This document shows, piece after piece, positions 1 to 64,000 of a DNA stretch of 64,000 nucleotides. Numbering within the stretch: position 1 is the first letter of the stretch; each line of letters starts with the position of its first letter. Origin of the DNA: Chloroflexota bacterium (GTDB taxonomy: Bacteria > Chloroflexota > Limnocylindria > Limnocylindrales > CSP1-4); contig CAKKPP010000005.1 in assembly GCA_919901745.1 (NCBI GenBank), positions 33,850 through 97,849 of the forward strand, read 5' to 3'. The notes below the pieces were generated by a model that had not been told where the DNA came from, searched no databases, and saw nothing but the letters and a program-made list of their open reading frames with translations. The translations under genes and the position numbers were made by a program.

Positions 1-190
1 GCGGCGGCGATGGCCCTCGGTGTCGTCGTCCGAGCCGGCGACCTTGGCCAGGCGGCGGCGATGGCCCTCGGTGTCGTCGTCCGAGCCGTCGACCTTGGCC
101 AGGCGGCGGCGATGGCCCTCGGTGTCGTCGTCCGAGCCGTCGACCTTGGCCAGGCGGCGGCGATGGCCCTCGGTGTCGTCTTCTGCGCTG
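1..190. repeat. 51-bp tandem direct repeat
   Basis: Units begin at about 1, 52, 103 and 154 with an exact period of 51 bp, a multiple of three, so copy-number change keeps the frame. The copies are almost identical in DNA, including silent positions. The array continues beyond the left edge. It lies wholly inside the minus-strand repeat-protein gene and is not a CRISPR array, because there are no unique spacers. Confidence 0.9.
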
Positions 191-204
191 CGCTTCTTCG
201 CCAT
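1..204 (-). CDS. 17-residue tandem-repeat protein, 3' end outside window
   Basis: The ATG at 204 is preceded by a good ribosome binding site (AAGGAGA, 212-218). After a basic start (MAKKRSAE) the protein consists of near-perfect copies of DDTEGHRRRLAKVDGSD: three full units and part of a fourth before the window ends. The unit is 51 bp and the DNA copies differ by about one base (one unit has KVAG for KVDG), so expansion looks recent. There is no signal peptide or membrane segment; the repeat alternates an acidic DDTEGH block with a basic RRRLAK block. I do not recognise the family. A structural low-complexity protein or a multi-core precursor peptide are both possible; the function is unknown. 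Confidence 0.7.
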   Translation of the reverse strand, partial: MAKKRSAEDDTEGHRRRLAKVDGSDDDTEGHRRRLAKVDGSDDDTEGHRRRLAKVAGSDDDTEGHRRR

Positions 205-358
205 GGCGAACTCTCCTTGATGGACTATCGGCGTGGTGCTGCCACCCGCCCATCTTGGACACGCCGAACGAGCGCGTCCAGCCCGTGTGTGACCAAATCC
301 CTGTCACCTGGATGACGTTCCGCGTGTCGACTGGGCCGCCGTCCGCAGTCGGGTGCTG

Positions 359-934
359 TCAGTTCCGAGCCACCGGCCGCATCGGATAGACACCCACGAC
401 GATTGGCGTGCGTGGATCCATCGAGAGCTCGTAGCCGATATCGCCGCCGCGCAGCAGGTCCTGAAGGAGACGCGCTTCGGGGGGAGGCAGCCCAACGAAG
501 ATTCGGCCGGCATCGAGATCGACCGGACTGACGTCGTCCTCCAGACCGTCGATTCCGAACCGTCGGCGGAGTTCGTGCAGGGGAACGTAGACCCGGCTCT
601 TGATGAAGCGACGGAGCTGTGGCGCCGTGCACCCAACACGGGGCACCTCGGGACGACCGTCGGGCAACGGGACGACGCCGGTCGGCATGAGCGCGATATC
701 AGGCCGAGCGTCCGGGGTGTCGACAGATGCCGCGCCCGGAGCCGGAGATGCGACGCGCTCGACAACGGGCCCATCCGCGGGAGCCATGCTCCCGATGGGC
801 CGTGGCGGGACGGAGGCCCCGGGATTCGCTGGGGTGGCCGCCGGTCGACCCGGGTTACCGGCCGGGCGCCGTGACCGACCACCACCACGGGATCGGCGGC
901 TCACCGCCGACCTCGGAGTGAGCACCGAGCACAC
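359..934 (-). CDS. Hypothetical protein with conserved-looking C-terminal domain
   Basis: 191 residues from a GTG at 934, ten bases after the M24 peptidase stop, so probably the last gene of that operon. The first about 90 residues are Pro/Ala/Arg-rich and disordered. The rest reads as a compact fold: a helix with FIKSRVYVPLHELRRRFGI, then an acidic GLEDDVSPVDLD stretch, GRIFVGLPP, and a hydrophobic end (PIVVGVYPMRPV). I cannot name the family. A start at the internal ATG at 787 is possible, since no clear ribosome binding site precedes the GTG. No membrane segment or signal peptide is visible. Confidence 0.6.
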   Translation of the reverse strand: MCSVLTPRSAVSRRSRGGGRSRRPAGNPGRPAATPANPGASVPPRPIGSMAPADGPVVERVASPAPGAASVDTPDARPDIALMPTGVVPLPDGRPEVPRVGCTAPQLRRFIKSRVYVPLHELRRRFGIDGLEDDVSPVDLDAGRIFVGLPPPEARLLQDLLRGGDIGYELSMDPRTPIVVGVYPMRPVARN

Positions 935-943
935 GGACGAGGA

Positions 944-2116
944 TCAACCATCGACGACCCACAGGTCGTGGTCGGACCGGTTCAGGGCGTCGGGGCCGTC
1001 CGCCCCGCAGACGACGATGTCCTCGATCCGCGAACCGTAGCGCCCGTCGCGATAGATCCCGGGCTCGATGCTGAAGGCCATGCCGGCGCGGAGGGGCTGG
1101 GCGTTCCCGGCAACCAGGTACGGATCCTCGTGGGTTTCGAGCCCGATCCCGTGGCCGACCCGGTGGATGAATTGCGGGCCTTCGCCGCCGGCCGTGATGA
1201 CCTCTCGGGCAACAGCATCGACCCGCTCGCAGGGCACCCCCGGAGCGACGGCGGCCGTGGCGGCTGCCTGGGCCTCGCGGACGAGCCCGAAGAGGCGCAG
1301 AAAGTCGGCGTCGGGGCCATGCGCCGGATCGCCACCCGTGACCCACAGCGTTCGCGTGGTATCGGAGGCATAGCCGTTCAGCAGCCCGCCGATGTCGAGC
1401 ACGATGGGCTCACCGGCCCGGATGATCCGCTCGGATGCCTCGTGGTGGGGCGATGCCGAATTCGGGCCGCTGGCGACAATCGCGAACTCGGCGGTGTCGT
1501 GGCCCTCTGCGAGGAGGCGCTCGCGCACCTCGCGGCTCACATCGCCCTCCGTCCGGCCAACGAGGCGGCCGCGCGCGATCTGCTCCACGACCCGATCCGC
1601 CGCGTGCGCCGCCGTTCGCAGAATCGCGATCTCATCTGCGTCCTTGATCATCCGGATTTCGCTCAGGGCGGCCGTTGCCGATTCGAATTGAACCCCGGGC
1701 AGCGCAGCCTGTAGCGCCAACAGGTGCATGGCCCAGAGGCGTTCGGAGATACCGATCCGGTCCCCTGCCGCGGGTCGCCGCAGCCCAACCGTCGCCAGGC
1801 GCTCCGCGACGAGATCTGCCGGCGTATCCGTCTCGTCCCAGGGCACGACGTCGGCCCGCCTGTCCTGCACGATCGAGCAGCGGTGCGCGCCGGGCGCCTC
1901 GAGCCTGGGGACCACGAGGCTGATCCGACCGATCGCCGGGATGACCAGCATGGTGAGTCGCTCGAGCGGCAATGCCCGATATCCGGAGAGGTACTGGAGG
2001 TCGGCGCCGACGCCGATCAGCGCGGCCGCCAGACCCCGCTCGGCCACGATCGCCTGGGCCGCTGCGAGGCGCTCGACGTGGCGGATGGCCGGGATGGTGG
2101 GCACGGCCTCGATCAC
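944..2116 (-). CDS. M24 family metallopeptidase (Xaa-Pro dipeptidase/aminopeptidase P type)
   Basis: 390 residues, normal for PepQ/PepP-type enzymes that cut Xaa-Pro bonds in the cytoplasm. An N-terminal creatinase-like domain (about 1-160) is followed by the pita-bread catalytic domain. The five dinuclear metal ligands are visible: Asp in LDIGG (about 240), Asp in SDTTRT (about 250), His in HRVGHGIGLETHE (about 322), Glu in SIEPGIY (about 348) and Glu in RIEDIVV (about 362). The GTG start overlaps the upstream stop as GTGA (2113-2116), so it is translationally coupled to the receiver-like gene. A peptide-nitrogen recycling role is inferred. Whether it acts as a di- or aminopeptidase cannot be told from sequence. 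Confidence 0.9.
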   Translation of the reverse strand: MIEAVPTIPAIRHVERLAAAQAIVAERGLAAALIGVGADLQYLSGYRALPLERLTMLVIPAIGRISLVVPRLEAPGAHRCSIVQDRRADVVPWDETDTPADLVAERLATVGLRRPAAGDRIGISERLWAMHLLALQAALPGVQFESATAALSEIRMIKDADEIAILRTAAHAADRVVEQIARGRLVGRTEGDVSREVRERLLAEGHDTAEFAIVASGPNSASPHHEASERIIRAGEPIVLDIGGLLNGYASDTTRTLWVTGGDPAHGPDADFLRLFGLVREAQAAATAAVAPGVPCERVDAVAREVITAGGEGPQFIHRVGHGIGLETHEDPYLVAGNAQPLRAGMAFSIEPGIYRDGRYGSRIEDIVVCGADGPDALNRSDHDLWVVDG

Positions 2117-2541
2117 GCTCGATCCTCCCCGAGCCAGTCGGCGAGCACGCTGGTGCCCGTTTCGAACAAGCGGCGATACGGGTGGACTCGCTCGGCGCCT
2201 GCGGCGAGGGCTCGTCGCCGCAGCTGGATGTCGTCGTGCTGGCCGACCGCGATGACCCGCCTGCCGGCCGCGTGCGCGACCGCAACCTGTTCGATGCCGT
2301 CGTACGCTCGGGCCGTGAGGTCGACGATCGCTCGATCGGCGCCAGCCAGTGCCGGACCGAAGGCCGCTGCGGAGCGGACGGCCACCGGCTCTGCGCCGGC
2401 CTCGCGCAGCTGGGCGACGAGGCGGGTGGACCAGATGAGGTCGTCGGCGAGTAGCGCAACCACCATCCCCGATCTCCCCGGAGCCGTTTCGGAGCCCGGC
2501 GCTGCAGCGGTCACGTTCGTCGCCATCGGTCGTCCGCTCAA
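2113..2541 (-). CDS. Degenerate response-regulator-receiver-like protein
   Basis: 142 residues. After a disordered first 25 residues the pattern matches a CheY-like fold: a hydrophobic strand then DDL (MVVALLADDLIWSTRLVAQL), DRAIVDLTA where the phospho-acceptor Asp sits, a VIAVGQH strand, and ALAAGAERVHPY where the conserved Lys is expected. The Lys is replaced by His or Tyr and the acidic pocket is only partly kept, so phosphorylation is doubtful. The start is the TTG at 2541 (TTGA overlap with the upstream stop) or the ATG at 2526. Its place in the oxidoreductase/CBS operon suggests a regulatory or scaffold role. The family assignment is by pattern only. Confidence 0.55.
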   Translation of the reverse strand: MSGRPMATNVTAAAPGSETAPGRSGMVVALLADDLIWSTRLVAQLREAGAEPVAVRSAAAFGPALAGADRAIVDLTARAYDGIEQVAVAHAAGRRVIAVGQHDDIQLRRRALAAGAERVHPYRRLFETGTSVLADWLGEDRA

Positions 2542-3035
2542 CTCAGGCGCTCGGCCAGGTGCGCGAAAATGACCTTCGCCGAGATCACTCCCGTCGGCCG
2601 GCCGTTTCGGACGATCGGCACATGGCGGAACCCGCCCACGGCCATCTTGTGAATCGCGATCGCCAGCGAATCGTCGTGGCGGAGGACGACCGGATCCCTG
2701 GTCATCACGTCGCGGATCGCCACCCGGCCGCCGGGTCTGCCGGCAATCTTGAGAACGGCGTCGCGGTCGGTGAACACGCCGACCAGTCGCTCCCCCTCCA
2801 TCACGAGCAGGCAGTCGACATCGTCGCGGTGCATGCGCTCGATCGCGTCGTACGCGTCGGCTGCGACATCGATCGTGTCCGGGTCGGCGACGGGCAGGTC
2901 GCCAAGTCGAATCCCCAGGAGGCGCCCCTGGAACGTCAGAGTCGGCTGGGGGACGCCGCCGGTCAGCTCCGAACCGCAGTTGTCGCAGGTGTCGGCGCCG
3001 GCCAGGTTGTCGAATGCACAGGCAGGGCAGAGCAT
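2538..3035 (-). CDS. Zinc-ribbon and CBS-pair protein
   Basis: 165 residues from the ATG at 3035, chosen because GGGAGG lies six bases before it; an earlier in-frame start at 3068 would overlap the KorB end and lacks a site. The N-terminus has CPAC-x13-CDNC, a four-cysteine zinc ribbon. Two CBS motifs follow (about 50-105 and 110-163), recognisable by VMEGERLVGVFTDRDAVLKI and PIVRNGRPTGVISAKVIF. CBS pairs usually bind adenine nucleotides and report energy state. It follows korB by ten bases. A second CBS protein begins the same operon, so both may sense energy charge for the oxidoreductase; that is inference. Confidence 0.85.
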   Translation of the reverse strand: MLCPACAFDNLAGADTCDNCGSELTGGVPQPTLTFQGRLLGIRLGDLPVADPDTIDVAADAYDAIERMHRDDVDCLLVMEGERLVGVFTDRDAVLKIAGRPGGRVAIRDVMTRDPVVLRHDDSLAIAIHKMAVGGFRHVPIVRNGRPTGVISAKVIFAHLAERLS

Positions 3036-3045
3036 GGGCGCCTCC

Positions 3046-4092
3046 CTACTCCACGATCCACGTCTCACCGCCGTCGAGAAGGGACTGCAGGTCGGGGGTG
3101 CCGGCCCTTGCCATCTCCTTCTCGATCTGGTTGGTGAGCATCTGGTCGTGGGTTGGTCGATCGATGGTGCGAATCACGCCGACCGGGACGGGGAACTCCG
3201 GCCAGTAGATCCGCGAAAGCATGAACGCGATGAGCGGGTCCGTTTCGTCGTGGACGAGCAAGTCGTCCACGGCATAGTCGGGACCCAGGGTGACGACTTC
3301 GGGCTGGTGGCCGTTGAGCCGGATCCCGCGATCGCGGTCCTTGCCGAAGATCATCGGGGCGCCGTGCTCCAGGACCAGCATCCGGTCCTCGCGGACCTCG
3401 CGATCGGTGAAGTCCCGGAACGCCCCGTCGTTGAAGATGTTGCAGTTCTGGAGCACCTCGATGAATGTCGAGCCGTGGTGGTGACCCGCGCGATCGAGCG
3501 TCTTCTGCAGGTGTTCGGTGTGCGTGTCCACCGAGCGGGCGATGAAGCTCGCCTCGGCGGCGAGAGCGACCGTGAGCGGGCTGATCGGGTAGTCGACCGT
3601 GCCGACCGGCGTCGACTTGGTGACCTTGCCGAGCTCCGAGGTGGGCGAGGCCTGACCCTTCGTGAGCCCGTAGATCCGGTTGTTGAACATGATCACCCGG
3701 ATGTCGACGTTCCGGCGCATCGCGTGGAGCAGGTGATTGCCGCCGATCGACAACGCGTCGCCGTCGCCGGTGATGACCCAGACCATGAGGTCGGGGCGGG
3801 AGGCCTTGAGGCCCGTTGCGATGGTCGGGGCGCGGCCGTGGATCGTATGGAACCCGAACGTGTTCATGTAGTACGGGAGCCGGCCGGAACAGCCGATCCC
3901 GGAGATGAACACGATGTTCTCCCTGGGATACCCGAAGTCCGGCATGACCTTCTGGGTCTGGGCGAGGATCGAGTAGTCCCCGCAGCCGGGGCACCAACGG
4001 ACCTCCTGGTCGGACACGAAGTCCTTCCGGGTCAGGGTGATCACGGCAGCGTTCTCCGCGCTCAGGCCGGCCAGGCCCGGGTCGCCGTTCAC
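3046..4092 (-). CDS. korB: 2-oxoacid:ferredoxin oxidoreductase subunit beta (KorB type)
   Basis: 348 residues from a GTG at 4092 that overlaps the alpha-subunit stop (GTGA). The beta subunit holds thiamine diphosphate and the iron-sulfur cluster for oxidative decarboxylation of a 2-oxoacid, probably 2-oxoglutarate, passing electrons to ferredoxin. Visible are WCPGCG (about 34), GIGCSG (about 65), NCNIFND (about 217) as the four cluster cysteines, and ITGDGDALSIGGNH (about 108) for the Mg-ThDP site. The reading frame is open further upstream inside the alpha gene, but homology begins only at this GTG. Substrate choice between 2-oxoglutarate and pyruvate is inferred from the two-subunit KorAB layout. 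Confidence 0.92.
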   Translation of the reverse strand: MNGDPGLAGLSAENAAVITLTRKDFVSDQEVRWCPGCGDYSILAQTQKVMPDFGYPRENIVFISGIGCSGRLPYYMNTFGFHTIHGRAPTIATGLKASRPDLMVWVITGDGDALSIGGNHLLHAMRRNVDIRVIMFNNRIYGLTKGQASPTSELGKVTKSTPVGTVDYPISPLTVALAAEASFIARSVDTHTEHLQKTLDRAGHHHGSTFIEVLQNCNIFNDGAFRDFTDREVREDRMLVLEHGAPMIFGKDRDRGIRLNGHQPEVVTLGPDYAVDDLLVHDETDPLIAFMLSRIYWPEFPVPVGVIRTIDRPTHDQMLTNQIEKEMARAGTPDLQSLLDGGETWIVE

Positions 4093-5969
4093 GACGGTCG
4101 GCTCGCTGATGCGGCGTCCTCGCCGGCAAGGAGGCGCATCGCCTCGGCCTCGATTTCGGCGATTCGGAAGGGCTTTCCGCGCACCTTGTTGTACCCGACC
4201 GCATCGACCAGGTAGCGCGCTCGCACCAGCAACAGCAGCTGTCCCAGATTGATCTCCGGAATCAGCACCCGCCGATAGGATCCGACGACCGTCCCGAGAT
4301 TCGCCGGGAACGGGTTCAGGTAGCGCACGTGGGCGTGCGCCACGCGCTGCCCGGCCGACTGGAGGCGCTCGACGGCGCTGCGGATGGCGCCGTACGTGGA
4401 GCCCCAACCGAGGATGAGCAGGTCGCCATCGGGTGGCCCAAACACGTCGAGGTCGGGAATGTCGTCGGCGATCCGGGCGATCTTCTCGTGGCGCAGGCGC
4501 TGCATCAGGTCATGGTTGTCCGGGTCATAGCTGACGTTGCCGGTGATGTCGGCCTTCTCGAGCCCGCCCACGCGGTGCTCCAGGCCGGGCGTGCCGGGCA
4601 CCGCCCACGGACGGGCCAGGGTGACCGGATCACGATCATACGGGTGGAAGCCCTGCGGGTCGGTCCGATTGGGGACGGCGATCGAGGGCAGGGCGGCGGC
4701 GTCCGGGATGGCCCACGGCTCCGCGCCGTTGGCGAGGAAGGCGTCGGACAGGTAGACCACGGGCGTCATGTACTTGAGGGCGAGGCGCCACGCCTCGAAC
4801 GCCATGTCGAAGCACTCACCGGGCGTGGCCGGGGCCACGACGGCCACCGGGGAATCGGAGTTGCGACCGAACATGACCTGGAGAAGGTCCGCCTGCTCGT
4901 TCTTGGTGGGCATCCCGGTCGACGGACCGGCACGCTGGACATCGATGACCACGAGCGGCAGCTCGACCATCACGGCCAGGCCCATCGCTTCGCTCTTGAG
5001 GGCGATACCTGGACCCGACGTGCCGGTCATGCCCATGCTTCCACCGTAGCTGGCCCCGATCGCGGCCCCGATCGCGGCAATCTCGTCCTCGGCCTGGAAG
5101 GTCCGGACGCCGAACGCCTTGTAGCCGGCCAGCTGGTGGAGGATGTCGCTCGCCGGTGTGATCGGATAGCTGCCGTAGAACAGTGGGCGCTCGGCCTTGA
5201 CCGACGCCGCGACGAAGCCGAGCGCTGCCGCCTCGTTGCCGGTGATCTGGCGATACCTGCCCGGTGCCAGCGATGCCGCTGGAACGACATATCGGCTGTG
5301 GAAGATCTCGGTCGTTTCGCCGAACGCGTAGCCGGCCCCGAGCGCGCGCTTGTTGGCCTCGACGATGATCGGCCGCTTGCCGAACTTGGCCTCGATCCAG
5401 CGGAAGGTCGGCTCCATGCTCCGCTCGTACAACCAGAACATCAGGCCCAGCGCAAAGAAGTTCTTGGTCAGGTCCATCTGCTTGTTCGTCATGTCCAGGC
5501 CCTGCAGCGCTCCCGCGTTGAGGGTGGAGATGGGAACCTCAAAGACGGAGTAGGCCGCAAGCGAGCCGTCGGTGAGCGGATTGGCCGCGTAGCCCACCTT
5601 GGTCAGGTTGGCCGGCGTGAACGCGTCCCTGTTGACGATCAGCGCGCCGCCGGCCGGCAGGTCCCCGATGTTCGACTTGAGGGCTGCCGGATTCATCGCA
5701 ACCAGGACGTCCGGCTCGTCGCCCGGGGTGTGGATCTCGCTGCTCGAGAAGCTCAGCTGGAAGCCCGATACGCCGGGCAGCGAGCCGGCCGGCGCGCGGA
5801 TCTCGGCCGGGTAGTCGGGCAGCGTGCTGATGTCGTTCCCGAAGACCGCCGCGGTCCGGGTGAACTGGGTACCGGTGAGCTGCATCCCGTCGCCGGAATC
5901 GCCGGCGAAGCGAATGGTGACGCGCTCGAGCTCCTGGGTGGCCGGAGCTCGTTCGGCGGTGTCGGTCAC
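4089..5969 (-). CDS. korA: 2-oxoacid:ferredoxin oxidoreductase subunit alpha (gamma-alpha fusion, KorA type)
   Basis: 626 residues, the length of fused gamma-alpha subunits. The N-terminal gamma domain has RFAGDSGDGMQLTG (about 21-34). The pyrimidine-binding alpha domain follows (about 230-430: YPITPASDILHQLAGY, QAEDEIAAIGAAIGASYGG, TGTSGPGIALKSEAMGLAV), then a C-terminal transketolase-like domain II (LLILGWGSTYGAI). Together with KorB it makes the heterotetramer that replaces or supplements the 2-oxoglutarate dehydrogenase complex. The GTG start overlaps the stop of the CBS gene (GTGA), and the stop overlaps the KorB start. Such KorAB enzymes occur in aerobic actinobacteria and others; a ferredoxin gene lies at 31410. 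Confidence 0.94.
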   Translation of the reverse strand: MTDTAERAPATQELERVTIRFAGDSGDGMQLTGTQFTRTAAVFGNDISTLPDYPAEIRAPAGSLPGVSGFQLSFSSSEIHTPGDEPDVLVAMNPAALKSNIGDLPAGGALIVNRDAFTPANLTKVGYAANPLTDGSLAAYSVFEVPISTLNAGALQGLDMTNKQMDLTKNFFALGLMFWLYERSMEPTFRWIEAKFGKRPIIVEANKRALGAGYAFGETTEIFHSRYVVPAASLAPGRYRQITGNEAAALGFVAASVKAERPLFYGSYPITPASDILHQLAGYKAFGVRTFQAEDEIAAIGAAIGASYGGSMGMTGTSGPGIALKSEAMGLAVMVELPLVVIDVQRAGPSTGMPTKNEQADLLQVMFGRNSDSPVAVVAPATPGECFDMAFEAWRLALKYMTPVVYLSDAFLANGAEPWAIPDAAALPSIAVPNRTDPQGFHPYDRDPVTLARPWAVPGTPGLEHRVGGLEKADITGNVSYDPDNHDLMQRLRHEKIARIADDIPDLDVFGPPDGDLLILGWGSTYGAIRSAVERLQSAGQRVAHAHVRYLNPFPANLGTVVGSYRRVLIPEINLGQLLLLVRARYLVDAVGYNKVRGKPFRIAEIEAEAMRLLAGEDAASASRPS

Positions 5970-6466
5970 GCGCCCTCGGACTCCTGCATGCGCTGATGCG
6001 GTCGAGGCGGAAGATTGAGCAGTTCCTCGGGGAAGGCCTCGGCCAGGAACTTGAGGATGTTCTGCGGCCGGACGACGCCGACGAGCATGCCCTCGTCATC
6101 GACCAGCGGTACGTTCCTGAATCGCCCGGTCTGCATCAGGATGATCGCGTCGCGCACCGGCTGATCCAGATGGAGCGTGTTGGGCGTGCTGTTCATGAGC
6201 GAATCGACCGGTCGATCGAGGTCGACATCGCGTCCGACGAGCTCGGCGAAGATCGATCGCTCCGTGAGGACGCCGAGGAGCCGCCCGTCGTCGCCCGTGA
6301 CGAGAACCGAGTCGCCCATCCCGCTCTGGCGAATCGCCTGGAGACAGACACCGAGCCTGGTTCCGGGTCGGACCGAGACGGGATCGAGCCGTCCAACCGA
6401 CTTGATCGGTTCGTCGAGCAGGGACGGGACACGCGTCACGACGGCGCGTTCGCTCAGGTCGCTCAC
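5966..6466 (-). CDS. CBS-pair protein leading the korAB operon
   Basis: 166 residues, GTG start. Two CBS motifs (about 24-80 and 88-150) are marked by SVLVTGDDGRLLGVLTERSIF and NVPLVDDEGMLVGVVRPQNILKFL; there is no other domain. Its stop overlaps the korA start, so it is co-translated with the oxidoreductase. A TACACT box lies six bases before the start, so the operon may begin as a leaderless message. The likely role is adenosine-nucleotide sensing linked to korAB, inferred from context only. The short charged tail (EELLNLPPRPHQRMQ) resembles tails of CBS proteins that bind partners, but I cannot assign one. Confidence 0.85.
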   Translation of the reverse strand: MSDLSERAVVTRVPSLLDEPIKSVGRLDPVSVRPGTRLGVCLQAIRQSGMGDSVLVTGDDGRLLGVLTERSIFAELVGRDVDLDRPVDSLMNSTPNTLHLDQPVRDAIILMQTGRFRNVPLVDDEGMLVGVVRPQNILKFLAEAFPEELLNLPPRPHQRMQESEGA

Positions 6467-6472
6467 GCTCCG

Positions 6473-6478
6473 AGTGTA
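6473..6478 (-). promoter_or_regulatory. Candidate -10 box, leaderless start of the korAB operon
   Basis: TACACT on the minus strand ends six bases before the GTG at 6466. There is no ribosome binding site in the gap. A transcript starting 6-7 bases after a -10 box would begin at the start codon. Confidence 0.5.
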
Positions 6479-6542
6479 GACGATTCGCCTGTTCCGCCCC
6501 GCCGGTCGCCGATCCGGCGGCGCCCGCGTCGACCGACCCTGC

Positions 6543-6548
6543 TAGCCT
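6543..6548 (+). promoter_or_regulatory. Candidate -10 box, leaderless start of the EamA gene
   Basis: TAGCCT lies seven bases before the ATG at 6556, with CCCGCGG between and no purine-rich ribosome binding site. It is divergent from the korAB operon promoter about 65 bases away. Confidence 0.45.
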
Positions 6549-6555
6549 CCCGCGG

Positions 6556-7521
6556 ATGGACCGCCGCCAAGCCGTCGGGTTTCTGCTGGTCGTCGTCTCG
6601 GCCGCGGCGTTCGGGTCCGGCGCGCTCTTCGCAAAACCCGTCTATGCGGCCGGCGTCGACTGGCACACGCTCTCGGCCTGGCGGTTCGGAATCGGGGCGG
6701 TTCTGTCGTGGGCCTGGGTCCTGGTGCGGGCCCGCGGCATCGGCAGCCTGCGGAGCTGGTCGCGCCGGCGAGTCGTCATCACGCTCGCGCTCGGATTGCT
6801 CTACGTCGGCAACTCGGGAACGTATTTTGCCGGCCTCGAGACCGTCCCGGCATCGCTCGCGGCACTCATCGTCTACATCTACCCGGCCATCGTCGCCGTC
6901 CTCGCGTTGCGCTTCGGACGAAGACTCGAGGGTCGTCGTGCGTGGGCGGCCCTCGGGCTGGCGCTCGCCGGCGTGACGCTGACCGTCGGCGCGATCGACC
7001 AGCGCACCGCGCCGCCCCTGGCCGGCCTGGCCCTGATCGCCGCGTCACCGGTCATCTACGCCGTCTGGATCGTCCTCGCGGCCCGCCTCTCCGGCGAACG
7101 ACGGGTGGCCGCTGCGAGCGAGGGCGCGCGCGGCGCCGACGCGGCCGTCGTGACGGCGCTCATGACCAGCGCGACCGCGGTGGCGTACTGGGCGAGTGCC
7201 CTTGCCGTGGGACGGCCGGTCCTCCCTGCCGAGATCCCGGCGGCGGCCTGGCCGGGGCTGCTCGGCGTGGGCGCCGTGTCGACCTTCGTGGCGATCCAGG
7301 CGTTCTACGCCGGCGCCCAGCGGGTCGGGGCTGCGCGGGCGGCGCTGGTCAGCACGATCGAACCCGTCTACACGATCGGGCTCGCCGCCCTGCTGTTGGG
7401 CGAGGTGCTCGGTCCCGTCCAGATGGTCGGTGGTGCGCTGATCCTCGCCGGGGTGGTCCTGTCCCAGGCGACGCCGGGGGCGATCGGGACCCGGCTCCGC
7501 GTACGCATCGCCGACGAATAA
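6556..7521 (+). CDS. EamA/DMT family transporter
   Basis: 321 residues with ten hydrophobic helices arranged as two EamA repeats (about 5-140 and 155-300), the usual size of drug/metabolite transporters in the inner membrane. The repeats end in the typical LIVYIYPAIVAVLALRFG and ALVSTIEPVYTIGLAALLLGE segments, with the proline that marks the family. The substrate is unknown; members export amino acids, nucleosides or other metabolites. It is transcribed alone, divergently from korAB, and converges on the HpcH/HpaI gene. Confidence 0.9.
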   Translation: MDRRQAVGFLLVVVSAAAFGSGALFAKPVYAAGVDWHTLSAWRFGIGAVLSWAWVLVRARGIGSLRSWSRRRVVITLALGLLYVGNSGTYFAGLETVPASLAALIVYIYPAIVAVLALRFGRRLEGRRAWAALGLALAGVTLTVGAIDQRTAPPLAGLALIAASPVIYAVWIVLAARLSGERRVAAASEGARGADAAVVTALMTSATAVAYWASALAVGRPVLPAEIPAAAWPGLLGVGAVSTFVAIQAFYAGAQRVGAARAALVSTIEPVYTIGLAALLLGEVLGPVQMVGGALILAGVVLSQATPGAIGTRLRVRIADE

Positions 7522-7536
7522 CGGCCGGGCGGCCGT
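7521..7536. terminator. Hairpin between convergent genes
   Basis: ACGGCC-GGGC-GGCCGT forms a six-bp stem directly after the EamA stop and 25 bases from the end of the opposing aldolase gene. No T-tract is present, so termination is only suggested by position. Confidence 0.4.
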
Positions 7537-7560
7537 CCCGGGCGACCGCTCGACGGGGTT

Positions 7561-8334
7561 CTACGTCGGCCGGACGGCCGCCAGTGCCCGCCGGGCGGCG
7601 TCCGCGACGAACGCCCCGTCCGCGCCGATCCCGACAAACCGGAACCCCATCTCGAGGTGGCGGGCAACGACGCCCGTGTCGTAGACCAGGATGCCGGCAG
7701 CCTTGCCGTGGGACTCCGCCGCGGTCACGACCGCGCGCAGCGCGTCAAGGTACGTGTCCCCCTGGAACTGACCCGGGACACCCAGGGAGTGCGAGAGGTC
7801 CGCCGGGCCCACGAACAGGACGTCGACGCCGTCGATCGCCGCGATGGCCCTCGCGTCGCGGACGGCGCCGGGCGACTCGATCTGGACGATCCCCACGATC
7901 CGCTCATTGACGCGCCCCACGTCGCCATGGCCCACCGCGCCAAGCTCCGCGCCACGGGTCCGGAGGGCCACGCCACGGACACCCTTCGGTGGGTAGTGCA
8001 GGTAGCGGACCGAGGCCGCGACTTCGTCTGCCGACTGCGACTGCGGGATCATGATCCCGGCCGCGCCGAGGTCCAACGCGCGCCCGATCCTGAGCCGCTC
8101 CGCGGATTGCGGACGCACGATCGCGCTGGCCGGCGTCGTCTCGACGGCGTGGAGCAGCCCGAGCAGGTCGGTCTCGGTCGACGCCCCGTGCTCCAGGTCC
8201 AGCACGATCCAGTCGTAGCCGGCGCGACCACAGATCTCGGCAGACACCGCGGAATCGAGGTCCGCGAAGAGGCCGAACAGGATCTCGCCGGCCAGGATCC
8301 GCGGCCGCAGGGCGGGACGGGCGATGGAGGTCAT
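7561..8334 (-). CDS. HpcH/HpaI family class II aldolase
   Basis: 257 residues from the ATG at 8334; upstream in-frame codons lack homology. These TIM-barrel enzymes cleave 2-keto-3-deoxy or 4-hydroxy-2-oxo acids to pyruvate plus an aldehyde with a divalent metal. Seen are the strand VLDLEHG (about 48-54), RPQSAERLRIGRALDLGAAG, and the metal Glu and Asp in QIESPGAVRDARAI and DVLFVGPADLSHSLG (about 150-185). The exact substrate (hydroxyphenylacetate, ketodeoxyglucarate or other) cannot be set, and no partner pathway genes adjoin it. It converges with the EamA gene. Confidence 0.88.
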   Translation of the reverse strand: MTSIARPALRPRILAGEILFGLFADLDSAVSAEICGRAGYDWIVLDLEHGASTETDLLGLLHAVETTPASAIVRPQSAERLRIGRALDLGAAGIMIPQSQSADEVAASVRYLHYPPKGVRGVALRTRGAELGAVGHGDVGRVNERIVGIVQIESPGAVRDARAIAAIDGVDVLFVGPADLSHSLGVPGQFQGDTYLDALRAVVTAAESHGKAAGILVYDTGVVARHLEMGFRFVGIGADGAFVADAARRALAAVRPT

Positions 8335-8435
8335 CCGCGTATCATGCCGCGCCTGCAGACCTGGCGCCGGCAGACCTGGCGCCCGACGAGTCGGCGTCGG
8401 ACCGGAAGCAGCGATTGGCGGGCCCGGCCGAACCG

Positions 8436-8441
8436 TATGAT
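8436..8441 (+). promoter_or_regulatory. Candidate -10 box before the acetyltransferase gene
   Basis: TATGAT lies exactly six bases before the ATG at 8448, close to the bacterial -10 consensus, with no ribosome binding site between. This decides the start at 8448 over the in-frame GTG or ATG upstream. Confidence 0.55.
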
Positions 8442-8447
8442 CGACGG

Positions 8448-9095
8448 ATGAGCCCTTCGTCCGTCTGGCCGCTGTTCGGGCTTCGTGTGCGGACGGCAGA
8501 CGGACTGGAGCTGCGCCTCCCGACGGATGAGCAGCTCGCGACCCTGATCGAGGTGGCGCGAGCCGGAATCCACCCGCCGGAGGAGATGCCGTTCGCGTTC
8601 GCCTGGACGGATCAGCCGAGTCCCGCCTTCGAACGTGAGTTCCTGCGCTACCACTGGGCCGCTCGAGCCAACTGGCGAGCGGAGGCCTGGTCGCTGAACC
8701 TGGCGGTCTTCCTCGATGGAGCCCCGATCGGGTTTCAGGACCTGGTTGCCCGCGACTTCGCCGTCCTTCGCTCGGTAGGGACCGGGTCTTGGCTGGCCGC
8801 ATCGCACCAGGGCCGCGGCATCGGCAAGGCGATGCGCGGTGCGGCCCTCAGCCTGGCCTTCGACGGCCTCGGGGCGGAGGAGGCGACGACCGAGGCCTTC
8901 TTCGACAACCGCGCGTCGGCGGGGGTGAGTCGTGCCCTCGGCTATGCCGAGAACGGCATCGGTCGGCTTGGTCCGCGCGGCCTTGCCCGCCAGACGCAGC
9001 GCTTCCGGATGACCCGCACCGACTGGGCCGCGCGTCCGCGCCCGCCGGTCGAGATCATCGGCCTCGCGGCCTGCCGCGACCTGTTCGGCGGGTAG
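8448..9095 (+). CDS. GNAT family N-acetyltransferase
   Basis: 215 residues. The acetyl-CoA pyrophosphate loop is visible as SHQGRGIGKAMRGAALSLAF (about 123-142), followed by EATTEAFFDNRASAGVSRALGYAENGIG, the usual end of the GNAT fold in ribosomal-protein or amino-acid acetyltransferases (RimJ/RimL-like). The N-terminal arm (RTADGLELRLPTDEQLATLIEVA) is the first strand and helix. The start at 8448 is favoured by the -10 box six bases upstream. It is a single-gene unit; the substrate is not predictable. Confidence 0.88.
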   Translation: MSPSSVWPLFGLRVRTADGLELRLPTDEQLATLIEVARAGIHPPEEMPFAFAWTDQPSPAFEREFLRYHWAARANWRAEAWSLNLAVFLDGAPIGFQDLVARDFAVLRSVGTGSWLAASHQGRGIGKAMRGAALSLAFDGLGAEEATTEAFFDNRASAGVSRALGYAENGIGRLGPRGLARQTQRFRMTRTDWAARPRPPVEIIGLAACRDLFGG

Positions 9096-9637
9096 CCGCT
9101 CGGTCCCGCCATCCTCTCGCCGTGCCGCGCGGGTGATCGCGGCCGGGGCCGGGCGTCGCCGCGCCTTGGCCGGGTCGGAGTCGCCCGTCGCTCGGTCGAG
9201 GTCGCCGCGCCCCTTCGCCGGGCGTCGCCGCGCCCCTTCGCCGGGTCGGGGTCGGTGTCGCCCTTCGCCAGGTCGGTATCGCTCCCATGAATGACCTACG
9301 CACAGGCTCGCCGTCAGGTCCGGATTCGGTCACGCTTATCGAGGGCGCCATCGCTCCCATGCGTGCCACAAGGCCTGCCGTGCGATAAGCACGGGTGTCA
9401 ACCACGCCTATCTCGATCGCTACGCTCGCGGCAGCGATGGAGGCGATATCGGAACCGACAAGGCGCCGGCCGGACACGTCGAAACCGGGACCCACGCACG
9501 ATCCCGGACGAACGATGACACCTGGCCGATCCACGTCACCGCCACGCCCATCCCGACCGATCGTTGAACCTTTCCGGCGGTGCGACCATCTGTAGTGGGT
9601 GAAGCGCCCATCGGGGGCGCCGCCGAGAGGGTCGGCC
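9096..9637. other. 542-bp gene-free stretch with degenerate GC-rich repeats
   Basis: No convincing coding region on either strand. 9148-9280 holds four imperfect copies of a unit like GTCGCCGCGCCCCTTCGCC, two of them adjacent (about 9202-9248), and TCGCTCCCATG occurs at about 9280 and 9353. A 33-codon ORF at about 9289 has no ribosome binding site. The right end carries the candidate sigma-gene promoter. I see no tRNA, riboswitch or clear terminator. Confidence 0.5.
9565..9595 (+). promoter_or_regulatory. Candidate ECF-type promoter of the sigma gene at 9638
   Basis: TGAACCTT at 9565-9572 and a TAG at 9593-9595. The same two elements at the same spacing (TGAACGTT, TAG) lie before the ECF sigma gene at 13748. 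A GAAC -35 element is typical of ECF promoters, which are often autoregulated. Only two sites support this. Confidence 0.35.
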
Positions 9638-10189
9638 GTGCGAATGAGGTTGGTCGAACGGGCAAGGGAGGGCGACGATGTCGCTTTCACGGATCTCGTC
9701 GACCTGGACGGTGACCGTTGCTACGCCATCGCGTATCGGATCCTTCGCGATGTCGAGCGGGCCCAGGACGCCGTCCAGCAGGCATTCCTCCTCGCCTGGC
9801 GCGAGCTTCCCCGGCTGCGCGATCCGGAGCGGTTCGACGTCTGGCTCCATCGGCTCCTCGTGAACGCCTGTTACGAGGAACTGCGCCGGTACCGGCGCTG
9901 GAGCACGCGGATCAGGAGTCTTCCGGTCGACGGGCCGGGGACGCCTGACACCACGCTCTCGGTCGAGGACCGGGACACCCTCGATCGGGCCTTCGTCCGG
10001 CTTACCCCGGAGCATCGCTCGGTCTTCGTCCTGCATCACCACGCCGGGCTGCCCCTCGCCGAGATTGCCGATGTCGTCGGCGTGCCGGTGGGGACGGTCA
10101 AGTCCCGGCTGCACTACGCGACCCGTACCCTGCGCGCGGCGATCGTCGCCGACAGCCAGGTCGACACCGTGGAGGCACGACTGGCATGA
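9638..10189 (+). CDS. ECF sigma-70 family RNA polymerase sigma factor
   Basis: 183 residues from a GTG at 9638, chosen for the GAGAGG seven bases upstream; ATG 9644 is the alternative. Region 2 is seen as YRILRDVERAQDAVQQAFLLAWRELPRL (about 32-60) and DVWLHRLLVNACYEELRR, region 4 as LPLAEIADVVGVPVGTVKSRLHYATRTLRAAI (about 135-167). Such factors direct RNA polymerase to stress or envelope promoters with GAAC-type -35 elements. The stop overlaps the next gene (ATGA), a membrane protein that probably holds this sigma factor inactive. Confidence 0.93.
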   Translation: MRMRLVERAREGDDVAFTDLVDLDGDRCYAIAYRILRDVERAQDAVQQAFLLAWRELPRLRDPERFDVWLHRLLVNACYEELRRYRRWSTRIRSLPVDGPGTPDTTLSVEDRDTLDRAFVRLTPEHRSVFVLHHHAGLPLAEIADVVGVPVGTVKSRLHYATRTLRAAIVADSQVDTVEARLA

Positions 10190-10971
10190 ACACGCCGCGC
10201 GATCCCGACGAGATCCTGTCCGCCTGGCTGGACGAGGGGCCCGCCCGGCTCCCCGATCAGACGCGTCGGGCGATCGTCGTCGCCCTCCCATCAGTCACAC
10301 AGAGATGGCGCCTCTCGTGGGTGCCGTGGAGGTTCCCCCTGATGACAAACACCATGCGGGCCGCCGCGGGGATCGCGATCGTCGCGATCGTCGGCGTCGC
10401 GGGCCTGAACTTCCTCCGCCCCGCGGTCGGTCCCGGCTCGGCGCCCTCGCAGACGCCGACGCCGACCGCCACACCCGAGCCCAGCCCGACGCAGATGGCG
10501 CAACCCTCAGCCATCGCCGCTCCCATCCCGTCGCTCACGGAAACCTTCGACTCCGCGAATGGATACTCGATCGGCATCGGCGCCAGCATGACCGTGGAGA
10601 AGACCGACGCGCCCTGGGGCCTGCCCGACGCCTTCGACGCGATCGTGTCGAGCCTGTACCTCCTCCGCGTGGGATCTGACGTCATCCCGGACGGGGTCGA
10701 CGTCGACGCCTGGATCCAGACGCGCCTCACCCAAGGCACGCCTGGCAACTGTGGCGCGATTCGCGCGGAGCTCCCCGAGGTCGTCATCGACGGGCATGCC
10801 GGCAAGATCAGGGACAGCTGCGGCGAGATCGAGGCGACGGTCGTCGCCGGCGGGCGAGCCTACCTCTTCACCTTCTGGATGCCCGAGGTCCCGCTTGCGA
10901 ACGGCAGAGAGATCTTCGATGCGTTCGCCGCCACGGTCCAGCTCCGTCCCGAGGATGTCCTGACGCCGTAG
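10186..10971 (+). CDS. Anti-sigma-like single-pass membrane protein
   Basis: 261 residues, overlapping the sigma stop by four bases. The cytoplasmic N-terminus (about 1-45) contains ILSAWLDEGPARLPD, a pattern shared with the proteins at 12277 and 21373. One membrane helix (about 58-75, AAGIAIVAIVGVAGLNFL) is followed by a Pro/Thr linker (TPTPTATPEPSPTQ) and an external domain of about 150 residues with three cysteines. No HxxxCxxC zinc anti-sigma motif is present, so this is a different anti-sigma class if it binds sigma. Sigma binding is inferred from coupling and recurrence. The external domain differs from those of the two paralogues. Confidence 0.7.
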   Translation: MNTPRDPDEILSAWLDEGPARLPDQTRRAIVVALPSVTQRWRLSWVPWRFPLMTNTMRAAAGIAIVAIVGVAGLNFLRPAVGPGSAPSQTPTPTATPEPSPTQMAQPSAIAAPIPSLTETFDSANGYSIGIGASMTVEKTDAPWGLPDAFDAIVSSLYLLRVGSDVIPDGVDVDAWIQTRLTQGTPGNCGAIRAELPEVVIDGHAGKIRDSCGEIEATVVAGGRAYLFTFWMPEVPLANGREIFDAFAATVQLRPEDVLTP

Positions 10972-10979
10972 CCTCCGCC

Positions 10980-12209
10980 CTAGTCCGGGAACGCCTCCGG
11001 GCCTCGCTCCGCGAGCTCGGAGGCTTCCTGCTGCGCCGCCTCGCCAGTGGCCGGCAACCACGAGTAGGGGTAGCGATCATCGTCGAGAGCCATCGCCTCG
11101 CGGGTGATCAACAGCGGGTTGAACGTGTCGACCATGACCGCCAGCTCCTCCGTCGCCTCGCGGCCGATCGACGCCTCGGCCGTCCCCGGATGCGGTCCGT
11201 GCGGGATCCCGGCGGGATGGACGGTAAACGACGCGATGTCCACGCCGCGCCGGCTCATGAAGTTGCCGGCCACGTAGTAGATGACCTCGTCCGAGTTGAT
11301 GTTCGAGTGGTTGTACGGCGCCGGGATCGCCAGCGGATGGTAGTCGAACTTGCGCGGCACGAACGAGCAGACGACGAAGTTGCGCGCCTGGAAGGTCTGG
11401 TGGACCGGCGGCGGCTGATGGACCCGTCCGGTGATCGGCTGGAAGTCGGCGATATCGAAGCGGAACGGCCACAGGTAGCCGTCCCAGCCGACGATGTCGA
11501 ACGGATGGTTCGCGTAGTGGTAGGCCGTGATCCGGTCGCCGCTGCGCACGTGGACGACGAAGTCGCCGGTCTCAGTGTGCGGCTCCGCCCACTCCGGCGC
11601 ATGGAGGTCGCGCTGCGAGTACGGGGCATGCTCGAGCAGCTGGCCGTAGTCGTTCCGGTAGCGCTTCGGCGGCTCGAGCTCCGACGGGCACTCCAGCCAG
11701 AGCATCCGCTGCTCCACGCCCTGATCCGGTTCGAGCCGCCACGTCGTCCCGATCGGGAGCACGAGGTAGTCGCCGGGGTGGTACCGAAGCGGCCCGAAGA
11801 TCGTGTCGCAGACCCCTGACCCCTCGTGGACGTAGAGCATCTCGTCGGCGACGCCGTTGCGATAGAAGGTCCCGTCGGGCATCGATTCGGCCGGCCGAAC
11901 GACGCCGAATACGACATCTCGATTGAAGAACAGCGGGATCCGGCCGGTGACGACATCGCCGCGCGGCGGGACCGCCGCGGTGTTGATCAGGCGATGGCGG
12001 TGCAGACCGTCGTCGGCCGCTTCCCAGCGAACCTCGCGCACGGCTTCAATCTGATGGGTCCGGGTCGGCGGGACGAGGTGGTAGAGGAGCGAGCTGCGGC
12101 CGGTGAATCCCTCGACCCCGAACAGCTCCTCGGCGTAGAGCGAGCCGTCGGGGGCGCGGTGCTGGGTGTGGCGCTGCTGCGGGACGCTGCCGCGGCGGGC
12201 GTAGTACAT
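10980..12209 (-). CDS. hmgA: Homogentisate 1,2-dioxygenase, short bacterial type
   Basis: 409 residues. This non-heme iron cupin enzyme opens the ring of homogentisate to maleylacetoacetate in tyrosine and phenylalanine degradation. The N-terminus (MYYARRGSVPQQRHTQHR) and the central QPPPVHQTFQARNFVVCSFVPR are characteristic. Likely iron ligands lie in NHSNINSDEVIYYVAGN (about 315) and in HPAGIPHGPHPG (about 345). The ATG at 12209 is the first homologous codon; the frame is open further upstream but non-homologous. Pathway partners hppD (23062) and a FAH-family hydrolase (14930) lie on the same strand but not in one operon. Confidence 0.93.
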   Translation of the reverse strand: MYYARRGSVPQQRHTQHRAPDGSLYAEELFGVEGFTGRSSLLYHLVPPTRTHQIEAVREVRWEAADDGLHRHRLINTAAVPPRGDVVTGRIPLFFNRDVVFGVVRPAESMPDGTFYRNGVADEMLYVHEGSGVCDTIFGPLRYHPGDYLVLPIGTTWRLEPDQGVEQRMLWLECPSELEPPKRYRNDYGQLLEHAPYSQRDLHAPEWAEPHTETGDFVVHVRSGDRITAYHYANHPFDIVGWDGYLWPFRFDIADFQPITGRVHQPPPVHQTFQARNFVVCSFVPRKFDYHPLAIPAPYNHSNINSDEVIYYVAGNFMSRRGVDIASFTVHPAGIPHGPHPGTAEASIGREATEELAVMVDTFNPLLITREAMALDDDRYPYSWLPATGEAAQQEASELAERGPEAFPD

Positions 12210-12215
12210 GAAACG

Positions 12216-12243
12216 ACTGGCCTCCTCGCGTGAGGAGGCCAGT
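12216..12243 (-). terminator. Perfect 12-bp hairpin between anti-sigma gene and hmgA
   Basis: ACTGGCCTCCTC / GAGGAGGCCAGT with a four-base GCGT loop. It starts 34 bases after the anti-sigma stop at 12277 and ends seven bases before the hmgA ATG. The run after it (CGTTTC) is only weakly T-rich. It may terminate the sigma operon, or act as a leader hairpin for hmgA. Confidence 0.6.
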
Positions 12244-12276
12244 CTAGTGGCTGGGCCCTGGCACAGGATCGACGGG

Positions 12277-13200
12277 TCAGGGCTCGATCTGGATCGATTC
12301 GACGATCGCCCGGAGCTCGGCCTGACGCTGGGGCGACGTCCCGACATAGTCCGTGCTCTGGACCACGACGCGAATGCCATCGACATCGAGGATCCAGAGG
12401 TGCCAGCGGCTGCCGGGTCCCTGGGCATAGATCCCGGGTTCCCATGGGAAGTAGGACGCCGGACAGGCGGAGATATCGGACGGGACCTGCAGGTCGACGT
12501 ACTTCCCCGCGTACCCCGCAAGCGTGATGTCGATGGGCGTCGTCACGTCAAGCTTGGGATGATCCACGAGGGCGCTGACGAAGTCGTCGACGGTCGGACC
12601 GACTGGGATGTTCGGTGGCGGCTCGTCGCCACAGGGCTCGGCATACAGCCCGCCGCCCCGCGAGAAGATCAGGCCAGCCCCGCCGGGCGCCGCCTTTCCC
12701 CCATCGGCCAGGTAGATCGAATGAACTGAGCCCCCGATCCATCCGTCGGGAACGATGAACATGAAGCGGATCGTGTCGTCCGCGGCCGTTTCGCTACATC
12801 CGGCCTGCCCAAAGCAGACCCCCATGCCACCAGGACCAAAGGGCGTTTCGCCGTATTGGCCCGCTGGCAGCAGCTGCTCCGGCCGGATGACCCCGACCGT
12901 TGGCGATGGGGTCGGTGACGGGGTCGGGGAGGGCGCTGAGCCGGGCCCACCGAATGACGATCCGCCGGGACCGAAGGCATAGATGGCGCCGCCGATCACG
13001 AGCACGCCGATGACGGCGGCCGCGGCGACGCGGGCAAGTGTGGGCATGTCTCGGAACCTCCACGGGATCCGAAGATCCCGCTCTTGTGATGTCGTTTCGA
13101 TGTGGAGGAGCGCGGCTTCCACGGCGCGGTCAGGCGCCTGGGTCGGGCCGTCCTCGAGCCACGATCGAGCGGCGCGTTCGAGCGAGCGATCGTCGTTCAT
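12277..13200 (-). CDS. Anti-sigma-like single-pass membrane protein
   Basis: 307 residues, ATGA overlap with the sigma gene. The N-terminus has AARSWLEDGPTQAPDRAV, the shared motif of this family, then a helix (about 55-76, VAAAAVIGVLVIGGAIYAFG), a Ser/Pro/Thr repeat linker (SPTPSPTPSPT), and an external domain of about 190 residues with several cysteines. The external part shares GPTVDDFVSAL, YAQGP, a DVDGIRVVV strand and a final AIVESIQIEP with the protein at 21373, so both belong to one family. Sequestration of the neighbouring ECF sigma until an external signal arrives is the likely role; this is inferred. Confidence 0.72.
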   Translation of the reverse strand: MNDDRSLERAARSWLEDGPTQAPDRAVEAALLHIETTSQERDLRIPWRFRDMPTLARVAAAAVIGVLVIGGAIYAFGPGGSSFGGPGSAPSPTPSPTPSPTVGVIRPEQLLPAGQYGETPFGPGGMGVCFGQAGCSETAADDTIRFMFIVPDGWIGGSVHSIYLADGGKAAPGGAGLIFSRGGGLYAEPCGDEPPPNIPVGPTVDDFVSALVDHPKLDVTTPIDITLAGYAGKYVDLQVPSDISACPASYFPWEPGIYAQGPGSRWHLWILDVDGIRVVVQSTDYVGTSPQRQAELRAIVESIQIEP

Positions 13201-13748
13201 GCGAGGCGTCCTCCCTGGACGGCGAGCTCCGCGTCCGCCACGAGGGCGGCCCGGAGTCCACGGGTTGCGTAGTGCAGGCGCGATCGGACCGTGCCCGCGG
13301 GGATCTCGAGCATCTCGGCGATCTCCACGAGCGGCAGCCCGAGGTAGTGATGCAGGACGAACACCGCCCGCTGGTCGATCGGGAGCCGACGGAACATCCG
13401 CTCCAGTTCGTCACGGTCGGCGATGACGGCGCTCTCGTCCGGAGTCGTCGGCCCGTCGACGGGCAGGAGCCGGATGTTCGCCGTCCATTGGCGAGCCCGC
13501 CGCGATTCGTCGTAGCAGGCGTTGACGAGGATCCGGTGGATCCACGCTTCGAAGCGGTCGGTTTCGCGCAGGTGCGGGAGCCGCCGCCAGGCGAGGATGA
13601 GGGCGTTCTGCAGCGCGTCCTCGGCGAGGCCGGCATCGCGCAGGATCCGAAACGCGACGGCGTACAGCGAGTCACTGACCTGGTGCACCAGGACGGTGAA
13701 CGCCGCACGATCGCCGCGACGGGCCTGCTCGACGAGGTCTCGATCCAC
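13197..13748 (-). CDS. ECF sigma-70 family RNA polymerase sigma factor
   Basis: 183 residues, GTG start (MDRDLVEQARRGDRAAF). Region 2 is FRILRDAGLAEDALQNALILAWRRLPHL and AWIHRILVNACYDESRRAR; region 4 is LPLVEIAEMLEIPAGTVRSRLHYATRGLRAAL. The conserved linker LLPVDGP between the regions recurs in all sigma copies of this window. The stop overlaps the anti-sigma-like gene. A candidate promoter overlaps the stop codon of the preceding aldolase gene. It is about as similar to the sigma at 9638 as to the pair at 19310 and 20825. Confidence 0.93.
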   Translation of the reverse strand: MDRDLVEQARRGDRAAFTVLVHQVSDSLYAVAFRILRDAGLAEDALQNALILAWRRLPHLRETDRFEAWIHRILVNACYDESRRARQWTANIRLLPVDGPTTPDESAVIADRDELERMFRRLPIDQRAVFVLHHYLGLPLVEIAEMLEIPAGTVRSRLHYATRGLRAALVADAELAVQGGRLA

Positions 13749-13792
13749 CCCGATCTCCGATGGGCCGGACCGAGAGTGGTCCGGGTTGTCTC

Positions 13793-13823
13793 CTATGACG
13801 GGAGGATGGACCCGGAACGTTCA
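13793..13823 (-). promoter_or_regulatory. Candidate ECF-type promoter of the sigma gene at 13748
   Basis: On the minus strand TGAACGTT starts at 13823 and TAG ends at 13793, the same elements and spacing as at 9565-9595. The first three bases overlap the stop codon of the upstream gene on the same strand. Confidence 0.35.
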
Positions 13824-14933
13824 GCCGCTACGGCCGCGGGCGTCCACGGGCCATGTCCCGATCACGGTCTCACCGCGGACGGCAACAAAGGAGTCGAAGA
13901 GATCCACGACCGGGCAGACGTGGTTCGGGGCGATGGCGACGATCTCGCCGAGATGTGGCGCCGGGGTTCCGGACGGAATCCGGACGATGCCGTGGTAGTC
14001 ATTCACCCGTTCGATGACGGCATTCGGATAGGCGCGCACGAGTCCATGACCCTCTAGGTACGGCGCCCGATCCTTGGTCAGCGTCTTGGCGCCCGCATCG
14101 ATGACGACGTGGCCGGGGACCGCCATGCTGACGACGGTCGCGGCGACGTGAAGGGCCACGTCATCGAGTCGGATCGAGCCAAGCACGGCCTGCTGACGAT
14201 CGCCGAACACGTAGGTCCCGGCGCGAATCTCCGTGACCAGATCGGCAGCGGCCTCAATCATCGTCGGCGTCGACCCGGCGCTGACGACTTCACAGGCGAA
14301 ACCCGCCGCGCGAAGGGCGATCGCAGCTTCGCTGAGCGCCCGCACCTCGTCCGCGGCCGCGTCCGCGTGCGCTTCCGGTCTCGCGTACGAGTGGCCGCCA
14401 TGCGTGAACACCCCAACGACATCCAGCTCCATCGAACGAGCGGCCTCGGCGACGCGCACGGCCGATTCGGTCGAACCGACGCCGGTCCGATGCCCGCCGG
14501 AGTCCACTTCGACGAGGACCCGAAGTGGGCGCTCGAAACCCTCGACGGCGGCCGCCAGGCGCTCCGCTCCCGCCACCGAGTCGATCCCGACGGCGATCGA
14601 CGTTTGCTCGTGAAGAGCGCGCAGTCGCGCGGCCTTCGGGCCGACCGCCCAGACCGTGTACGCGAGGAAGATGTCCTCGATCCCGGCGGCGGCGAAGACT
14701 TCAGCCTCGCCGAGCGTCCCCACGGTGATCCCGCGCGCCCCGGCGTCCAGCTGCCCACGGGCGATCGCCACGCTCTTGTGCGTCTTGGCGTGCGGACGAA
14801 GCGCGACACCCAGGGGTGTGAGTTGCTCGACGAGACGGCGCGTGTTCGCCTCGGCGATGTCGAGGTCGACGACAAGAGCCGGCGTGTCAATCCCGGGCGG
14901 AAGGAACGGATCGAACCGATCGAAGCCGGTCAC
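13821..14933 (-). CDS. D-threonine aldolase / D-serine dehydratase-like PLP enzyme
   Basis: 370 residues. An alanine-racemase-type barrel (about 15-250) carries the PLP lysine in RPHAKTHKS (about 47-55). The C-terminal domain has the zinc His and Cys of this family in VNDYHG and PNHVCPVVDLFD. Enzymes of this family cleave D-threonine or D-3-hydroxy amino acids to glycine and aldehyde, or dehydrate D-serine. The ATG overlaps the stop of the FAH-family gene (ATGA), so the two are co-translated. That pairing is not part of known tyrosine breakdown and may indicate handling of a related hydroxy amino acid. Confidence 0.88.
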   Translation of the reverse strand: MTGFDRFDPFLPPGIDTPALVVDLDIAEANTRRLVEQLTPLGVALRPHAKTHKSVAIARGQLDAGARGITVGTLGEAEVFAAAGIEDIFLAYTVWAVGPKAARLRALHEQTSIAVGIDSVAGAERLAAAVEGFERPLRVLVEVDSGGHRTGVGSTESAVRVAEAARSMELDVVGVFTHGGHSYARPEAHADAAADEVRALSEAAIALRAAGFACEVVSAGSTPTMIEAAADLVTEIRAGTYVFGDRQQAVLGSIRLDDVALHVAATVVSMAVPGHVVIDAGAKTLTKDRAPYLEGHGLVRAYPNAVIERVNDYHGIVRIPSGTPAPHLGEIVAIAPNHVCPVVDLFDSFVAVRGETVIGTWPVDARGRSG

Positions 14934-15976
14934 CCCGGCCGTTCCACGACGGGCGACGTCAACGATCCCAGCCGATCGATCGACAACGTGACCGTGTCCC
15001 CCGGTTGGAGCCAGCGGCCCAGCGTCTCGTCCTTCACCTCGAGGAGACAGCCGCCACCGACCGTCCCCGACCCCAGGATCTCGCCGGGTCGCACCCGGAC
15101 ATCCGCGGACGCCCGCGCGAGCATCTGGCCGAACGAGAACTGCGCCGACGCCCAGGTGCCACGCGACACCTCGGTCACGGTTCCGTCGGCGGCGTGGACG
15201 GTCGCGGTGGCCGTCAAATCCGGGCCCGCCGCCCCGGCCGCGCGGGCATCCACGAGCTCATCGGGCGTCACGAGCCACGGGCCGATCGACGTCGCGAAGT
15301 CCTTGCCCTTCGCGGGGCCGAGCCGGACCACGGTCTCGGCGCGCTGGAGGTCCCGCGCGGACCAGTCGTTCATCACGAAGTAGCCGCCGATGGCCTCCTC
15401 GGCCCGCTCGGCCGGGAGGTCGACCGCCGGAGTATCCACGAGCGCCCCGATCTCGAGTTCGAAGTCGAGCTCCACGGAGCCCCTCGGCGCCCACACGGGG
15501 TCTCCCGGACCGCGGATCTCCGAGGTGTTCGAGAAGTAAAAGATCGGCAGCTCGTACCACGCGTCCGGGACGGTCTGCCCGCGGCGCTCCCACATCGTCC
15601 GAACGTGGCGCTCGAATGCATAGAAGTCGCGGAACCCCGGCGGCCTCAGGATCGGCGGCCCAAACCGAACGTCGGAGGTCGTGAGGACGGCCTCATCGTC
15701 TTCGCCGCGCGCCGCAAAGCCATCCATGAGATCGCCGAGCGCCTCGACCCGCAGCCCGCGCGCCAGGTGGTCGTCGAGGGTGGTCAGGGGCTGTCGAAAC
15801 AGCGTCCGATCGTGGGCCAGGTTGGGATCGGCGGCGGCAAGGCGGCGCCGCGCAACTTCGAGATCCAGCCAGTCGTTCGGCCCTGGAAGCCGGGCGGCCG
15901 AACCGCCAAGGGCCGCGGCCAGCCGCCACGGAGTACCGGCCGGGGCGTTGCGCTCGCGGACGTGGGCGATCCTCAC
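14930..15976 (-). CDS. Fumarylacetoacetate hydrolase family protein
   Basis: 348 residues, GTG start. The FAH fold is seen from about 95 onward: FYAFERHVRTMWERRG, ELPIFYFSNTSEIRGPGDPVWAP, the metal Glu pair in VELDFELEIGALVD, GYFVMNDWSARDLQ, KGKDFATSIGPWLVTPDEL, and the final GEILGSGTVGGG. True fumarylacetoacetase would give fumarate and acetoacetate at the end of the homogentisate pathway; hmgA and hppD in this window support that, but 2-keto-hydrolase relatives look alike. A TAGACT box sits six bases before the start. It is the first gene of a unit with the D-threonine aldolase-like gene. Confidence 0.85.
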   Translation of the reverse strand: MRIAHVRERNAPAGTPWRLAAALGGSAARLPGPNDWLDLEVARRRLAAADPNLAHDRTLFRQPLTTLDDHLARGLRVEALGDLMDGFAARGEDDEAVLTTSDVRFGPPILRPPGFRDFYAFERHVRTMWERRGQTVPDAWYELPIFYFSNTSEIRGPGDPVWAPRGSVELDFELEIGALVDTPAVDLPAERAEEAIGGYFVMNDWSARDLQRAETVVRLGPAKGKDFATSIGPWLVTPDELVDARAAGAAGPDLTATATVHAADGTVTEVSRGTWASAQFSFGQMLARASADVRVRPGEILGSGTVGGGCLLEVKDETLGRWLQPGDTVTLSIDRLGSLTSPVVERPG

Positions 15977-15982
15977 GACGCG

Positions 15983-15988
15983 AGTCTA
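15983..15988 (-). promoter_or_regulatory. Candidate -10 box, leaderless start of the FAH gene
   Basis: TAGACT on the minus strand, six bases (CGCGTC) before the GTG at 15976. No ribosome binding site between. Confidence 0.5.
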
Positions 15989-16098
15989 GCCGCGTCGAAT
16001 GCCCCGCTCCCTGGATCGCTGACTGCTTGCCATCACCCCGTCGCGGTGCGACCATCCGGCTGGCCCTGCGTTCCAAACCCCAGGAAGGGACCCACGAC

Positions 16099-16953
16099 GT
16101 GCGTCTCCAGCGGCGACGCTTCAGCGAACCGAGCGATGTCCGGACGTTTCCGCACGGACGGGTCGATGTCGTCGAACTCGAGGACACCGTCGTCGGGCGG
16201 ATGACCTACGAGCCGGGCTGGCGCTGGTCCGTCGACGTCAAGCCGTTGGCGGGGACGGATCTCTGCCAGTATCACCACCTCGGCGTGACAACCTCCGGTC
16301 GCCTGCACGTCCTGATGCCGGACGGAACCGAGATGGAGATCGGTCCCGGCGAAGTCTTCGAGATCCCGCCGGACCACGACGCCTGGGTCGTCGGCGACGA
16401 ACCATGGGTCTCGGTCGACTTCGAGGCCATGCGGACGTACGGGCGGGCGAAGGACGCCCAGACCGAGCGGGTCCTGGCGTCGATCGTGCTCACCGACATC
16501 GTCGACTCTACCCGTCGAGCGGCGGAACTCGGCGCGACGGCGTGGCGCGATCTCGTCGGCGAACACAATCGGAAGGCGTCGGTCGCGATCGATCGCCATC
16601 GCGGCAGACTCGTCAAGACGACCGGCGATGGGGTCCTCGCCCAGTTCGACAGCGCGGAGCGGGCAGTCCGGGGTGCTGCCGCCATCCGGGACGCGATCCG
16701 TGGGCTCGGCCTGGAGGTCCGGGCCGGCGTCCACACCGGTGAAGTGGAGGTGACTGCGGACGACATCCGCGGCATCGCCGTTCACGCCGCATCGCGGATC
16801 GCATCGGTCGCCGGCCCGGGGCAGGTCCTCGTCTCGCCCACGGTACACGAGCTCGTCGAGGGTTCAGGCCTCATCTTCGAGGACGCCGGCATCCACGAAC
16901 TGAAAGGGTTGTCGGGCGCCCGCCAACTGTTCCGGCTGGTTCAGACCGGCTGA
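16099..16953 (+). CDS. Cupin domain fused to class III adenylate/guanylate cyclase domain
   Basis: 284 residues from a GTG at 16099, preceded by GGAAGGGA; an earlier TTG at 16027 lacks support. Residues about 1-110 form a small cupin (CQYHHLGVTTSGRLHVLMPDG, PGEVFEIPPDHDAWVV). Residues about 125-284 are a cyclase homology domain: ASIVLTDIVDSTRRAAELG holds the first metal Asp and KTTGDGVLAQF the second, then GIAVHAASRIASVAGPGQVLVS. It is probably cytoplasmic, with the cupin acting as ligand sensor; that is inferred. Nucleotide specificity cannot be set. It converges on the ABC exporter genes with a strong hairpin between. Confidence 0.88.
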   Translation: MRLQRRRFSEPSDVRTFPHGRVDVVELEDTVVGRMTYEPGWRWSVDVKPLAGTDLCQYHHLGVTTSGRLHVLMPDGTEMEIGPGEVFEIPPDHDAWVVGDEPWVSVDFEAMRTYGRAKDAQTERVLASIVLTDIVDSTRRAAELGATAWRDLVGEHNRKASVAIDRHRGRLVKTTGDGVLAQFDSAERAVRGAAAIRDAIRGLGLEVRAGVHTGEVEVTADDIRGIAVHAASRIASVAGPGQVLVSPTVHELVEGSGLIFEDAGIHELKGLSGARQLFRLVQTG

Positions 16954-16964
16954 CCCGCCTCACC

Positions 16965-16991
16965 AGGGTCGCGCGAGGGTCGCGCGACCCT
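16965..16991. terminator. Bidirectional hairpin terminator
   Basis: AGGGTCGCGCG / CGCGCGACCCT, an 11-bp perfect stem with a five-base loop, lies between the stops of the convergent cyclase (16953) and ABC permease (16998) genes. There is no T-tract on either side. Confidence 0.65.
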
Positions 16992-16997
16992 GCCGGT

Positions 16998-17780
16998 TCA
17001 GGCCGTCAGGCGGCGGAATGCCCAGAGCGTGATCGAGTGGAGCACGAGCCCGAGCGCAGCGATGGCGACAAGCGCCCGGCCGATCGCTCCCCAGTCGAAG
17101 CCCACCGTCATCAGCGCCCGCATCGCCTCGATCACGAACGTGATGGGGTTCCAGTCATTGACCACGCGCAGCCAGTCCGGCATCAGCGCAACCGGCACGA
17201 ATGCCGTGGACATGAACGCAATCGGGAAGAACAGGATCGACAGCGTCCCGGTCGCCTGTTCGTTCTTCGTCAGCAGCGCCGGCACGAACGAAGTCCCCGC
17301 CCAGGCCACCCCGAAGGCCCCGGACAGGAGAAGGATCCCGATCGCCCCGGGGATCCCGGTCTCGATCCGCGCCCCGAGAAGGAGGCTGAGGACCAGGATG
17401 GCCCCGGCCATGATCATGCACTCAATAAACAGGGGGACGAGCTCCCCGGCGAGGATCGCGTAGCGGCCCACCGGCGTGGCCCGCAGCTTGTCGAGCATCC
17501 CGTTGCGGTAGTCGTACAGCAGGTTGCTGCCCGACCACGACACCGCGAAGAACACGGTGAACGTGATCTGGCCGGGCGCGAGGTAGGCGAGATAGCTGCC
17601 ATCGCCCCCGCCGCTGGCCCCGAAGCCGGGCAGCTGGACGATGTCCTTGAACAGCTGGCTGAACACGAACAGCTGGATCAGCGGGTAGAGCACGATGCTG
17701 AAGGGGTTTGCCGGCACCCGGTAGAAGCGGCGCCACGCTCGGAGCCCCAGGTACCAGGTCTCGGCCGCGAAGGTCGTCAT
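16998..17780 (-). CDS. ABC-2 type permease (DrrB-like)
   Basis: 260 residues from the ATG at 17780. Six hydrophobic helices match the ABC-2 exporter fold, with the conserved first cytoplasmic segment WYLGLRAWRRFYRVP, the RNGMLDKLRATPVGR loop and ATGTLSILFFPIAFMSTAFVPVALMPDWLRVVNDWNPITFVIEAMRAL, the signature end region. With the ATPase encoded 31 bases upstream it forms an exporter for a drug, lipid or natural product; the substrate is unknown. The longer open frame upstream lies within the ATPase gene and is not used. Confidence 0.9.
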   Translation of the reverse strand: MTTFAAETWYLGLRAWRRFYRVPANPFSIVLYPLIQLFVFSQLFKDIVQLPGFGASGGGDGSYLAYLAPGQITFTVFFAVSWSGSNLLYDYRNGMLDKLRATPVGRYAILAGELVPLFIECMIMAGAILVLSLLLGARIETGIPGAIGILLLSGAFGVAWAGTSFVPALLTKNEQATGTLSILFFPIAFMSTAFVPVALMPDWLRVVNDWNPITFVIEAMRALMTVGFDWGAIGRALVAIAALGLVLHSITLWAFRRLTA

Positions 17781-17811
17781 CGGTGGCGCGCGCCGATTAC
17801 GCTGACACTCC

Positions 17812-18849
17812 TCACCAGCCCATGGAGATGACCTGGTCCGCTTCTTCGGCGCGGATCCGTCGGCCGGTGTGCTTGAGGAATACGTCGTCGAGCGTGGGAC
17901 CGGCCATCGACATGCCGTAGACACGGACCCCATCGACATCGATGCGACGTAGGATCTCTGGCGCAACCTCATCCGCGCCCCGGACGGCGAGCCGGATCCC
18001 GTCCGAGATGTGTTCGACCTCCGTGATCGCCGCGAGCCCGTGGAGCCGCTGGCTGACGGCGGACTGCGCCCCCGCGAGCGCGTCGGCGTCCACGTCACCG
18101 GCCGGGCCCGGCGGGACGAGGCGCAGGGTGACGGAGTCGGCACCGATCGAGCGCTTGAGCTCGGCCGGCGAGCCCTCGGCCACGATCTTCCCGTGATCGA
18201 TGATCGCAAGCCGCTCGCAGAGCCGGTCCGCCTCCTCCATGTAATGCGTCGTAAGCACCATCGTGGTGCCGGCCCGGTTGATGCGAATCAATTCGTCCCA
18301 CAGCGCCAGCCGGCTCTGCGGATCGAGGCCCTCCGTGGGCTCGTCGAGGAACAGCACCTCGGGGCGATGGACCAGCGCGCTGGCCAGGTCGAGGCGACGG
18401 CGCATGCCCCCGGAGTACGTGCCGGCCAGCTTCCGCGCCGCCTCTGTGAGGCCCATCAGCTCCAGGAGCTCCTCGACCCGCGGACGCAGCTCTGCACCGG
18501 ACATGCCGTGGAGCCGCCCGATCAGCGCGAGGTTCTCGCGCCCGGTGGCCATCTGGTCGATCGTGACGGTCTGGGTCGCGAAGCCGATGCGCCGCCGGAC
18601 GGCCGCGGCATTTGCCACGACGTCCAGGCCGGCCACGCGAGCCCGGCCGCCCGTGGGGCGCAGGAGGGTCGCGAGGATCCGGATCGTCGTGGTCTTCCCG
18701 GCCCCGTTCGGCCCGAGAAATCCAAGGAACTCGCCGTGCGCAACGCGGAACGAGATCCCATCTACGGCGCGCGTTCCGCCGGGATAGACCTTGACCAGGT
18801 CCTCCACCTCAACGGTGGCCGGTACGCTGGATCCAGGCGCTCCTGTCAT
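17812..18849 (-). CDS. ABC transporter ATP-binding protein (DrrA-like)
   Basis: 345 residues. Walker A is GPNGAGKTTT (about 48), the signature YSGGMRRRLDLASAL, Walker B EVLFLDEPTEGLDPQ, with the H-loop TTHYMEEAD. The C-terminal about 100 residues (DSVTLRLVPPG, VYGMSMAGPTLDDVFLKHTGRR) are the regulatory tail of the daunorubicin-resistance ATPase family. Its partner permease follows. A small membrane-protein gene ends 25 bases upstream, so the three may be co-transcribed. Confidence 0.93.
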   Translation of the reverse strand: MTGAPGSSVPATVEVEDLVKVYPGGTRAVDGISFRVAHGEFLGFLGPNGAGKTTTIRILATLLRPTGGRARVAGLDVVANAAAVRRRIGFATQTVTIDQMATGRENLALIGRLHGMSGAELRPRVEELLELMGLTEAARKLAGTYSGGMRRRLDLASALVHRPEVLFLDEPTEGLDPQSRLALWDELIRINRAGTTMVLTTHYMEEADRLCERLAIIDHGKIVAEGSPAELKRSIGADSVTLRLVPPGPAGDVDADALAGAQSAVSQRLHGLAAITEVEHISDGIRLAVRGADEVAPEILRRIDVDGVRVYGMSMAGPTLDDVFLKHTGRRIRAEEADQVISMGW

Positions 18850-18874
18850 GCGGATCGTCGTGCTCCCCTGCGCA

Positions 18875-19120
18875 TCAGAACGGCTTCGCCTCCATCAGCC
18901 AGACAAGGATGACGAGGCCGGCAAAGCCCACGGCAGCGGCGAGTTCGGGTCGAAGACCGGCGCGGAGGGTGGCGATCTCCGCATCGGTCAGCGGCTCGGG
19001 CACGATGCCCTTCTTCTTGTCGTCACGATTCGGCTGGCCGATGGCGCGTCGAATGGCCGTCAACGGGTAGGTGAATGCCGATACGACGTGAACCAGCACG
19101 ACCCACGGATAGATCTCCAC
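18875..19120 (-). CDS. Small two-helix membrane protein
   Basis: 81 residues from a GTG at 19120, supported by GGAGGGG five bases upstream. Two hydrophobic segments (WVVLVHVVSAFTYPLTAI and AAAVGFAGLVILVWLM) flank a charged loop with QPNRDDKKKGIVPEPLTDAEIATLRAGL. I do not recognise the family. It lies just before the ABC exporter genes and may be an accessory component. Confidence 0.65.
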   Translation of the reverse strand: MEIYPWVVLVHVVSAFTYPLTAIRRAIGQPNRDDKKKGIVPEPLTDAEIATLRAGLRPELAAAVGFAGLVILVWLMEAKPF

Positions 19121-19309
19121 GGTACCCCTCCGTCATCCCTCGAACGGCCTGCGCGCGGAGGCTACTCCACCGAGGGATGCGCTGCGACCTCCGAATCTGA
19201 CCCGGCTCTCGCCGCGTGAAAGCCGCGTGAAAAGTGAACGCCGGACGCGCCGAACCAATCATCATCATCGGAAGGCGCCCCCGACGGGCGTCGTGAGGGA
19301 TGACGCAGT

Positions 19310-20089
19310 GTGGACCGAGACCTCGTGGCGGCGGCCCAGCGTGGCGATCGGGAGGCATTTGTCGACCTGATCCGCGCACGCGGCGACCGGCTGTTCGCGC
19401 TGGCCCAACGGATCCTGCGCGATGTCGACCGAGCCGAGGATGCCCTGCAGGACGCGCTGGTGATCGCCTGGCGTGACGTGCGGGGACTCCGCGATCCGGA
19501 TCGGTTCGACGCGTGGCTCCATCGTAATGTCGTCCGAGTCTGCATCAACGAGGCGACGCGCGAGCGTCGTCGCGTGACCAACCTGCGGGTCCTGCCGGTC
19601 GACGGGCCGGCCGCGCCCGATGAGCTGCTCGGCATCGCCGATCGAGACCAACTCGAGCGTGGATTCCGGCGGCTTCCGCCCGAACAGCGGGCGATCCTCG
19701 TGCTTGACCACTACGCGGGCTACGCCCCCTCCGCCGAATCCAAAGGCGCTCCTGAGATTCATGATATCATGAGCGGTGATATGAGCGACTTCGTCCCGTT
19801 CCAGGTCCAGTTGACGCGCGCTCAACATCGGCGCCTCAAGGCGCTCGCCGCCGCGCGCGGCGATTCGATGGGCTCGATGGTGCGTGAGAGCGTGACCGAC
19901 TACCTGGCGAGCATCCCGGCGGAAGAGGACCCGGCGTTCGGCGTCATCGGCCTTATCGACGACTCGCTACCAGAGCCGCATGGCGACCCGGCCGTGCACC
20001 ATGACGCCTATCTCGCCATGACGCTCGAACAGGAGTTCGACACCAAGGACCTTCCCGCCGTCCCGCGACGAGCACGGCCACGGCCTTGA
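19310..20089 (+). CDS. ECF sigma region 2 fused in frame to a VapB-type ribbon-helix-helix antitoxin
   Basis: 259 residues in one frame. Residues 1-141 match the sigma at 20825 closely (GTG start, MDRDLVAAAQRGD, LRDVDRAEDALQDALVIAWRD, LLGIADRDQLERGFRRLPPEQRAILVL) but stop at YAGY, just before region 4, so the promoter -35 reading helix is missing. The frame continues into FVPFQVQLTRAQHRRLKALAAARG and MVRESVTDYLAS, a CopG/VapB-like DNA-binding fold plus an acidic tail. The antitoxin has its own in-frame ATGs (19769, 19781), so separate translation is likely. It overlaps the PIN toxin by four bases (TTGA). Either a broken sigma gene with an inserted toxin-antitoxin pair, or a functional fusion. 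Confidence 0.8.
   Translation: MDRDLVAAAQRGDREAFVDLIRARGDRLFALAQRILRDVDRAEDALQDALVIAWRDVRGLRDPDRFDAWLHRNVVRVCINEATRERRRVTNLRVLPVDGPAAPDELLGIADRDQLERGFRRLPPEQRAILVLDHYAGYAPSAESKGAPEIHDIMSGDMSDFVPFQVQLTRAQHRRLKALAAARGDSMGSMVRESVTDYLASIPAEEDPAFGVIGLIDDSLPEPHGDPAVHHDAYLAMTLEQEFDTKDLPAVPRRARPRP
19761..19770. promoter_or_regulatory. Palindromic operator and -10 of the vapBC pair
   Basis: ATGATATCAT is a perfect 10-bp palindrome directly before the likely antitoxin start codons at 19769 and 19781. It contains TATCAT, a good -10 box. Ribbon-helix-helix antitoxins usually bind such palindromes to repress their own operon. It is AT-rich within very GC-rich DNA. Confidence 0.5.
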
Positions 20090-20499
20090 TCTCGGTCTTC
20101 CTCGATACGAGCGCGATCTTCGCCGCCGCGCGACCGCAGTCGGATCGGCACGCGGAGGCAGCCGCGGAGTACCGCCGGCTCCTGCGCGACACGATTCGGT
20201 TGGTGACCACGGACCTTGTCATCGTCGAGTTGCACGCGCTGGCCCTCAGCCGGTCGCATGCGGCCGCAGCCCTTGATCTCGCTGATCGCCTGATGCAGTC
20301 CGGGCGGATCGAGATCCAGGCCACCGGCCTCGACCGGCTCGCCGAGGCGCTCGACTTGCTTCGCCGTCGACCTGGCCGGACCTATTCGCTCGCCGACGCG
20401 GCTTCATTCGTCGTGATGCGTGAACTCGAGATCGAGCAGGCGTTCACCCTCGACGATGATTTTGCCGCCGAAGGGTTTCAGGTCGTGCCGGCGATCTGA
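20086..20499 (+). CDS. vapC: PIN-domain toxin (VapC family)
   Basis: 137 residues from a TTG at 20086 that overlaps the antitoxin stop. The PIN nuclease acidic residues are present: Asp in VFLDTSAIF (about 7), Glu in DLVIVELHAL (about 48), Asp in SLADAASFVVM (about 103) and Asp in FTLDDDFAAEGF (about 122). VapC toxins cleave tRNA or rRNA and are neutralised by the adjacent antitoxin. It sits next to the truncated sigma gene, followed by a remnant of hppD, so the segment looks rearranged. Confidence 0.9.
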   Translation: MISVFLDTSAIFAAARPQSDRHAEAAAEYRRLLRDTIRLVTTDLVIVELHALALSRSHAAAALDLADRLMQSGRIEIQATGLDRLAEALDLLRRRPGRTYSLADAASFVVMRELEIEQAFTLDDDFAAEGFQVVPAI

Positions 20500-20824
20500 C
20501 CCGCCTGTCAGCGTCACGGTCCGGAATCAGAGGTTCCCGCGCTTCTCCTGCTCCAACAACGGCATGTCAGACCGCGGTCGGAACCGCGGTCGGCCCCGCC
20601 GGAAGCGAGGTGGTCCGGCCGGCGGGGGTCGCGGCGAGCGCTAACGCCGCGCCGGCGAGAGCCGCCGCGTTACCGCGCGCCTCCGAAGTGCGGGCAATCT
20701 CGAGGATCCGCTGGGCGACGGCATGCAGGTTGGGCGACATTGGCGAAAATTCCAACGCTGAGGACGCACCATCCACCGATACAGGTGGACGGCGTCCCCG
20801 ACGGGCGCCACCCCGGGAGAGTCG
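20500..20824. other. Gene-poor stretch with hppD remnant and a doubtful 57-codon ORF
   Basis: Between the PIN toxin and the intact sigma gene. It holds the hppD-like fragment at 20527-20553. On the minus strand 20567-20740 there is an ORF of 57 codons starting MSPNLHAVAQRILEIARTS; it is Ala-rich with no ribosome binding site and I cannot support it as a gene. Upstream of the sigma GTG, CCCGACGGGCG repeats the sequence found before the sigma at 19310, supporting duplication. Confidence 0.45.
20527..20553 (-). pseudogene. 3'-terminal remnant of a 4-hydroxyphenylpyruvate dioxygenase gene
   Basis: This 27-bp block matches the last 27 bp of hppD (23062-23088) at 26 positions, in the same orientation. 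It would encode EQEKRGNL and a stop, against EQDKRGNL in the intact gene. The sequence upstream of it no longer resembles hppD. It is probably what is left of a second copy after deletion. Confidence 0.6.
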
Positions 20825-21376
20825 GTGGATCGCGATCTCGTCGTAGCGGCTCAGCGAGGCGATCAGGCGGCGTTCGTCGACCTGGTTCGTTTTCGCGGTG
20901 GCCGCTTCTTCGCGATCGCCCATCGGATCCTGCGTGACGTCGATCGGGCCGAGGATGCCCTGCAGGAAGCGCTGGTGATCGCCTGGCGTGACCTGCCGAG
21001 CCTCCGCGATCCGGACCGGTTCGACGCCTGGGTCCACCGGCTCCTCACCAACGTCTGCATCGCCGAAGCCGGTCGGGAGCGCAAGCGGATCAGCAACCTG
21101 TACGTGCTCCCCGTCGACGATCCGGCCGCGCCGGACGAGTTCCTGGGAATCGCGGATCGAGATCAGCTCGATCGCGGCTTCCAGCGACTCAAGCCGGACG
21201 AGCGGGCGATCCTGGTGCTCCGCCACTTCGTTGGCTACGAGCCGACCGAGATCGCCGAGTTGCTCGGAATCTCCGCGGGGACGATCCGTTCCCGCCTCCA
21301 CCATGCCCATCGAGCCATGCGTGCCGCACTCGAAGCTGACGCGCGTGCCGCGGTCGTCGGAGGTACCTCGCGATGA
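20825..21376 (+). CDS. ECF sigma-70 family RNA polymerase sigma factor
   Basis: 183 residues, GTG start, intact. Region 2: HRILRDVDRAEDALQEALVIAWRDLPSL and DAWVHRLLTNVCIAEAGRERKR. Region 4: YEPTEIAELLGISAGTIRSRLHHAHRAMRAAL. It is a close relative of the truncated sigma at 19310, with long identical stretches, and probably the surviving member of a tandem duplication. The stop overlaps the anti-sigma-like gene by four bases (ATGA). Confidence 0.94.
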   Translation: MDRDLVVAAQRGDQAAFVDLVRFRGGRFFAIAHRILRDVDRAEDALQEALVIAWRDLPSLRDPDRFDAWVHRLLTNVCIAEAGRERKRISNLYVLPVDDPAAPDEFLGIADRDQLDRGFQRLKPDERAILVLRHFVGYEPTEIAELLGISAGTIRSRLHHAHRAMRAALEADARAAVVGGTSR

Positions 21377-22302
21377 ACCACCGCTCCGACATCGACCGCG
21401 TCATGCAGGTCTGGATGGCCGACGGCCCGACCGCGATCCCCGATCGCGTCGTCGACGTCATCGCCGCCCGGATCGGCGTCCAGCGCCAGCGCCGCGCGTG
21501 GCCCTTCCCAAGGAGGACCATCATGACCCGGTTCAAGCTCGCGGCCGGACTCGCGGCCGCCATCGTCGTCGCCGTCGTCGCGTGGCAGCTGCTCCCCGGC
21601 ATGGGCGGCGTCGGCGGCCAGCCCACCCCGATCCCCTCGCCGACGGCGATCCCGACCAGCACGCCCGCCGCCACCGGCCCCGTTGCCCTCCCGAACGGCA
21701 TATTGTCGGCCGGTAGCTATCGCGTGCAGCCGGTCAGCGACCCGGCCACGTTGTCAGTCACGATGGACGTGCCGGCGGGGTGGGTAGGTTATCCAGCGAA
21801 CGTGGCCTTGGCCAGCCCTGGATCGAGCAACGAGGGAATCGTGATTGGATTCTTGAAGGCCGACGGGCTGTTCAGCGACCCATGTCAGTGGGACATGGAC
21901 GGCACGGGGGCGTACGACCAGCCGGGCGATGTCGAGATCGGTCCAACGGTCGACGACCTCGTCGCCGCCCTGCAGGCAAATTCGTCGTACACCTCGTCGA
22001 CTCCCAGTTCCGTCACCTTCGGCGAGTTCCAGGGCTCCGAGCTGGAGCTCCAGCTTCCGGGGGACGACGTCCTTTCGACGTGCGACAGGGAGCCAGGGGG
22101 AGAACCAAAGGGCCTTTTCTACGTGTTCTCGGGTAAAGAAGCAGGCTGGTACGCGCAGGGCCCCGACAACCGGTTTCGCTTGACCATCGTGGACGTCGAT
22201 GGGACCCGGCTGATCGTCATGATCAACTACTTCGAGGCATCACCCCAGGCTGACCTCGAGGCGGCACGGGCAATCGTCGAATCGTTCGAGTTCACGCCGT
22301 GA
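21373..22302 (+). CDS. Anti-sigma-like single-pass membrane protein
   Basis: 309 residues, co-translated with the sigma gene. The N-terminus has VMQVWMADGPTAIPDRVV, the family motif; a helix (about 50-70, LAAGLAAAIVVAVVAWQLLPG) is followed by a Pro/Thr-rich linker and an external domain that shares GPTVDDLVAAL, YAQGP, a DVDGTRLIV strand and an AIVESFEF end with the protein at 12277. Two or three cysteines (DPCQW, STCDRE) could form a disulfide outside the cell. No zinc anti-sigma motif. The role as sigma regulator is inferred from operon structure in three separate loci. Confidence 0.72.
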   Translation: MNHRSDIDRVMQVWMADGPTAIPDRVVDVIAARIGVQRQRRAWPFPRRTIMTRFKLAAGLAAAIVVAVVAWQLLPGMGGVGGQPTPIPSPTAIPTSTPAATGPVALPNGILSAGSYRVQPVSDPATLSVTMDVPAGWVGYPANVALASPGSSNEGIVIGFLKADGLFSDPCQWDMDGTGAYDQPGDVEIGPTVDDLVAALQANSSYTSSTPSSVTFGEFQGSELELQLPGDDVLSTCDREPGGEPKGLFYVFSGKEAGWYAQGPDNRFRLTIVDVDGTRLIVMINYFEASPQADLEAARAIVESFEFTP

Positions 22303-22477
22303 ACGGGGACGGCCTGCCCGAGATGCCCTGCTGACGATCTGCGCCACGCCGCGGGCTCGTTGACCACTGGGCGACGTCGGCCGCCCACGGACCGTCACAC
22401 ATGGGAATCAGGCTGGCTGATCCCTGTTGCCCCGACATCCCCTACCGATCCAACCCTCAACGAAACAAGGAGACGAC

Positions 22478-22960
22478 ATGCTTCGCACTACCTTTGGACG
22501 GGCCCTGGCACTTGGCCTCATCGGCGCGATGGTCTCGATCGGGATCGCCGCCGCGACGCCCGGCTCGGGCGCGGTCGGAACGATCCTCTCGGTCGGGACC
22601 CTCCCGGCCGGGGTCAAGATCCACACCGAGGACCTGAAGCTCAAGACTCGCGACGACGTCCAGGTCGTCACCCAGACCATCACGATCGCCCCCGGCGGGC
22701 ACACCGGCTGGCACAGCCACCCGGGACCGGTGTTCGTGACCATCGCTTCCGGGACGATGACGTTCTACGACGCCGACGACCCGAGCTGCTCCCCCGGGAC
22801 CTATGCGACCGGCGCCACGTTCGTCGACCGCGGCGGAGGCCACGTCCACATTGCCCGCAATGAAGGCAGCGTGGCCATGGTGCTCTACGCCACCTACCTC
22901 GTTCCTGTCGGCGCTCCGATCCGAACGGACGCCCCAAACCCTGGCACCTGCCCATTCTGA
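22478..22960 (+). CDS. Secreted cupin-domain protein
   Basis: 160 residues from an ATG with AAGGAG six bases upstream. A signal peptide (about 1-27, ALALGLIGAMVSIGIAAATPG) is followed by one cupin: TQTITIAPGGHTGWHSHPGPVFVTIASGTMTFY and later GGGHVHIARNEG. The histidines of GWHSHPG and GHVHI fit a metal site. Two cysteines (SCSPG, GTCPF) probably form a disulfide. The function is unknown; it may bind a small ligand outside the membrane. It is the third gene downstream of the sigma/anti-sigma pair, with a 175-base gap, so possibly part of that regulon. Confidence 0.82.
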   Translation: MLRTTFGRALALGLIGAMVSIGIAAATPGSGAVGTILSVGTLPAGVKIHTEDLKLKTRDDVQVVTQTITIAPGGHTGWHSHPGPVFVTIASGTMTFYDADDPSCSPGTYATGATFVDRGGGHVHIARNEGSVAMVLYATYLVPVGAPIRTDAPNPGTCPF

Positions 22961-22978
22961 GCAGTTCAGCCGTCATGA

Positions 22979-23009
22979 GCTCCGAGCGTGGCCAGCCCGC
23001 GCTCGGAGC
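22979..23009. terminator. Hairpin terminator between convergent genes
   Basis: GCTCCGAGCG / CGCTCGGAGC, a 10-bp perfect stem with an 11-base loop, lies between the stops of the cupin gene (22960) and hppD (23062). It can serve both strands. Confidence 0.65.
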
Positions 23010-23061
23010 CTTGCGATTCCCCGTCCCTTGCGATGACCCCCCGCCGGACCGCGGCACAGAC

Positions 23062-24231
23062 TCAGAGGTTCCCGCGCTTGTCCTGCTCGCGTTCGATCGC
23101 CTCGAAGAGCGCCTTGAAGTTGCCGACGCCGAAGCCCCGCGAGCCGTGGCGCTCGATGATCTCGAAGAAGAACGTGGGGCGGTCCTGGATCGGGCGGGTG
23201 AAGATCTGGAGGAGGTAGCCCTCCTCGTCGCGATCGGCCTCGATGCCCAGCTCCTCGAGCGTGTCGATCGGCACGCCGACGTCGCCGACGCGGTCGGCCA
23301 GCGTCGCGTAGTACTCGTGTGGCAAACCCAGGAACTCGACGCCGTTCTCGCGGAGCTGGCGCACCGTCGCGACGATGTCCTCGGTGCGCAGGGCGATGTG
23401 CTGGCAACCGGGCGCGTGATACCAGTCCAGGTACTCCTGGATCTGGCTCTTCTTCCTGCCGGTCGCCGGCTCGTTGATCGGGAACTTGATGCGGCCGTTC
23501 CCGTTCGTCATCACCTTCGACATGAGCGCCGAGTAATCGGTGTGGATGACCTTGTCGTCGTAATGGATGAGCTGGCTGAAGCCGAAGACGTCGCGGTAGA
23601 AGTCGACGAACGTGTCCATCTCGCCGAGCTCGACGTTGCCGACGCAGTGGTCCACCTCGAGCAGGCTCAGCCCCTGGGCCGCTCGGGCCGGGTTCTTCAC
23701 CTTTCGATAGCCCGGGGCGAAGGCGCCGTGATAGTCCGAGCGATCGACGAACGAATGGAGCGTCTCGCCGTACGTTCGAACGGACGATCGTCGGAGCGTG
23801 CCGTCCTCCCCGCCGTCGAATTCGCGGGGCGCCAGGGCCGAGACCGCGCCGCGCGTCGTCGTCTCGCGCCACGCGGACTCGACGTCGTCGACGAGAAACG
23901 CGATGTTGTGCACGCCGTCGCCGTGTGCGCGGACGTGCTCGGCGATCTCGCCGTCGGGCGTCAGCGGTGCGCTGAACACGAAGGTGATGTCGTTCTGGCG
24001 CATGACGTACGACGCCCGATCGCGCACCTTCGTCTCCAGGCCGGAGAAGGCGACCGGGGTGAAGCCCCACAGGGCGCGGTAGTAGGCCGACGCCTGGCGG
24101 GCGTTGCCCACCCAGAACTCGACGTGGTCGATGCCCTTGAGCGGCAGGAAGTCCTGGGCTTCGGCGTAGGCGTTCGCGTTGATCCGGGCGCCGGCCTGGT
24201 TGGCGGCAGCGCGGGAGATGGTCTCGGTCAC
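23062..24231 (-). CDS. hppD: 4-hydroxyphenylpyruvate dioxygenase
   Basis: 389 residues from the GTG at 24231, supported by AGGAG eight bases upstream. It converts 4-hydroxyphenylpyruvate to homogentisate with Fe(II) and O2. Two vicinal-oxygen-chelate domains are present; iron ligands are His in LEVDHCVGNVELGEM (about 190), His in GCQHIALRTEDI (about 275) and Glu in TFFFEIIERHG (about 360). The C-terminus GVGNFKALFEAIEREQDKRGNL is typical and covers the active site. Product use by HmgA (10980) is established knowledge. The gene stands alone, divergent from a DinB gene. Confidence 0.95.
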   Translation of the reverse strand: MTETISRAAANQAGARINANAYAEAQDFLPLKGIDHVEFWVGNARQASAYYRALWGFTPVAFSGLETKVRDRASYVMRQNDITFVFSAPLTPDGEIAEHVRAHGDGVHNIAFLVDDVESAWRETTTRGAVSALAPREFDGGEDGTLRRSSVRTYGETLHSFVDRSDYHGAFAPGYRKVKNPARAAQGLSLLEVDHCVGNVELGEMDTFVDFYRDVFGFSQLIHYDDKVIHTDYSALMSKVMTNGNGRIKFPINEPATGRKKSQIQEYLDWYHAPGCQHIALRTEDIVATVRQLRENGVEFLGLPHEYYATLADRVGDVGVPIDTLEELGIEADRDEEGYLLQIFTRPIQDRPTFFFEIIERHGSRGFGVGNFKALFEAIEREQDKRGNL

Positions 24232-24355
24232 GACATCGGCTCCTGTGCTGCGAGAGGGCCGTGGTTGCAGGAGCCCCATCGTAGTCCCATCGGTCAGCCG
24301 ACCGGCGTGCCACACTTGATGCGTGCTGGTCTTGGCGGTCGAAGGAGAACGGACC

Positions 24356-24859
24356 ATGGCGACACTGGGCGAGATCGGGACGCGGATCCGCGACGGCGCC
24401 GCCGCGCTTGCGGCCCTGCAGCCGAAGATCGACGCGGGCAGACCGTGGCCGCTCTCCGAGCACTTCGGGGTCGAGCCGGAGGCGTCGTGGGGTCCCCATG
24501 AAACGATGGCCCACGTCGCCGAGATGATTCCCTACTGGCTCGGCCAGATCGAGATCATCCTCGACGCGGAGGGCGCCCCGCCGTTCGGCCGGATGCAGAG
24601 CGACGTCGTACGGATCGGGTTGATCGAGCGCGACCGCATCCTCCCTCCACGGGAGCTGGTGGCGAGGATCTCGGCCGACGCCGAGCGAGCCGCCAGGCGC
24701 CTTGCCGAGCTGTCCGCCGCCGATGGTGAGCGCGTTGGGATCCATCCCCGTTCGGGCGAGACGACCGTCGCCGGGATCGCCGAGCGCTTCATCGCCGGAC
24801 ATCTCGATGAACACGTGCGCCAGCTCGAGGAGATCCTGGCGGCAGCGCCCGCCCGATGA
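24356..24859 (+). CDS. DinB-like four-helix protein
   Basis: 167 residues from the ATG at 24356 with AAGGAGA eight bases upstream. The DinB/YfiT metal-binding pattern is present: HETMAHVAEMIPYW (about 45) and HLDEHVRQLEEIL near the end, giving three histidines for a metal. Such proteins are often thiol-dependent transferases or of unknown role. Its stop overlaps the next gene (ATGA). It is distantly related to the double-DinB protein at 28369. Confidence 0.8.
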   Translation: MATLGEIGTRIRDGAAALAALQPKIDAGRPWPLSEHFGVEPEASWGPHETMAHVAEMIPYWLGQIEIILDAEGAPPFGRMQSDVVRIGLIERDRILPPRELVARISADAERAARRLAELSAADGERVGIHPRSGETTVAGIAERFIAGHLDEHVRQLEEILAAAPAR

Positions 24860-25401
24860 TCTTCGCGGCCGCCATCCCGGTCGGGATCGTCGCGGGGCTC
24901 CTGTTCGGTGGGCGGCTCGAGGGGCTCTCAGCCCTTCGGTTCCGATGGGCGCCGCTCGCGGTCGGCGGCCTCCTGGCCCAGGTCGTCCTTTTCTCCGAGC
25001 TCGCGGCTGGTCTCAACGCCGGGATGGTTGCCCTGCTGTACGTGGCCACCACCGCCGCCGTGTTCGTCGCGCTCCTCCGCAACGTGCGGCTGACCGGCCT
25101 GCCGATTGTCGCCTTTGGGGCGCTGTCCAACCTGGCCGCGATCATCGGGAACGGCGGAATCATGCCGGCCGATGCGGCGGCACTCGCGGCGGCCGGCCTC
25201 GAACCCGGCACGGGACCCACGAACAGCGCCGTTCTCGCCGACCCGGTCCTTCAGCCGCTGACCGATGTCTTCGCGATCCCGGCCACGGTCCCGCTGGCCA
25301 ACGTGTTCAGCATCGGCGACGTGCTGATCGCCACTGGCCTGATCCTGGCCATCGTCGCGGCGATGCGCGCGGACCGATCGATCGAATCGGATCCGGGCTA
25401 G
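24856..25401 (+). CDS. DUF5317-like membrane protein
   Basis: 181 residues, mostly hydrophobic, with five predicted helices. The pattern GLLFGGRLEGLSALRFRWAPLAVGGLLAQ, FGALSNLAAIIGNGGIMPAD and ANVFSIGDVLIATGLI matches the DUF5317 family of uncharacterised membrane proteins as I know it. It overlaps the DinB gene start-to-stop. Its stop overlaps that of the convergent proline dehydrogenase by three bases (25398-25401). No function is known. Confidence 0.75.
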   Translation: MIFAAAIPVGIVAGLLFGGRLEGLSALRFRWAPLAVGGLLAQVVLFSELAAGLNAGMVALLYVATTAAVFVALLRNVRLTGLPIVAFGALSNLAAIIGNGGIMPADAAALAAAGLEPGTGPTNSAVLADPVLQPLTDVFAIPATVPLANVFSIGDVLIATGLILAIVAAMRADRSIESDPG

Positions 25402-26396
25402 TTGCTCGGGGAACCGCGTCGTTCGCCCAGCACGCTGCGCAGAACGAAGGCCACGTTGGCCGGCCGCTCGGCGAGGCGGCGCATGAAGTACGGGTACCAC
25501 TGGTCGCCGAACGGAACGTAGACGCGGACCGCGTAGCCGGCCTTCACGAGGCGGGCCTGGAGGTCGCGCCGGACGCCGTACAGCATCTGGAGCTCGAACC
25601 GCTCCGGGCTGATGTCATTGTCACGGGCGAACCGGATCGCCTTCTGGATGAGCACATCGTCGTGGGTCGCCAGGGCCGGACTCGTGCCGTCGCTGAGGAG
25701 ACGCTCCATGAGACGCCCGTAGCTGGCGTCGATGTCGGCGCGCCCCTGGAACGCGATGTCCGGCGGCTCGCGGTAGGCGCCCTTGCACAGCCGCAGCCGG
25801 GCGCCCTCGGCGATCAGCGCCTCGAGGTCGGCTTCGCTGCGGCGGAGGGCGGCCTGGATCACCACGCCGGAGTCCCCCCTGCCCGCATTGATCGATCGAA
25901 GCTCCCGCCACAGGCTCAGCGTGCGATCGGTGGTCGCGGATCCCTCCATGTCGATCCGGACGAAGGCACCAAGGACCCCGGCTCGCTCGAGAATCCGTGC
26001 CACGTTGTCACGACACAGGGACTCGTCCACGTCGAGGCCCATCTGGCTGAGCTTCAGGCTGACGTTGAGGTCCGCGCCCATCGCGGCGAGGGAATCCAGG
26101 ATCGTGACGTAGGCGTCCGAAGCGGCCCGGGCGGCATCTGCAGTCGATACCGATTCGCCGAGGACGTCCACGGTCGTGCGCAGGCCGGCCTCCCGTAACC
26201 GCTCGAGCGCGGGACGCGCCTGGTCGAATGTTTCGCCGGCCACGAACCTCGCGACCATCGCACGGCCGAGCGGAACCCGTGTGGCCAGCGTTCCAAGCGA
26301 GCGGCGGCGCGAGAGGGCCAGCAGCCCCGCCCGCAGCCCTCGCTCGGGCAGCGATCTCAGGCGCCCGCCGAGCCCGACCGTCCTCGGCACCGCCAT
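25398..26396 (-). CDS. Proline dehydrogenase family protein
   Basis: 332 residues. The FAD-dependent TIM barrel oxidises proline to pyrroline-5-carboxylate. Visible are LNVSLKLSQMGLDVDESLC (about 110), FVRIDMEGSATTDRTLSLW, VVIQAALRRSEADLEALI, LRLCKGAYREPPDIAF (about 215), ALATHDDVLIQKA, FELQMLYGVRRDLQARL and the end YVPFGDQWYPYFMRRLAERPAN. It is the monofunctional bacterial form. It follows the S9 peptidase gene by two bases and is in the same operon as proC, so proline breakdown and proline synthesis enzymes share a transcript. Confidence 0.92.
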   Translation of the reverse strand: MAVPRTVGLGGRLRSLPERGLRAGLLALSRRRSLGTLATRVPLGRAMVARFVAGETFDQARPALERLREAGLRTTVDVLGESVSTADAARAASDAYVTILDSLAAMGADLNVSLKLSQMGLDVDESLCRDNVARILERAGVLGAFVRIDMEGSATTDRTLSLWRELRSINAGRGDSGVVIQAALRRSEADLEALIAEGARLRLCKGAYREPPDIAFQGRADIDASYGRLMERLLSDGTSPALATHDDVLIQKAIRFARDNDISPERFELQMLYGVRRDLQARLVKAGYAVRVYVPFGDQWYPYFMRRLAERPANVAFVLRSVLGERRGSPSN

Positions 26397-26398
26397 GG

Positions 26399-28372
26399 TC
26401 AGCCAGACGAACCCGATCGGTCCCCGATCTCGTCGAGCACGTGGCGCCGGAGGAAGGCGAGGATCCGCCTGGATGCGTCACGCCGGTTCTCGCGCTGTTC
26501 CCAGCCGTGCGCCTCCTCGTCGTACCAGTGGACCTCGTGATGCTTCCCCTCGATCGTGAGCGCCTCGACCATCTTCTCCGTCATGAGCGGGACGACCCGC
26601 CGGTCCTTGCGGCCGTGCAGGAGGAGCAGCGGAGCCTCGATCCGTTCGGTCCGGAAGACCGGCGACCCGCGCCGATACACGTCGGCCCTGGCGGGATCGT
26701 CCGGTGACCCCATTTGCCGCTCGAGGTCCAGCCGGCCGGGTCGATCGCCGTGCCGGAAGCTCTCGGCGATGTCGGAGTCGCCGTACAGGTCCACGCCGGC
26801 GCGCCAGAGCGACGGCTCCTCGACCAGCGCGCAGAGCACGAGGTAGCCCCCGTACGAACCGCCCCAGATCGCGAGCCGGCCGTCGCACCAGGGCTGGGCG
26901 GCAGCCCAGCGTGCCGCGTCGATCGCGTCGTGGACGTCGGCGTTGCCCCACTCGCCACGATTCGCAAGGCGAAACTCGCGGCCATAGCCGGTGGAGCCGC
27001 GGAAGTCGACATCGACCACGGCGAACCCGCCGTCGACGAGCACGTGCTTGAACGGGAACCAGCCGCGGAACGACTGCCAGGTCGGCCCGCCATGGACGTA
27101 GATCACGGCCGGCACCTTGGTCCCGCCACGTTTGCCGGTCGCGGCGACGGGACGCCAGACGGTGCCCTCGAGGCGCGTGCCGTCTCGGCCGTTCAGCCCG
27201 AAACGCGCCGCCGCGGGAGACCGCCTCTGCGACACCGCGGCCGAGAGCGCGCCGGGGAGCGAATTCGTGACCTGGCGGGCTCGAGCACCCTCGGGTGCCA
27301 CGCCGGGAACGGGCAGGAGCCACAGGTCCTGCGGCCGCCGGTCGCTTTCCCCGACCGCGACGACCCAGGCACCACTCGGCATCCACCCGACCGAGCGCCA
27401 GACGCCGTCCCACGGATCGATCCGGACACCTGCGCCCGAAGCCGCGACGACGGCAGGTCGCGGCATCTTGGGTGGCCGACCCCGCGGACGCCTGACCGGC
27501 GAGGCAGCAGCCAGGGGCGCGACCACGAGGTCCGCCAGCCCGTCGTGAACCTCGGTGTGGACGAAGCGACCCGCGTCCGGCGATGGCAATGGCATCCAGC
27601 CGACCCCGCCGGTCGGCTCGCCGTGCTCGCGTGCGCCGGCGGTGAGAACCGTGAGCTCCCGGCCATCGGGGGAGCGCCGGACGACCTGGAACCAGCCGTC
27701 TGTGTCGGTGACGAAAAGGAGCCCACCGTCCGACGCCCAGCGCGGACCGACCGACCAGGAACCCTGGCTGGAGATCGTCTCGGTGGTTCCGGTGGTCGTA
27801 TCGACGAGCACGACCAGCCCGGTCGCCGCCTCCGGGCCGTGAATGACAGCCGCCGCGATCCGGGAGCCGTCGGGCGACCACTCGAACCCGTCGATGTCGG
27901 TGCCGGCCGCCGTCATGGGCCGCACCTCGGGCGGACGCGGCTCCTTCGCCGGCCGGCCGCGTCGTGGCACCGGCGCATCGACGATCCAGATCTGCGACCA
28001 GCCGCGGCGGCGCGACAGGAACGCGAGCCGGTGGCCATCCGGCGCCCAGCGCGGATGCGAGACACCCGCGGGGTGGCCGTCGACGTGGGTGAGTCGCTCG
28101 CCGCTCCGCTCGATGACCCAGAGGTCGTCGCCTCGTACGAACGCGAGGCGACGCCCGTCCGGCGACCACTGGGGATCCGAGACGTGCTTCTCGGAGGCGG
28201 TGAGCTGGGTCGGTGGGCCGCCGGTGAGCGCGAGGGTGAACAGCTGGCGCGCGCCGGCGCCTTCCGCGACATAGGCGACGACGCGGTCTCGAGGGTGGAG
28301 GCGGAACTCGCGCGGTGGCTCGACGGCGGTGATCGCCTCGACCGTCAGGCCGGATCGACGCTGGTCGATCAA
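26399..28372 (-). CDS. S9 family prolyl oligopeptidase-type serine peptidase
   Basis: 657 residues from a TTG at 28372 that overlaps the stop of the DinB gene (TTGA). Residues about 20-400 form a WD40/TolB-like propeller with repeated WSPDGRRLAF-type motifs. The alpha/beta hydrolase domain follows with catalytic Ser in WGGSYGGYL (about 506), Asp in LLLHGRKDRRV (about 589) and His in YDEEAHGW (about 621). Length and order match dipeptidyl-aminopeptidase/acylaminoacyl-peptidase members. There is no signal peptide, so it is probably cytoplasmic. The next gene is proline dehydrogenase, which suggests use of proline-containing peptides. Confidence 0.93.
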   Translation of the reverse strand: MIDQRRSGLTVEAITAVEPPREFRLHPRDRVVAYVAEGAGARQLFTLALTGGPPTQLTASEKHVSDPQWSPDGRRLAFVRGDDLWVIERSGERLTHVDGHPAGVSHPRWAPDGHRLAFLSRRRGWSQIWIVDAPVPRRGRPAKEPRPPEVRPMTAAGTDIDGFEWSPDGSRIAAAVIHGPEAATGLVVLVDTTTGTTETISSQGSWSVGPRWASDGGLLFVTDTDGWFQVVRRSPDGRELTVLTAGAREHGEPTGGVGWMPLPSPDAGRFVHTEVHDGLADLVVAPLAAASPVRRPRGRPPKMPRPAVVAASGAGVRIDPWDGVWRSVGWMPSGAWVVAVGESDRRPQDLWLLPVPGVAPEGARARQVTNSLPGALSAAVSQRRSPAAARFGLNGRDGTRLEGTVWRPVAATGKRGGTKVPAVIYVHGGPTWQSFRGWFPFKHVLVDGGFAVVDVDFRGSTGYGREFRLANRGEWGNADVHDAIDAARWAAAQPWCDGRLAIWGGSYGGYLVLCALVEEPSLWRAGVDLYGDSDIAESFRHGDRPGRLDLERQMGSPDDPARADVYRRGSPVFRTERIEAPLLLLHGRKDRRVVPLMTEKMVEALTIEGKHHEVHWYDEEAHGWEQRENRRDASRRILAFLRRHVLDEIGDRSGSSG

Positions 28373-29463
28373 CCGACGGCCTCCGGCCCTTCATCCGCGC
28401 CGGCGCGCGCCCCGAGGCTCGCCGCGAACGGCCCGATCCAGGCCAGATGCTTGCGGGCGTGGCCGTGGAGGCAGTCGTAGGCCCAGTCCCAGGCCTCCGG
28501 CGTGCGGATCTCGGTCTGCGAGAGCGTTGCCGCCGCGGCCCTCATCCGTTCGCGCGCCACGCGGTAACGCAGCAGGACCTCGTCGCGGGAGGATGCTGCG
28601 GACCGGCTGACCATTCGCTCGTTCCAGGCGTCGATCCCCTCGTCGGGATCGCCCGGCCAGGCGCCGGTCTCGCGCGCCAGTGCAACGACCCGGGCTCCTT
28701 CCTCGAACCAGTCGGCAAGGTGGGCGACGTGGTCGCGGACCGTCCATCCGGGCGTGACCTCGCGGGCCACCCAGGCCGGCTCCGGGATCGCGGCCAGGAC
28801 CTCGTCGAGCTGCGTGAACAGGGCAACATCTTCGGCCCGGAACATGGCGGCATCGATCGCCTCGTCTCCGCTGCCGAGGCGCGGGTCCGAACCGAATGGA
28901 TCGCCGTCGGCCTGGCGTTCACGGAGTCGATCGGCCCACGGTTCGATCAGGCCGAGGTGGTCGAGGGTGTGCCCGTGCAGCACCATGTGGATCCAGCCCC
29001 ACGCCTCGTCGCCGCGGATCGTGGACATCGGCAACGGTCGGACCTTGGCCACGAGGCGGTCGTGACCATCGGTCAGCCTCCGTACGATCTCCACCGGCGG
29101 AAGGTCGGCCCACTGGGCCCGCCGATCTTCGTTGAATCGATCGAAGTCACCCCCCTCGAAGTCGGCGTCGGCCGGCCACGGTCCCCCGGCGGCTGCGCGC
29201 GCCACGTAGTCGATCGCGATCTCTTCCCAGTCGGCCACGTGCGCGACGTGGTCGAGGAGCGACCAATCGGGGCCGCCCGCGTCCGACGGCGCGGCGCCCG
29301 GCAACCGCCAGGCCCGATCATCGAGGCCCGCCCACGATTCGCCGAAGCGACGCCACAGGGCGGCCTCATCCGCCCAGAAGTCGCGATCGATCGCGCGGAA
29401 GTCGATCGCCCGCAGGTCGGCCAGCGGGGCCGTGCCGAGGTCGTTCAGGGTCGACAGGGTCAC
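28369..29463 (-). CDS. Double DinB-domain protein
   Basis: 364 residues, GTG start with a GAGG-like site upstream. Two DinB-like halves repeat the same helix: WSLLDHVAHVADWEEIAIDY (first half) and WTVRDHVAHLADWFEEGARV (second half), each with later H..LDHLGLI or HARKHLAWI. Each half could hold one metal ion. The internal duplication is clear; the function is not known, and members include thiol transferases and maleylpyruvate-isomerase-like proteins. It lies between proC and the S9 peptidase gene in one operon. Confidence 0.82.
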   Translation of the reverse strand: MTLSTLNDLGTAPLADLRAIDFRAIDRDFWADEAALWRRFGESWAGLDDRAWRLPGAAPSDAGGPDWSLLDHVAHVADWEEIAIDYVARAAAGGPWPADADFEGGDFDRFNEDRRAQWADLPPVEIVRRLTDGHDRLVAKVRPLPMSTIRGDEAWGWIHMVLHGHTLDHLGLIEPWADRLRERQADGDPFGSDPRLGSGDEAIDAAMFRAEDVALFTQLDEVLAAIPEPAWVAREVTPGWTVRDHVAHLADWFEEGARVVALARETGAWPGDPDEGIDAWNERMVSRSAASSRDEVLLRYRVARERMRAAAATLSQTEIRTPEAWDWAYDCLHGHARKHLAWIGPFAASLGARAGADEGPEAVG

Positions 29464-29487
29464 CTGCCTCGAACCTCGCCGGGTGTC

Positions 29488-30354
29488 CTAGCCGGCCCGA
29501 TCGGGCGGCGTGGACGGCGAGACACTCGCCTCGAGCGAATCGCCGAGCTCGACCGTGCGTCGGAACGCTGCCCAGACCGCCTCGGACAGCACGGTTCGGA
29601 GCCGCCCGGATTCGAGTTCGTGCAGCGCGGCCGCACTCGTTCCGCCCGGAGACGTGACCATGTTGCGAAGTTCCGCCGGGTGCATCCCGGATTGCTTCGC
29701 GAACAACGTGCTGCCCTCGAGGGTCTCGATCACGAGGTCGTGCGCGACGTGCCGCGGGAAGCCGAGATGGACGGCGGCATCGATGAGCGCCTCCATCACG
29801 AGGAACACGTAGGTGGGACCCGTTCCAGACACGGCAGTCGCCATCGCCACGAACTTCTCGTCGTCGACCTCAAGCTGGGCGCCAAGGGCGCCAAGCAGTG
29901 CGCCAGCCTGGGCGCGTTGTTCCTCGGTGGTCTCGGGAGTGGCGTACCAGACCGTCATCCCCTTGCCGAGGCGGGCCGGCGTGTTCGGCATGCTCCGCAC
30001 CACCTGATCGTGACCGAGAATCCCCGTCAGGGCCTTCGTCGTCGCGCCCGCGAGCACGCTCAGGACGAGCTGGCCGCGGCGCAGGTGCGGCCCGATCTCG
30101 CGCCCGACGCGGCCCAGCATCTGCGGCTTGATCGCGAGCAGGACGACGTCCGCGTCCGTGACGGCTTCGACGTTGCTGGCGGCGACCCGGATCCCGTGCT
30201 GCTCCACGAGCTGCGCGCGACGCTCCGGGCGCGGATGACTGGCGATCACCTGTCCCGGTTCGACCAGCCGGCCGCGAAGCAATCCGGCGATCATGGCCTC
30301 GGCCATGACCCCGGAGCCCACGGTCGCGATGGTTCGCCGTTCGAGCGGGGACAT
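29488..30354 (-). CDS. proC: Pyrroline-5-carboxylate reductase
   Basis: 288 residues, a usual length. The Rossmann start is TIATVGSGVMAEAMIAGLL, then VVLLAIKPQ (about 85), STLAGATT-like LSVLAGATTKALTGIL, RSMPNTPARLGKGMTVW, and the conserved C-terminal MATAVSGTGPTYVFLVMEALIDAAVHLG and MVTSPGGTSAAALHELESG. It makes proline from pyrroline-5-carboxylate with NAD(P)H. A TATACT box lies seven bases before the start. It is followed by DinB, S9 peptidase and proline dehydrogenase genes, an unusual combination of anabolic and catabolic steps. Confidence 0.95.
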   Translation of the reverse strand: MSPLERRTIATVGSGVMAEAMIAGLLRGRLVEPGQVIASHPRPERRAQLVEQHGIRVAASNVEAVTDADVVLLAIKPQMLGRVGREIGPHLRRGQLVLSVLAGATTKALTGILGHDQVVRSMPNTPARLGKGMTVWYATPETTEEQRAQAGALLGALGAQLEVDDEKFVAMATAVSGTGPTYVFLVMEALIDAAVHLGFPRHVAHDLVIETLEGSTLFAKQSGMHPAELRNMVTSPGGTSAAALHELESGRLRTVLSEAVWAAFRRTVELGDSLEASVSPSTPPDRAG

Positions 30355-30361
30355 GGCCGCG

Positions 30362-30367
30362 AGTATA
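30362..30367 (-). promoter_or_regulatory. Candidate -10 box, leaderless start of proC
   Basis: TATACT on the minus strand, seven bases (CGCGGCC) before the ATG at 30354. No ribosome binding site between. Confidence 0.55.
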
Positions 30368-30368
30368 G

Positions 30369-30392
30369 CCGCGGCCGCCCCACCGGCCGCGG
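30369..30392 (-). terminator. Hairpin after the methyltransferase gene
   Basis: CCGCGGCCG / CGGCCGCGG, a nine-bp stem with a six-base loop, lies 12 bases past the methyltransferase stop (30404) and directly before the proC -10 box. It probably separates the two transcription units. Confidence 0.55.
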
Positions 30393-30403
30393 GGCTCGTA
30401 CGG

Positions 30404-31285
30404 TCAGGCGGTCGCCTGACCGAGCAGGAAGAATCGTCCGGTCGTGGTCACCTTTGCGGCCTGGAATCCAGTTCGCCCCAGTGCCGCGCGGGCCTCGTCG
30501 GGCGTGTAGAGCACCTTGACGATCTCGAACTCACGACCGTCGTCAAGGCGCCGCATCGCGCGATCGTCCACGGGCGGAGCATGGTTCGCAGCCCCGGACT
30601 GCGGATCGCGCAGGGAGTCGATGAAGGCGAACGTCCCGCCGGGCCGAAGCCAGCGCCGCGCGATCCCCAGGAAGGCGTCGAGCTCGTCGCGCGGGACGTG
30701 GCTGAGGAAGAACCCGATGAAGAGTGCGTCAACCGCGCGATCAGGCTCGAGCCACACGTCGCGGACGTGGAGGTGCGCCCGCAATCCGTGAGCCATCAGC
30801 CGCTCCCGTGCCAGATCGAGTGGAGCACCAGCGGCGTCATAGCAGGACAACTCGCCTTTGGCGGCGAGCAGCGGGGACCACCAGCCCGTGCCGGCGGCCA
30901 GCTCGACGATCTCGCCGGCGATCGGAAGAGCGTCGAGCCAGCGCCCGGCGGCGTCGAGCTCCGCGTTCCAGGCCGTGTCGTGCACGGGCCCGCGCTCGTA
31001 CCGTCCGAGCCGGAGATACCAGTCGTCGTACTCGGTGGCCCGCGCCTCGTAGTACTCGACGAGCGTGCGACGGTCCCCTCGCGTTCCCGGCTCGTCGCGC
31101 GTTCCCGGCAACGGCGCGGCGCGTTCGCGCAGGGCGGCCTTCAGGCGTGCGCGAAGGAACCCGTTGTCGCCGGCCTTGCCGAGACAATCTGGACAGAGTT
31201 GAGCCCAACCGGACAGGTCGTCGGGATCACGGGCTGTCTCGGGGCGACCGCACCACAGGCAGTCGAACGTGGCTCGATACGGCAT
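30404..31285 (-). CDS. Class I SAM-dependent methyltransferase with N-terminal zinc ribbon
   Basis: 293 residues. The N-terminus has CLWCGRPE and LCPDC, a four-cysteine zinc ribbon (about 9-34). The Rossmann methyltransferase core follows: GEIVELAAGTGWWSPLLAAKG (motif I, about 135), AVDALFIGFFLSHVPRDELDAFLGIARRWLRPGGTFAFIDS (motifs IV-V). The substrate is unknown. It is a single gene, ending in an inverted repeat (GGTCAGGCG/CGCCTGACC, about 30402-30421) that overlaps its own stop codon. Confidence 0.85.
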   Translation of the reverse strand: MPYRATFDCLWCGRPETARDPDDLSGWAQLCPDCLGKAGDNGFLRARLKAALRERAAPLPGTRDEPGTRGDRRTLVEYYEARATEYDDWYLRLGRYERGPVHDTAWNAELDAAGRWLDALPIAGEIVELAAGTGWWSPLLAAKGELSCYDAAGAPLDLARERLMAHGLRAHLHVRDVWLEPDRAVDALFIGFFLSHVPRDELDAFLGIARRWLRPGGTFAFIDSLRDPQSGAANHAPPVDDRAMRRLDDGREFEIVKVLYTPDEARAALGRTGFQAAKVTTTGRFFLLGQATA

Positions 31286-31409
31286 CCTGGCTAGACCAGC
31301 GCTCCCCGAGCGCGAGCGCCGCGAACGCCGCCAGCGGCATGCGTCCGGACGGGAGGCTCGTGCACGGCGCCGCCGGCGGCGCGGACCATCGCGCCCACGG
31401 CGCGCCCGA
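31286..31409. other. Intergenic DNA between ferredoxin and methyltransferase genes
   Basis: 124 bases with no gene. A GC-only palindrome (GCGCCGCC/GGCGGCGC, about 31367-31382) lies 27 bases after the ferredoxin stop and could be its terminator; there is no T-tract. Confidence 0.35.
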
Positions 31410-31697
31410 TCAGGCCGGTTTCAGCTCGTCGACCGAGGCGCGGGCGGCCGCCCGATCCGTGAACCACGTGGCGTCGATCTGGATGTACTGCGACCACTCG
31501 GTCGGAAGGGACTCCTCGGGGAAGATCGCGTTGACCGGGCACTCCGGCTCGCAGGCGCCGCAGTCGATGCACTCGTTCGGGTCGATGAACAGCTTGCGAT
31601 CGGTCCCCTCTTCGAAGTGGATGCAATCGACCGGGCAGACCGAGACGCATGAGACGTCAAGGACATCGATGCACGGCTCGGCGATCACATAGGTCAT
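31410..31697 (-). CDS. fdxA: Ferredoxin (two-cluster, FdxA-like)
   Basis: 95 residues, ATG with GGAG eleven bases upstream. Two cluster motifs: CIDVLDVSCVSVCPVDCI (about 9-26), whose long first spacing suits a 3Fe-4S or 7Fe ferredoxin, and CIDCGACEPECPVNAIF (about 40-56) for 4Fe-4S. The tail (AARASVDELKP) is typical of FdxA-like actinobacterial or thermophile ferredoxins. It is a likely electron carrier for KorAB, an inference. It stands as a single-gene unit. Confidence 0.93.
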   Translation of the reverse strand: MTYVIAEPCIDVLDVSCVSVCPVDCIHFEEGTDRKLFIDPNECIDCGACEPECPVNAIFPEESLPTEWSQYIQIDATWFTDRAAARASVDELKPA

Positions 31698-31763
31698 TCG
31701 AACGGGCTCCTATCGCATGTTCACCGGTCCGATCCGGGCGGGACGAAAGCGTACCACCGGCGC

Positions 31764-32321
31764 TCAGGGAATGAGTCCGGGCGAACCGGTCGACGACGCG
31801 TCAAGCGGCACGCCGTCGGGACCGACCCAGCGCACGCCGGCAACCATGCCGCGCGCGAAATGTCCCGGAATATGGCAGCCGACGAGGAACCCGCTCGTCA
31901 GGGGCCCGCTCACGGGCACCGTCCAGCGAAGGTCGACGCGCTGGCCGGATTCGACCACGACTCGCAGCCCGGCGGTCTCCGCCGGAACGACGACCACCGG
32001 CGTTGGTCCCGGCGGTGCGCCGACAGTCGCCGCTTCCGCGAGTTCCCACGCCGCCTGGGTCTCCGCGTCGCCGAAGACGGCCTCGTGGACGACGAGACCG
32101 CCGTTGACCACATGCAGGAGGATCGTTTCGCCAGGGACCAGGTCGATCGTGGTCGGTACGAAGGCGTAATCGCGAGCAATGACGTTCACCTCGCGCGGAG
32201 CGTCGGGCGTGCCGGCACGGATTGGCGGAGTCGACGCCGGCTCTTCGGCGCAGCCCGCCACCATCATCAGGCCCAGGGCCAGTCCAACGGCGACTCGTGC
32301 AGGAAGCGGCCGACGTTCCAT
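31764..32321 (-). CDS. Cupredoxin-domain lipoprotein
   Basis: 185 residues from the ATG at 32321. A lipoprotein signal ends at LMMVAGC (about 24), so it is exported and lipid-anchored. One cupredoxin fold follows, with type-1 copper ligands His in [10 protein letters not shown], Cys and His in [12 protein letters not shown], and that Met. A Pro/Val loop ([13 protein letters not shown]) interrupts the fold. It may carry electrons to the terminal oxidase. It is divergent from the polyamine importer. Confidence 0.85.
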
Positions 32322-32329
32322 GAGAGCCG

Positions 32330-32335
32330 AGTCTA
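32330..32335 (-). promoter_or_regulatory. Candidate -10 box before the cupredoxin lipoprotein gene
   Basis: TAGACT on the minus strand, eight bases before the ATG at 32321, with no Shine-Dalgarno between. Confidence 0.4.
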
Positions 32336-32472
32336 GAGCCCACGAGCTCGGCGGGCGGCGATGTGCCTTGACAGCGCCAATGGTGGGCCGCACTGTGCGC
32401 CCATCCTGTGCCGAGACCGGTGGCGCGGGGGCGGGCGATCCGCCGTCGCAGGCCCCACATCGAGGACATCGT

Positions 32473-33594
32473 TTGGCAGCATCGACCACGACTCCAGGAT
32501 CAACGAGCGGCGAAGCCAGACCGGGGGCCGATTCTCGAGGCGGAGACGACGTTCCCGCGGTCCGCCTGGAGCGCCTCGAGAAGCGATTCGGCGAGGTCGT
32601 GGCCGTGGCAGGCATCGATCTCGAGGTCATGGACGGCGAGTTCTTCTCGATGCTCGGACCATCCGGCTCCGGGAAGACGACGACCTTGCGGATGATCGCC
32701 GGGTTCGAGCTGCCGACAGCCGGGCGCATCCTGCTTCACGGCGAGGATGTCTCTCATCGCCCGCCTTTTGAGCGCGATGTCAACACCGTCTTCCAGGACT
32801 ACGCGCTCTTCCCGCACATGACCGTCGGCCAGAACGTGGGCTACGGACTGATGATCCGCAAGGTCCCGCGTCAGGAGCTGGACCTCCGCGTCGGCGAGGC
32901 GCTCGACATGGTCCGCCTCTCCGGATATGAGCAGCGGAAGCCCAGTCAGCTATCTGGAGGCCAGAGGCAGCGCGTCGCACTCGCCCGCGCCCTGGTCAAT
33001 CGCCCTCGTGTGCTCCTTCTCGACGAGCCGCTGGGTGCCCTCGACCTGAAGCTACGCGAGGAGATGCAGATCGAACTGAAGGCAATCCAGCAGGAGGTCG
33101 GCATCACGTTCATCTACGTCACGCACGACCAGGAGGAGGCGCTGACAATGAGCGACCGCCTGGCCGTGTTCAACCAGGGCAGGCTCGAACAGATCGGGGC
33201 TCCGGCGGACGTGTACGAACGGCCGATCACGCGATTCGTAGCGGGGTTCGTGGGCATTTCCAATCTGCTCACTGGCGACGCCGCGCGAAGCATCATCGGG
33301 CAGGAGGGGACGTTCACAGTCAGGCCCGAAAAGATCCATCTTGCCGCACCCGATGCCCCCGTCGGCGAAGACGAGATCACGGCCTCCGGGCGGATTCGCG
33401 AAGTGGTCTATGTCGGTCCAGACACGAGGTATATCGTGTTGCTTGACGCGGGCTCGGAACTCGTCGTCACGCAGCAAAACCTGGCGACGTCGTCGACCGA
33501 CGTGCTCGCCGCGAGAGGCAATGCTGTCCGCCTCGTGTGGAAGAGACAGCATGTGCTCCCAATCAAGGACGGGAGCAGGACGGAGGAGAGCTAG
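32473..33594 (+). CDS. potA: Polyamine-type ABC importer ATP-binding protein
   Basis: 373 residues from a TTG at 32473, chosen for the GAGGA six bases upstream; an ATG at 32380 is the alternative. Walker [10 protein letters not shown] (about 62), Q-loop [13 protein letters not shown], signature [15 protein letters not shown], Walker [14 protein letters not shown]-loop VTHDQEEAL. The C-terminal TOBE-like domain ([23 protein letters not shown]) is that of PotA. It energises uptake with the PotB/PotC permeases and PotD-like binding protein that follow. The substrate is probably spermidine/putrescine or a similar cation. Confidence 0.9.
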
Positions 33595-33598
33595 GACA

Positions 33599-34774
33599 AT
33601 GAGAATTCCACGGTTCATCGCGCTGGCTGCGACGGCGACGCTCGTGGCCGCGGCCTGTACGACCGGCGGCGGCGCAACGGCCGGACCGACACTACCAACG
33701 AGTGTCGGCGACGGCGAGGGCAAACTCAGCGTGCTGGCCTGGCCCGGCTATGCCGAGGATGGATCCACAGATCCGGCGGTCGACTGGATCTCGTCATTCG
33801 AGACCGAGACGGGCTGCCAGGTGACGGTCCAGGTCTTCGGCACGTCGGACGAGGCCTTCACGCTGTTCCAGACCAGCCCGGAGCAGTTCGACGTCCTGTC
33901 GGCGTCCGGTGACGCGAGTCTTCGTCTCGTGGCGGGGAATTTCGTCCAGCCGGTCAACGTCGACCTGATCCCGAGCTACGCGCAGATCTTCGACGACCTC
34001 AAGGACAAGGACTACAACACCGTTGACGGCGTCCACTACGGCGTGCCCCACGGACGCGGCGCGAACCTGCTCATGTGGCGCACCGACCTTGTCGATCCGG
34101 CGCCGACCAGCTGGGCCCAGATGTTCGATCCCGCCTCGCCGTTCGCGGGCAAGTTCTCCGTCTACGATGCGCCGATCTATATCGCGGACGCGGCCGTGGT
34201 CCTGATGGCCACGAATCCGGGCCTCGGCATCAAGAACCCGTACTCGCTTGATGCGACACAACTCGCTGCGGCGGTCGACCTGCTCAAGAAGCAGAAGCCG
34301 GCGGTCGGTGAGTACTGGTCTGACTACACGAAGCAGATCGACTCGTTCACGAACGGGAACACCACGATCGGCACGACGTGGCAGGTCATCGCCAACGTCC
34401 TCCAGGGCGCCGGCGCGACCGTTGATGTGACCCTGCCGCCGGAAGGCGCCACGGGTTGGTCGGACACCTGGATGATCAATTCCAAGACCAAGAACATCAA
34501 CTGCGCCTACAAGTTCCTCAACCACATCACCTCGGCGCCGGTCAACATCCAGATCGCCGAGTACTTCGGTGAAGCGCCCGGGAACCGCGAGTCGTGCGCC
34601 CTGGCGGTGAACCCGGATCACTGTGAGATCTACCACGCGGCCGAGGTCGACTACTGGAAGAACGTCTGGTACTGGACCACCCCGGTCGAGAAGTGCCTCG
34701 ACGGTCGCACCGACGTGAAGTGCACGACCTTCGAGGACTGGGTCAAGGCATGGCAGGAGGTCCGAGCCAGCTGA
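33599..34774 (+). CDS. potD: Substrate-binding lipoprotein of polyamine-type importer
   Basis: 391 residues, ATG with GGAGGAGAG upstream. Lipoprotein signal with LVAAAC (about 19). The bacterial type-1 binding-protein fold includes LSVLAWPGYAEDG near the start, DVLSASGDASLRLV, YNTVDGVHYGVPHGRGANLLMWR (about 145), SWAQMFDPASPFAGKFSVYDAP, and GTTWQVIANVLQGAG. Four cysteines in the C-terminal third (INCAYKF, RESCALAV, DHCEIY, EKCLDGR, KCTTF give five) suggest disulfides. It lies between potA and potB, with a hairpin after it. Whether the ligand is a polyamine or another compound is not certain. Confidence 0.88.
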   Translation: MRIPRFIALAATATLVAAACTTGGGATAGPTLPTSVGDGEGKLSVLAWPGYAEDGSTDPAVDWISSFETETGCQVTVQVFGTSDEAFTLFQTSPEQFDVLSASGDASLRLVAGNFVQPVNVDLIPSYAQIFDDLKDKDYNTVDGVHYGVPHGRGANLLMWRTDLVDPAPTSWAQMFDPASPFAGKFSVYDAPIYIADAAVVLMATNPGLGIKNPYSLDATQLAAAVDLLKKQKPAVGEYWSDYTKQIDSFTNGNTTIGTTWQVIANVLQGAGATVDVTLPPEGATGWSDTWMINSKTKNINCAYKFLNHITSAPVNIQIAEYFGEAPGNRESCALAVNPDHCEIYHAAEVDYWKNVWYWTTPVEKCLDGRTDVKCTTFEDWVKAWQEVRAS

Positions 34775-34800
34775 CCTCCCCTCCCTCTCTCCGAGATTCC

Positions 34801-34830
34801 CGGCCGGGGCCCGTTTTCGAGTCCCGGCCG
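34801..34830 (+). terminator. Hairpin between potD and potB, likely partial terminator
   Basis: CGGCCGGG / CCCGGCCG, an eight-bp stem with a 14-base loop containing TTTT, 27 bases after the potD stop and 24 before the potB ATG. Partial termination or 3' protection would give more binding protein than permease, a common arrangement. Confidence 0.5.
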
Positions 34831-34853
34831 ACCCTTCCCTACGACGCAGTCCG

Positions 34854-35750
34854 ATGACCAGCATCACAAACGACCTTCCGCCGCCACCTCGTGGTCTCTT
34901 GCGACGCCTCGCCGGGTGGCTCCATCGGCGGCCGTCTGTCCGCCTCGGCGGCCTTCTGGCCGGCCCTGTCGGCTGGTTGGTGATCGTCTACCTCGGCTCG
35001 TTGGCGATCATGCTCCTCAACGCGTTCTGGACGCGTGACGCGTTCAGCGGACAGACGATCTATGTCCCGACGCTCAAGAACTTCGAGGACCTGATCAACG
35101 GTCCGTATCCGGGGATCACGCTGCGCACCGTGGCCCTTGCGGCGGCGGTAACGGTCACATGCGGTCTCCTGGCACTGCCAATCGGCTACTTCATGGCCCG
35201 AATCGCGTCCCCACGACTGCGCAACGCGCTCGTCGTGGCCGTGATCGTGCCGCTCTGGGCGAGCTACCTCATCAAGGTCTACTCGTGGCGATTGATCCTG
35301 GCCGAGGAAGGTATCCTCAACTGGGCACTGGCCCCGCTCGGCCTCAAAGGACCGGGGTTTGGTGACGTGGCAGTCTGGCTCGTGTTCACGTACATTTGGC
35401 TGCCGTACATGATCCTGCCGGTCTACGCGGGATTCGAGCGGATCCCGGAATCGCTCCTCGAAGCCTCGTCGGACCTTGGTGGGCGCTCATGGACCACGTT
35501 CCGGCGGATCTTGCTGCCCCTGGTCTTCCCGGCAATGGTCGCCGGTTCGATCTTCACGTTTTCACTGACCTTGGGGGACTACATCGCCCCGGCGACGGTC
35601 TCGACCACGATCTTTATCGGCAACTCGATCTTCGCCAACTTCGGTGCCGGGAACTTCCCGCTGGCCGCAGCGCTGTCGCTCGTGCCGCTGGTGATCGTGC
35701 TGATCTATCTGCTCATCGCGCGCCGCCTCGGCGCGTTCAACGCGCTATGA
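34854..35750 (+). CDS. potB: Polyamine-type ABC importer permease, PotB type
   Basis: 298 residues with six helices. The cytoplasmic N-terminus is basic (RRLAGWLHRRPSVRLGG). The EAA loop is PESLLEASSDLGGRSWTTFRRILLPLVFPAMVAG (about 200-233). It pairs with PotC, overlapped by four bases (ATGA). Confidence 0.92.
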   Translation: MTSITNDLPPPPRGLLRRLAGWLHRRPSVRLGGLLAGPVGWLVIVYLGSLAIMLLNAFWTRDAFSGQTIYVPTLKNFEDLINGPYPGITLRTVALAAAVTVTCGLLALPIGYFMARIASPRLRNALVVAVIVPLWASYLIKVYSWRLILAEEGILNWALAPLGLKGPGFGDVAVWLVFTYIWLPYMILPVYAGFERIPESLLEASSDLGGRSWTTFRRILLPLVFPAMVAGSIFTFSLTLGDYIAPATVSTTIFIGNSIFANFGAGNFPLAAALSLVPLVIVLIYLLIARRLGAFNAL

Positions 35751-36550
35751 CGATCGGGCGCGGGACCAGGCTGGCGCTGACCGTGGCCGCTGCCGCGATC
35801 CTGGCATTCGTCTACCTGCCGATCGCGCTGATCGTCGTCTATGCCTTCAATTCGGGCACGACGCCGTCGTGGCCGCCCGTGGGGTTCACGCTCCATTGGT
35901 TCGAAGAAGCCATCCGCAACACCGGCCTCCAACAGGCCTTCCTGACATCGATGGCCGCGGCCCTCGCGGCGACGATCATCGCGCTCGTGCTCGGGACGCT
36001 GGCTTCCCTCGCCGTGTCGCGCTATCGGTTCTTTGGGCGCGATGCGATCTCGCTCATCGTGATCTTCCCAATCGCCCTGCCCGGCATCGTCACGGGGATG
36101 GCCCTCAGCTCAACGTTCTCGCAGGTTGGGATCCCGCTCGGCTTTCTGACGATCATCATCGGCCATGCCACGTTCTGCATTGTCCTCGTCTACAACAATG
36201 CGATCGCCCGCCTTCGCCAGACGAGCGCGACCTTTGAGGAAGCCTCGGCCGACCTCGGCGCGGACAGTTGGACCACGTTCCGCTACATCACGTTCCCGAA
36301 CCTTCGCTCGGCACTCCTGGCCGGAGCCCTCCTGGCCTTCGCGCTGTCATTCGACGAGGTGATCGTGACGATCTTCACCGCTGGAGGCGTGAAGACCCTG
36401 CCGATCTGGATCTTCCAGAGCTTCCGTCTGGCGAACCAGGTCCCGGTCGTGAACGTGGCCGGGCTGTTTGCGATCCTGCTCTCGGTCATCCCCGTCTACG
36501 TCGCAACCCGCATCACCTCGTCCACCGGGGTCGCCGGCAGCCGGGTCTGA
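35747..36550 (+). CDS. potC: Polyamine-type ABC importer permease, PotC type
   Basis: 267 residues from the ATG at 35747 that overlaps the potB stop. Six helices and the EAA loop FEEASADLGADSWTTFRYITFPNLRSALLAGALLAF (about 162-197), followed by SFDEVIVTIFTAGG, a PotC hallmark. It completes the importer; the gene order here is A-D-B-C instead of the common A-B-C-D. Confidence 0.92.
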   Translation: MTIGRGTRLALTVAAAAILAFVYLPIALIVVYAFNSGTTPSWPPVGFTLHWFEEAIRNTGLQQAFLTSMAAALAATIIALVLGTLASLAVSRYRFFGRDAISLIVIFPIALPGIVTGMALSSTFSQVGIPLGFLTIIIGHATFCIVLVYNNAIARLRQTSATFEEASADLGADSWTTFRYITFPNLRSALLAGALLAFALSFDEVIVTIFTAGGVKTLPIWIFQSFRLANQVPVVNVAGLFAILLSVIPVYVATRITSSTGVAGSRV

Positions 36551-36598
36551 CCCGTCGGTTGGGCGATCCATACGCGAGCGCGAGCGCGAGCAGCGGGG

Positions 36599-36604
36599 TA
36601 GCAT
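36599..36604 (+). promoter_or_regulatory. Candidate -10 box before the DksA-like gene
   Basis: TAGCAT, six bases (CCTCGG) before the ATG at 36611. No ribosome binding site between. Confidence 0.5.
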
Positions 36605-36610
36605 CCTCGG

Positions 36611-36958
36611 ATGGTCTCGCCCACATTCGACCCCGTCAGCGCGCGCGCGGCACTCCTCGAGGAGCGGACGCGGTTGCTCGGCGAGGTCGACGAGACGATC
36701 ACGGCGCCGGACCCGATGACCTACGGATCGCAGGCCGCGGCGGCCAGCCAGGTCTTCGCCCAGCAGCGCGACCTCGCGCTGCGCGATCGCGCGACGCAAC
36801 ACCTGGAGCTCGTCGACGCGGCTCTGGCGCGTCTCGACGAGGGGACCTTCGGACTGTGCGAGACCTGCCGGCGACCGATCGCCGCCGAGCGGCTCGAGGC
36901 GCTTCCCTGGGCCGCGCAGTGCATCAACTGCGCCCGGGGCGCATCGGCCCGGCGCTAG
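36611..36958 (+). CDS. TraR/DksA-type zinc finger protein
   Basis: 115 residues: an N-terminal coiled-coil helix pair (about 5-78, ARAALLEERTRLLGEVDETI and RATQHLELVDAALARLDEGTFG) and a four-cysteine zinc finger CETCRRPIAAERLEALPWAAQCINC (about 82-106). DksA-like proteins bind RNA polymerase through the secondary channel or act as other regulators. The acidic tip residues of true DksA are not obvious. The stop is followed directly by the threonine dehydratase ATG, so the two are co-transcribed. Confidence 0.9.
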   Translation: MVSPTFDPVSARAALLEERTRLLGEVDETITAPDPMTYGSQAAAASQVFAQQRDLALRDRATQHLELVDAALARLDEGTFGLCETCRRPIAAERLEALPWAAQCINCARGASARR

Positions 36959-37969
36959 ATGGCGGATGCCCCCGACGGGCAGGGCCGACTCGTCGGGATC
37001 GATGCGATCCGGGCCGCGGCACGAACGCTTGACGGAGTCGCCCTCCGGACGCCGCTCGTTGCTCTCGGTGACCCACGCGACCGGCACTACCTGAAGGCAG
37101 AGTCCCTCCAGCCCATCGGTGCGTTCAAGATCCGTGGTGCCTACAACGCGCTCGCGGCGCTCTCGCCCGAAGCTCGGGCTGCGGGCGTGGTCACGCACTC
37201 GTCGGGCAACCATGCCCAGGGCGTCGCCCGCGCCGCCCGACTCCTGGGGATCCGCGCGGTGATCGTCATGCCGTCCGATGCGCCTGCCGTCAAGCGGGTC
37301 CGCGTCGAGGCGGACGGGGCGGAGATCGTGACCGTGGGCACGCCGAGCGGCGAGCGCGAGGCGATGGCCGATCGCCTCGCGGCGGAGCGCGGCCTCACGC
37401 TCATCCCGCCGTACGACGACGATCGGGTGATCGCCGGGCAGGGGACCGTGGGGCTGGAGATCGTCGAAGACCTGCCGGACGTCGCAGCCGTCCTAGTGCC
37501 GATCGGCGGCGGCGGGCTCGCGAGCGGCGTGGCGGTCGCCGTCCGCGCGCTCGCGCCGGGTGCCCGGGTCATCGGCGTCGAGCCGGAACTCGCCGCCGAC
37601 GCGCAGGCCTCGCTCGCCGCCGGCCACATCGTGCGCTGGGACGGCGGCCTCACCTCGCGAACGATCGCGGATGGAACGCGAACGCAATCGATCGGGCGAC
37701 GCAACTTCGCCCATCTGTCGGCGCTGCTCGACCGGATCGTCACAGTCTCCGAGGAGGAAATCGCCGCTGCCGTGCGCATCTCGGCCGAGGAGGCGAGGCT
37801 CGTCGTGGAGCCGTCCGGGGCGTTGACCGTGGCCGCCCTTCGCTTCCATGCCTCCGAGTTGGGCCTCGGCGAGGCGGACGGCCCCGTGGTGGCTGTCGTC
37901 AGCGGTGGGAACGTGGACCCGGATCGGTATCGGGACCTGCTGGCCGCTCCAATCCCTCCACCTCGCTGA
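36959..37969 (+). CDS. Threonine/serine dehydratase (PLP fold II)
   Basis: 336 residues, starting on the base after the preceding stop. PLP lysine in PIGAFKIRGAYNAL (about 57), SSGNHAQGVARAA (about 80), phosphate loop PIGGGGLASGVAVAV (about 180), and PSGALTVAAL near the end. The length fits the short catabolic form without an ACT regulatory domain. It deaminates threonine to 2-oxobutyrate, or serine to pyruvate. Its last 71 bases overlap the convergent CtaG gene. Confidence 0.92.
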   Translation: MADAPDGQGRLVGIDAIRAAARTLDGVALRTPLVALGDPRDRHYLKAESLQPIGAFKIRGAYNALAALSPEARAAGVVTHSSGNHAQGVARAARLLGIRAVIVMPSDAPAVKRVRVEADGAEIVTVGTPSGEREAMADRLAAERGLTLIPPYDDDRVIAGQGTVGLEIVEDLPDVAAVLVPIGGGGLASGVAVAVRALAPGARVIGVEPELAADAQASLAAGHIVRWDGGLTSRTIADGTRTQSIGRRNFAHLSALLDRIVTVSEEEIAAAVRISAEEARLVVEPSGALTVAALRFHASELGLGEADGPVVAVVSGGNVDPDRYRDLLAAPIPPPR

Positions 37970-39014
37970 GACCCGCGCTGACAACCGCACGCTCGCGCGT
38001 TGCCGCCAGCTGCGCGGCGCGCTCGTTGATCGTCGCTCGTGCAGCGTCGCTTCGACGATCGGACGCCCCGGTCGTGCGCTCCTCCGAGCGCATCCAGGCC
38101 GCGATCAGCGCAAACACCGCTGCAAGGAACAGGAGGTCGCCCCCGAGCCACATGATTCCGGCGGCGATCTGCTGGTCGGCGAGGGGATCGGGACCCCAGC
38201 TTCGGGCGAGTGAGGCGTAATGCGGGTAGAGCGGGCGTGCTGCGTTGAGCAGCGTCACCGCAAGGAACGTGTTCTGCGGCATCTGAAGGAACACGTAGAG
38301 GATCCGGACCGGATAGCCCAGCCGGCGGGGTGCCGGGTCAACGGCCACGGCCGGCCACCAGAAGAGCAGCCCCGCGCCGAGATACAGCACGTGTTCGAGA
38401 TCGTGAAGTCCGCGGTCCTCCAGCGCGGCGTCGAAGATTGGCGAGAAGTGCGTTCCCCACATGACGCCGGCGAACAGGATCCAGGCGACCACCGGGTGGG
38501 ACACAGCTCGCACGATGCGCGAATGGAGGATCGGCAGCAGGATCCGGCGACGCGTGTCCCGCGAGGCGACACGCAGGACCAGGGTCACTGGACCGCCGAG
38601 GGCCAGAAGCGGAGCGACGACCATCGTCAGGAGGAGGTGCTGAACCATGTGCACCGAGAACAGCGTGGTGTCGTAGCGCTCGATCCCGGACTGCAGGGCG
38701 ACGGCGACCGCGGCCAGACCACCAAGAAACAGCACGGAACGGCGCACGGGGACCGGGTTCGACGGGTGCAGGCCGTTGACGCTCCGAACCGCCGCCAACC
38801 ACAGAATCGCCGTCGCGATGAGGGGCACGATGAGGGCCGGATCGGCCGTCCAGCCAAAGATCAGGCTGCCTGCCGTCGGGGCGTCGGTGGGAACATCCCC
38901 GTGCGCGAGCACCGGGGCGGCGCTCGCGCCTGCCAGGAGAACGCCGGCGGCACCCATCACTGCGCCGTGGCCGAACCCGCCGCCAGCCTTCCGGCGGAGC
39001 ACAAATCCCATCAC
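37899..39014 (-). CDS. ctaG: CtaG-type cytochrome oxidase assembly protein
   Basis: 371 residues with a signal-like N-terminus and seven helices of the caa3_CtaG family. Characteristic are IERYDTTLFSVHMVQHLLLTMVVAPLLALGGPVTL (about 105-140), HSRIVRAVSHPVVAWILFAGVMWGTHFSPIFDAALEDRGLHDLEHVLYLGAGLLFWWP with histidines, and DQQIAAGIMWLGGDL. This assembly factor helps copper insertion into cytochrome oxidase, encoded divergently 196 bases away. The hydrophilic tail overlaps the threonine dehydratase gene by 71 bases on the other strand. Confidence 0.88.
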   Translation of the reverse strand: MMGFVLRRKAGGGFGHGAVMGAAGVLLAGASAAPVLAHGDVPTDAPTAGSLIFGWTADPALIVPLIATAILWLAAVRSVNGLHPSNPVPVRRSVLFLGGLAAVAVALQSGIERYDTTLFSVHMVQHLLLTMVVAPLLALGGPVTLVLRVASRDTRRRILLPILHSRIVRAVSHPVVAWILFAGVMWGTHFSPIFDAALEDRGLHDLEHVLYLGAGLLFWWPAVAVDPAPRRLGYPVRILYVFLQMPQNTFLAVTLLNAARPLYPHYASLARSWGPDPLADQQIAAGIMWLGGDLLFLAAVFALIAAWMRSEERTTGASDRRSDAARATINERAAQLAATRERAVVSAGLSEVEGLERPAGPDTDPGPRSHR

Positions 39015-39210
39015 GGGAGCATCGTCCCACGAACGACCGCATCACCGGTCGCACGCCCGCGTCCATCGTGCACGACGACGCAACGGCCCGCTCGTCCGGG
39101 TATCATGGCGGCGGTCCGGCCGGCGGCCGGTCGCCTGAAGTCGTCTCCATCGGCGCCCCGCCGCAGTCGGGAGCCGAGACCGCCCAAACGAACACCTCCG
39201 AGGATGTTGA
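39015..39210. promoter_or_regulatory. Divergent promoter region of ctaG and the cox operon
   Basis: 196 bases between the two starts. GATGCT lies six bases before the ctaG ATG. TATCAT at about 39101 could be a -10 for the cox operon, but no convincing -35 is seen. AGGA six bases before the GTG at 39211 is the coxB ribosome binding site. Confidence 0.35.
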
Positions 39211-40329
39211 GTGTCGAGTAGCCCCCGGCCGCGGTCCGCCTCCGACCTGATCCTGATCGCGATCCTCGTCGTCACGATGGGCGCTCTCATCATCGGCGCC
39301 CTGGCCACGGGATTCATGGATGGCATGTTCCCGCCGGAGGCCGTCACGCGTCAGGGACGCGAGATCCGCAGCCTGTACGACATCGTGTTCTGGATCGCGG
39401 CCGTGATCTTCGTGTTCGTGGAGGTCCTGATCGTCTATTCCGTGCTGCGCTACCGGCGCAAGCCCGGCCAGGACGAGCTTCCCGTCCAGACCCACGGCCA
39501 CAACGTCCTCGAGGTCATCTGGACCGTGGTCCCGACCGTCATCGTCGCGTACCTGTTCGTCATCTCGCTGCAGACCCTGAACTCGATCGACGCCGTCGCC
39601 AAGAGTCCGGACATCCACATCCGGGCCGTGGCCCAGCAATTCCGCTGGCAGTTCGACTACCTGGCCGAGGACGGCGTGACCACGCTGTTCACCGAGGATG
39701 TGGCGACCTCGGATCAGGGCGGCGGGATGCACGTTCCGGTGGGCGCGAACGTCCAGCTCCAGCTCACGAGCCCGGACGTGATCCACGCCTTCTACGTCCC
39801 GAAGTTCCTGTTCAAGCGGGACGTCGTGCCGGGGATCACCAACCGCTTCGACTTCACGATCGATCCCGCCGAAGCTGGGCAGACGTTCCGAGGCCAGTGC
39901 GCCGAGCTGTGCGGTACCGGCCATCGCGTGATGCTCCTCGACGTCGTCGCCATGACGCCCGCGGACTACGAGGCGTGGAAGGCGGCCAAGATCGAGCAGG
40001 CGGGCGCCACTCCCGCCCCCAGCGCGAGCGCCGGGCCGGTCGCCGTGACGCTCGAGGAGACCGCCGCGGGCATCAAGTTCACAACGAAGTCCCTCGAGGT
40101 CACGGCCGACCAGGCGTTCGCGATCGACTTCAAGAACGAGGACCCCGCCTCCGTGCCCCACGATGTCGACATCCGGGCCGCCGACGGCTCGGTGCTGGCG
40201 GACCAGCCCACGATCGACGGCGGGACCGCCACGACGTACACCTACGCGGCACTCCCGGCCGGCACGTACACGTTCATCTGCTCGGTCCACCCGTTCCCGG
40301 ACATGACCGGCACCCTGACGGTCAAGTAA
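39211..40329 (+). CDS. coxB: Cytochrome c oxidase subunit II with extra C-terminal cupredoxin domain
   Basis: 372 residues, GTG start with AGGA upstream. Two N-terminal membrane helices (about 12-35, 50-75) and the CuA domain: His in SPDVIHAFYVPKF (about 191), then CAELCGTGHRVM (about 229-240) with the two Cys, His and Met of CuA; AQQFRWQFDY is the aromatic electron-entry patch. Past about 270 an extra domain appears: KFTTKSLEVTADQAFAIDFKNEDP, VPHDVDIRA, FICSVHPFPDMTGTLTVK, with the His-Cys-His-Met set of a blue copper site. Nearly the same domain ends the membrane protein at 42827. CoxB passes electrons from cytochrome c to subunit I. Confidence 0.94.
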   Translation: MSSSPRPRSASDLILIAILVVTMGALIIGALATGFMDGMFPPEAVTRQGREIRSLYDIVFWIAAVIFVFVEVLIVYSVLRYRRKPGQDELPVQTHGHNVLEVIWTVVPTVIVAYLFVISLQTLNSIDAVAKSPDIHIRAVAQQFRWQFDYLAEDGVTTLFTEDVATSDQGGGMHVPVGANVQLQLTSPDVIHAFYVPKFLFKRDVVPGITNRFDFTIDPAEAGQTFRGQCAELCGTGHRVMLLDVVAMTPADYEAWKAAKIEQAGATPAPSASAGPVAVTLEETAAGIKFTTKSLEVTADQAFAIDFKNEDPASVPHDVDIRAADGSVLADQPTIDGGTATTYTYAALPAGTYTFICSVHPFPDMTGTLTVK

Positions 40330-40338
40330 GGAGACGCG

Positions 40339-41976
40339 ATGGCGACGACCACCCTGCACCCCGCCGCCGCGACCTACAAGAGCGGCCTGTACGAGTGGCT
40401 GACGACCACCGATCACAAGAAGATCGGGATCATGTATGTCGTCAACTCGTTCATCTTCTTCTTCATCGGGGGCCTGCTGGCCCTCGGCGTTCGGGCCGAG
40501 CTCGCGCAGCCGGGCCTCCAGTTCCTGACCGACGAACACCTCTACAACCAAGTCTTCACGATGCACGCCACCGTGATGATCTTCCTGTTCATCATCCCGA
40601 TGCTGGCCGGCTTCGGGAACTACATCGTGCCGCTCCAGATCGGCGCTCCCGACATGGCCTTCCCCCGGATCAATGCGATGTCGCTCTGGATGTTGCCGCT
40701 TGCCGGAGTGATCCTCCTCTCGGGCTTCCTGCTCGGCGGAACGGCCGCGGCCGGCTGGACCAGCTACCCCCCGCTATCCGAGGATCGCATCCTCGCAAGC
40801 ACTGGTCCCGGCCAGGACCTGTGGATCACGGCGCTCATCCTCATCGGCACGAGCTCGATCCTGGGCTCGATCAACTTCCTGGTCACGATCTTCAAGATGC
40901 GCGCGCCCGGGATGACCCTGTTCCGGATGCCGATCATGGTCTGGACAGTGCTGGTCACGAGCGTCCTCGTCATGATGGCCACGCCGGTCATCACCAGCGC
41001 CCTGATCATGCTGTTCATCGACCGCAACCTCGGCGGCCACTTCTTCGATCCATCGACCGGCGGCAACGCCGTGCTCTACCAGAACGTGTTCTGGTTCTAC
41101 TCGCACCCGGCGGTCTACGTCATGGTCCTGCCGGCGATGGGCATGATCAGCGAGATCCTGCCCACGTTCAGCCGCAAGCCGCTCTTCGGGTACAAGGCAT
41201 TCGTGTTCGCCACGGCGGGCATCGGCGCGCTCGGCTTCTCCGTCTGGGCCCACCACATGTTCACCACCGGCGCGGTCTTCCTGCCCTTCTTCAGCCTGAT
41301 GACGTTCCTCATCGCGGTCCCGACCGGGGTCAAGATGTTCAACTGGATCTTCACCCTCGTGCGTGGGCAGCTGACGTTCTCGACGCCGCTCCTGTTCGCC
41401 CTCGGCTTCCTCTCGATGTTCCTCATCGGCGGAATCAACGGCGCGTTCAGCGCGTCGGTGCCGGTGGACTACGCGCTGCACGACACGTACTGGGTGGTCG
41501 CCCATCTGCACTACGTCCTGTTCGGCGGATCGGCGTTCGGTGTCTTCGCGGGTCTGTATTACTGGTTCCCCAAGATGACCGGCCGGATGCTCGACGAGAC
41601 CCTCGGCAAGATCCAGTTCGTGCTCATGTTCATCGGCTTCAACCTGACGTTCTTCCCGATGCACGTCCTGGGCCTCCAGGGCATGCCGCGGCGCATCGCC
41701 GACTACGCGTCGGGGGCCGGCTGGAACGATCTCAACCTGGCGGCCACGGTCGGCGGGTTCCTGATCGCCGCCTCGATGCTGCCGTTCCTGTGGAACGTCT
41801 TCGTCTCGCTGCGCAGCGGCAAGATCGCCGGCGACGACCCGTGGGAGGGCAACACCCTCGAGTGGGCGACCAGCTCACCGCCTCCGCCGTACAACTTCGA
41901 TCGCCTGCCCGAGATCCGCTCCGAGCGACCGGTGTTCGACCAGCGCCACGGACATGGCGCGGGTGGCCACAAGTGA
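40339..41976 (+). CDS. ctaD: Cytochrome c oxidase subunit I
   Basis: 545 residues, ATG with AAGGAG upstream. Twelve helices. Low-spin heme ligand in FTMHATVMIFLFIIPMLAG (about 76), the CuB His and cross-linked Tyr in WFYSHPAVYVMVLPAMG (about 255), WAHHMFTTG (about 304) and the heme a3 His in VVAHLHYVLFGG (about 390). FSRKPLFGYKAFVFATAGIG and the HPAVY motif fit the A-type, proton-pumping oxidase family. It belongs to the operon coxB-ctaD-ctaE; the stop overlaps the next start. Confidence 0.97.
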   Translation: MATTTLHPAAATYKSGLYEWLTTTDHKKIGIMYVVNSFIFFFIGGLLALGVRAELAQPGLQFLTDEHLYNQVFTMHATVMIFLFIIPMLAGFGNYIVPLQIGAPDMAFPRINAMSLWMLPLAGVILLSGFLLGGTAAAGWTSYPPLSEDRILASTGPGQDLWITALILIGTSSILGSINFLVTIFKMRAPGMTLFRMPIMVWTVLVTSVLVMMATPVITSALIMLFIDRNLGGHFFDPSTGGNAVLYQNVFWFYSHPAVYVMVLPAMGMISEILPTFSRKPLFGYKAFVFATAGIGALGFSVWAHHMFTTGAVFLPFFSLMTFLIAVPTGVKMFNWIFTLVRGQLTFSTPLLFALGFLSMFLIGGINGAFSASVPVDYALHDTYWVVAHLHYVLFGGSAFGVFAGLYYWFPKMTGRMLDETLGKIQFVLMFIGFNLTFFPMHVLGLQGMPRRIADYASGAGWNDLNLAATVGGFLIAASMLPFLWNVFVSLRSGKIAGDDPWEGNTLEWATSSPPPPYNFDRLPEIRSERPVFDQRHGHGAGGHK

Positions 41977-42602
41977 CCGCCGATAGCCACGCGTTGACCA
42001 CGGCCGAACACAGCCCGATCGCCGGGCTCGCCCACGACGCCCGCGGCGGCATCAGCAACCCGATCCTGGGGATGCTGCTGTTCATCACCTCCGAGGTGAT
42101 GTTCTTCGCCGGCCTGTTCGGGGCGTACTTCAGCGCACGGGCGCAGAACACGCCGTGGCCTCCGGAGGAGTTCGCGCACACGCTGAACCCGCTCTCGCTC
42201 ATTCTCGTGGCCACAGTCATCCTGGTGCTCTCCTCGGTCACGTGCCAGATGGCGGTCAACGCCATCCGCCGCGACGATCGGGCGGGCTTCCTGCGCAACA
42301 TGTCGGTGACGGTCATCCTCGGGATCGCCTTCCTGCTCATGCAGGCCTACGACTATCTGCTCCTGGCCGACGAAGGCCTGACCCTGAATGCCGGGTCGTT
42401 CGGGACGACGTACTACACGCTGACCGGCTTCCACGGCGCACACGTGTTCGGCGGCGTCCTGATGCTCAGCGTCATCCTGTACCGCGGGATGGCCGGTCAG
42501 TTCTCGTCACGCCATCACGACGCGGTCGAAGCCGCCTCGCTGTACTGGCACTTCGTCGACGTCGTCTGGATCGTGCTGTTCTCGGTCCTCTACCTGCTGT
42601 AG
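41973..42602 (+). CDS. ctaE: Cytochrome c oxidase subunit III
   Basis: 209 residues from the GTG at 41973 that overlaps the ctaD stop (GTGA). Five helices as in bacterial short subunit III; typical are GMLLFITSEVMFFAGLFGAYF (about 32-52), LLMQAYDYLLL, FYTLTGFHGAHVFGGVLML-like YYTLTGFHGAHV, and SLYWHFVDVVWIVLFSVLYL at the end. It stabilises subunit I proton uptake. Confidence 0.95.
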   Translation: MTADSHALTTAEHSPIAGLAHDARGGISNPILGMLLFITSEVMFFAGLFGAYFSARAQNTPWPPEEFAHTLNPLSLILVATVILVLSSVTCQMAVNAIRRDDRAGFLRNMSVTVILGIAFLLMQAYDYLLLADEGLTLNAGSFGTTYYTLTGFHGAHVFGGVLMLSVILYRGMAGQFSSRHHDAVEAASLYWHFVDVVWIVLFSVLYLL

Positions 42603-42615
42603 CCGAGGAGCACCG

Positions 42616-42810
42616 ATGCACCCGCTCCAACACCCCCGGAACGCCGCCCTCGTCGGGATCCTGTTCGTCGTCATCGCCATTGCCTTCTGGGGTCTGGCCG
42701 CGCTGCTCAACTGGCACATCGACTACGCGGGGGTGACCATGCTCGGCGCGCTGGGCATCGCCATGGCGCTCATGGCCTACGTCCTGGTCGCCGGCTCCCC
42801 GAGCGAGTGA
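42616..42810 (+). CDS. Cytochrome c oxidase subunit IV-like small membrane protein
   Basis: 64 residues, ATG with GAGGAG five bases upstream. Two helices (ALVGILFVVIAIAFWGLAALL and YAGVTMLGALGIAMALMAYVLVAG) and short tails. Size, position after subunit III and two-helix topology fit the small subunit IV of bacterial oxidases; sequence identity is not diagnostic. Confidence 0.7.
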   Translation: MHPLQHPRNAALVGILFVVIAIAFWGLAALLNWHIDYAGVTMLGALGIAMALMAYVLVAGSPSE

Positions 42811-42826
42811 GTCGGGGCTCGAAACC

Positions 42827-43888
42827 TTGATCGAGGAACTCTGGCACCAGCTCATCGACTTCACGGCCCAGTTCGTCATCCCCGACTGGGGCGAGCTGAT
42901 CAACCTGATGCCGGTGTTCCTGGCGGTCCTGGCCGGCCTGTGGCTGGCGCGGACGGTTCTCCGACTGGCGACGGCCGGCCCCACGCGGCGCGGCAAGTCA
43001 CGCATGACACCCGTTGCCCCAGAGGGCCTGCACATGCCGGGACCGACCTATGCGCCGGTGTTCGCCGCGCTCGGACTGGGTGTCCTGCTGTTCGGCATCG
43101 TCCTGGGTGGCGAGTGGATCGTCGTCGGCGTGATCGCGCTGGCCCTGTCGTTGCTGTACTGGGGACGTGAGGGCCTGCGCGAGTACGACCACCTCGTCCA
43201 TGTCGAGCGCCTTCCGGCCGTGATCCATCCCGGACCGCCACCGGGCGTCCACCTGCCCGGGCCGACCTTCCGACCGGTCCTCGGCGCCCTCGCGATGGGG
43301 GTGCTGTTCTTCGGGCTCGTCTTCGGCGGCTGGCTGCTCCTGGCCGGCGTGCTGTTCCTTGCCGCAGCCCTGCTCGGCTGGCTTGCCGATGCCCGCGGGG
43401 AATACGCGAAGACCGTTGAGGCGGATTCGACGGGCCACCTCGAGAACATTCCGGCGCCGCGCTATCCGACGCGCCTGCTCGGCGCGTTCTCGGTGATCGT
43501 GGTCTTCGCCGTCCTGCTCCAGGCCGGCATCATCCCGCCGCGCGAGACGGTACCGGCGGTCGGTGAGGGATCCCCTGCCCCCTCCGGCGAGGCGCCCGGC
43601 CCAGCCGGCCCTTCAATCGTGGCCAGGGACATCAAATACAGCACCCATGCCCTCGAGGTTGCCGCCGGTGCCGCGTTTGAGGTGGCGTTCACCAACGAGG
43701 ATCCGGCGGCCGTGGAGCACGATGTGGACCTGCGCAGCGACAGCGGCACCGTCCTCCTGGACCATCCCACGATCAAGGGTGGCGAGTCGACCACCTATGC
43801 GTTCGACGCGCTGGAGGCGGGGTCGTACGTGCTGATCTGCTCGGTTCATCCGTTCGCGGACATGACCGCGACGCTGACCGTCAAGTAG
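42827..43888 (+). CDS. Cox-operon membrane protein with two repeated modules and a C-terminal cupredoxin
   Basis: 353 residues, TTG start. A first helix (about 25-45) is followed by two copies of a two-helix module, each starting with a HMPGPT/HLPGPT motif: EGLHMPGPTYAPVFAALGLG (about 66) and PGVHLPGPTFRPVLGALAMG (about 143). After another helix (about 222-240) a linker leads to a cupredoxin domain outside the membrane: YSTHALEVAAGAAFEVAFTNEDP, VEHDVDLRSDSG, LICSVHPFADMTATLTVK. That domain is highly similar to the CoxB tail. The HxPGP modules look like oxidase subunit IV-type segments. It is probably an accessory electron-entry or copper-delivery subunit; this is inferred. Confidence 0.78.
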   Translation: MIEELWHQLIDFTAQFVIPDWGELINLMPVFLAVLAGLWLARTVLRLATAGPTRRGKSRMTPVAPEGLHMPGPTYAPVFAALGLGVLLFGIVLGGEWIVVGVIALALSLLYWGREGLREYDHLVHVERLPAVIHPGPPPGVHLPGPTFRPVLGALAMGVLFFGLVFGGWLLLAGVLFLAAALLGWLADARGEYAKTVEADSTGHLENIPAPRYPTRLLGAFSVIVVFAVLLQAGIIPPRETVPAVGEGSPAPSGEAPGPAGPSIVARDIKYSTHALEVAAGAAFEVAFTNEDPAAVEHDVDLRSDSGTVLLDHPTIKGGESTTYAFDALEAGSYVLICSVHPFADMTATLTVK

Positions 43889-43943
43889 GACGTTCACAAC
43901 GCCCCGTCGCGCAGCCCTGGCCGCCCTGATCGTCGCCCTTCCG

Positions 43944-44420
43944 GTGCTGCTGGCCGTTGGCATCCTGGTTCGACCGTGGGAGAACGGCGGAACCACGATC
44001 GGGCGCGACCTGCCGGCTCCCGAGATCGCGGGGACCACCCTTGATGGCAATACCCTTCGCCTGAGCGACCTCCGCGGGCGCCCGGTGATCGTCAACTTCT
44101 GGGGTCCGTCGTGCGAACCGTGCCTGCGCGAGTTTCCGCTCCTCGCGGCGAAGGCCGCGGAGCACGCCGACGACGGGCTCGTGATCGTCGGCGTGCTCAT
44201 GGGCGATCCACCGGAACCTGCGCGACAGTTCGTCGAGGAGTTCGGAGCAACGTGGCCGACCGTGCTCGACCCGGACGGTTCGATCCGCGCCACCTATCGC
44301 GTCGCGGCACGGCCGCAGACGTACTTCATCGACCGTGACGGGATCCTCCGATCGATCCAGATCGGCGAGGTCGTGGAGGCGGACTTCGAGCGGCAGTACG
44401 CGCGCATCTCGGCGCCCTGA
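43944..44420 (+). CDS. TlpA/ResA-like membrane-anchored thioredoxin, start uncertain
   Basis: 158 residues from the first ordinary start codon (GTG 43944). The thioredoxin active site is FWGPSCEPCLREFP (CxxC, about 53-56), with the cis-Pro loop in RVAARPQTYFID. The frame is open back to 43878, and residues encoded from about 43905 (RRAALAALIVALPVLLAVGILV) form a complete membrane anchor, but no ATG, GTG or TTG precedes it; ACG at 43890 or ATC at 43929 would be needed. The role is likely thiol reduction for oxidase copper sites or cytochrome c maturation. It follows the cupredoxin-tailed gene by few bases. Confidence 0.82.
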   Translation: MLLAVGILVRPWENGGTTIGRDLPAPEIAGTTLDGNTLRLSDLRGRPVIVNFWGPSCEPCLREFPLLAAKAAEHADDGLVIVGVLMGDPPEPARQFVEEFGATWPTVLDPDGSIRATYRVAARPQTYFIDRDGILRSIQIGEVVEADFERQYARISAP

Positions 44421-44436
44421 TGCCCCGCGGACACCG

Positions 44437-45414
44437 ATGAGCGATTCGCCCGCCGCGATCCGGATCGAGGGGCTGGTCAAGCGCTACGGCGAGCGAGAGG
44501 TGCTCGCAGGCGTGTCACTTGACGTTGCCGCGGGCACGATCGTGGCCCTCCTGGGACCCAACGGCGCGGGCAAGACGACGACGGTCGAGATCGTCGAGGG
44601 GTATCGGACGGCGGACAACGGACGGGTCGAGGTCCTCGGCATCGACCCCGGCCGCGGCGGCCCCGCCCTGCGGGCACGCGTCGGGATCATGCTCCAGGGC
44701 GGTGGGATCGACCCGCGGGCACGGCCGCTCGAACTGCTGCGCTTCTTTGCCGCGCTCCACGATGGGGCGGACGATCCCGATCGCCTCCTCGATACCGTCG
44801 GCCTTGGCACGGTGGCGTCGACGCCCTACCGGCGACTCTCCGGCGGGGAGCGCCAGCGGCTTGCGCTTGGCCTGGCCCTCGTCGGGCGGCCGGAGGTCCT
44901 GATCCTCGACGAGCCGACCGCCGGCATGGATCAGGAGGCCAAACGCGCAACCCGCTCGCTGGTGGCGGCCCTGCGCGACGAGGGCCTCGCAATTCTCCTG
45001 ACGACCCATGATCTTGCCGACGTCGAGCGCCTGGCGGACCGGGTGGCGATTCTGCACGAGGGCCGGATCGTCGCCCAGGGAAGCCTCGACGAGATCACCT
45101 CCGCGCCGCCCGGCGGCCGGGACATCAGGATCCGCACCGAGCCCGAGCTCGACCCGGCGGGCTGCGAATCGCTGGCGTCCACACTGGGTCCGGGCGTCTC
45201 GGTCGTGGACGACGGGGCTGCGGGACCCGGCCGGCAGACCATCGTCGGGACGCAAGGAGACCCGCCCTCGGTCGCGGCCATCGCAACCTGGGCGGCCGTT
45301 CATGGCGTTCAGCTTGTCGAGCTGCGGGTCGCGACCGCTTCGCTTGAAGATCGCTACTTCGAGCTCACCGGCACACCGAGCACGACCGACGCCACGACGG
45401 AGACCGCGCGATGA
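44437..45414 (+). CDS. ABC transporter ATP-binding protein
   Basis: 325 residues from the ATG at 44437. Walker A GPNGAGKTTT, signature LSGGERQRLALGLALV, Walker B VLILDEPTAGMD, H-loop TTHDLADVE. The C-terminal about 100 residues (DIRIRTEPELDPAGCESL, VELRVATASLEDRYFELTG) are the tail typical of ABC-2 exporter ATPases. The stop overlaps the permease start. It lies at the end of the oxidase cluster; the substrate is unknown. Confidence 0.92.
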   Translation: MSDSPAAIRIEGLVKRYGEREVLAGVSLDVAAGTIVALLGPNGAGKTTTVEIVEGYRTADNGRVEVLGIDPGRGGPALRARVGIMLQGGGIDPRARPLELLRFFAALHDGADDPDRLLDTVGLGTVASTPYRRLSGGERQRLALGLALVGRPEVLILDEPTAGMDQEAKRATRSLVAALRDEGLAILLTTHDLADVERLADRVAILHEGRIVAQGSLDEITSAPPGGRDIRIRTEPELDPAGCESLASTLGPGVSVVDDGAAGPGRQTIVGTQGDPPSVAAIATWAAVHGVQLVELRVATASLEDRYFELTGTPSTTDATTETAR

Positions 45415-46160
45415 GCCGACCGGCGACGCCGGCCCGCGCGCTCCGCGCCCTCATCGGCATGGAGCTCCGCCTCGCGAGCCGGCGAGCCGAAAACGTGCTC
45501 GTGACCATCGTCATCCCGGCGACCGTGCTCGTGTTCTTCTCGTCCATCGACATCGCCCCGCAGGCCAACCGACCCCTCGTGCAGTTTCTGCTGCCGGGAG
45601 CGGTGGCCCTTGCGATCATCGCGACGAGCCTTGTGAACCTGGGGATCGCCACGGCCTACGAGCGCTCGTACGGGGTCCTCAAGCGCCTCGGCGGCGCGCC
45701 GGTGGGACGGACCACGGTGATCGCCGCCAAGCTCGTGGCCGTCGGGCTCATCGAGGTCCTCCAGCTCGTCCTCCTGCTCGCGATCGCAACGCTCGTCCTG
45801 GGCTGGCGGCCCGCCGAGCTGACGGAGCCACTGCGCGTCGCAATCGGTTTGATCCTCGGTACCGCAACATTCGCGGGCATGGGGCTCGCCCTGGCCGGCT
45901 CCCTGCGCGCCGAAGCGACCCTGGCGATCGCCAACGGGCTGTTCCTCGTCTTCCTGATGCTCGGTGGCATCGTGCTCCCTGTGGACCACCTGCCCGGCGT
46001 GCTCGCCGATGTCGCGGCCATCCTGCCTGCGGGTGCCCTCTCGCAGGTCCTGCGGGCCGGGTTCGGCGAGAGCAGTTCGATCGCCGTCCCGCTGGTCGTC
46101 CTGACCGCCTGGGCGATCGTTTCGGTTGTTGTCGCGGTGCGCGGGTTCCGCTGGGAGTAG
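45411..46160 (+). CDS. ABC-2 type permease
   Basis: 249 residues, six helices, coupled by ATGA to the ATPase gene. It has the RRAENVLVTIVIPATVLVFFSSI start, a YERSYGVLKRLGGAPVGRTTVI cytoplasmic loop and the LFLVFLMLGGIVLPVDHLPGVLADVAAILPAGALSQVLRAGF signature end. It forms an exporter with the preceding ATPase. Confidence 0.92.
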   Translation: MSRPATPARALRALIGMELRLASRRAENVLVTIVIPATVLVFFSSIDIAPQANRPLVQFLLPGAVALAIIATSLVNLGIATAYERSYGVLKRLGGAPVGRTTVIAAKLVAVGLIEVLQLVLLLAIATLVLGWRPAELTEPLRVAIGLILGTATFAGMGLALAGSLRAEATLAIANGLFLVFLMLGGIVLPVDHLPGVLADVAAILPAGALSQVLRAGFGESSSIAVPLVVLTAWAIVSVVVAVRGFRWE

Positions 46161-46199
46161 GTTCTCCCGGCCGCATGCCCGGGTAGGCGAGCAACCGAC

Positions 46200-46320
46200 G
46201 GCGGCGCCAGCGCGGCGGGTCGTGATCCCCGATGTCGCCCACATGGTCGCGATGGACGTGCCCGAGCGTCTCGCCGGGTTGATCGTCGAACTCGTGGAGC
46301 CGCTCGACGCCTGGCGCTGA
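46200..46320 (+). pseudogene. C-terminal remnant of an alpha/beta hydrolase
   Basis: The reading frame ending at 46320 encodes VVIPDVAHMVAMDVPERLAG and then LIVELVEPLDAW. This reads like the last strand, catalytic His region (AHMV) and final helix of an alpha/beta hydrolase. Nothing upstream in any frame supplies the rest, so it is probably a gene remnant. The exact left border is uncertain. Confidence 0.5.
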
Positions 46321-46337
46321 GCGCCGATGGATAGAGC

Positions 46338-46365
46338 GAACCCCGGGTGGTCGGGCCCGGGGTTC
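46338..46365 (-). terminator. Terminator hairpin after tRNA-fMet
   Basis: GAACCCCGGG / CCCGGGGTTC, a ten-bp perfect stem, lies 15 bases past the tRNA CCA end. It could also serve the plus-strand remnant. The following T-tract is weak. Confidence 0.65.
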
Positions 46366-46379
46366 AGGTGAAGGCGTTT

Positions 46380-46454
46380 TGGTTGCGGGGGACGGATTCG
46401 AACCGCCGACCTTCGGGTTATGAGCCCGACGAGCTGCCGCTGCTCCACCCCGCG
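46380..46454 (-). tRNA. Initiator tRNA-Met (CAT anticodon)
   Basis: 75 nt with an encoded CCA at 46380-46382. The 5' base is C opposite A at position 72, the mispair that marks initiator tRNA, and the anticodon stem is TCGGG-CTCATAA-CCCGA with the three G-C pairs of initiators. The T arm has GGTTCGAATCC. Apart from a D loop two bases shorter, it closely follows the E. coli initiator. Confidence 0.95.
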
Positions 46455-46461
46455 ACGCCGA

Positions 46462-46490
46462 ATGATAGAGACTTGGCGCCGAACGGTCAA
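46462..46490 (-). promoter_or_regulatory. Promoter of tRNA-fMet
   Basis: On the minus strand: -35 TTGACC at 46490-46485, a 17-base spacer and -10 TATCAT at 46467-46462, seven bases before the mature tRNA 5' end. This is the best sigma-70-type promoter in the window. Confidence 0.75.
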
Positions 46491-46599
46491 ACGCGAAGAA
46501 CGAAACCCGTTCGCCCCGTGTGCCACCAGGAGTTGTGGGACGCGATCGTACGCACGGTCAAGGTCGACGCCTAACATGCGGGTGCCGCTGTACAGGGAT

Positions 46600-48060
46600 C
46601 TACGGCGCGTACAGCCAGTCCGTGAAGGCAAAGTTCTTGCCCAGGGTCTTGGGTGGCACGCCACGGTACGACGTTCCGTACCGAGCGTCGATGAGCCACG
46701 GTTGCCACCGGTCGTCGCCCTCCGCCGGATAGGCGGCAACCTCGACGAGCCAGCGAACGGCCCGACGCAGCGCGGAATTCTCCCAGCTCCACGCCGGGTA
46801 GCCCGCCTGGTAGAGGAGCTCGGCCTGAAGGACGGCGCCCTGGAGCGCCTCCCAGACGTAGTTCTCCTTCGGCGGGGGCCACACGTATGGACCCCCACGA
46901 CGCTGATCGTCGGGAAGAACGCCGTCGATGTCGTTCCCGTCCCGGGTGCACCCGGTCGGGTTGATGCCGACCGGCTTGGCCGGATCGCACTGCCAGCTGA
47001 GATCGCCGTACTTGAACCCGGCATACGCAGCCCCATTGCCGAGCCAGCCGTGGAACACCGCTGCCTGGCGCTCGAGTTGCGCCGAATCGCCCAGGTAGCG
47101 GGCGGCGGCGATCCGTGCTGCGCCGGCGTGTGTCCCCCAATTGTTCGGTCGCCCCTCCGCGGTACTCACGAGGGTGTCGCCGTCGAGGACCTTCGTGAAG
47201 AGAGACCGCAACCAGGGTCGGAAGACATCGTTGTCGAAGGCCGGGTCCGCACTGCGCGCGTCGATGAGGTCCGCCGCGATGACGAACCCAGACAGGTTCC
47301 GACCCAATGCCAGGGTGCGTCCGCCGGTCTCCGTTCCGACGACGGCCTTGAGTCCGTCGAGGACGGACGCGCGCATCGTGCTATCGCCCGTCCGGCCGTA
47401 GACGAGGGCGCGCGCGAGGATGACGAGATCCGCTTCAGAATCCTGCGCGGAGAGATTCGGCGTGGCCGAGCGCCCGGCGACTTCCACGACCCAGTTCCAG
47501 GCCGCTCCCGACGTCGGCAGGTTGAGCAACTCGGATGGGGACATCAGCAGGTAGCTGGACGCGGCACGCGGCGGCACCGGCGCGAACGAGGGGCGTGGCG
47601 TCGGTTGTGGGGCCGGCGGACTCGGTCGGATCGTAGGCGGCGCCGATGCCGGCGCTGCGGACCCAGGCGTCGTTGGCCCAGGGTTCACAGCTGGGGAGCC
47701 TGATCCGGAGGTCGAGCCCCCGGACGCCGGGGCGAGCGATGCCGTGCCCGGGACGGTTGCGGTCGGGAGTCCATCGGTCCCGGTTCCGTCGGTGGGGGCG
47801 CCTTCGAAGCCATCGATCAGCTGGGACTCACCCGGCGCCAGCGCTTGACGCTGCTCCGCGACGGGGTCGACGAAGGCGCCCTGGCCGACTGCGATGAGGA
47901 TGAGCGAGGCGATCGGAACAAGGACGACGCCGATGCGCGCCCGCCGGACGCGCGACGATCCGGGGCCTGACTGACGCGCCTCGTGCCGGTCTGGAGACGG
48001 ACCCATCGAGGCCGGTGACCTCGATCGGCGCGCCGCCTCGTCATCCATCTGCGACCCCAT
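46600..48060 (-). CDS. Membrane-anchored alginate-lyase-like alpha/alpha-barrel protein
   Basis: 486 residues. A basic cytoplasmic tail (about 1-42), one helix (about 43-60, IGVVLVPIASLILIAVGQGAFV), a Pro/Ser/Thr-rich linker to about 160, then an external helical domain. The region SSYLLMSPSELLNLPTSGAAWNWVVEVAG, GRNLSGFVIAADLID, NNWGTHAGAARIAAARYLGD (about 300) and the final GVPPKTLGKNFAFTDWLYA match the alginate lyase family of alpha/alpha toroids. The substrate may be any uronate polysaccharide or none. ATG 48060 or the second Met is the start; TACACT lies 18 bases upstream. Fold assignment is by motif recall. Confidence 0.7.
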   Translation of the reverse strand: MGSQMDDEAARRSRSPASMGPSPDRHEARQSGPGSSRVRRARIGVVLVPIASLILIAVGQGAFVDPVAEQRQALAPGESQLIDGFEGAPTDGTGTDGLPTATVPGTASLAPASGGSTSGSGSPAVNPGPTTPGSAAPASAPPTIRPSPPAPQPTPRPSFAPVPPRAASSYLLMSPSELLNLPTSGAAWNWVVEVAGRSATPNLSAQDSEADLVILARALVYGRTGDSTMRASVLDGLKAVVGTETGGRTLALGRNLSGFVIAADLIDARSADPAFDNDVFRPWLRSLFTKVLDGDTLVSTAEGRPNNWGTHAGAARIAAARYLGDSAQLERQAAVFHGWLGNGAAYAGFKYGDLSWQCDPAKPVGINPTGCTRDGNDIDGVLPDDQRRGGPYVWPPPKENYVWEALQGAVLQAELLYQAGYPAWSWENSALRRAVRWLVEVAAYPAEGDDRWQPWLIDARYGTSYRGVPPKTLGKNFAFTDWLYAP

Positions 48061-48105
48061 CCGAACTGACCATTGCCGAGTGTACCCCGATCGAGTGGAC
48101 CGAGC

Positions 48106-49419
48106 TCATCCCCGCGCCGGAGCGTGCCCGAGGGTTCGCAGCTGTCGCCCGCCCACAACGAGTCCGACGACAAGAACGACGGCGATAACACCCACGACCA
48201 CGAAGAACGGGTAGCGGATGTCGATCGCGGCCAGGAATCCAGCGAGGAGCGATGCCAGGATGGAGCCGAGCGTCCCGGCGGCGCCGTAGATCCCCTGGGC
48301 CGTGGACGATCGTCCATGCGGACTGCCCGCGGCGACAACCGCGAAGATCGCCGGGCTCGACACCGCGATGCCCAGGGCCTCCATGCCGACGACCGGCACC
48401 GCCAGGATCGGGGTGGCGAGGAGAGGGTAGATGAAGCTGGCGGCGCCGATCGCCAGCATCCCGACGACGATGAACAGGTATCCGCCACGCTTGTCGACGA
48501 CCCGTCCGGCAACCGGCGAGGCGAGCAGGACCACCCCACCGAAGATCCCGAACGTCAGACCCACGAGATCCAGCCCACCGCCGCGAGAGGTCAGAAACAG
48601 GGTCCAGATCACCTCGTAGACCCCACCCGAGAAGAATCCACCGAAGTTCAGGATCAATGCAGCGATCAACATCCGGTTGAACAGGCTCAGCGGGCCTCTC
48701 GGCTGTCCGGCAGGTTCGGCCCGCAGGTCCCTGTCGGTCGCCGCGTCAGACTCCACGCGTTGCCCCCGTCCGGGGAACTCCGTCACGGACGTGACCGGGA
48801 CGCCGGAGACCCGAGCATGGTGCGGCCGCTCGGCCATGCGCAGGGCGATCGTGATCGCGGCGACCAGGCTGGCGACGGCACTGAACACGAAGACGAACTC
48901 GACACCCCCGAAGAGCGCCGCACCGAACCCACCGATGGCGGGCCCGAACAGCAGGCCACCCATCTGCGACGCTCCGTACAGCCCGAAGGCCTCTCCTCGG
49001 CGTTCGGGCGGGGTCGCGTCGGCCAGATAGCCGCGCGCCGCGGGATCGTAGATGGCCGTTCCAAGACCGGCCACCGCGCGAAGGATCAGGAACGGAACCG
49101 CCCCGACGAAGACGAGCGACAGTCCCACCCCAGCTCCGGACACGAGGAGGCCCGTGACCAGGAGGGGCACACGCCGCGTCCGATCGGCAAGCACCCCGAA
49201 GACCGGCTCCGTGAACAACCGCGCCGCCGGCCATGCTGCGACGACCACGCCCAGAAGCGCCAGGTCGACGCCGTTCTCCGTGAAGTAGATCGGCATGACC
49301 GGAAGGAGCGCGCCGAACCCGACATACAGGACGAATTCGGCCCCGAACAGCGGCAGGAGCGCGGACCAACGATCGAGCCAGGCGGCAACGCGCGTCGATC
49401 GGGGACGTCGATTGGCCAT
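48106..49419 (-). CDS. MFS transporter
   Basis: 437 residues with 12 helices, split by a hydrophilic loop (about 205-235). The MFS signature GVLADRTRRVPLLVTGLLVSG (about 70-90) is in the loop between helices 2 and 3, with the matching PVAGRVVDKRGGYLFIV in the second half. PAARGYLADATPPERRGEAFGLYGASQMGG is typical of drug-efflux members. The substrate is unknown. A TAGGAT box lies nine bases before the ATG. Confidence 0.92.
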   Translation of the reverse strand: MANRRPRSTRVAAWLDRWSALLPLFGAEFVLYVGFGALLPVMPIYFTENGVDLALLGVVVAAWPAARLFTEPVFGVLADRTRRVPLLVTGLLVSGAGVGLSLVFVGAVPFLILRAVAGLGTAIYDPAARGYLADATPPERRGEAFGLYGASQMGGLLFGPAIGGFGAALFGGVEFVFVFSAVASLVAAITIALRMAERPHHARVSGVPVTSVTEFPGRGQRVESDAATDRDLRAEPAGQPRGPLSLFNRMLIAALILNFGGFFSGGVYEVIWTLFLTSRGGGLDLVGLTFGIFGGVVLLASPVAGRVVDKRGGYLFIVVGMLAIGAASFIYPLLATPILAVPVVGMEALGIAVSSPAIFAVVAAGSPHGRSSTAQGIYGAAGTLGSILASLLAGFLAAIDIRYPFFVVVGVIAVVLVVGLVVGGRQLRTLGHAPARG

Positions 49420-49428
49420 GGAGAACGC

Positions 49429-49434
49429 ATCCTA
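49429..49434 (-). promoter_or_regulatory. Candidate -10 box before the MFS gene
   Basis: TAGGAT on the minus strand, nine bases before the ATG at 49419. Confidence 0.4.
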
Positions 49435-49511
49435 GCCGAGCCGCTCGTTGACACCGCCGACCGGTGCGTTTCGCGGGACAGGCGGGACACGGGGTCGCCC
49501 GAGCGGGTGCC

Positions 49512-52319
49512 TCAGCCGGTCGTCTGCAGCCCCGCCGCGATCCCGCTGACCGTGAGGTGGACGACGTCGCGCAGGGCGGCTCGAGCCGTGTCGTCGGTCG
49601 CGTCCGAGCGCAGTGCCGCCAGGCTTGCGACCTGGATCTCGGACAGCGCGTCCACATACGGATTCCGAACGGCGATCGCGCGCTGGATCGCCGGCAGCCC
49701 GTCCAGCAGGTTGGACCGCCCGGTGATCCGCAGGACCACGTCCACCGATCGGTCGTATTCAGCCGTGATCGCTGCCCAGCGGGCGTCGTCGCCCGGGGCG
49801 GCGGCCAGTGTCGCGTAGCGGGCCGCGACCATCATGTCGGCGCGGGCCAGGCTGAACTCACTGTTGTCGATGACGGCGGTCAGAAATGGCCACTGTTCAT
49901 ACAGGTGGGCCAGCTGCTCGATGACCTCGGTGCCGCGCTCCTCGATCATGCCTGCCACCGCAGTCCCGAGGCCGTACCAGCCCGGCAGGTCGATTCGCGC
50001 CTGCGACCAGGCGAAGACCCACGGGATGGCGCGCAGGTCGTCGATGGCCGGTGGGTCGCGCCGGCGATCATCGGCGCCTCCCGCGGAACCGCCCACCCGT
50101 GGGCGCGCTGCGGGTCGGGAACCGAATCGGAGCCCGGCGAGTTCGTCGATCGGCGTGATGCGGCGAAAGAACCCGGCAAAGCCCGCGTCGTCGTAGACGA
50201 GCGCTCGATAGGCCAATCGCGCACGGTCGGCAAGGCCCTCGAGCAGCGCCTCGCGGCCATCTTCGATTCGTGATCCCGTGGCCAGATCGCGAACCGTCGC
50301 GACGAGGACGGCGCCCGTCACTCGTTCGAGGTGACGCCGGGCGAGTGCCGGATCGGCGTAGTGGGCGGTGATGACCTCACCCTGTTCGGTCACCTTGAGC
50401 CGTCCCGCAATCGATCCGGGAGCCTGTCCCAGCACCGCTCGGTCGGTACGGCCCCCGCCCCGCCCGATCCCACCGCCGCGCCCGTGGAAGAGCGTCAGCT
50501 CCACGCCCCGCCGCCGCGCCACCTCGACGAGCGCCGCCTGGGCTCGGTGCAGCAGCCAGTTGGCGGCGAGATAGCCGGATTCCTTGTTCGAGTCGGAGTA
50601 GCCCAACATCACCTCCTGGCGATCGTTCCGGGTCGCGAGATGCGCCCGGTAGGCCGGGTCGGTGAGGAGATCGTCGAGGATCGAACCCGCGGCCTCGAGC
50701 GCTGCCGCCGACTCGAAGAGCGGAACCACGTCCAGGCGCGCGGAGGACGCGGGAGCGGCATGCTCGGCCAGCTGGAGCACTCGAAGGACGTCGTTCGGCT
50801 CGACCGTGAAGCTGATGACATAGCGCTCGATCGCGCCCGCCCCGAACCGTTCCTGCAGCTCCGGGATGACCCTGAGCGTGGCCAGGACCTCATCGAGCGT
50901 CACGCCGGGGGCAACCTCGGTTCCCCCCGGCGCAGCAGCCTCGAGGGCGGCAACTGCCGCTCGGTGCACGGCCTCGTGTTGCCGAATCTCCATCGCTGCG
51001 AGGTGAAAGCCGAACGTTGCCACCTGCCAGCGGAGGTCCTGGACCTCGCCCCACGCCACGCGAGCGAGGCCGTCCCCGACGAGAGCGTCGGCAAGCTCGG
51101 ATAGCTCCACGGCAAAGGTCCCGGACGAGCGATAGGCGCCAGACCTCGGTCCGCGGGCATCGGTCAGGACGGCCCTCGTTCGGCGCAGGCGCTCGGCGAT
51201 GAAGCCGAGGCGCTGCCGGTACGGTTCGTCGGGATAGCGGCGATGCAGTTGTCGGGCGAGGTCGGGCAACTCCGCGGCGTCGACCCGAAGCCGTTCAGCA
51301 AGCGTAGCCGCGACGTCGGTCGGAGCGACCTGGGCCGCGATCGTCTGCTGGAGGCGAACGGCCACCGCCTCATAGCCGCGGACGACGTGGTCCGCCTGGA
51401 TCCGCAGCGCGTGCGCGGTCAGGGCCGCCGTGACCGCGGGGTTTCCGTCGCGGTCAGCGCCGATCCAGGTTCCCCAGGTGACGAACGCCTTCACCCGTGC
51501 CGGTTGTGGCGGGTCCGGACGAATTCGGCCGGTGGCCCCGATCGACCCCTGCCGCCCGGCAGCCAGTCCATCCTCGAGCGCCCGATACAGGCCGGGGACC
51601 AGGCGGAACAGCGTGGCGTCAAAGAACGCGAGCGCCGCGCGCACCTCGTCGAGCGGGGTGGGCGCAACCGACCGATGGTCGGCGGTCCGCCACAGAAGGG
51701 TGATCTCCTCGCGCAGGTGGCGCCGGATCTCGCGGTCCTCGTCGGGTGTCAGGCGGGGATCGTCGAGGCGGGCGAGGTGTCCGGCCACACGGCGGAGGGC
51801 GAGCAACTGGGTCCTTCGGCGCGCCTCCGTCGGATGCGCCGTCAGGACCGGATGGATCCTCAGGCGCTCGACGACGCCCGTGATCCTGTCTTCGTCCACG
51901 GTGCCACGGAGGCCGGCCGCGATGCCGGCCAGCGAATCAGGGAGGAGCCGCGTGCCGGCCCGTCGTTGTCGTCTGGCCCGCAGGCGCACCCGGTGACGCT
52001 CCTCGGCCAGGTTGACCAGCTGGAAGTAGAGGGCGAACGAACGGGCCACGGACCCGGCCCGGGCGACCTCGAGGCCGCCGAGCTCGTGCTCGAGATCCTC
52101 GCGCTGGGCACGATCTCCGGCGCGGGCGGCAATCGCCCGTCGCCGGCTCCGTTCCACGAGCCGAAAGAGGTCGATTCCCTCCTGTTCAGCGATGATCTGC
52201 CCGAGGAGGGCGCCCAGGAGCTTGATCTCGCGCCCGAGCGGGTCACGCGCCCGGCCGCCGCCCGCAAGGCCGGGCTCGGCGCGGATCGCCGCATCGACGC
52301 GGACGCTCGAGGGCGTCAT
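49512..52319 (-). CDS. ppc: Phosphoenolpyruvate carboxylase
   Basis: 935 residues from the ATG at 52319 (GTG 52334 possible). It makes oxaloacetate from PEP and bicarbonate, refilling the TCA cycle. Catalytic motifs are VLTAHPTEARRR (about 160), LGYSDSNKESGYLAANW (about 570) and FHGRGGGIGRGGG (about 605). The C-terminus is QTTG where most family members end QNTG; the terminal Gly needed for activity is kept. It is divergent from the histidine kinase gene with only 41 bases between starts, so the promoters overlap. Confidence 0.96.
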   Translation of the reverse strand: MTPSSVRVDAAIRAEPGLAGGGRARDPLGREIKLLGALLGQIIAEQEGIDLFRLVERSRRRAIAARAGDRAQREDLEHELGGLEVARAGSVARSFALYFQLVNLAEERHRVRLRARRQRRAGTRLLPDSLAGIAAGLRGTVDEDRITGVVERLRIHPVLTAHPTEARRRTQLLALRRVAGHLARLDDPRLTPDEDREIRRHLREEITLLWRTADHRSVAPTPLDEVRAALAFFDATLFRLVPGLYRALEDGLAAGRQGSIGATGRIRPDPPQPARVKAFVTWGTWIGADRDGNPAVTAALTAHALRIQADHVVRGYEAVAVRLQQTIAAQVAPTDVAATLAERLRVDAAELPDLARQLHRRYPDEPYRQRLGFIAERLRRTRAVLTDARGPRSGAYRSSGTFAVELSELADALVGDGLARVAWGEVQDLRWQVATFGFHLAAMEIRQHEAVHRAAVAALEAAAPGGTEVAPGVTLDEVLATLRVIPELQERFGAGAIERYVISFTVEPNDVLRVLQLAEHAAPASSARLDVVPLFESAAALEAAGSILDDLLTDPAYRAHLATRNDRQEVMLGYSDSNKESGYLAANWLLHRAQAALVEVARRRGVELTLFHGRGGGIGRGGGRTDRAVLGQAPGSIAGRLKVTEQGEVITAHYADPALARRHLERVTGAVLVATVRDLATGSRIEDGREALLEGLADRARLAYRALVYDDAGFAGFFRRITPIDELAGLRFGSRPAARPRVGGSAGGADDRRRDPPAIDDLRAIPWVFAWSQARIDLPGWYGLGTAVAGMIEERGTEVIEQLAHLYEQWPFLTAVIDNSEFSLARADMMVAARYATLAAAPGDDARWAAITAEYDRSVDVVLRITGRSNLLDGLPAIQRAIAVRNPYVDALSEIQVASLAALRSDATDDTARAALRDVVHLTVSGIAAGLQTTG

Positions 52320-52348
52320 CGATCGACGCGCCACAGCGGCGATGTTTG

Positions 52349-52354
52349 TATCGT
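52349..52354 (+). promoter_or_regulatory. Candidate -10 box, leaderless start of the histidine kinase gene
   Basis: TATCGT, six bases (GGCGAG) before the ATG at 52361. The GGCGAG could alternatively act as a weak ribosome binding site. Confidence 0.45.
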
Positions 52355-52360
52355 GGCGAG

Positions 52361-53629
52361 ATGACCGAGCCAGCGACGGCGAACACCGGCGAATCGCAAC
52401 TGGCGCAACTGCGCTTCCTTCATCGTGTCGCCCGGTTGGCCACGACCGCCCAGACCTGGGACGAGCTGCTCGAGACGGTGGTCGACGAGACCCGCGACGC
52501 GCTGCACGCCGACGTGTCGTCGCTGTACCTGCTCGATCGAGACGGAGCGTACCTCACCCTCGCCGCCACGAACGGCCTCGATCGCTACCAGATCGGCCGG
52601 GCCCGCGTACCGTTCGGCGAGGGCGTCACCGGGCGTGTCGCGGCCGCGCGCGAACCGCTGGTCATTCCCGACGTGCCCGGCGACACCCGTTTCCTGTGGG
52701 TCCGCGGCATCGACCAGAAGCGGTTCATCGCCGCGATGCTGTCCGTGCCTCTGGTCTGGGCCGACACGACCGTCGGAGTTCTGAACATCCAGACCGAGCA
52801 GCACCGAACGTTCAGCCCGGAGGACGTTGCCCAGCTGGGAGCCATCGCCGATCTCCTGGCCGGAATCGTCGAAAAGGGTCGGCAACAGCGCGAGGCGGAA
52901 GCGCGGGCCGCCGAACTGAAGGCGATCGATGGAGCGCGCGCCGAGCTGATCGCGATGGTGACGCACGAGCTGCGCACGCCGCTTGCCGTCGTGCGCGCCT
53001 ACGCGGACCTGCTGGCGAACGAACCGTCCCTCGATGGGCGCGAATCGCGCGACGTGGAGCGGCGGGAGCAGAGGGCCGAGTGGTACCGCGCGGCCATGAC
53101 CCAGATCGAGCGCCTCGATCGACTGGTGGACTCGATCCTGGCATCGGTTCGGATTGTTCCCGACCAGGCCGCCGCCGCAGAACCGACCGATGTCGGAGAA
53201 GTCGCCACCGAGGTGATCCGCCAGCTCGGTCCGATCCTCGACCACCACACCGTCCGCGTCGGGTCGTCGTCGCGCCTGTTCGCCCTTGCCGACCCGCCCC
53301 GCCTCCGCCAGGTGATCGAACACCTGCTCGAGAACGCGGTGAAGTACGCGCCTCCAGCGACCACGATCGCGCTCGACTGGGCGCTCGTCGAGGGGATCGT
53401 CCGGCTGGGCGTGACCGACGAGGGCCCGGGAATCCCCGAGGAGTGGCGCGAGCGAATCTTCGAGCCGTATGCGCGTCGCGATACGAAAACCGCGCGCGGG
53501 TCCGGCATCGGGCTGTACGCTGCCAAGCGGCTGGTCGAGTCGATGGGTGGACAGCTCTGGTGCCAGCCTGCCGAGGGCCATCCCGGAGCGCGGTTCGTGG
53601 TTGCGCTGCCGGCTGCGGTGGCGGTGTAG
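52361..53629 (+). CDS. GAF-domain sensor histidine kinase
   Basis: 422 residues from the ATG at 52361. A GAF domain (about 25-175: LHADVSSLYLLDRDGAYLTLAATNGL, VPFGEGVTGRVAAAREPLVIPDV) lies before the dimerisation helix with phospho-His in AMVTHELRTPLAVVRAY (about 201). The ATPase domain has LENAVKYAP (N box), VTDEGPGIPEEWRERIFEPY (G1) and GSGIGLYAAKRLVESMGG (G2). No membrane helix, so it is a cytoplasmic sensor of a small ligand or redox state. The response regulator follows 42 bases later. Confidence 0.93.
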   Translation: MTEPATANTGESQLAQLRFLHRVARLATTAQTWDELLETVVDETRDALHADVSSLYLLDRDGAYLTLAATNGLDRYQIGRARVPFGEGVTGRVAAAREPLVIPDVPGDTRFLWVRGIDQKRFIAAMLSVPLVWADTTVGVLNIQTEQHRTFSPEDVAQLGAIADLLAGIVEKGRQQREAEARAAELKAIDGARAELIAMVTHELRTPLAVVRAYADLLANEPSLDGRESRDVERREQRAEWYRAAMTQIERLDRLVDSILASVRIVPDQAAAAEPTDVGEVATEVIRQLGPILDHHTVRVGSSSRLFALADPPRLRQVIEHLLENAVKYAPPATTIALDWALVEGIVRLGVTDEGPGIPEEWRERIFEPYARRDTKTARGSGIGLYAAKRLVESMGGQLWCQPAEGHPGARFVVALPAAVAV

Positions 53630-53671
53630 GGAGAGCGGAGTGGCGAAACGTGTGGATCGGGTGGACCGAAG

Positions 53672-54367
53672 GTGAGCGGACGGGCGCTGCGCATCCTCGT
53701 CGTCGACGACGATCCGGCGATGGTCGGAGCGATCACCGCCCTCGTCGGAACCGAGGGGCACCAGGTGATCACCGCGTACGACGGCCTCACGGCCGTGCGA
53801 CGTTTCCGCGAGGAAGCTCCGGACATCGTCCTGCTGGACCTGGCGATGCCCGGACCCGACGGGTTCACCGTCGCGGGCCAGATGCGCGCCATCTCCCCCA
53901 TCCCGATCGTCGTCGTGTCGGGCGAGAGCAGCGAGGAGGCGAAGGTCAAGGCGCTCGGCATCGGCGCCGATGACTACCTGGTCAAGCCATTCGGCCGGGC
54001 CGAGTTGCTTGCCCGAATCGCCGCCGTCATGCGCCGCGTCGACCGCTCGACGATCGGCGTCGGGGCGGGACCGCTGGCGTTTGGCTCGCTCAGCATGGAG
54101 CCCAATCGGCACGAGGTGGACGTCGCCGGCCGGTTGTTGACGCTGACCCCGACGGAGTATCGCCTGCTCGAAGCCCTGGTCCGGGCGAACGGCGATCTCG
54201 TCCCCCACCTGCTGCTGGCCCGAGCGGGCTGGCCCGCCGAGGCCGATCCCGACCTGCTCTGGCTCAAGCCCCATCTGGCGCGCCTCCGGGCCAAGGTTGC
54301 GGCGCACGGCGGGCCCCGCGTCGCCGCGGTTCGTGGCGTCGGCTACCGGGTCGAACCGGAGAGCTGA
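53672..54367 (+). CDS. OmpR-type response regulator
   Basis: 231 residues, GTG start. The receiver has acidic VVDDDPAM, phospho-Asp in DIVLLDLAMPGPDGF (about 52), Thr/Ser VVSGES and Lys in DDYLVKPFGRAEL. The winged-helix DNA-binding domain covers about 135-231 (LTLTPTEYRLLEALVRANGDLV, LWLKPHLARLRAKV, VRGVGYRVEPE). It is the partner of the GAF kinase just upstream. Confidence 0.95.
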   Translation: MSGRALRILVVDDDPAMVGAITALVGTEGHQVITAYDGLTAVRRFREEAPDIVLLDLAMPGPDGFTVAGQMRAISPIPIVVVSGESSEEAKVKALGIGADDYLVKPFGRAELLARIAAVMRRVDRSTIGVGAGPLAFGSLSMEPNRHEVDVAGRLLTLTPTEYRLLEALVRANGDLVPHLLLARAGWPAEADPDLLWLKPHLARLRAKVAAHGGPRVAAVRGVGYRVEPES

Positions 54368-54446
54368 CCCAGAGTCGGCACGTCGCGCCGAAGTGGCGCC
54401 CGGCCGGCGGGCACGGCAGGGCCGGCTACCGTGGCGAGCCCGTCAG

Positions 54447-54677
54447 TCAGGCCAGGACTGCGAGGGGCACGCCGCGCCGATCGTGCGCGGCCTCGGAGCA
54501 GTCGATTCGACAGCCGCGCGCGTCGCGGCCCCCGAGCGGAGCGAAGTGGTACCAGGCGTCGCTCGATCCGTCGTTCTCGGGGCGAAGCCGGCAGCCGCAC
54601 TGCGCACAGGTCACGAGCGTGACTCGACCGCCCGAAGCGGGGGTTTCGCGGCCGAACCGTTCTTCGTGGAAGTCCAT
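54447..54677 (-). CDS. Small cysteine-rich, probably zinc-binding protein
   Basis: 76 residues from the ATG at 54677 with GAGGGG six bases upstream. The core is VTLVTCAQCGCRLRPEND, then AWYHFAPLGGRDARGCRIDC: five cysteines and nearby histidines that suit one zinc site. I do not recognise the family. The gene lies between two two-component systems on the opposite strand; an unusually good ribosome binding site and clear codon pattern argue that it is real. Confidence 0.6.
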   Translation of the reverse strand: MDFHEERFGRETPASGGRVTLVTCAQCGCRLRPENDGSSDAWYHFAPLGGRDARGCRIDCSEAAHDRRGVPLAVLA

Positions 54678-55010
54678 GAAATCCCCTCGTCGGATCTGGG
54701 CGCGTCGTCTACTGCCCCGTGCGTAACGGACGGTACGGCCTTCGTCGGCGCGGGTCGTCCCCACGCCGGTCACGTTCAGGTTGCGATCGGGTTGCGATGC
54801 CGGGAGCGGCGCAGTGATCAGGTCCATGTCCGACGGCTGGCGGAGATCGGGATGGCGTCGCCGTGCGTCGCGACAGGTGGCCTGCCGGAACGGGCCGGTC
54901 AGCACGTTGCCCCGCGAGCTTGCCGCAAGGACAGTAAGGCCCGCAGATCCGCGCAAGCCTGCCGGTCGAGACATCTTCGTCCGGCTGCGCGACCCAGTCC
55001 AGCAGGTTTC
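54678..55010. other. 333-bp stretch between the zinc protein and a divergent kinase gene
   Basis: No gene is supported: the kinase frame is open across it, but the encoded residues (Arg/Ala-rich) show no domain. Short direct repeats of TTGCGAT lie near 54781-54797. I see no clear promoter, riboswitch or terminator. Confidence 0.45.
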
Positions 55011-56876
55011 ATGGGCCGACTCCGTCACCTCGGGTTGCAGAAACGGATCATGCTCTACGTCGTCGTGGGGCTCGCCGTGATGTTCGGTGCCGTCGCTGTG
55101 CTCGGCCTCGACGCCATCGACGAGGCGACCCGGCTCGTGTACCGCGAGCGGCTCAGCACGGCCCACACGACGGCGGGCATCCTTGAGCGGGACTTCGCCC
55201 GGGTTGCCGCTACCATCGAAGAGGCGCACGTCGAACTCTTCCCCAGCTCCGGCCCGCGAGTACCCGCGGGTACCGCGACCCGGCTCCTCGCCCGGTTCCA
55301 GCGTACGGGCGATGTGTACCCATTCTTCGCGATCGAAGGGGTCTGGATCCTCGATGCCACGGGTCAGCTTCTCGACGAGGCGGGCATGCCCGGAGGGCAG
55401 GCCGCCACAGCGCGGGAGATCCGTGCCCGGATCGCCAACACGCAAGCCGGCCGCCTCGCGGTGCTCCCGGCCGCAGGCTCGGCCAACGGGGCCCAGCCGT
55501 TTGCCGCGCTCGCATTGCGCATCGTCTCATCCCCGCCGACGATCGGACCCATTGTGGTCATTCACACGGTCTCGCTCAGCCGGAGCGAGCCGTGGGTGCC
55601 GGCCGACCACGGCGAACCGCGGGCGCCCGGGGCGCCCAGACCAACCACCGGGATCACCGATGAATACCATCTCGAGGTCGTCGGTCCGGATGGGATCACC
55701 CTGCTCGGGGTCGGCGCGGACGAACATCCCGGACAGCCCAGCCCGCATTTCGCCGCGATCCGCGATCTGATCGCGACCGGCTCCGCAGCGACATTGCTCC
55801 ACGATCCCGGGGGCGATGGGGGCGACGCGCCACACGTCATGGCCGCCGTCCCGCTCGGCTCCAGCCCGTTCCATGTCGTGCTCGAACAGTCGGTCGACGT
55901 GGCCCTCGCCCTCCCGAACCAGCTCCGGGACCGTCTCTTTCTCTCGATCGGGTTCGGGTTGGTCCTGATCCTCGCCGTCGCCTGGTTCACCACCCGGCGG
56001 GTGGTCAAGCCGACCGAGCAGCTGATGCGGGCCGCCGAGCGGATGGCTGGAGGTGACCTGGCGAGCCCGATCGAGGTACACGCGCAGGACGAGGTCGGCC
56101 AGCTCGCCGAGAGCCTCGAGGCGATGCGCCAGCGGCTCAACGTCGCCCAGGAGACGATCGAGCGTGCGAATCGTGAGCTCGAATCGCGCGTCGCCGACCG
56201 GACGGCGCGGCTCGGCCAGGTGCTCCGCAAGACGATCTCGGCCCAGGAGGAGGAGCGGCTTCGTCTGGCGCGCGAGCTCCACGACGAGACCGCCCAGGCC
56301 CTCGCCGCCCTCACGATCGCCCTGGACCGGACGCGCGACGACCTGGACACGAGGAGCCCCGACACCCGGGAGCGGATCCTCGAGGCCCGCTCGATCGCGG
56401 CGGGGCTCCTCGAGGAGATCCGGCGTTTGATCCTCGGCCTGCGCCCGTCGGTGCTCGACGACCTCGGCCTGGTGCCCGCGATCCGCTGGCTGTGCGAGAC
56501 GAGCCTCACCGAGCGGGGCATCGAGGTCTCGATCGAGGCCGAGCAGGCGGGCATTCGGCTTCCCGCTCACGTCGAGGTGACGCTCTTCCGGATCATCCAG
56601 GAGGCCGTCGGCAACATCGCCCGGCATGCCGGCGCGGCGCACGTTCGTCTCGGTTTGCAGGTGACCAGCGGGACGGCGCACGTCACGATCGTCGACGATG
56701 GTCGGGGCTTCGACGTCGCCCGGACAGTCGGTCCGGCCGGGTCGGATGGAAGTGTCGGCCTGGTCGGGATGCAGGAGCGTGTCGCGCTGCTCGGCGGGAC
56801 GATCGAGATCCGCTCGAGCGCCGGCGGGGGAACTCAGATCGTCGTCGATGTGCCGCTCGCGCCGGAGGTAGCCTGA
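55011..56876 (+). CDS. Membrane sensor histidine kinase, NarX/DegS type
   Basis: 621 residues from the ATG at 55011. Two membrane helices (about 12-32 and 303-323) flank an external sensor domain of about 270 residues with a dCache-like look. A HAMP domain follows (VVKPTEQLMRAAERMAGGDLASPI), a coiled coil, then HisKA_3 with phospho-His in LARELHDETAQALAALTIAL (about 423) and an ATPase domain (RIIQEAVGNIARHAGA, DDGRGFDV, GLVGMQERVALLGG). It partners the NarL-type regulator that starts on the next base after its stop. The signal is unknown. The upstream frame extension is not used. Confidence 0.93.
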   Translation: MGRLRHLGLQKRIMLYVVVGLAVMFGAVAVLGLDAIDEATRLVYRERLSTAHTTAGILERDFARVAATIEEAHVELFPSSGPRVPAGTATRLLARFQRTGDVYPFFAIEGVWILDATGQLLDEAGMPGGQAATAREIRARIANTQAGRLAVLPAAGSANGAQPFAALALRIVSSPPTIGPIVVIHTVSLSRSEPWVPADHGEPRAPGAPRPTTGITDEYHLEVVGPDGITLLGVGADEHPGQPSPHFAAIRDLIATGSAATLLHDPGGDGGDAPHVMAAVPLGSSPFHVVLEQSVDVALALPNQLRDRLFLSIGFGLVLILAVAWFTTRRVVKPTEQLMRAAERMAGGDLASPIEVHAQDEVGQLAESLEAMRQRLNVAQETIERANRELESRVADRTARLGQVLRKTISAQEEERLRLARELHDETAQALAALTIALDRTRDDLDTRSPDTRERILEARSIAAGLLEEIRRLILGLRPSVLDDLGLVPAIRWLCETSLTERGIEVSIEAEQAGIRLPAHVEVTLFRIIQEAVGNIARHAGAAHVRLGLQVTSGTAHVTIVDDGRGFDVARTVGPAGSDGSVGLVGMQERVALLGGTIEIRSSAGGGTQIVVDVPLAPEVA

Positions 56877-57527
56877 ATGACCGTTCGCGTCGTCGTCGTC
56901 GACGATCACACCCTCGTGCGCCAGGGGATCGTCGGTCTGCTCGCGAGCCAGCCGGACATCGACGTTGTTGGCCAGGCCGGCAATGCCCGGGAGGCGATGG
57001 CGCTGATCGCCTCCGTTGCACCCGATGTCGTGCTGATGGACATCGCGATGCCCGGCCAGAGCGGACTGGACGCGACCCGTGAGATCCGGGACCGCTTTCC
57101 GGCCGTCCAGGTCCTCGTCGTCACGATCCACGACCGCGAGGACTACCTGTTTCAGGCGCTCCGTGCCGGAGCTGCGGGGTACGTCCTCAAGGGCGCCGAA
57201 GTCCAGGACCTGCTGGAGGCGGTCCGCACGGTCCAGCGCGGCGAGGTCTACCTCCTCCCGAGTATTACCAAGAAACTCGTGGCCGACTACCTGCGCCGCA
57301 GCCAGGCCGGTGAGGATCGGACGACGTACGACGGGCTGACCGATCGCCAGCGGGAGATCCTCGGGCTGATCGCCCAGGGACTCACCACAAATGCGATCGC
57401 TGCCGCGCTGTTCCTGAGCCCGCACACGGTGCAGTCGCATCGCGACCACATCATGGCCAAACTGGATCTCCACTCGAAGGCCGCGCTCATCAAGTACGCC
57501 ATTGCGCACGGCCTCATCGAGCTATAG
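56877..57527 (+). CDS. NarL/LuxR-type response regulator
   Basis: 216 residues. Receiver: VVVDDHTLVRQGI, phospho-Asp in VVLMDIAMPGQSGLD (about 54), Thr in LVVTIHD, Lys in GYVLKGAEVQDL. The C-terminal LuxR helix-turn-helix is LTDRQREILGLIAQGLTTNAIA and LSPHTVQSHRDHIMAKLDL (about 150-205). Start and kinase stop are adjacent without a gap. Confidence 0.95.
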   Translation: MTVRVVVVDDHTLVRQGIVGLLASQPDIDVVGQAGNAREAMALIASVAPDVVLMDIAMPGQSGLDATREIRDRFPAVQVLVVTIHDREDYLFQALRAGAAGYVLKGAEVQDLLEAVRTVQRGEVYLLPSITKKLVADYLRRSQAGEDRTTYDGLTDRQREILGLIAQGLTTNAIAAALFLSPHTVQSHRDHIMAKLDLHSKAALIKYAIAHGLIEL

Positions 57528-57716
57528 CCCGGCCTGATATCGGCAGCCCTCGCGGTCGCCGGCCCCATCCCCTGTTCCGCCCATCCGGGAATGGGTCGTT
57601 CTGCCCAGGCACGTGACCGGCTTGGAGGGATTCCCGGTTGCCCGCCCAGGTCGCACGCTGAGCCTCAAGGCAGGCCCGACATCGGGCCACGAATGCCGAT
57701 GTCACTGAGGCCAAGC

Positions 57717-58709
57717 ATGAAACCCACCGTCAGCGGTCCCGCAGCCCTCGCCATCGCTGCCCTCCTCTTCGCCGCCTGCACCGGGGGTGGCCCAGGTGGA
57801 GCCAGCCCAACCCCCCCACCGGCCGACGCAACCCCCCCACCAGCAGCCAGTGAGCCGGCCCCGAGCCCGGCTCCCGCCGTCGACCAATACGTCGTCAACG
57901 CTGCCGACTTTGTCGCGGCGGCCGACTGGGACACCAAGAAGACGATCACGATCGACATGTCGGAGTTCGCCTTCACGCCCAAGGACATCACCCTCGAGGC
58001 GGGCCAGCCGTACATCCTCGAGGTCATCAACACGGGCACGGTCAAGCACGAATTCACGGCCGAGGACTTCTTCCGGACGGTCGCCACGCGCAAGGCCGAG
58101 ACCGCCGAGAGCGAGGTGAAGGTGCCCTTCTTTACCGAGATCGAGGTCTTCGCCGGCAAGAAGGCTGACCTGTACCTCATCCCGCTCATCCCCGGCACGT
58201 ACACGCTCGTGTGCGAGATCGAGGGCCACTACGAGGCCGGCATGTTCGGCACGATCACCGTCACCGGCGAGACACCGGCTGCGCCGGCAATCGAGCTTGC
58301 CGATGTCGCGGTGGGACCGTGGGCCCATGACGGCCCCGCTCTCGTGAAGTCGACCGACTGGGCCAAGCAGCAGGAGCTGACCATCGACCTGTCCGAGTAC
58401 GCGTTCACACCCAAGGAGTTCAACCTGACCGCCGGCCAGCCGTACGTGCTCAAGGTCGTCAACCAGGGCGCGGTGAAGCACGAGTTCACGGCCGAAGCCT
58501 TCTTCGGCGCGGTTGCCTTCCGCAAGGCCGAGGACGCTTCCGCCGAGTTCAAGGCATGGGCTCCGCGCGAGGTCGAAGTCTTCGCCGGGCAGCAGATCGA
58601 GGTATTCCTCATCCCGACACAGACCGGGACGTACCAGCTCGTGTGCGAGATCGAAGGCCACTTCGAGGCCGGCATGTTCGGCACGATCACGGTGACAGCC
58701 GCGTCGTGA
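57717..58709 (+). CDS. Tandem-cupredoxin lipoprotein
   Basis: 330 residues from the ATG at 57717, with GAGG upstream. A lipoprotein signal ends in LLFAAC (about 20), followed by a Pro/Ala linker to about 55. Two closely similar cupredoxin domains follow, about 65-180 and 205-328, each starting with an ITIDMSEFAFTPKDITLEAGQPY-like strand, and each with copper ligands His (VKHEFTAE) and Cys, His, Met (VCEIEGHYEAGM, VCEIEGHFEAGM). The internal duplication is clear. It is anchored outside the membrane and may shuttle electrons or store copper. A strong terminator follows. Confidence 0.88.
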   Translation: MKPTVSGPAALAIAALLFAACTGGGPGGASPTPPPADATPPPAASEPAPSPAPAVDQYVVNAADFVAAADWDTKKTITIDMSEFAFTPKDITLEAGQPYILEVINTGTVKHEFTAEDFFRTVATRKAETAESEVKVPFFTEIEVFAGKKADLYLIPLIPGTYTLVCEIEGHYEAGMFGTITVTGETPAAPAIELADVAVGPWAHDGPALVKSTDWAKQQELTIDLSEYAFTPKEFNLTAGQPYVLKVVNQGAVKHEFTAEAFFGAVAFRKAEDASAEFKAWAPREVEVFAGQQIEVFLIPTQTGTYQLVCEIEGHFEAGMFGTITVTAAS

Positions 58710-58730
58710 CCTGGTTCGACCGTACGCTCA

Positions 58731-58763
58731 GATGCCCGTCACCCGCTCCGGGTGGCGGGCATC
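58731..58763 (+). terminator. Strong terminator hairpin
   Basis: GATGCCCGTCACCCG / CGGGTGGCGGGCATC, a 15-bp stem with one G-T pair and a three-base loop, 21 bases after the cupredoxin stop, followed by TCCTGTT. Confidence 0.75.
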
Positions 58764-58863
58764 TCCTGTTGGGTCGCCGTCGTCGTGGGCCGGGCCCCGG
58801 CTCGATCCAGGCAGCCGGAGCCCGGCGGATCCGGAATGAGTCCACAGGAATGCGTCCATTCGT

Positions 58864-58893
58864 TTGACGCCGGACCCATGTGGCCGCTAGCAT
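58864..58893 (+). promoter_or_regulatory. Promoter of the SAM riboswitch transcript
   Basis: -35 TTGACG at 58864-58869, an 18-base spacer and -10 TAGCAT at 58888-58893. The riboswitch begins 21 bases later, consistent with a start near 58900. Confidence 0.65.
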
Positions 58894-58913
58894 CCATGCA
58901 CAACTGAATAGTG

Positions 58914-59016
58914 CTTATCAAGAGTGGCGGAGGGACCGGCCCGATGAAGCCACGACAACCTACCGGCGTCGCGTCGGCAAGGTGCCAATTCCGGGCAGGT
59001 CCTCCTGCGAGATAAG
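58914..59016 (+). promoter_or_regulatory. SAM-I riboswitch (S box)
   Basis: The closing P1 helix is CTTATC (58914-58919) with GATAAG (59011-59016). Inside are the conserved blocks AGAGTGGCGGAGGGAC, GGCCCGATGAAGCC, CGACAACC and AGGTGCCAATTCC, in the right order. S-adenosylmethionine binding closes P1 and allows the terminator behind it. It lies before a threonine-synthase-like gene, not a usual methionine gene. Confidence 0.95.
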
Positions 59017-59029
59017 GGAACTCCCCCGA

Positions 59030-59055
59030 GACCCTTCCGCCGGAAGGGTCTTTCC
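59030..59055 (+). terminator. Intrinsic terminator of the SAM riboswitch
   Basis: GACCCTTCC / GGAAGGGTC with a three-base loop, then TTTCC. It lies 13 bases after P1 and about 80 before the coding start, the place of an expression-platform terminator. Confidence 0.85.
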
Positions 59056-59133
59056 GTTCCCCGGTCCCGATCCTCCGTCCGCAGTGCCCTGGCGAGTGTG
59101 TCGAGCGCGTCCAGGCAGGACCAGGAGACCATC

Positions 59134-60462
59134 GTGACGACGCAGATCGAAACCCCTCCGCCGAGGAGCGTTGGCCCGGCCCCGCGCGAGGCCCCCGGTG
59201 AGGCCCGTGTTCGGCTCGCGTGCCGGCGGTGTGGCCTGCCCGTCGCCCTCGGTCCGGTGTACGTCTGCGCAGCCTGCTTCGGTCCGCTCGAGGTCGCCTA
59301 CGACCTCGACAGCCTCCGGGAGTCGATCCATGCCGACACGATCGAGGCTCGCCCGCCCGGAGTGTGGCGCTATCGAGAGTTGCTGCCGGTCGACCCACCG
59401 AGCCGCGGTCTCGCCGTCGGATCGACGCCGCTGGTCAATGGGACACGTCTCGGTGCGGCGATCGGGATCGACCGGCTCTGGCTCAAGGACGACACCCGCA
59501 ACCCGAGCCTCTCGTTCAAGGATCGACCCGTTGCCATGGCCGCCGCGGCGGTGGAGCGGTTCGGCATGGGCACACTGGCGTGCGCGTCAACGGGCAACCT
59601 CGCTGGAGCGACCGCCGCCGCGGCAGCCGCCCTCGGGATCCCCGCGTACGTGTTCATCCCCGCAGACCTGGAGCCGGCGAAGATCGATCACGCGCTGGCC
59701 TACGGCGCGACCGTTGTTCCGATCGAAGGCACCTACGACGACGTCAACCGGATCTGCCTGGAGGTCGCCGACGAGACCGGCTGGGGCTTCGTCAACATCA
59801 ACCTCCGGCCGTTCTACGCCGAGGGCAGCAAGACGCTGGCGTTCGAGATCGCCGAGTCCCTGGGCTGGCGAACGCCGGATGTGATCGTGGCGCCGATCGC
59901 CTCGGGTGCGATGTTCACCAAGCTCGCCAAGGGCTTCGATGAGCTCGCCGCCGTGGGGCTCATCGAGCGACGCCCCATCCGCCTCGTCGGCGGGCAGGCC
60001 GCCGGCTGCGCTCCGGTCGCGACGGCCTGGGAGAGCGGCAGCGACATCGTCGAGCCCGTGCGCTTCCCCGACACCATCGTCCGCTCGCTCGCGATCGGAA
60101 ATCCGGCCGATGGCGGTTATGCCGTCGAGTTGGCCCGCGGTTCGGGCGGCTCGATCGAGGCGATTCCCGACGAGGTCACCGCCGCGACGATCCGCGACGT
60201 GGCTCGCCTCGAGGGAATCTTCACCGAGACGGCCGGCGGGGTGACGGTCGCTGCGGCCGCCGCGGCCCGACGACGCGGGGTGATCGGGCCAGATGACGAG
60301 GTGGTCGCGCTGCTGACCGGAAATGGGCTCAAGACGCCCGACGCTCGGCAGTTCGGCGTCGACCCGCGCCCGCACCGGGCCGGTCCCGGCGAGCCGGGGC
60401 TCGCACCCGCACTGCCGCCGCGGTTCGGCGAGGTCCTCGCGTGGCTGGAGCAGGGCTCGTGA
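59134..60462 (+). CDS. Threonine-synthase-like PLP enzyme under SAM riboswitch control
   Basis: 442 residues from the GTG at 59134, with CAGGAG six bases upstream; GTG 59098 has no site. An N-terminal zinc ribbon (CRRCGLPV, CAACFGPLEVAYD, about 30-52) precedes a PLP fold-II domain: Lys in NPSLSFKDRPVAMAAA (about 129), ASTGNLAGATAAAAAALG, PIASGAMFTKLAKGF, LTGNGLKTPDA. Threonine synthase acts on O-phosphohomoserine with water. Here SAM control and the overlapping sulfur-carrier gene suggest that sulfide from a thiocarboxylate may replace water and give homocysteine. That is a hypothesis; ordinary threonine synthase remains possible. Confidence 0.85.
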   Translation: MTTQIETPPPRSVGPAPREAPGEARVRLACRRCGLPVALGPVYVCAACFGPLEVAYDLDSLRESIHADTIEARPPGVWRYRELLPVDPPSRGLAVGSTPLVNGTRLGAAIGIDRLWLKDDTRNPSLSFKDRPVAMAAAAVERFGMGTLACASTGNLAGATAAAAAALGIPAYVFIPADLEPAKIDHALAYGATVVPIEGTYDDVNRICLEVADETGWGFVNINLRPFYAEGSKTLAFEIAESLGWRTPDVIVAPIASGAMFTKLAKGFDELAAVGLIERRPIRLVGGQAAGCAPVATAWESGSDIVEPVRFPDTIVRSLAIGNPADGGYAVELARGSGGSIEAIPDEVTAATIRDVARLEGIFTETAGGVTVAAAAAARRRGVIGPDDEVVALLTGNGLKTPDARQFGVDPRPHRAGPGEPGLAPALPPRFGEVLAWLEQGS

Positions 60463-60731
60463 GCGCGGTGCGCATCCCACCCGTGCTGCGCACGGCGACG
60501 GGCGGCCAGAAACAGGTCGTGGCGGGTGGCGCCACCGTCGGCGAGGTGCTGCAGTCACTGGTGGCCGCGTACCCCGCCCTGGAGCAGCAACTCCTCGCGC
60601 CGGACGGGTCGTTGAACCGGTTCGTCAACGTGTTCCTCAACGACACGGACATCCGTCACCTGGACGCGCTGGCGACTCCGGTCGTCGACCGGGACACGGT
60701 TGTGCTGCTCCCCGCGATGGCCGGCGGCTGA
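60459..60731 (+). CDS. MoaD/ThiS-type ubiquitin-like sulfur carrier
   Basis: 90 residues from a GTG that overlaps the preceding stop (GTGA). The beta-grasp fold is seen in RIPPVLRTATGG, TVGEVLQSLVAAYPALEQQLL, LNRFVNVFLNDTDIRHLD and the end VVLLPAMAGG. The C-terminal Gly-Gly is exactly at the end, as needed for adenylation and thiocarboxylation. No moaE, thiG or E1 gene is next to it. Translational coupling to the PLP enzyme suggests a dedicated sulfur donor, as CysO is for CysM. Confidence 0.9.
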   Translation: MSAVRIPPVLRTATGGQKQVVAGGATVGEVLQSLVAAYPALEQQLLAPDGSLNRFVNVFLNDTDIRHLDALATPVVDRDTVVLLPAMAGG

Positions 60732-60787
60732 CCGGGGCGAGGTCCAGGGCCGGCTGATCGCTCCGTTGCAGGCCCGGGTCGTCTCTG

Positions 60788-64000
<3,213 letters not shown>

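Follow-up and report, generated by a model that had tools for sequence, protein, structure and literature searches.

A split repeat gene at the edge of the window

The window is a 64,000-nucleotide stretch of the genome of a soil Chloroflexota bacterium of the Limnocylindrales (G000:C5:33850-97849), and a minus-strand open reading frame, of which 68 residues are visible, leaves it at its left edge (Table 1). Tandem-repeat detection and reading of the ORF place 3.5 copies of a 51-bp unit, matching at 99%, in positions 1-180, so that the near-identical 17-residue units described in an earlier, sequence-only reading of this DNA are real; a Shine-Dalgarno-like sequence agrees with the ribosome binding site that it had reported. 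The visible protein is free of cysteine.

Table 1 Features of the repeat locus. Positions are those of the window unless a contig is named.
Feature	Position	Strand	Remarks
DTEGH repeat gene, 5' part	1..204	-	MAKKRSAEDDTEGHRRRLAKVDGSDDDTEGH...; visible ORF MAKKRSAEDDTEGHRRRLAKVDGSDDDTEGHRRRLAKVDGSDDDTEGHRRRLAKVAGSDDDTEGHRRR; ATG at 204-202; continues in G000:C5:33422-33749
Shine-Dalgarno-like AAGGAGA	212..218	-	7 bases ahead of ATG; direct reading
Motif copy 1, EDDTEGH	163..183	-	converted from C5:34012-34032
Motif copy 2, DDDTEGH	112..132	-	converted from C5:33961-33981
Motif copy 3, DDDTEGH	61..81	-	converted from C5:33910-33930
Motif copy 4, DDDTEGH	10..30	-	motif search of genome
Assembly gap inside repeat gene	C5:33750-33849		exactly 100 N
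Xaa-Pro-peptidase-like gene	944..2116	-	390 aa; name presumed from sequence appearance; ORF cluster C4 in L006, L098, L099
GC-rich tandem repeat	9147-9276		23- to 27-bp units (TRF)

Extension of the contig to the left, which had been proposed together with a count of the repeats, revealed the assembly gap and, beyond it, four further motif copies, a non-repeat tail with a C-terminal helix domain and a normal stop codon (DDDTEGHSFLPDPLSSRLLAQAREREIQGRLRDRSLEKESRNPFRRSKG). At least eight motif copies are visible, four on either side of the gap, and neither a frameshift nor an early stop occurs in the readable sequence on the two sides of the N, both of which are open. The same genome contains a second repeat gene on contig C27, likewise split by exactly 100 N (MSHHEKPGPREGIMMKNSDDDVEGHGFKMKIDGSE...DTEGHGFSAKRKVDGSEDDTEGHGFSAKRKVDGSEDDTEGHGLSAKRK).

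Searching the 3.04-Mb genome for degenerate motif codons gave seven exact matches in the window gene and one in the C27 gene, whose remaining copies match with one mismatch. As exact motif codons occur in the repeat genes alone, and as homologues in the same frame exist elsewhere, the repeat ORF is not a product of chance. The gap within the gene, and the fact that other frames over the repeat are also open, would fit a spurious or decaying ORF running across a GC-rich tandem repeat. That such an ORF accounts for the gene is scarcely credible in view of the ribosome binding site, the homologues in 32 family genomes that keep the same frame (absence from relatives had been named as a ground for doubt), the conserved C-terminal domain and the silent differences among motif copies; third-position differences numbered 179 in 224 pairs, in a comparison whose search pattern itself left little room for changes at first and second positions. 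Of the five places returned by the first genome search, two (C6 and C5:11575) were rejected as unrelated coding sequence by appearance.

The window gene lies near metH and near Xaa-Pro-peptidase-like and 2-oxoacid:ferredoxin oxidoreductase-like genes, all named by appearance. One relative (L098) carries a complete DxEGH-Crp-GAF-S8 cassette in this same neighbourhood. In the window's own genome, the second repeat gene, on C27, is accompanied there by the genes for the Crp-type regulator, the GAF protein, the S8 protease and the permease, and another genome (G003) similarly has a repeat gene in the shared neighbourhood and its S8 gene on a different contig. The window copy stands in this neighbourhood without the remaining cassette genes; a maturase or transporter gene, for which a search nearby had been suggested, does not adjoin it.

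A family of motif-repeat proteins

Neither the repeat protein nor its C-terminal domain gave anything above noise in Pfam or NCBIfam, and the repeat protein had no match in PADLOC, in agreement with the earlier reading, which knew of no such family. No description of the family appeared among the papers listed by searches of the open PMC literature, in which, judged by titles, no bacterial-peptide paper bears DVEGH or DTEGH. Homologues were sought by protein search among 107 genomes of the window's family (28 with a match) and with profile A1, built on the C-terminal part (DxEGH and then NPxLxxxLAxARExDIQRxLR...RPxKK), among 126 genomes of the order (31 with a match). The union of both searches, from which the weak partial match of G007 was excluded, places a confident motif protein in 32 family genomes.

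The family motif is D(D/E)D-[V/T]-E-G-H. In 48 distinct proteins with at least two copies (161 motifs), copies are most often 15 residues apart, the spacing varying between 12 and 58 except for a single value of 138, and the eight residues after the motif are 57% identical within proteins as against 11% between proteins. The search pattern itself dictated columns -4 to 0 of the motif, whose conservation therefore carries no independent weight; the D/E preference at -5 and -6 and the fall in conservation past the His do carry it, with 2.7 bits at -5, 1.4 at +1 and 0.7 at +2 in unforced columns. The "DTEGH core" of the sequence-only reading has proved conserved and recurrent, but it is better read as a tag between variable segments than as an active core. 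The length of the protein differs between genomes, probably as a by-product of tandem duplication; in one relative, the uninterrupted gene (L104:3851-4306) encodes 152 aa. In an AF2 model of a full-length relative, the repeats have a pLDDT of about 50 and one C-terminal helix spans residues 115-137; the repeat protein is thus predicted to be disordered apart from this single helix.

Several related ORFs were noted along the way. A DVEGH repeat ORF in another genome (L186:9357-9920, G151) has His-rich segments (KHTHHGAPKHVHHGAPRQDE) and possibly a metal-binding product. Directly ahead of the Crp gene on C27 lies a 79-residue ORF (MNDYMQMHIAQDRIRERLAEAQRERLVRSARAAQ...; L007:4010-4249) that has no Pfam match and contains a helix like the one at the C-terminus of the repeat proteins, and a similar-looking ORF of 72 residues occupies the same place in L090 (9015-9233).

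The motif accompanies a protease cassette

Twenty-two loci, two from the window's own genome and 20 from relatives, were clustered by ORF. Eighteen of the 22 have an S8 cluster, and 18 a Crp-like and MFS/cNMP cluster. A GAF cluster is present in 17; in the own genome, the GAF gene was recognised separately. Pfam assigns the products to Peptidase_S8, GAF, cNMP_binding with HTH_Crp_2, and MFS_1 with a cNMP-binding tail, and PADLOC returned only generic subtilase (1.4e-19) and cNMP-domain effector matches for the cassette. No modifying enzyme was recognised among the neighbour genes of the 22 loci in Limnocylindrales-type cassettes, nor an ATP-grasp ligase among the listed cassette neighbours. 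The own genome gave no match to PF05147 (LanC-like) and none to YcaO.

The S8 protein matches PF00082 (E 6.6e-29) and aligns to subtilisin BPN' (E 1.5e-32). It is compact, at about 275 residues, with a conserved N-terminal PAWSEPF and, by eye, no obvious signal peptide. Catalytic Asp52, His94 and Ser238 are present in 15 of 15 aligned sequences (alignment A2). AlphaFold models it with a pLDDT of 78; residues 1-28, which include PAWSEPF, fall under 50, so the model says nothing about that segment. The nearest NCBIfam profiles are those of mycosin, QhpE and, weakly, PatA, all below their cut-offs.

Among the 107 family genomes, 44 have the S8 gene, which is found in all 32 with a confident motif protein as compared to 12 of the 75 others (Fisher p = 3e-16 when G007 is entered as a motif genome lacking S8). 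Across 84,980 species genomes, a scan gave 308 relatives of S8, and linkage was assessed at the best 80 of these, some of them in genomes already included in the 107, so that the two counts overlap. The 80 loci belong to Chloroflexota metagenome-assembled genomes (Limnocylindrales, Anaerolineales, Thermomicrobiales), Ktedonosporobacter rubrisoli and one Thermoleophilia metagenome-assembled genome. An ORF with at least two motif copies was found at 48 of them, with strict D[VT]EGH at 36, and each of six rearranged control motifs was found at none. The motif ORF lies within 3.5 kb of S8 at 46 of 47 measurable loci and at 8.0 kb in the other. The putative precursor gene is, in other words, linked to a dedicated protease, as would be expected of a RiPP precursor with an S8 leader peptidase. 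More broadly, S8 at E <= 1e-70 occurs in 40 of 400 sampled genomes of the phylum.

The same motif ends lanthipeptide-type leaders

In Anaerolineales-type loci, the ORF beside S8 starts with a helix-like leader, LTALRxxLxxDERxxLDxxI, which is followed by EVxAH. The latter is single in L149, L154 and L172 and repeated in L150-L153, L166 and L168; L159 has EVEGH. A profile of this leader (A5) had no match in six genomes of one order, four of which carry S8, an empty result that says nothing on absence.

In Ktedonobacteria and others, precursors with what we take to be NHLP leaders, several of them in lanthipeptide clusters, lie near the genes for S8 and GAF proteins; Pfam gave only a sub-threshold NHase_alpha match to a leader of this type. 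One such locus (L176, Ktedonosporobacter rubrisoli, NZ_CP035758) has RamC_N plus kinase and LanC-like proteins as neighbours. In the Ktedonobacteria-type precursors, the leader ends in [DE]V-x-[GA]-[YF] directly before the core, as in GEVSGY|LVGNCTVTCILTECTITSL, TDVAGY|SADLTISITICGLSCLLSL, ADVAGY|AVPQCIGSFCFVDTCFITL, SEVSGY|AHALFTDSWGCVKA and GDVEGY|TYTVSWLTCCCIRTSCCLQFS, where the bar marks the putative cut. Several tagged precursors have cores rich in Cys, Ser and Thr after the tag, and DVQGY or EVQGY precursors occur in L193, L195 and L196. Both the Ktedonobacteria-type and the Anaerolineales-type precursors have a conserved leader-end motif before a variable core, whereas in the window-type protein the motif is repeated and there is no leader. 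Ktedonobacter LanM/LanT clusters have been described previously (PMC3951391), and the available excerpts of that paper contain neither GAF nor the term "peptidase S8".

A leader-only profile that omits the motif (A8) was run on 47 genomes of the class of Ktedonosporobacter. At the 30 loci fetched, [DE][VT]x[GA][YF] stands at the leader end in 19 and is lacking in seven, with no printable ORF in the other four. The tag was found in 19 of 21 cases from S8-bearing genomes vs none of five from S8-less genomes; since about half of the 19 tagged rows had built the profile, and since the S8-less set is small and its matches weak, the comparison is suggestive rather than strong.

These leaders bear on two further explanations of the repeats. 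The Asp, Glu and His of each DxEGH stand at i, i+2 and i+4 and could chelate a cation, as in the metal-binding array that the sequence-only reading had listed, and the relative L186 has very His-rich segments. Yet Y or F replaces the His in precursors beside related S8, one Anaerolineales-type repeat protein has shifted forms (DEAHAN, for example) that chelation could hardly tolerate, and the cassette has no recognised gene for a metal transporter; a metal array is accordingly very unlikely. It is only a little less improbable that the protein is a hydrophilin-like, stress-protecting polyampholyte, which would shield or condense macromolecules and have its operon partners incidentally. The very hydrophilic composition, the alternating acidic and basic blocks and the predicted disorder would all suit such a role, which however leaves unexplained why DxEGH is invariant, why the protein so strictly accompanies one S8 subfamily and why leaders end in [DE]VxGY.

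Two small ORFs of these loci were also noted. In L195, a radical-SAM-like ORF (11314-12312; Cys-rich start, by eye) lies near a small ORF with ADVQGY (13813-14151), and this may be a radical SAM RiPP cluster that uses the same S8. In L196, a small ORF (6925-7233) comprising a leader, EDVQGY and a Tyr/Trp-rich C-terminal part adjoins the GAF and S8 genes.

A candidate multi-cassette precursor

The DxEGH motif is most likely a processing tag and the window gene most likely a multi-cassette precursor. A multi-core precursor had been among the options raised from the repeats, and it is favored by the dedicated S8-GAF cassette beside the motif together with the Y/F form of the motif at the end of lanthipeptide-type leaders, although no modifying enzyme is seen beside the window-type cassette. 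We consider it reasonably probable that the whole forms one system, in which a disordered precursor is cut by S8 at D-[V/T]-E-G-H under the control of the GAF and Crp-type proteins and its product is exported by the MFS permease. The S8 protease of the partner operon, which is on C27 in the window's genome, would recognize the tag ending each cassette and is predicted to cut after the His, with V/T at P4, E at P3, G at P2 and H at P1. Cleavage would release many copies of one short, charged peptide of about 17 residues, here approximately RRRLAKVDGSDDDTEGH and possibly trimmed. The GAF protein and the Crp-type regulator would control both the protease and the operon, and the permease, which has a cyclic-nucleotide-binding tail, would carry the product out of the cell.

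Several observations weigh against the precursor reading. The Limnocylindrales-type repeat proteins are leaderless and have no recognised modifying enzyme beside them, the window copy lies away from its protease, and 32 of the best 80 S8 loci have no multi-copy motif ORF, several having a single copy and others none, in part owing to contig ends. Docking, rather than cleavage, could moreover be the role of the motif, with the repeats remaining uncut as multivalent sites for the S8 or GAF protein and the chain serving as a scaffold, a sponge or an inhibitor to tune a regulatory protease. Linkage and co-occurrence fit docking equally well, short multivalent motifs in a chain predicted by AF2 to be disordered would serve it, and Crp and GAF are sensor-type partners. 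We nevertheless regard docking as unlikely: the same motif ends lanthipeptide-type leaders, where a cut is expected, and the segments between motifs are homogenised within and different between proteins, as for a product, although tandem duplication alone also homogenises.

For the processing reading, branched residues at P4, small residues at P2 and aromatic-ring residues at P1 suit the subsites of subtilisins. With these features, D-[V/T]-E-G-H fits the layout of the PatA, ElxP and AmyP tags. In the available excerpts of PMC10885120, the cut made by PatA follows G(L/V)E(A/P)S (PMC4282754 is also among the sources on S8 leader peptidases), the cytoplasmic S8 protease ElxP reads (D/E-5)(L/V-4)X2(Q-1), and AmyP, an S8 protease that removes class III lanthipeptide leaders, has the motif (T/S/A)EVE. 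The PatA motif resembles D(V/T)E(G/A)H, and both systems would have a short tag per cassette and a subtilisin cut, and ElxP shares with the protein studied here both its peptidase family and the layout of its tag. The differences are also clear. Here P1 is H, Y or F and the tag is repeated, whereas ElxA has a single leader. AmyP is like the present S8 in that the latter can also adjoin RamC_N, kinase and LanC-like genes, but the Chloroflexota subfamily has a GAF partner and an N-terminal PAWSEPF.

Cyanobactin precursors of the PatE type hold several cassettes each. The present proteins differ from them in their many near-identical copies, in tags that end in H, Y or F and in cassette neighbourhoods where neither a PatG-type macrocyclase nor a YcaO heterocyclase could be recognised; the PatA profile TIGR03895 gives the S8 only a weak local match (2e-8 to 4e-6, 25.8-33.4 bits vs a cut-off of 421). 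In NCBIfam, the QhpE profile (NF049966) gives one of the best matches to the S8 (103-107 bits, E about 1e-30) but stays below its curated cut-off of 165 bits, and no other QhpE-pathway gene was recognised nearby. With neither a LanC-like nor a YcaO match in the window's genome, the window gene is classed as neither lanthipeptide nor cyanobactin, and its Cys-free visible protein also departs from the former. The system would work like an S8-processed RiPP precursor, and no membership of a named class is claimed for it.

More tentatively, and with some doubt on our part, the arrangement could represent a prohormone-like system widespread in Chloroflexota, in which species-specific linear peptides, many near-identical copies per polyprotein, are cut out at D[VT]EGH by a cytosolic, GAF-partnered subtilisin and exported as signals or antimicrobials with no modifying enzyme, while the S8 subfamily with Y/F tags serves modified RiPPs elsewhere in the phylum. 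As the S8 subfamily is common to H-tag repeats and Y/F-tag modified RiPPs, one processing module would then serve both. Eukaryotic prohormones such as yeast alpha-factor are likewise made as tandem peptide copies that are freed by a subtilisin-family protease. The present system differs in that it is bacterial, has a cytosolic-type protease and a D[VT]EGH tag, and shows no recognised secretion signal. If the repeat proteins are processed without modification, they would correspond in bacteria to multi-copy prohormones, and the segments that differ between species suggest species-specific signals or weapons. The analysis provides a predicted function and a testable cut site for an unnamed family of soil and sediment bacteria that are mostly uncultured. 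S8 plus [DE][VT]x[GA][HYF] offers a marker for Chloroflexota peptide products that would escape models of modifying enzymes.

An S8 pocket residue and the tag type

Residue 148 of S8 aligns to the S1-wall Gly of subtilisin BPN', presumably Gly127. Of 54 H-type loci, 53 have Ser here, and all 5 Y-type loci have Gly, L176 having been dropped from the comparison as a duplicate of L181. Gly is also found in L179 (EDVAGF) and L193 (DVQGY), which are among the 28 S8 proteins without an assigned tag type (22 Ser, 6 Gly). Ser148 with H tags and Gly148 with Y/F tags make a specific hypothesis on substrate choice. The correlation with P1 is confounded with phylogeny, and ancestry alone may explain the split. 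It is also broken by L177, a further point against the precursor reading, where an S8 with Gly148 (5733-6629) is nonetheless 3.5 kb from a DTEGH/DVSGH ORF. Separately, two genomes have two S8 copies each, every copy near NHLP-leader precursors (L181-L182 in G447, L183-L184 in G403), and those of G447 are about 15 kb apart.

Follow-up and report, generated by a model that had tools for sequence, protein, structure and literature searches.

The window, the whole 64,000-nucleotide stretch of DNA analysed here, contains a riboswitch-bearing leader followed by two genes on the same strand (Table 1). The leader opens with a sigma-70-like promoter sequence, of which the pattern scan found one in the leader stretch against 0.0 expected in shuffles, and continues with a SAM-I aptamer that covers the complete model and scored well above the RF00162 gathering score of 44.4 bits (its E value was computed over the window). 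A hairpin with a perfect stem of 10–11 bp, AGACCCTTCC-GCC-GGAAGGGTCT, was found 3′ of the aptamer. It was not recovered by a strict terminator scan because its U tract (TTTCCGTT) is weak, and a hairpin occurs at the same position in the leaders of most relatives; it is probably an intrinsic terminator. The full SAM-I riboswitch with promoter and terminator that the first-pass annotation had described was thus recovered, with the reservation about the U tract.

Table 1. Coordinates of the features of the operon and of the second SAM riboswitch of the genome
Feature	Position	Strand	Evidence
Sigma-70-like promoter, TTGACG-18-TAGCAT	58864..58893	+	Pattern scan; consensus match only
SAM-I riboswitch aptamer (RF00162)	58912..59018	+	74.1 bits, E 1.6e-15, model 1-108 complete
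Post-aptamer hairpin	59027..59053 (approximate)	+	Fold -30.1 kcal/mol, z -2.5
metM-type gene, PLP fold-type II threonine-synthase homolog, 442 aa, GTG start	59134..60462	+	PF00291, TIGR00260
CysO/MoaD-like carrier, 90 aa, ends AMAGG, metO by position	60459..60731	+	PF02597 ThiS, 55.8 bits
SAM riboswitch directly before metH	L035:9453-9546, contig C5		43.8 bits, just under the 44.4 cut-off

The first gene, with AGGAG upstream of its start codon, encodes a PLP enzyme of the threonine synthase family, as had been claimed. It matched PF00291 with 228 bits and the TIGR00260 thrC model with 244.7 bits, whereas cysteine synthase models gave just 39–44 bits; the match to NF006050, at 281.6 bits, was under that model's cut-off of 303. 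The solved structures nearest to its predicted structure (pLDDT 84) were threonine synthases. A canonical ThrC identity was nevertheless rejected. In a tree of 68 sequences, the window enzyme and 49 similar proteins were split by a 100/100 branch from 18 canonical ThrC sequences, and its clade included members from Chloroflexota, Actinomycetota, Nitrospirota, Planctomycetota, Bacillota and others. The two groups share the fold, the SFKDR motif of the PLP lysine and, as a likely substrate, O-phosphohomoserine, but the ThrC motifs NSVNPxRxEGQKT (more loosely, NSxNPxRxEGQKT) and PVGNAGN, which the window enzyme lacks, are altered in its group to NINLRPxYAEGSKT and PIASG. These substrate-loop differences are consistent and lie around the active site, and they are given here as differences between the motifs without residue roles.

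The second gene is coupled to the first by a GTGA overlap. Its product is the MoaD/ThiS-like protein with a C-terminal Gly-Gly that had been described at this place, and its best PDB match was CysO from M. tuberculosis (3dwg, 2e-21).

Methionine and sulfur genes in the source genome

The source genome (3.04 Mb, 44 contigs), that of a Chloroflexota bacterium near to MAGs assigned to Candidatus Limnocylindrales, is 92% complete, so gene absences are not absolute. Contig C22 carries a canonical hom-thrC-thrB operon, which is followed by an aspartokinase gene and has no SAM riboswitch. The first-pass annotation had proposed to look for such a second, riboswitch-free threonine synthase. With this operon O-phosphohomoserine is made and threonine is covered, and since this thrC is separate, the enzyme gene in the window is not the threonine supply. 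No metX was found in the genome (best match 23 bits), and neither metA (PF04204) nor HcyBio (PF01837, aspartate semialdehyde route), both looked for as rival routes, was found there. The expectation that metX, metY and metB would be missing thus held for metX, and metA is missing too, but enzymes of the PF01053 type are present: contig C31 carries CBS together with a cystathionine gamma-synthase/lyase-type enzyme (PF01053), and contig C34 carries one further PF01053 enzyme, nearest to methionine gamma-lyase. Weak PF01053 and PF00899 matches on other contigs were near or under the cut-off.

The sole other gene of the genome behind a SAM riboswitch is a full-length metH. Separate from the window operon, a MoeZ-CysO-MoeZ-CysM-Mec region on contig C3 encodes a cysteine-desulfurase-like and a NifU-like protein, two MoeZ, a second CysO-like carrier, CysM and a Mec-type JAB protease. 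Thus, all that is needed for carrier loading and release is encoded, and the search suggested earlier for an E1-like enzyme or a Mec-like hydrolase yielded both, as MoeZ and the Mec-type JAB protein. The genome's own MoaD, fused to a MoaE-like part, is on contig C18.

The two MoeZ genes (L030:7223-8449 and L030:10162-11388) are about 2.9 kb apart and identical in DNA over their last ~870 bases, the ThiF part, while the rhodanese part differs. The identical part may reflect gene conversion, a recent duplication or an assembly effect.

Relatives of the enzyme and their regulation

A literature search gave no direct paper on a threonine synthase with a MoaD/CysO carrier and a SAM riboswitch. The route had been taken to be undescribed with this enzyme family, which was wrong: according to PMC12172450, Hasebe, Adachi, Maruyama and Hamano (2024, Appl Environ Microbiol 90:e01247-24) reported MetM and MetO from Streptomyces albulus, in which a SAM riboswitch lies upstream, MetM converts O-phosphohomoserine to homocysteine and metO is the carrier gene. 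The same part of that source also places MetM homologs in cyanobacteria. The window operon resembles the S. albulus case, as far as that text describes it, in the SAM riboswitch, the threonine-synthase-like homocysteine synthase, the carrier gene and the O-phosphohomoserine precursor. It differs in belonging to another phylum and in having a carrier that groups with the family's own CysO. The likeness was compared through a proxy, the actinomycete Nonomuraea gerenzanensis, in which a SAM riboswitch, enzyme and carrier follow in the same order and the enzyme, 53.9% identical to that of the window, falls inside its clade.

A SAM riboswitch was present upstream of the enzyme gene in 25 of its 29 nearest relatives, which makes 26 of 30 once the window is counted, and in 13 of 18 more distant loci, in one of which (L122) it heads a longer gene run. 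Among 400 Chloroflexota genomes, a MetM-like gene was found in 158 and MetX in 164, and 21 genomes, the close relative G320 among them, had both. The two were anticorrelated (odds ratio 0.11, Fisher p 6e-21, with kinship ignored), and 155 of the 158 MetM-like genomes had at least two thrC-family genes. The remaining 99 of the 400 genomes had neither, which leaves other routes to homocysteine, or auxotrophs, to be expected among them. The MetX-like matches in the window's family scored ~270–290 bits, compared to 400–480 bits in most other Chloroflexota families.

The control of the gene could also be read in genome G019, where a T-box takes the place of the SAM riboswitch in the metM leader. 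Its specifier position is AUG (Met; GAA-A-AUG-A), so that in this genome a gene annotated as threonine synthase is controlled by methionine. The reading was checked internally, because a thrS T-box on the opposite strand at this locus gave ACC (Thr; GAA-A-ACC-A) by the same alignment rule. The two T-boxes, one leading to metM-metO (L060:1164-1451, + strand) and the other to thrS (L060:709-950, - strand), point away from each other on either side of a tRNA-Val gene.

Gene neighbourhoods elsewhere included the order hom-thrC-thrB-metM-metO (L097 and L107), a metH 3.5 kb from the metM start (L075) and, in Nitrospira (L132), a row of CysM, MoeB, metM, metO, a NIL protein, MoeB and a JAB protease. 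NIL proteins also figure in the other route to homocysteine, from aspartate semialdehyde. The Nitrospira row, from MoeB through the JAB protease, spans L132:3143-7263, and its metO frame extends beyond Gly-Gly (AGGTSCRM), so that this carrier may have to be trimmed, for which the JAB protease is a candidate.

Carriers beside and away from metM

Of 81 named loci, 53, from several phyla, have a carrier gene following that of the enzyme. Within the window's family, 14 MetM genomes could be compared, all with at least one CysO-type carrier. Four of them, the source genome included, have a second CysO-type carrier beside metM. The other ten have no carrier next to metM and one strong CysO-type carrier, which adjoins MoeZ and CysM in a MoeZ-CysO-CysM region that usually includes Mec.

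In the carrier trees, the adjacent carriers of the window's family grouped with Limnocylindrales CysO (100/100 and 100/98), separate from the MetO found beside MetM elsewhere and from mycobacterial CysO. These trees rest on 90 columns, and therefore carry moderate weight and bear on the carrier, not on the enzyme; the tree that included Thermus 1v8c was distorted by that long branch. Orthology of the window carrier with the MetO carriers beside MetM elsewhere was not recovered in these 90-column trees. A carrier that is not orthologous to the known MetO seems to be unreported, and its grouping suggests that the original MetO was lost in the window's family and that a CysO copy was recruited later. 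One carrier could possibly feed both CysM and MetM.

A wider scenario, to which we give slightly less than an even chance, would make carrier-dependent homocysteine synthesis by MetM a main methionine route of Chloroflexota. The Limnocylindrales would have lost MetO, with MetM using CysO, and one subgroup would then have placed a CysO copy beside metM as a new dedicated carrier, such that cysteine and homocysteine synthesis draw on a single thiocarboxylate system.

Assignment of the operon and competing readings

Given the same arrangement in Nonomuraea and the published S. albulus case, the window operon can be read as a MetM/MetO locus. On sequence evidence, we put the probability that its first gene encodes a MetM-type, O-phosphohomoserine-dependent homocysteine synthase at about 0.87. 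The proposal in the first-pass annotation that O-phosphohomoserine and sulfur are joined to give homocysteine is well supported by the separate thrC, by the failure to find metX, metA or HcyBio in the genome, and by the presence of an E1 and a Mec-type JAB protein.

From this gene set we infer the following route. The cell's ordinary homoserine kinase would supply O-phosphohomoserine, MetM would swap its phosphate for sulfur to give homocysteine, and the SAM-riboswitch-controlled MetH would methylate homocysteine to methionine. The sulfur would most likely be brought by the CysO-like carrier encoded next to metM, as a thiocarboxylate that MoeZ loads onto its C-terminal glycine, and a Mec-type JAB protease would release the product, as in cysteine synthesis by CysO, CysM and Mec. 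When SAM is plentiful, the riboswitch would turn the operon off. We consider it likely that the carrier thiocarboxylate is the physiological sulfur donor.

Two other thiocarboxylate systems were considered for the gene pair. The M. tuberculosis CysO/CysM/Mec/MoeZ system likewise pairs a CysO-like carrier with a PLP fold-type II enzyme for an O-phospho amino acid, and it too has an E1 and a JAB protease, but the window enzyme is from the threonine synthase branch and its proposed product is homocysteine, not cysteine. CysO/CysM cysteine synthesis was rejected for this operon because the partner is not of the CysM type and CysM is found elsewhere in the genome. The HcyS route of Wolinella succinogenes, reportedly described by Krishnamoorthy and Begley in 2011, is said to use a MetY-type PF01053 enzyme and O-acetylhomoserine. 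It shares with the window locus a protein thiocarboxylate as the proposed sulfur donor for homocysteine, but was rejected because the partner in the window is a threonine-synthase-type PF00291 enzyme, not a PF01053 enzyme, and no metX or metA was found in the genome.

The strongest rival concerns the sulfur source. A MetM-type homocysteine synthase could use free sulfide in the cell, and the adjacent carrier would then serve another sulfur transfer or merely boost delivery. In ten of the 14 related genomes no carrier gene stands beside that of the enzyme, which in nine of the ten is preceded by a SAM riboswitch; free sulfide or a shared CysO may therefore serve in these genomes. Na2S was used in the MetM-like assay of PMC12172450. 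We regard this as rather unlikely, since all 14 genomes keep a CysO-type carrier, the ten with MoeZ and CysM and usually Mec beside it, and since the window's lineage apparently restored the pairing of metM and a carrier by means of a CysO copy, a sign that enzyme and carrier work together.

Much less probable is that the gene encodes another threonine synthase, or an enzyme that makes both threonine and homocysteine, with SAM control simply balancing the threonine and methionine branches. Apart from the threonine synthases being the nearest solved folds, what speaks for it is Microcystis ThrC, a 51.6% homolog of MetM that makes threonine from O-phosphohomoserine in vitro and whose behaviour in the cell was not fully MetM-like (PMC12172450); some family members may thus be bifunctional. 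However, the genome has a canonical thrC in an operon of its own, the motifs of the window enzyme differ from those of ThrC, the T-box of the G019 leader specifies Met and not Thr, and the enzyme is anticorrelated with MetX. That the carrier belongs to molybdopterin or thiamine synthesis and stands beside the enzyme by chance is very improbable: it is a ThiS/MoaD-family protein, but such carriers adjoin the enzyme across several phyla, the genome has its own MoaD, and the nearest solved structure is CysO, not MoaD or ThiS.

With the MetM/MetO reading, the route of the window operon is one that has already been published, and what may be new, judging from the trees, is the grouping of its carrier with CysO. 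The apparent carrier swap is a natural test of the specificity of small sulfur carriers. Independent evidence for the MetM discovery of 2024 comes from the Met T-box and from the anticorrelation of the enzyme with metX. For lack of metX and metA, many genomes of Chloroflexota, Actinomycetota and Nitrospirota may be mistaken for those of methionine auxotrophs; in these genomes a second gene bears the annotation threonine synthase. Naming this gene MetM closes a false gap in the methionine pathway and corrects the annotation.
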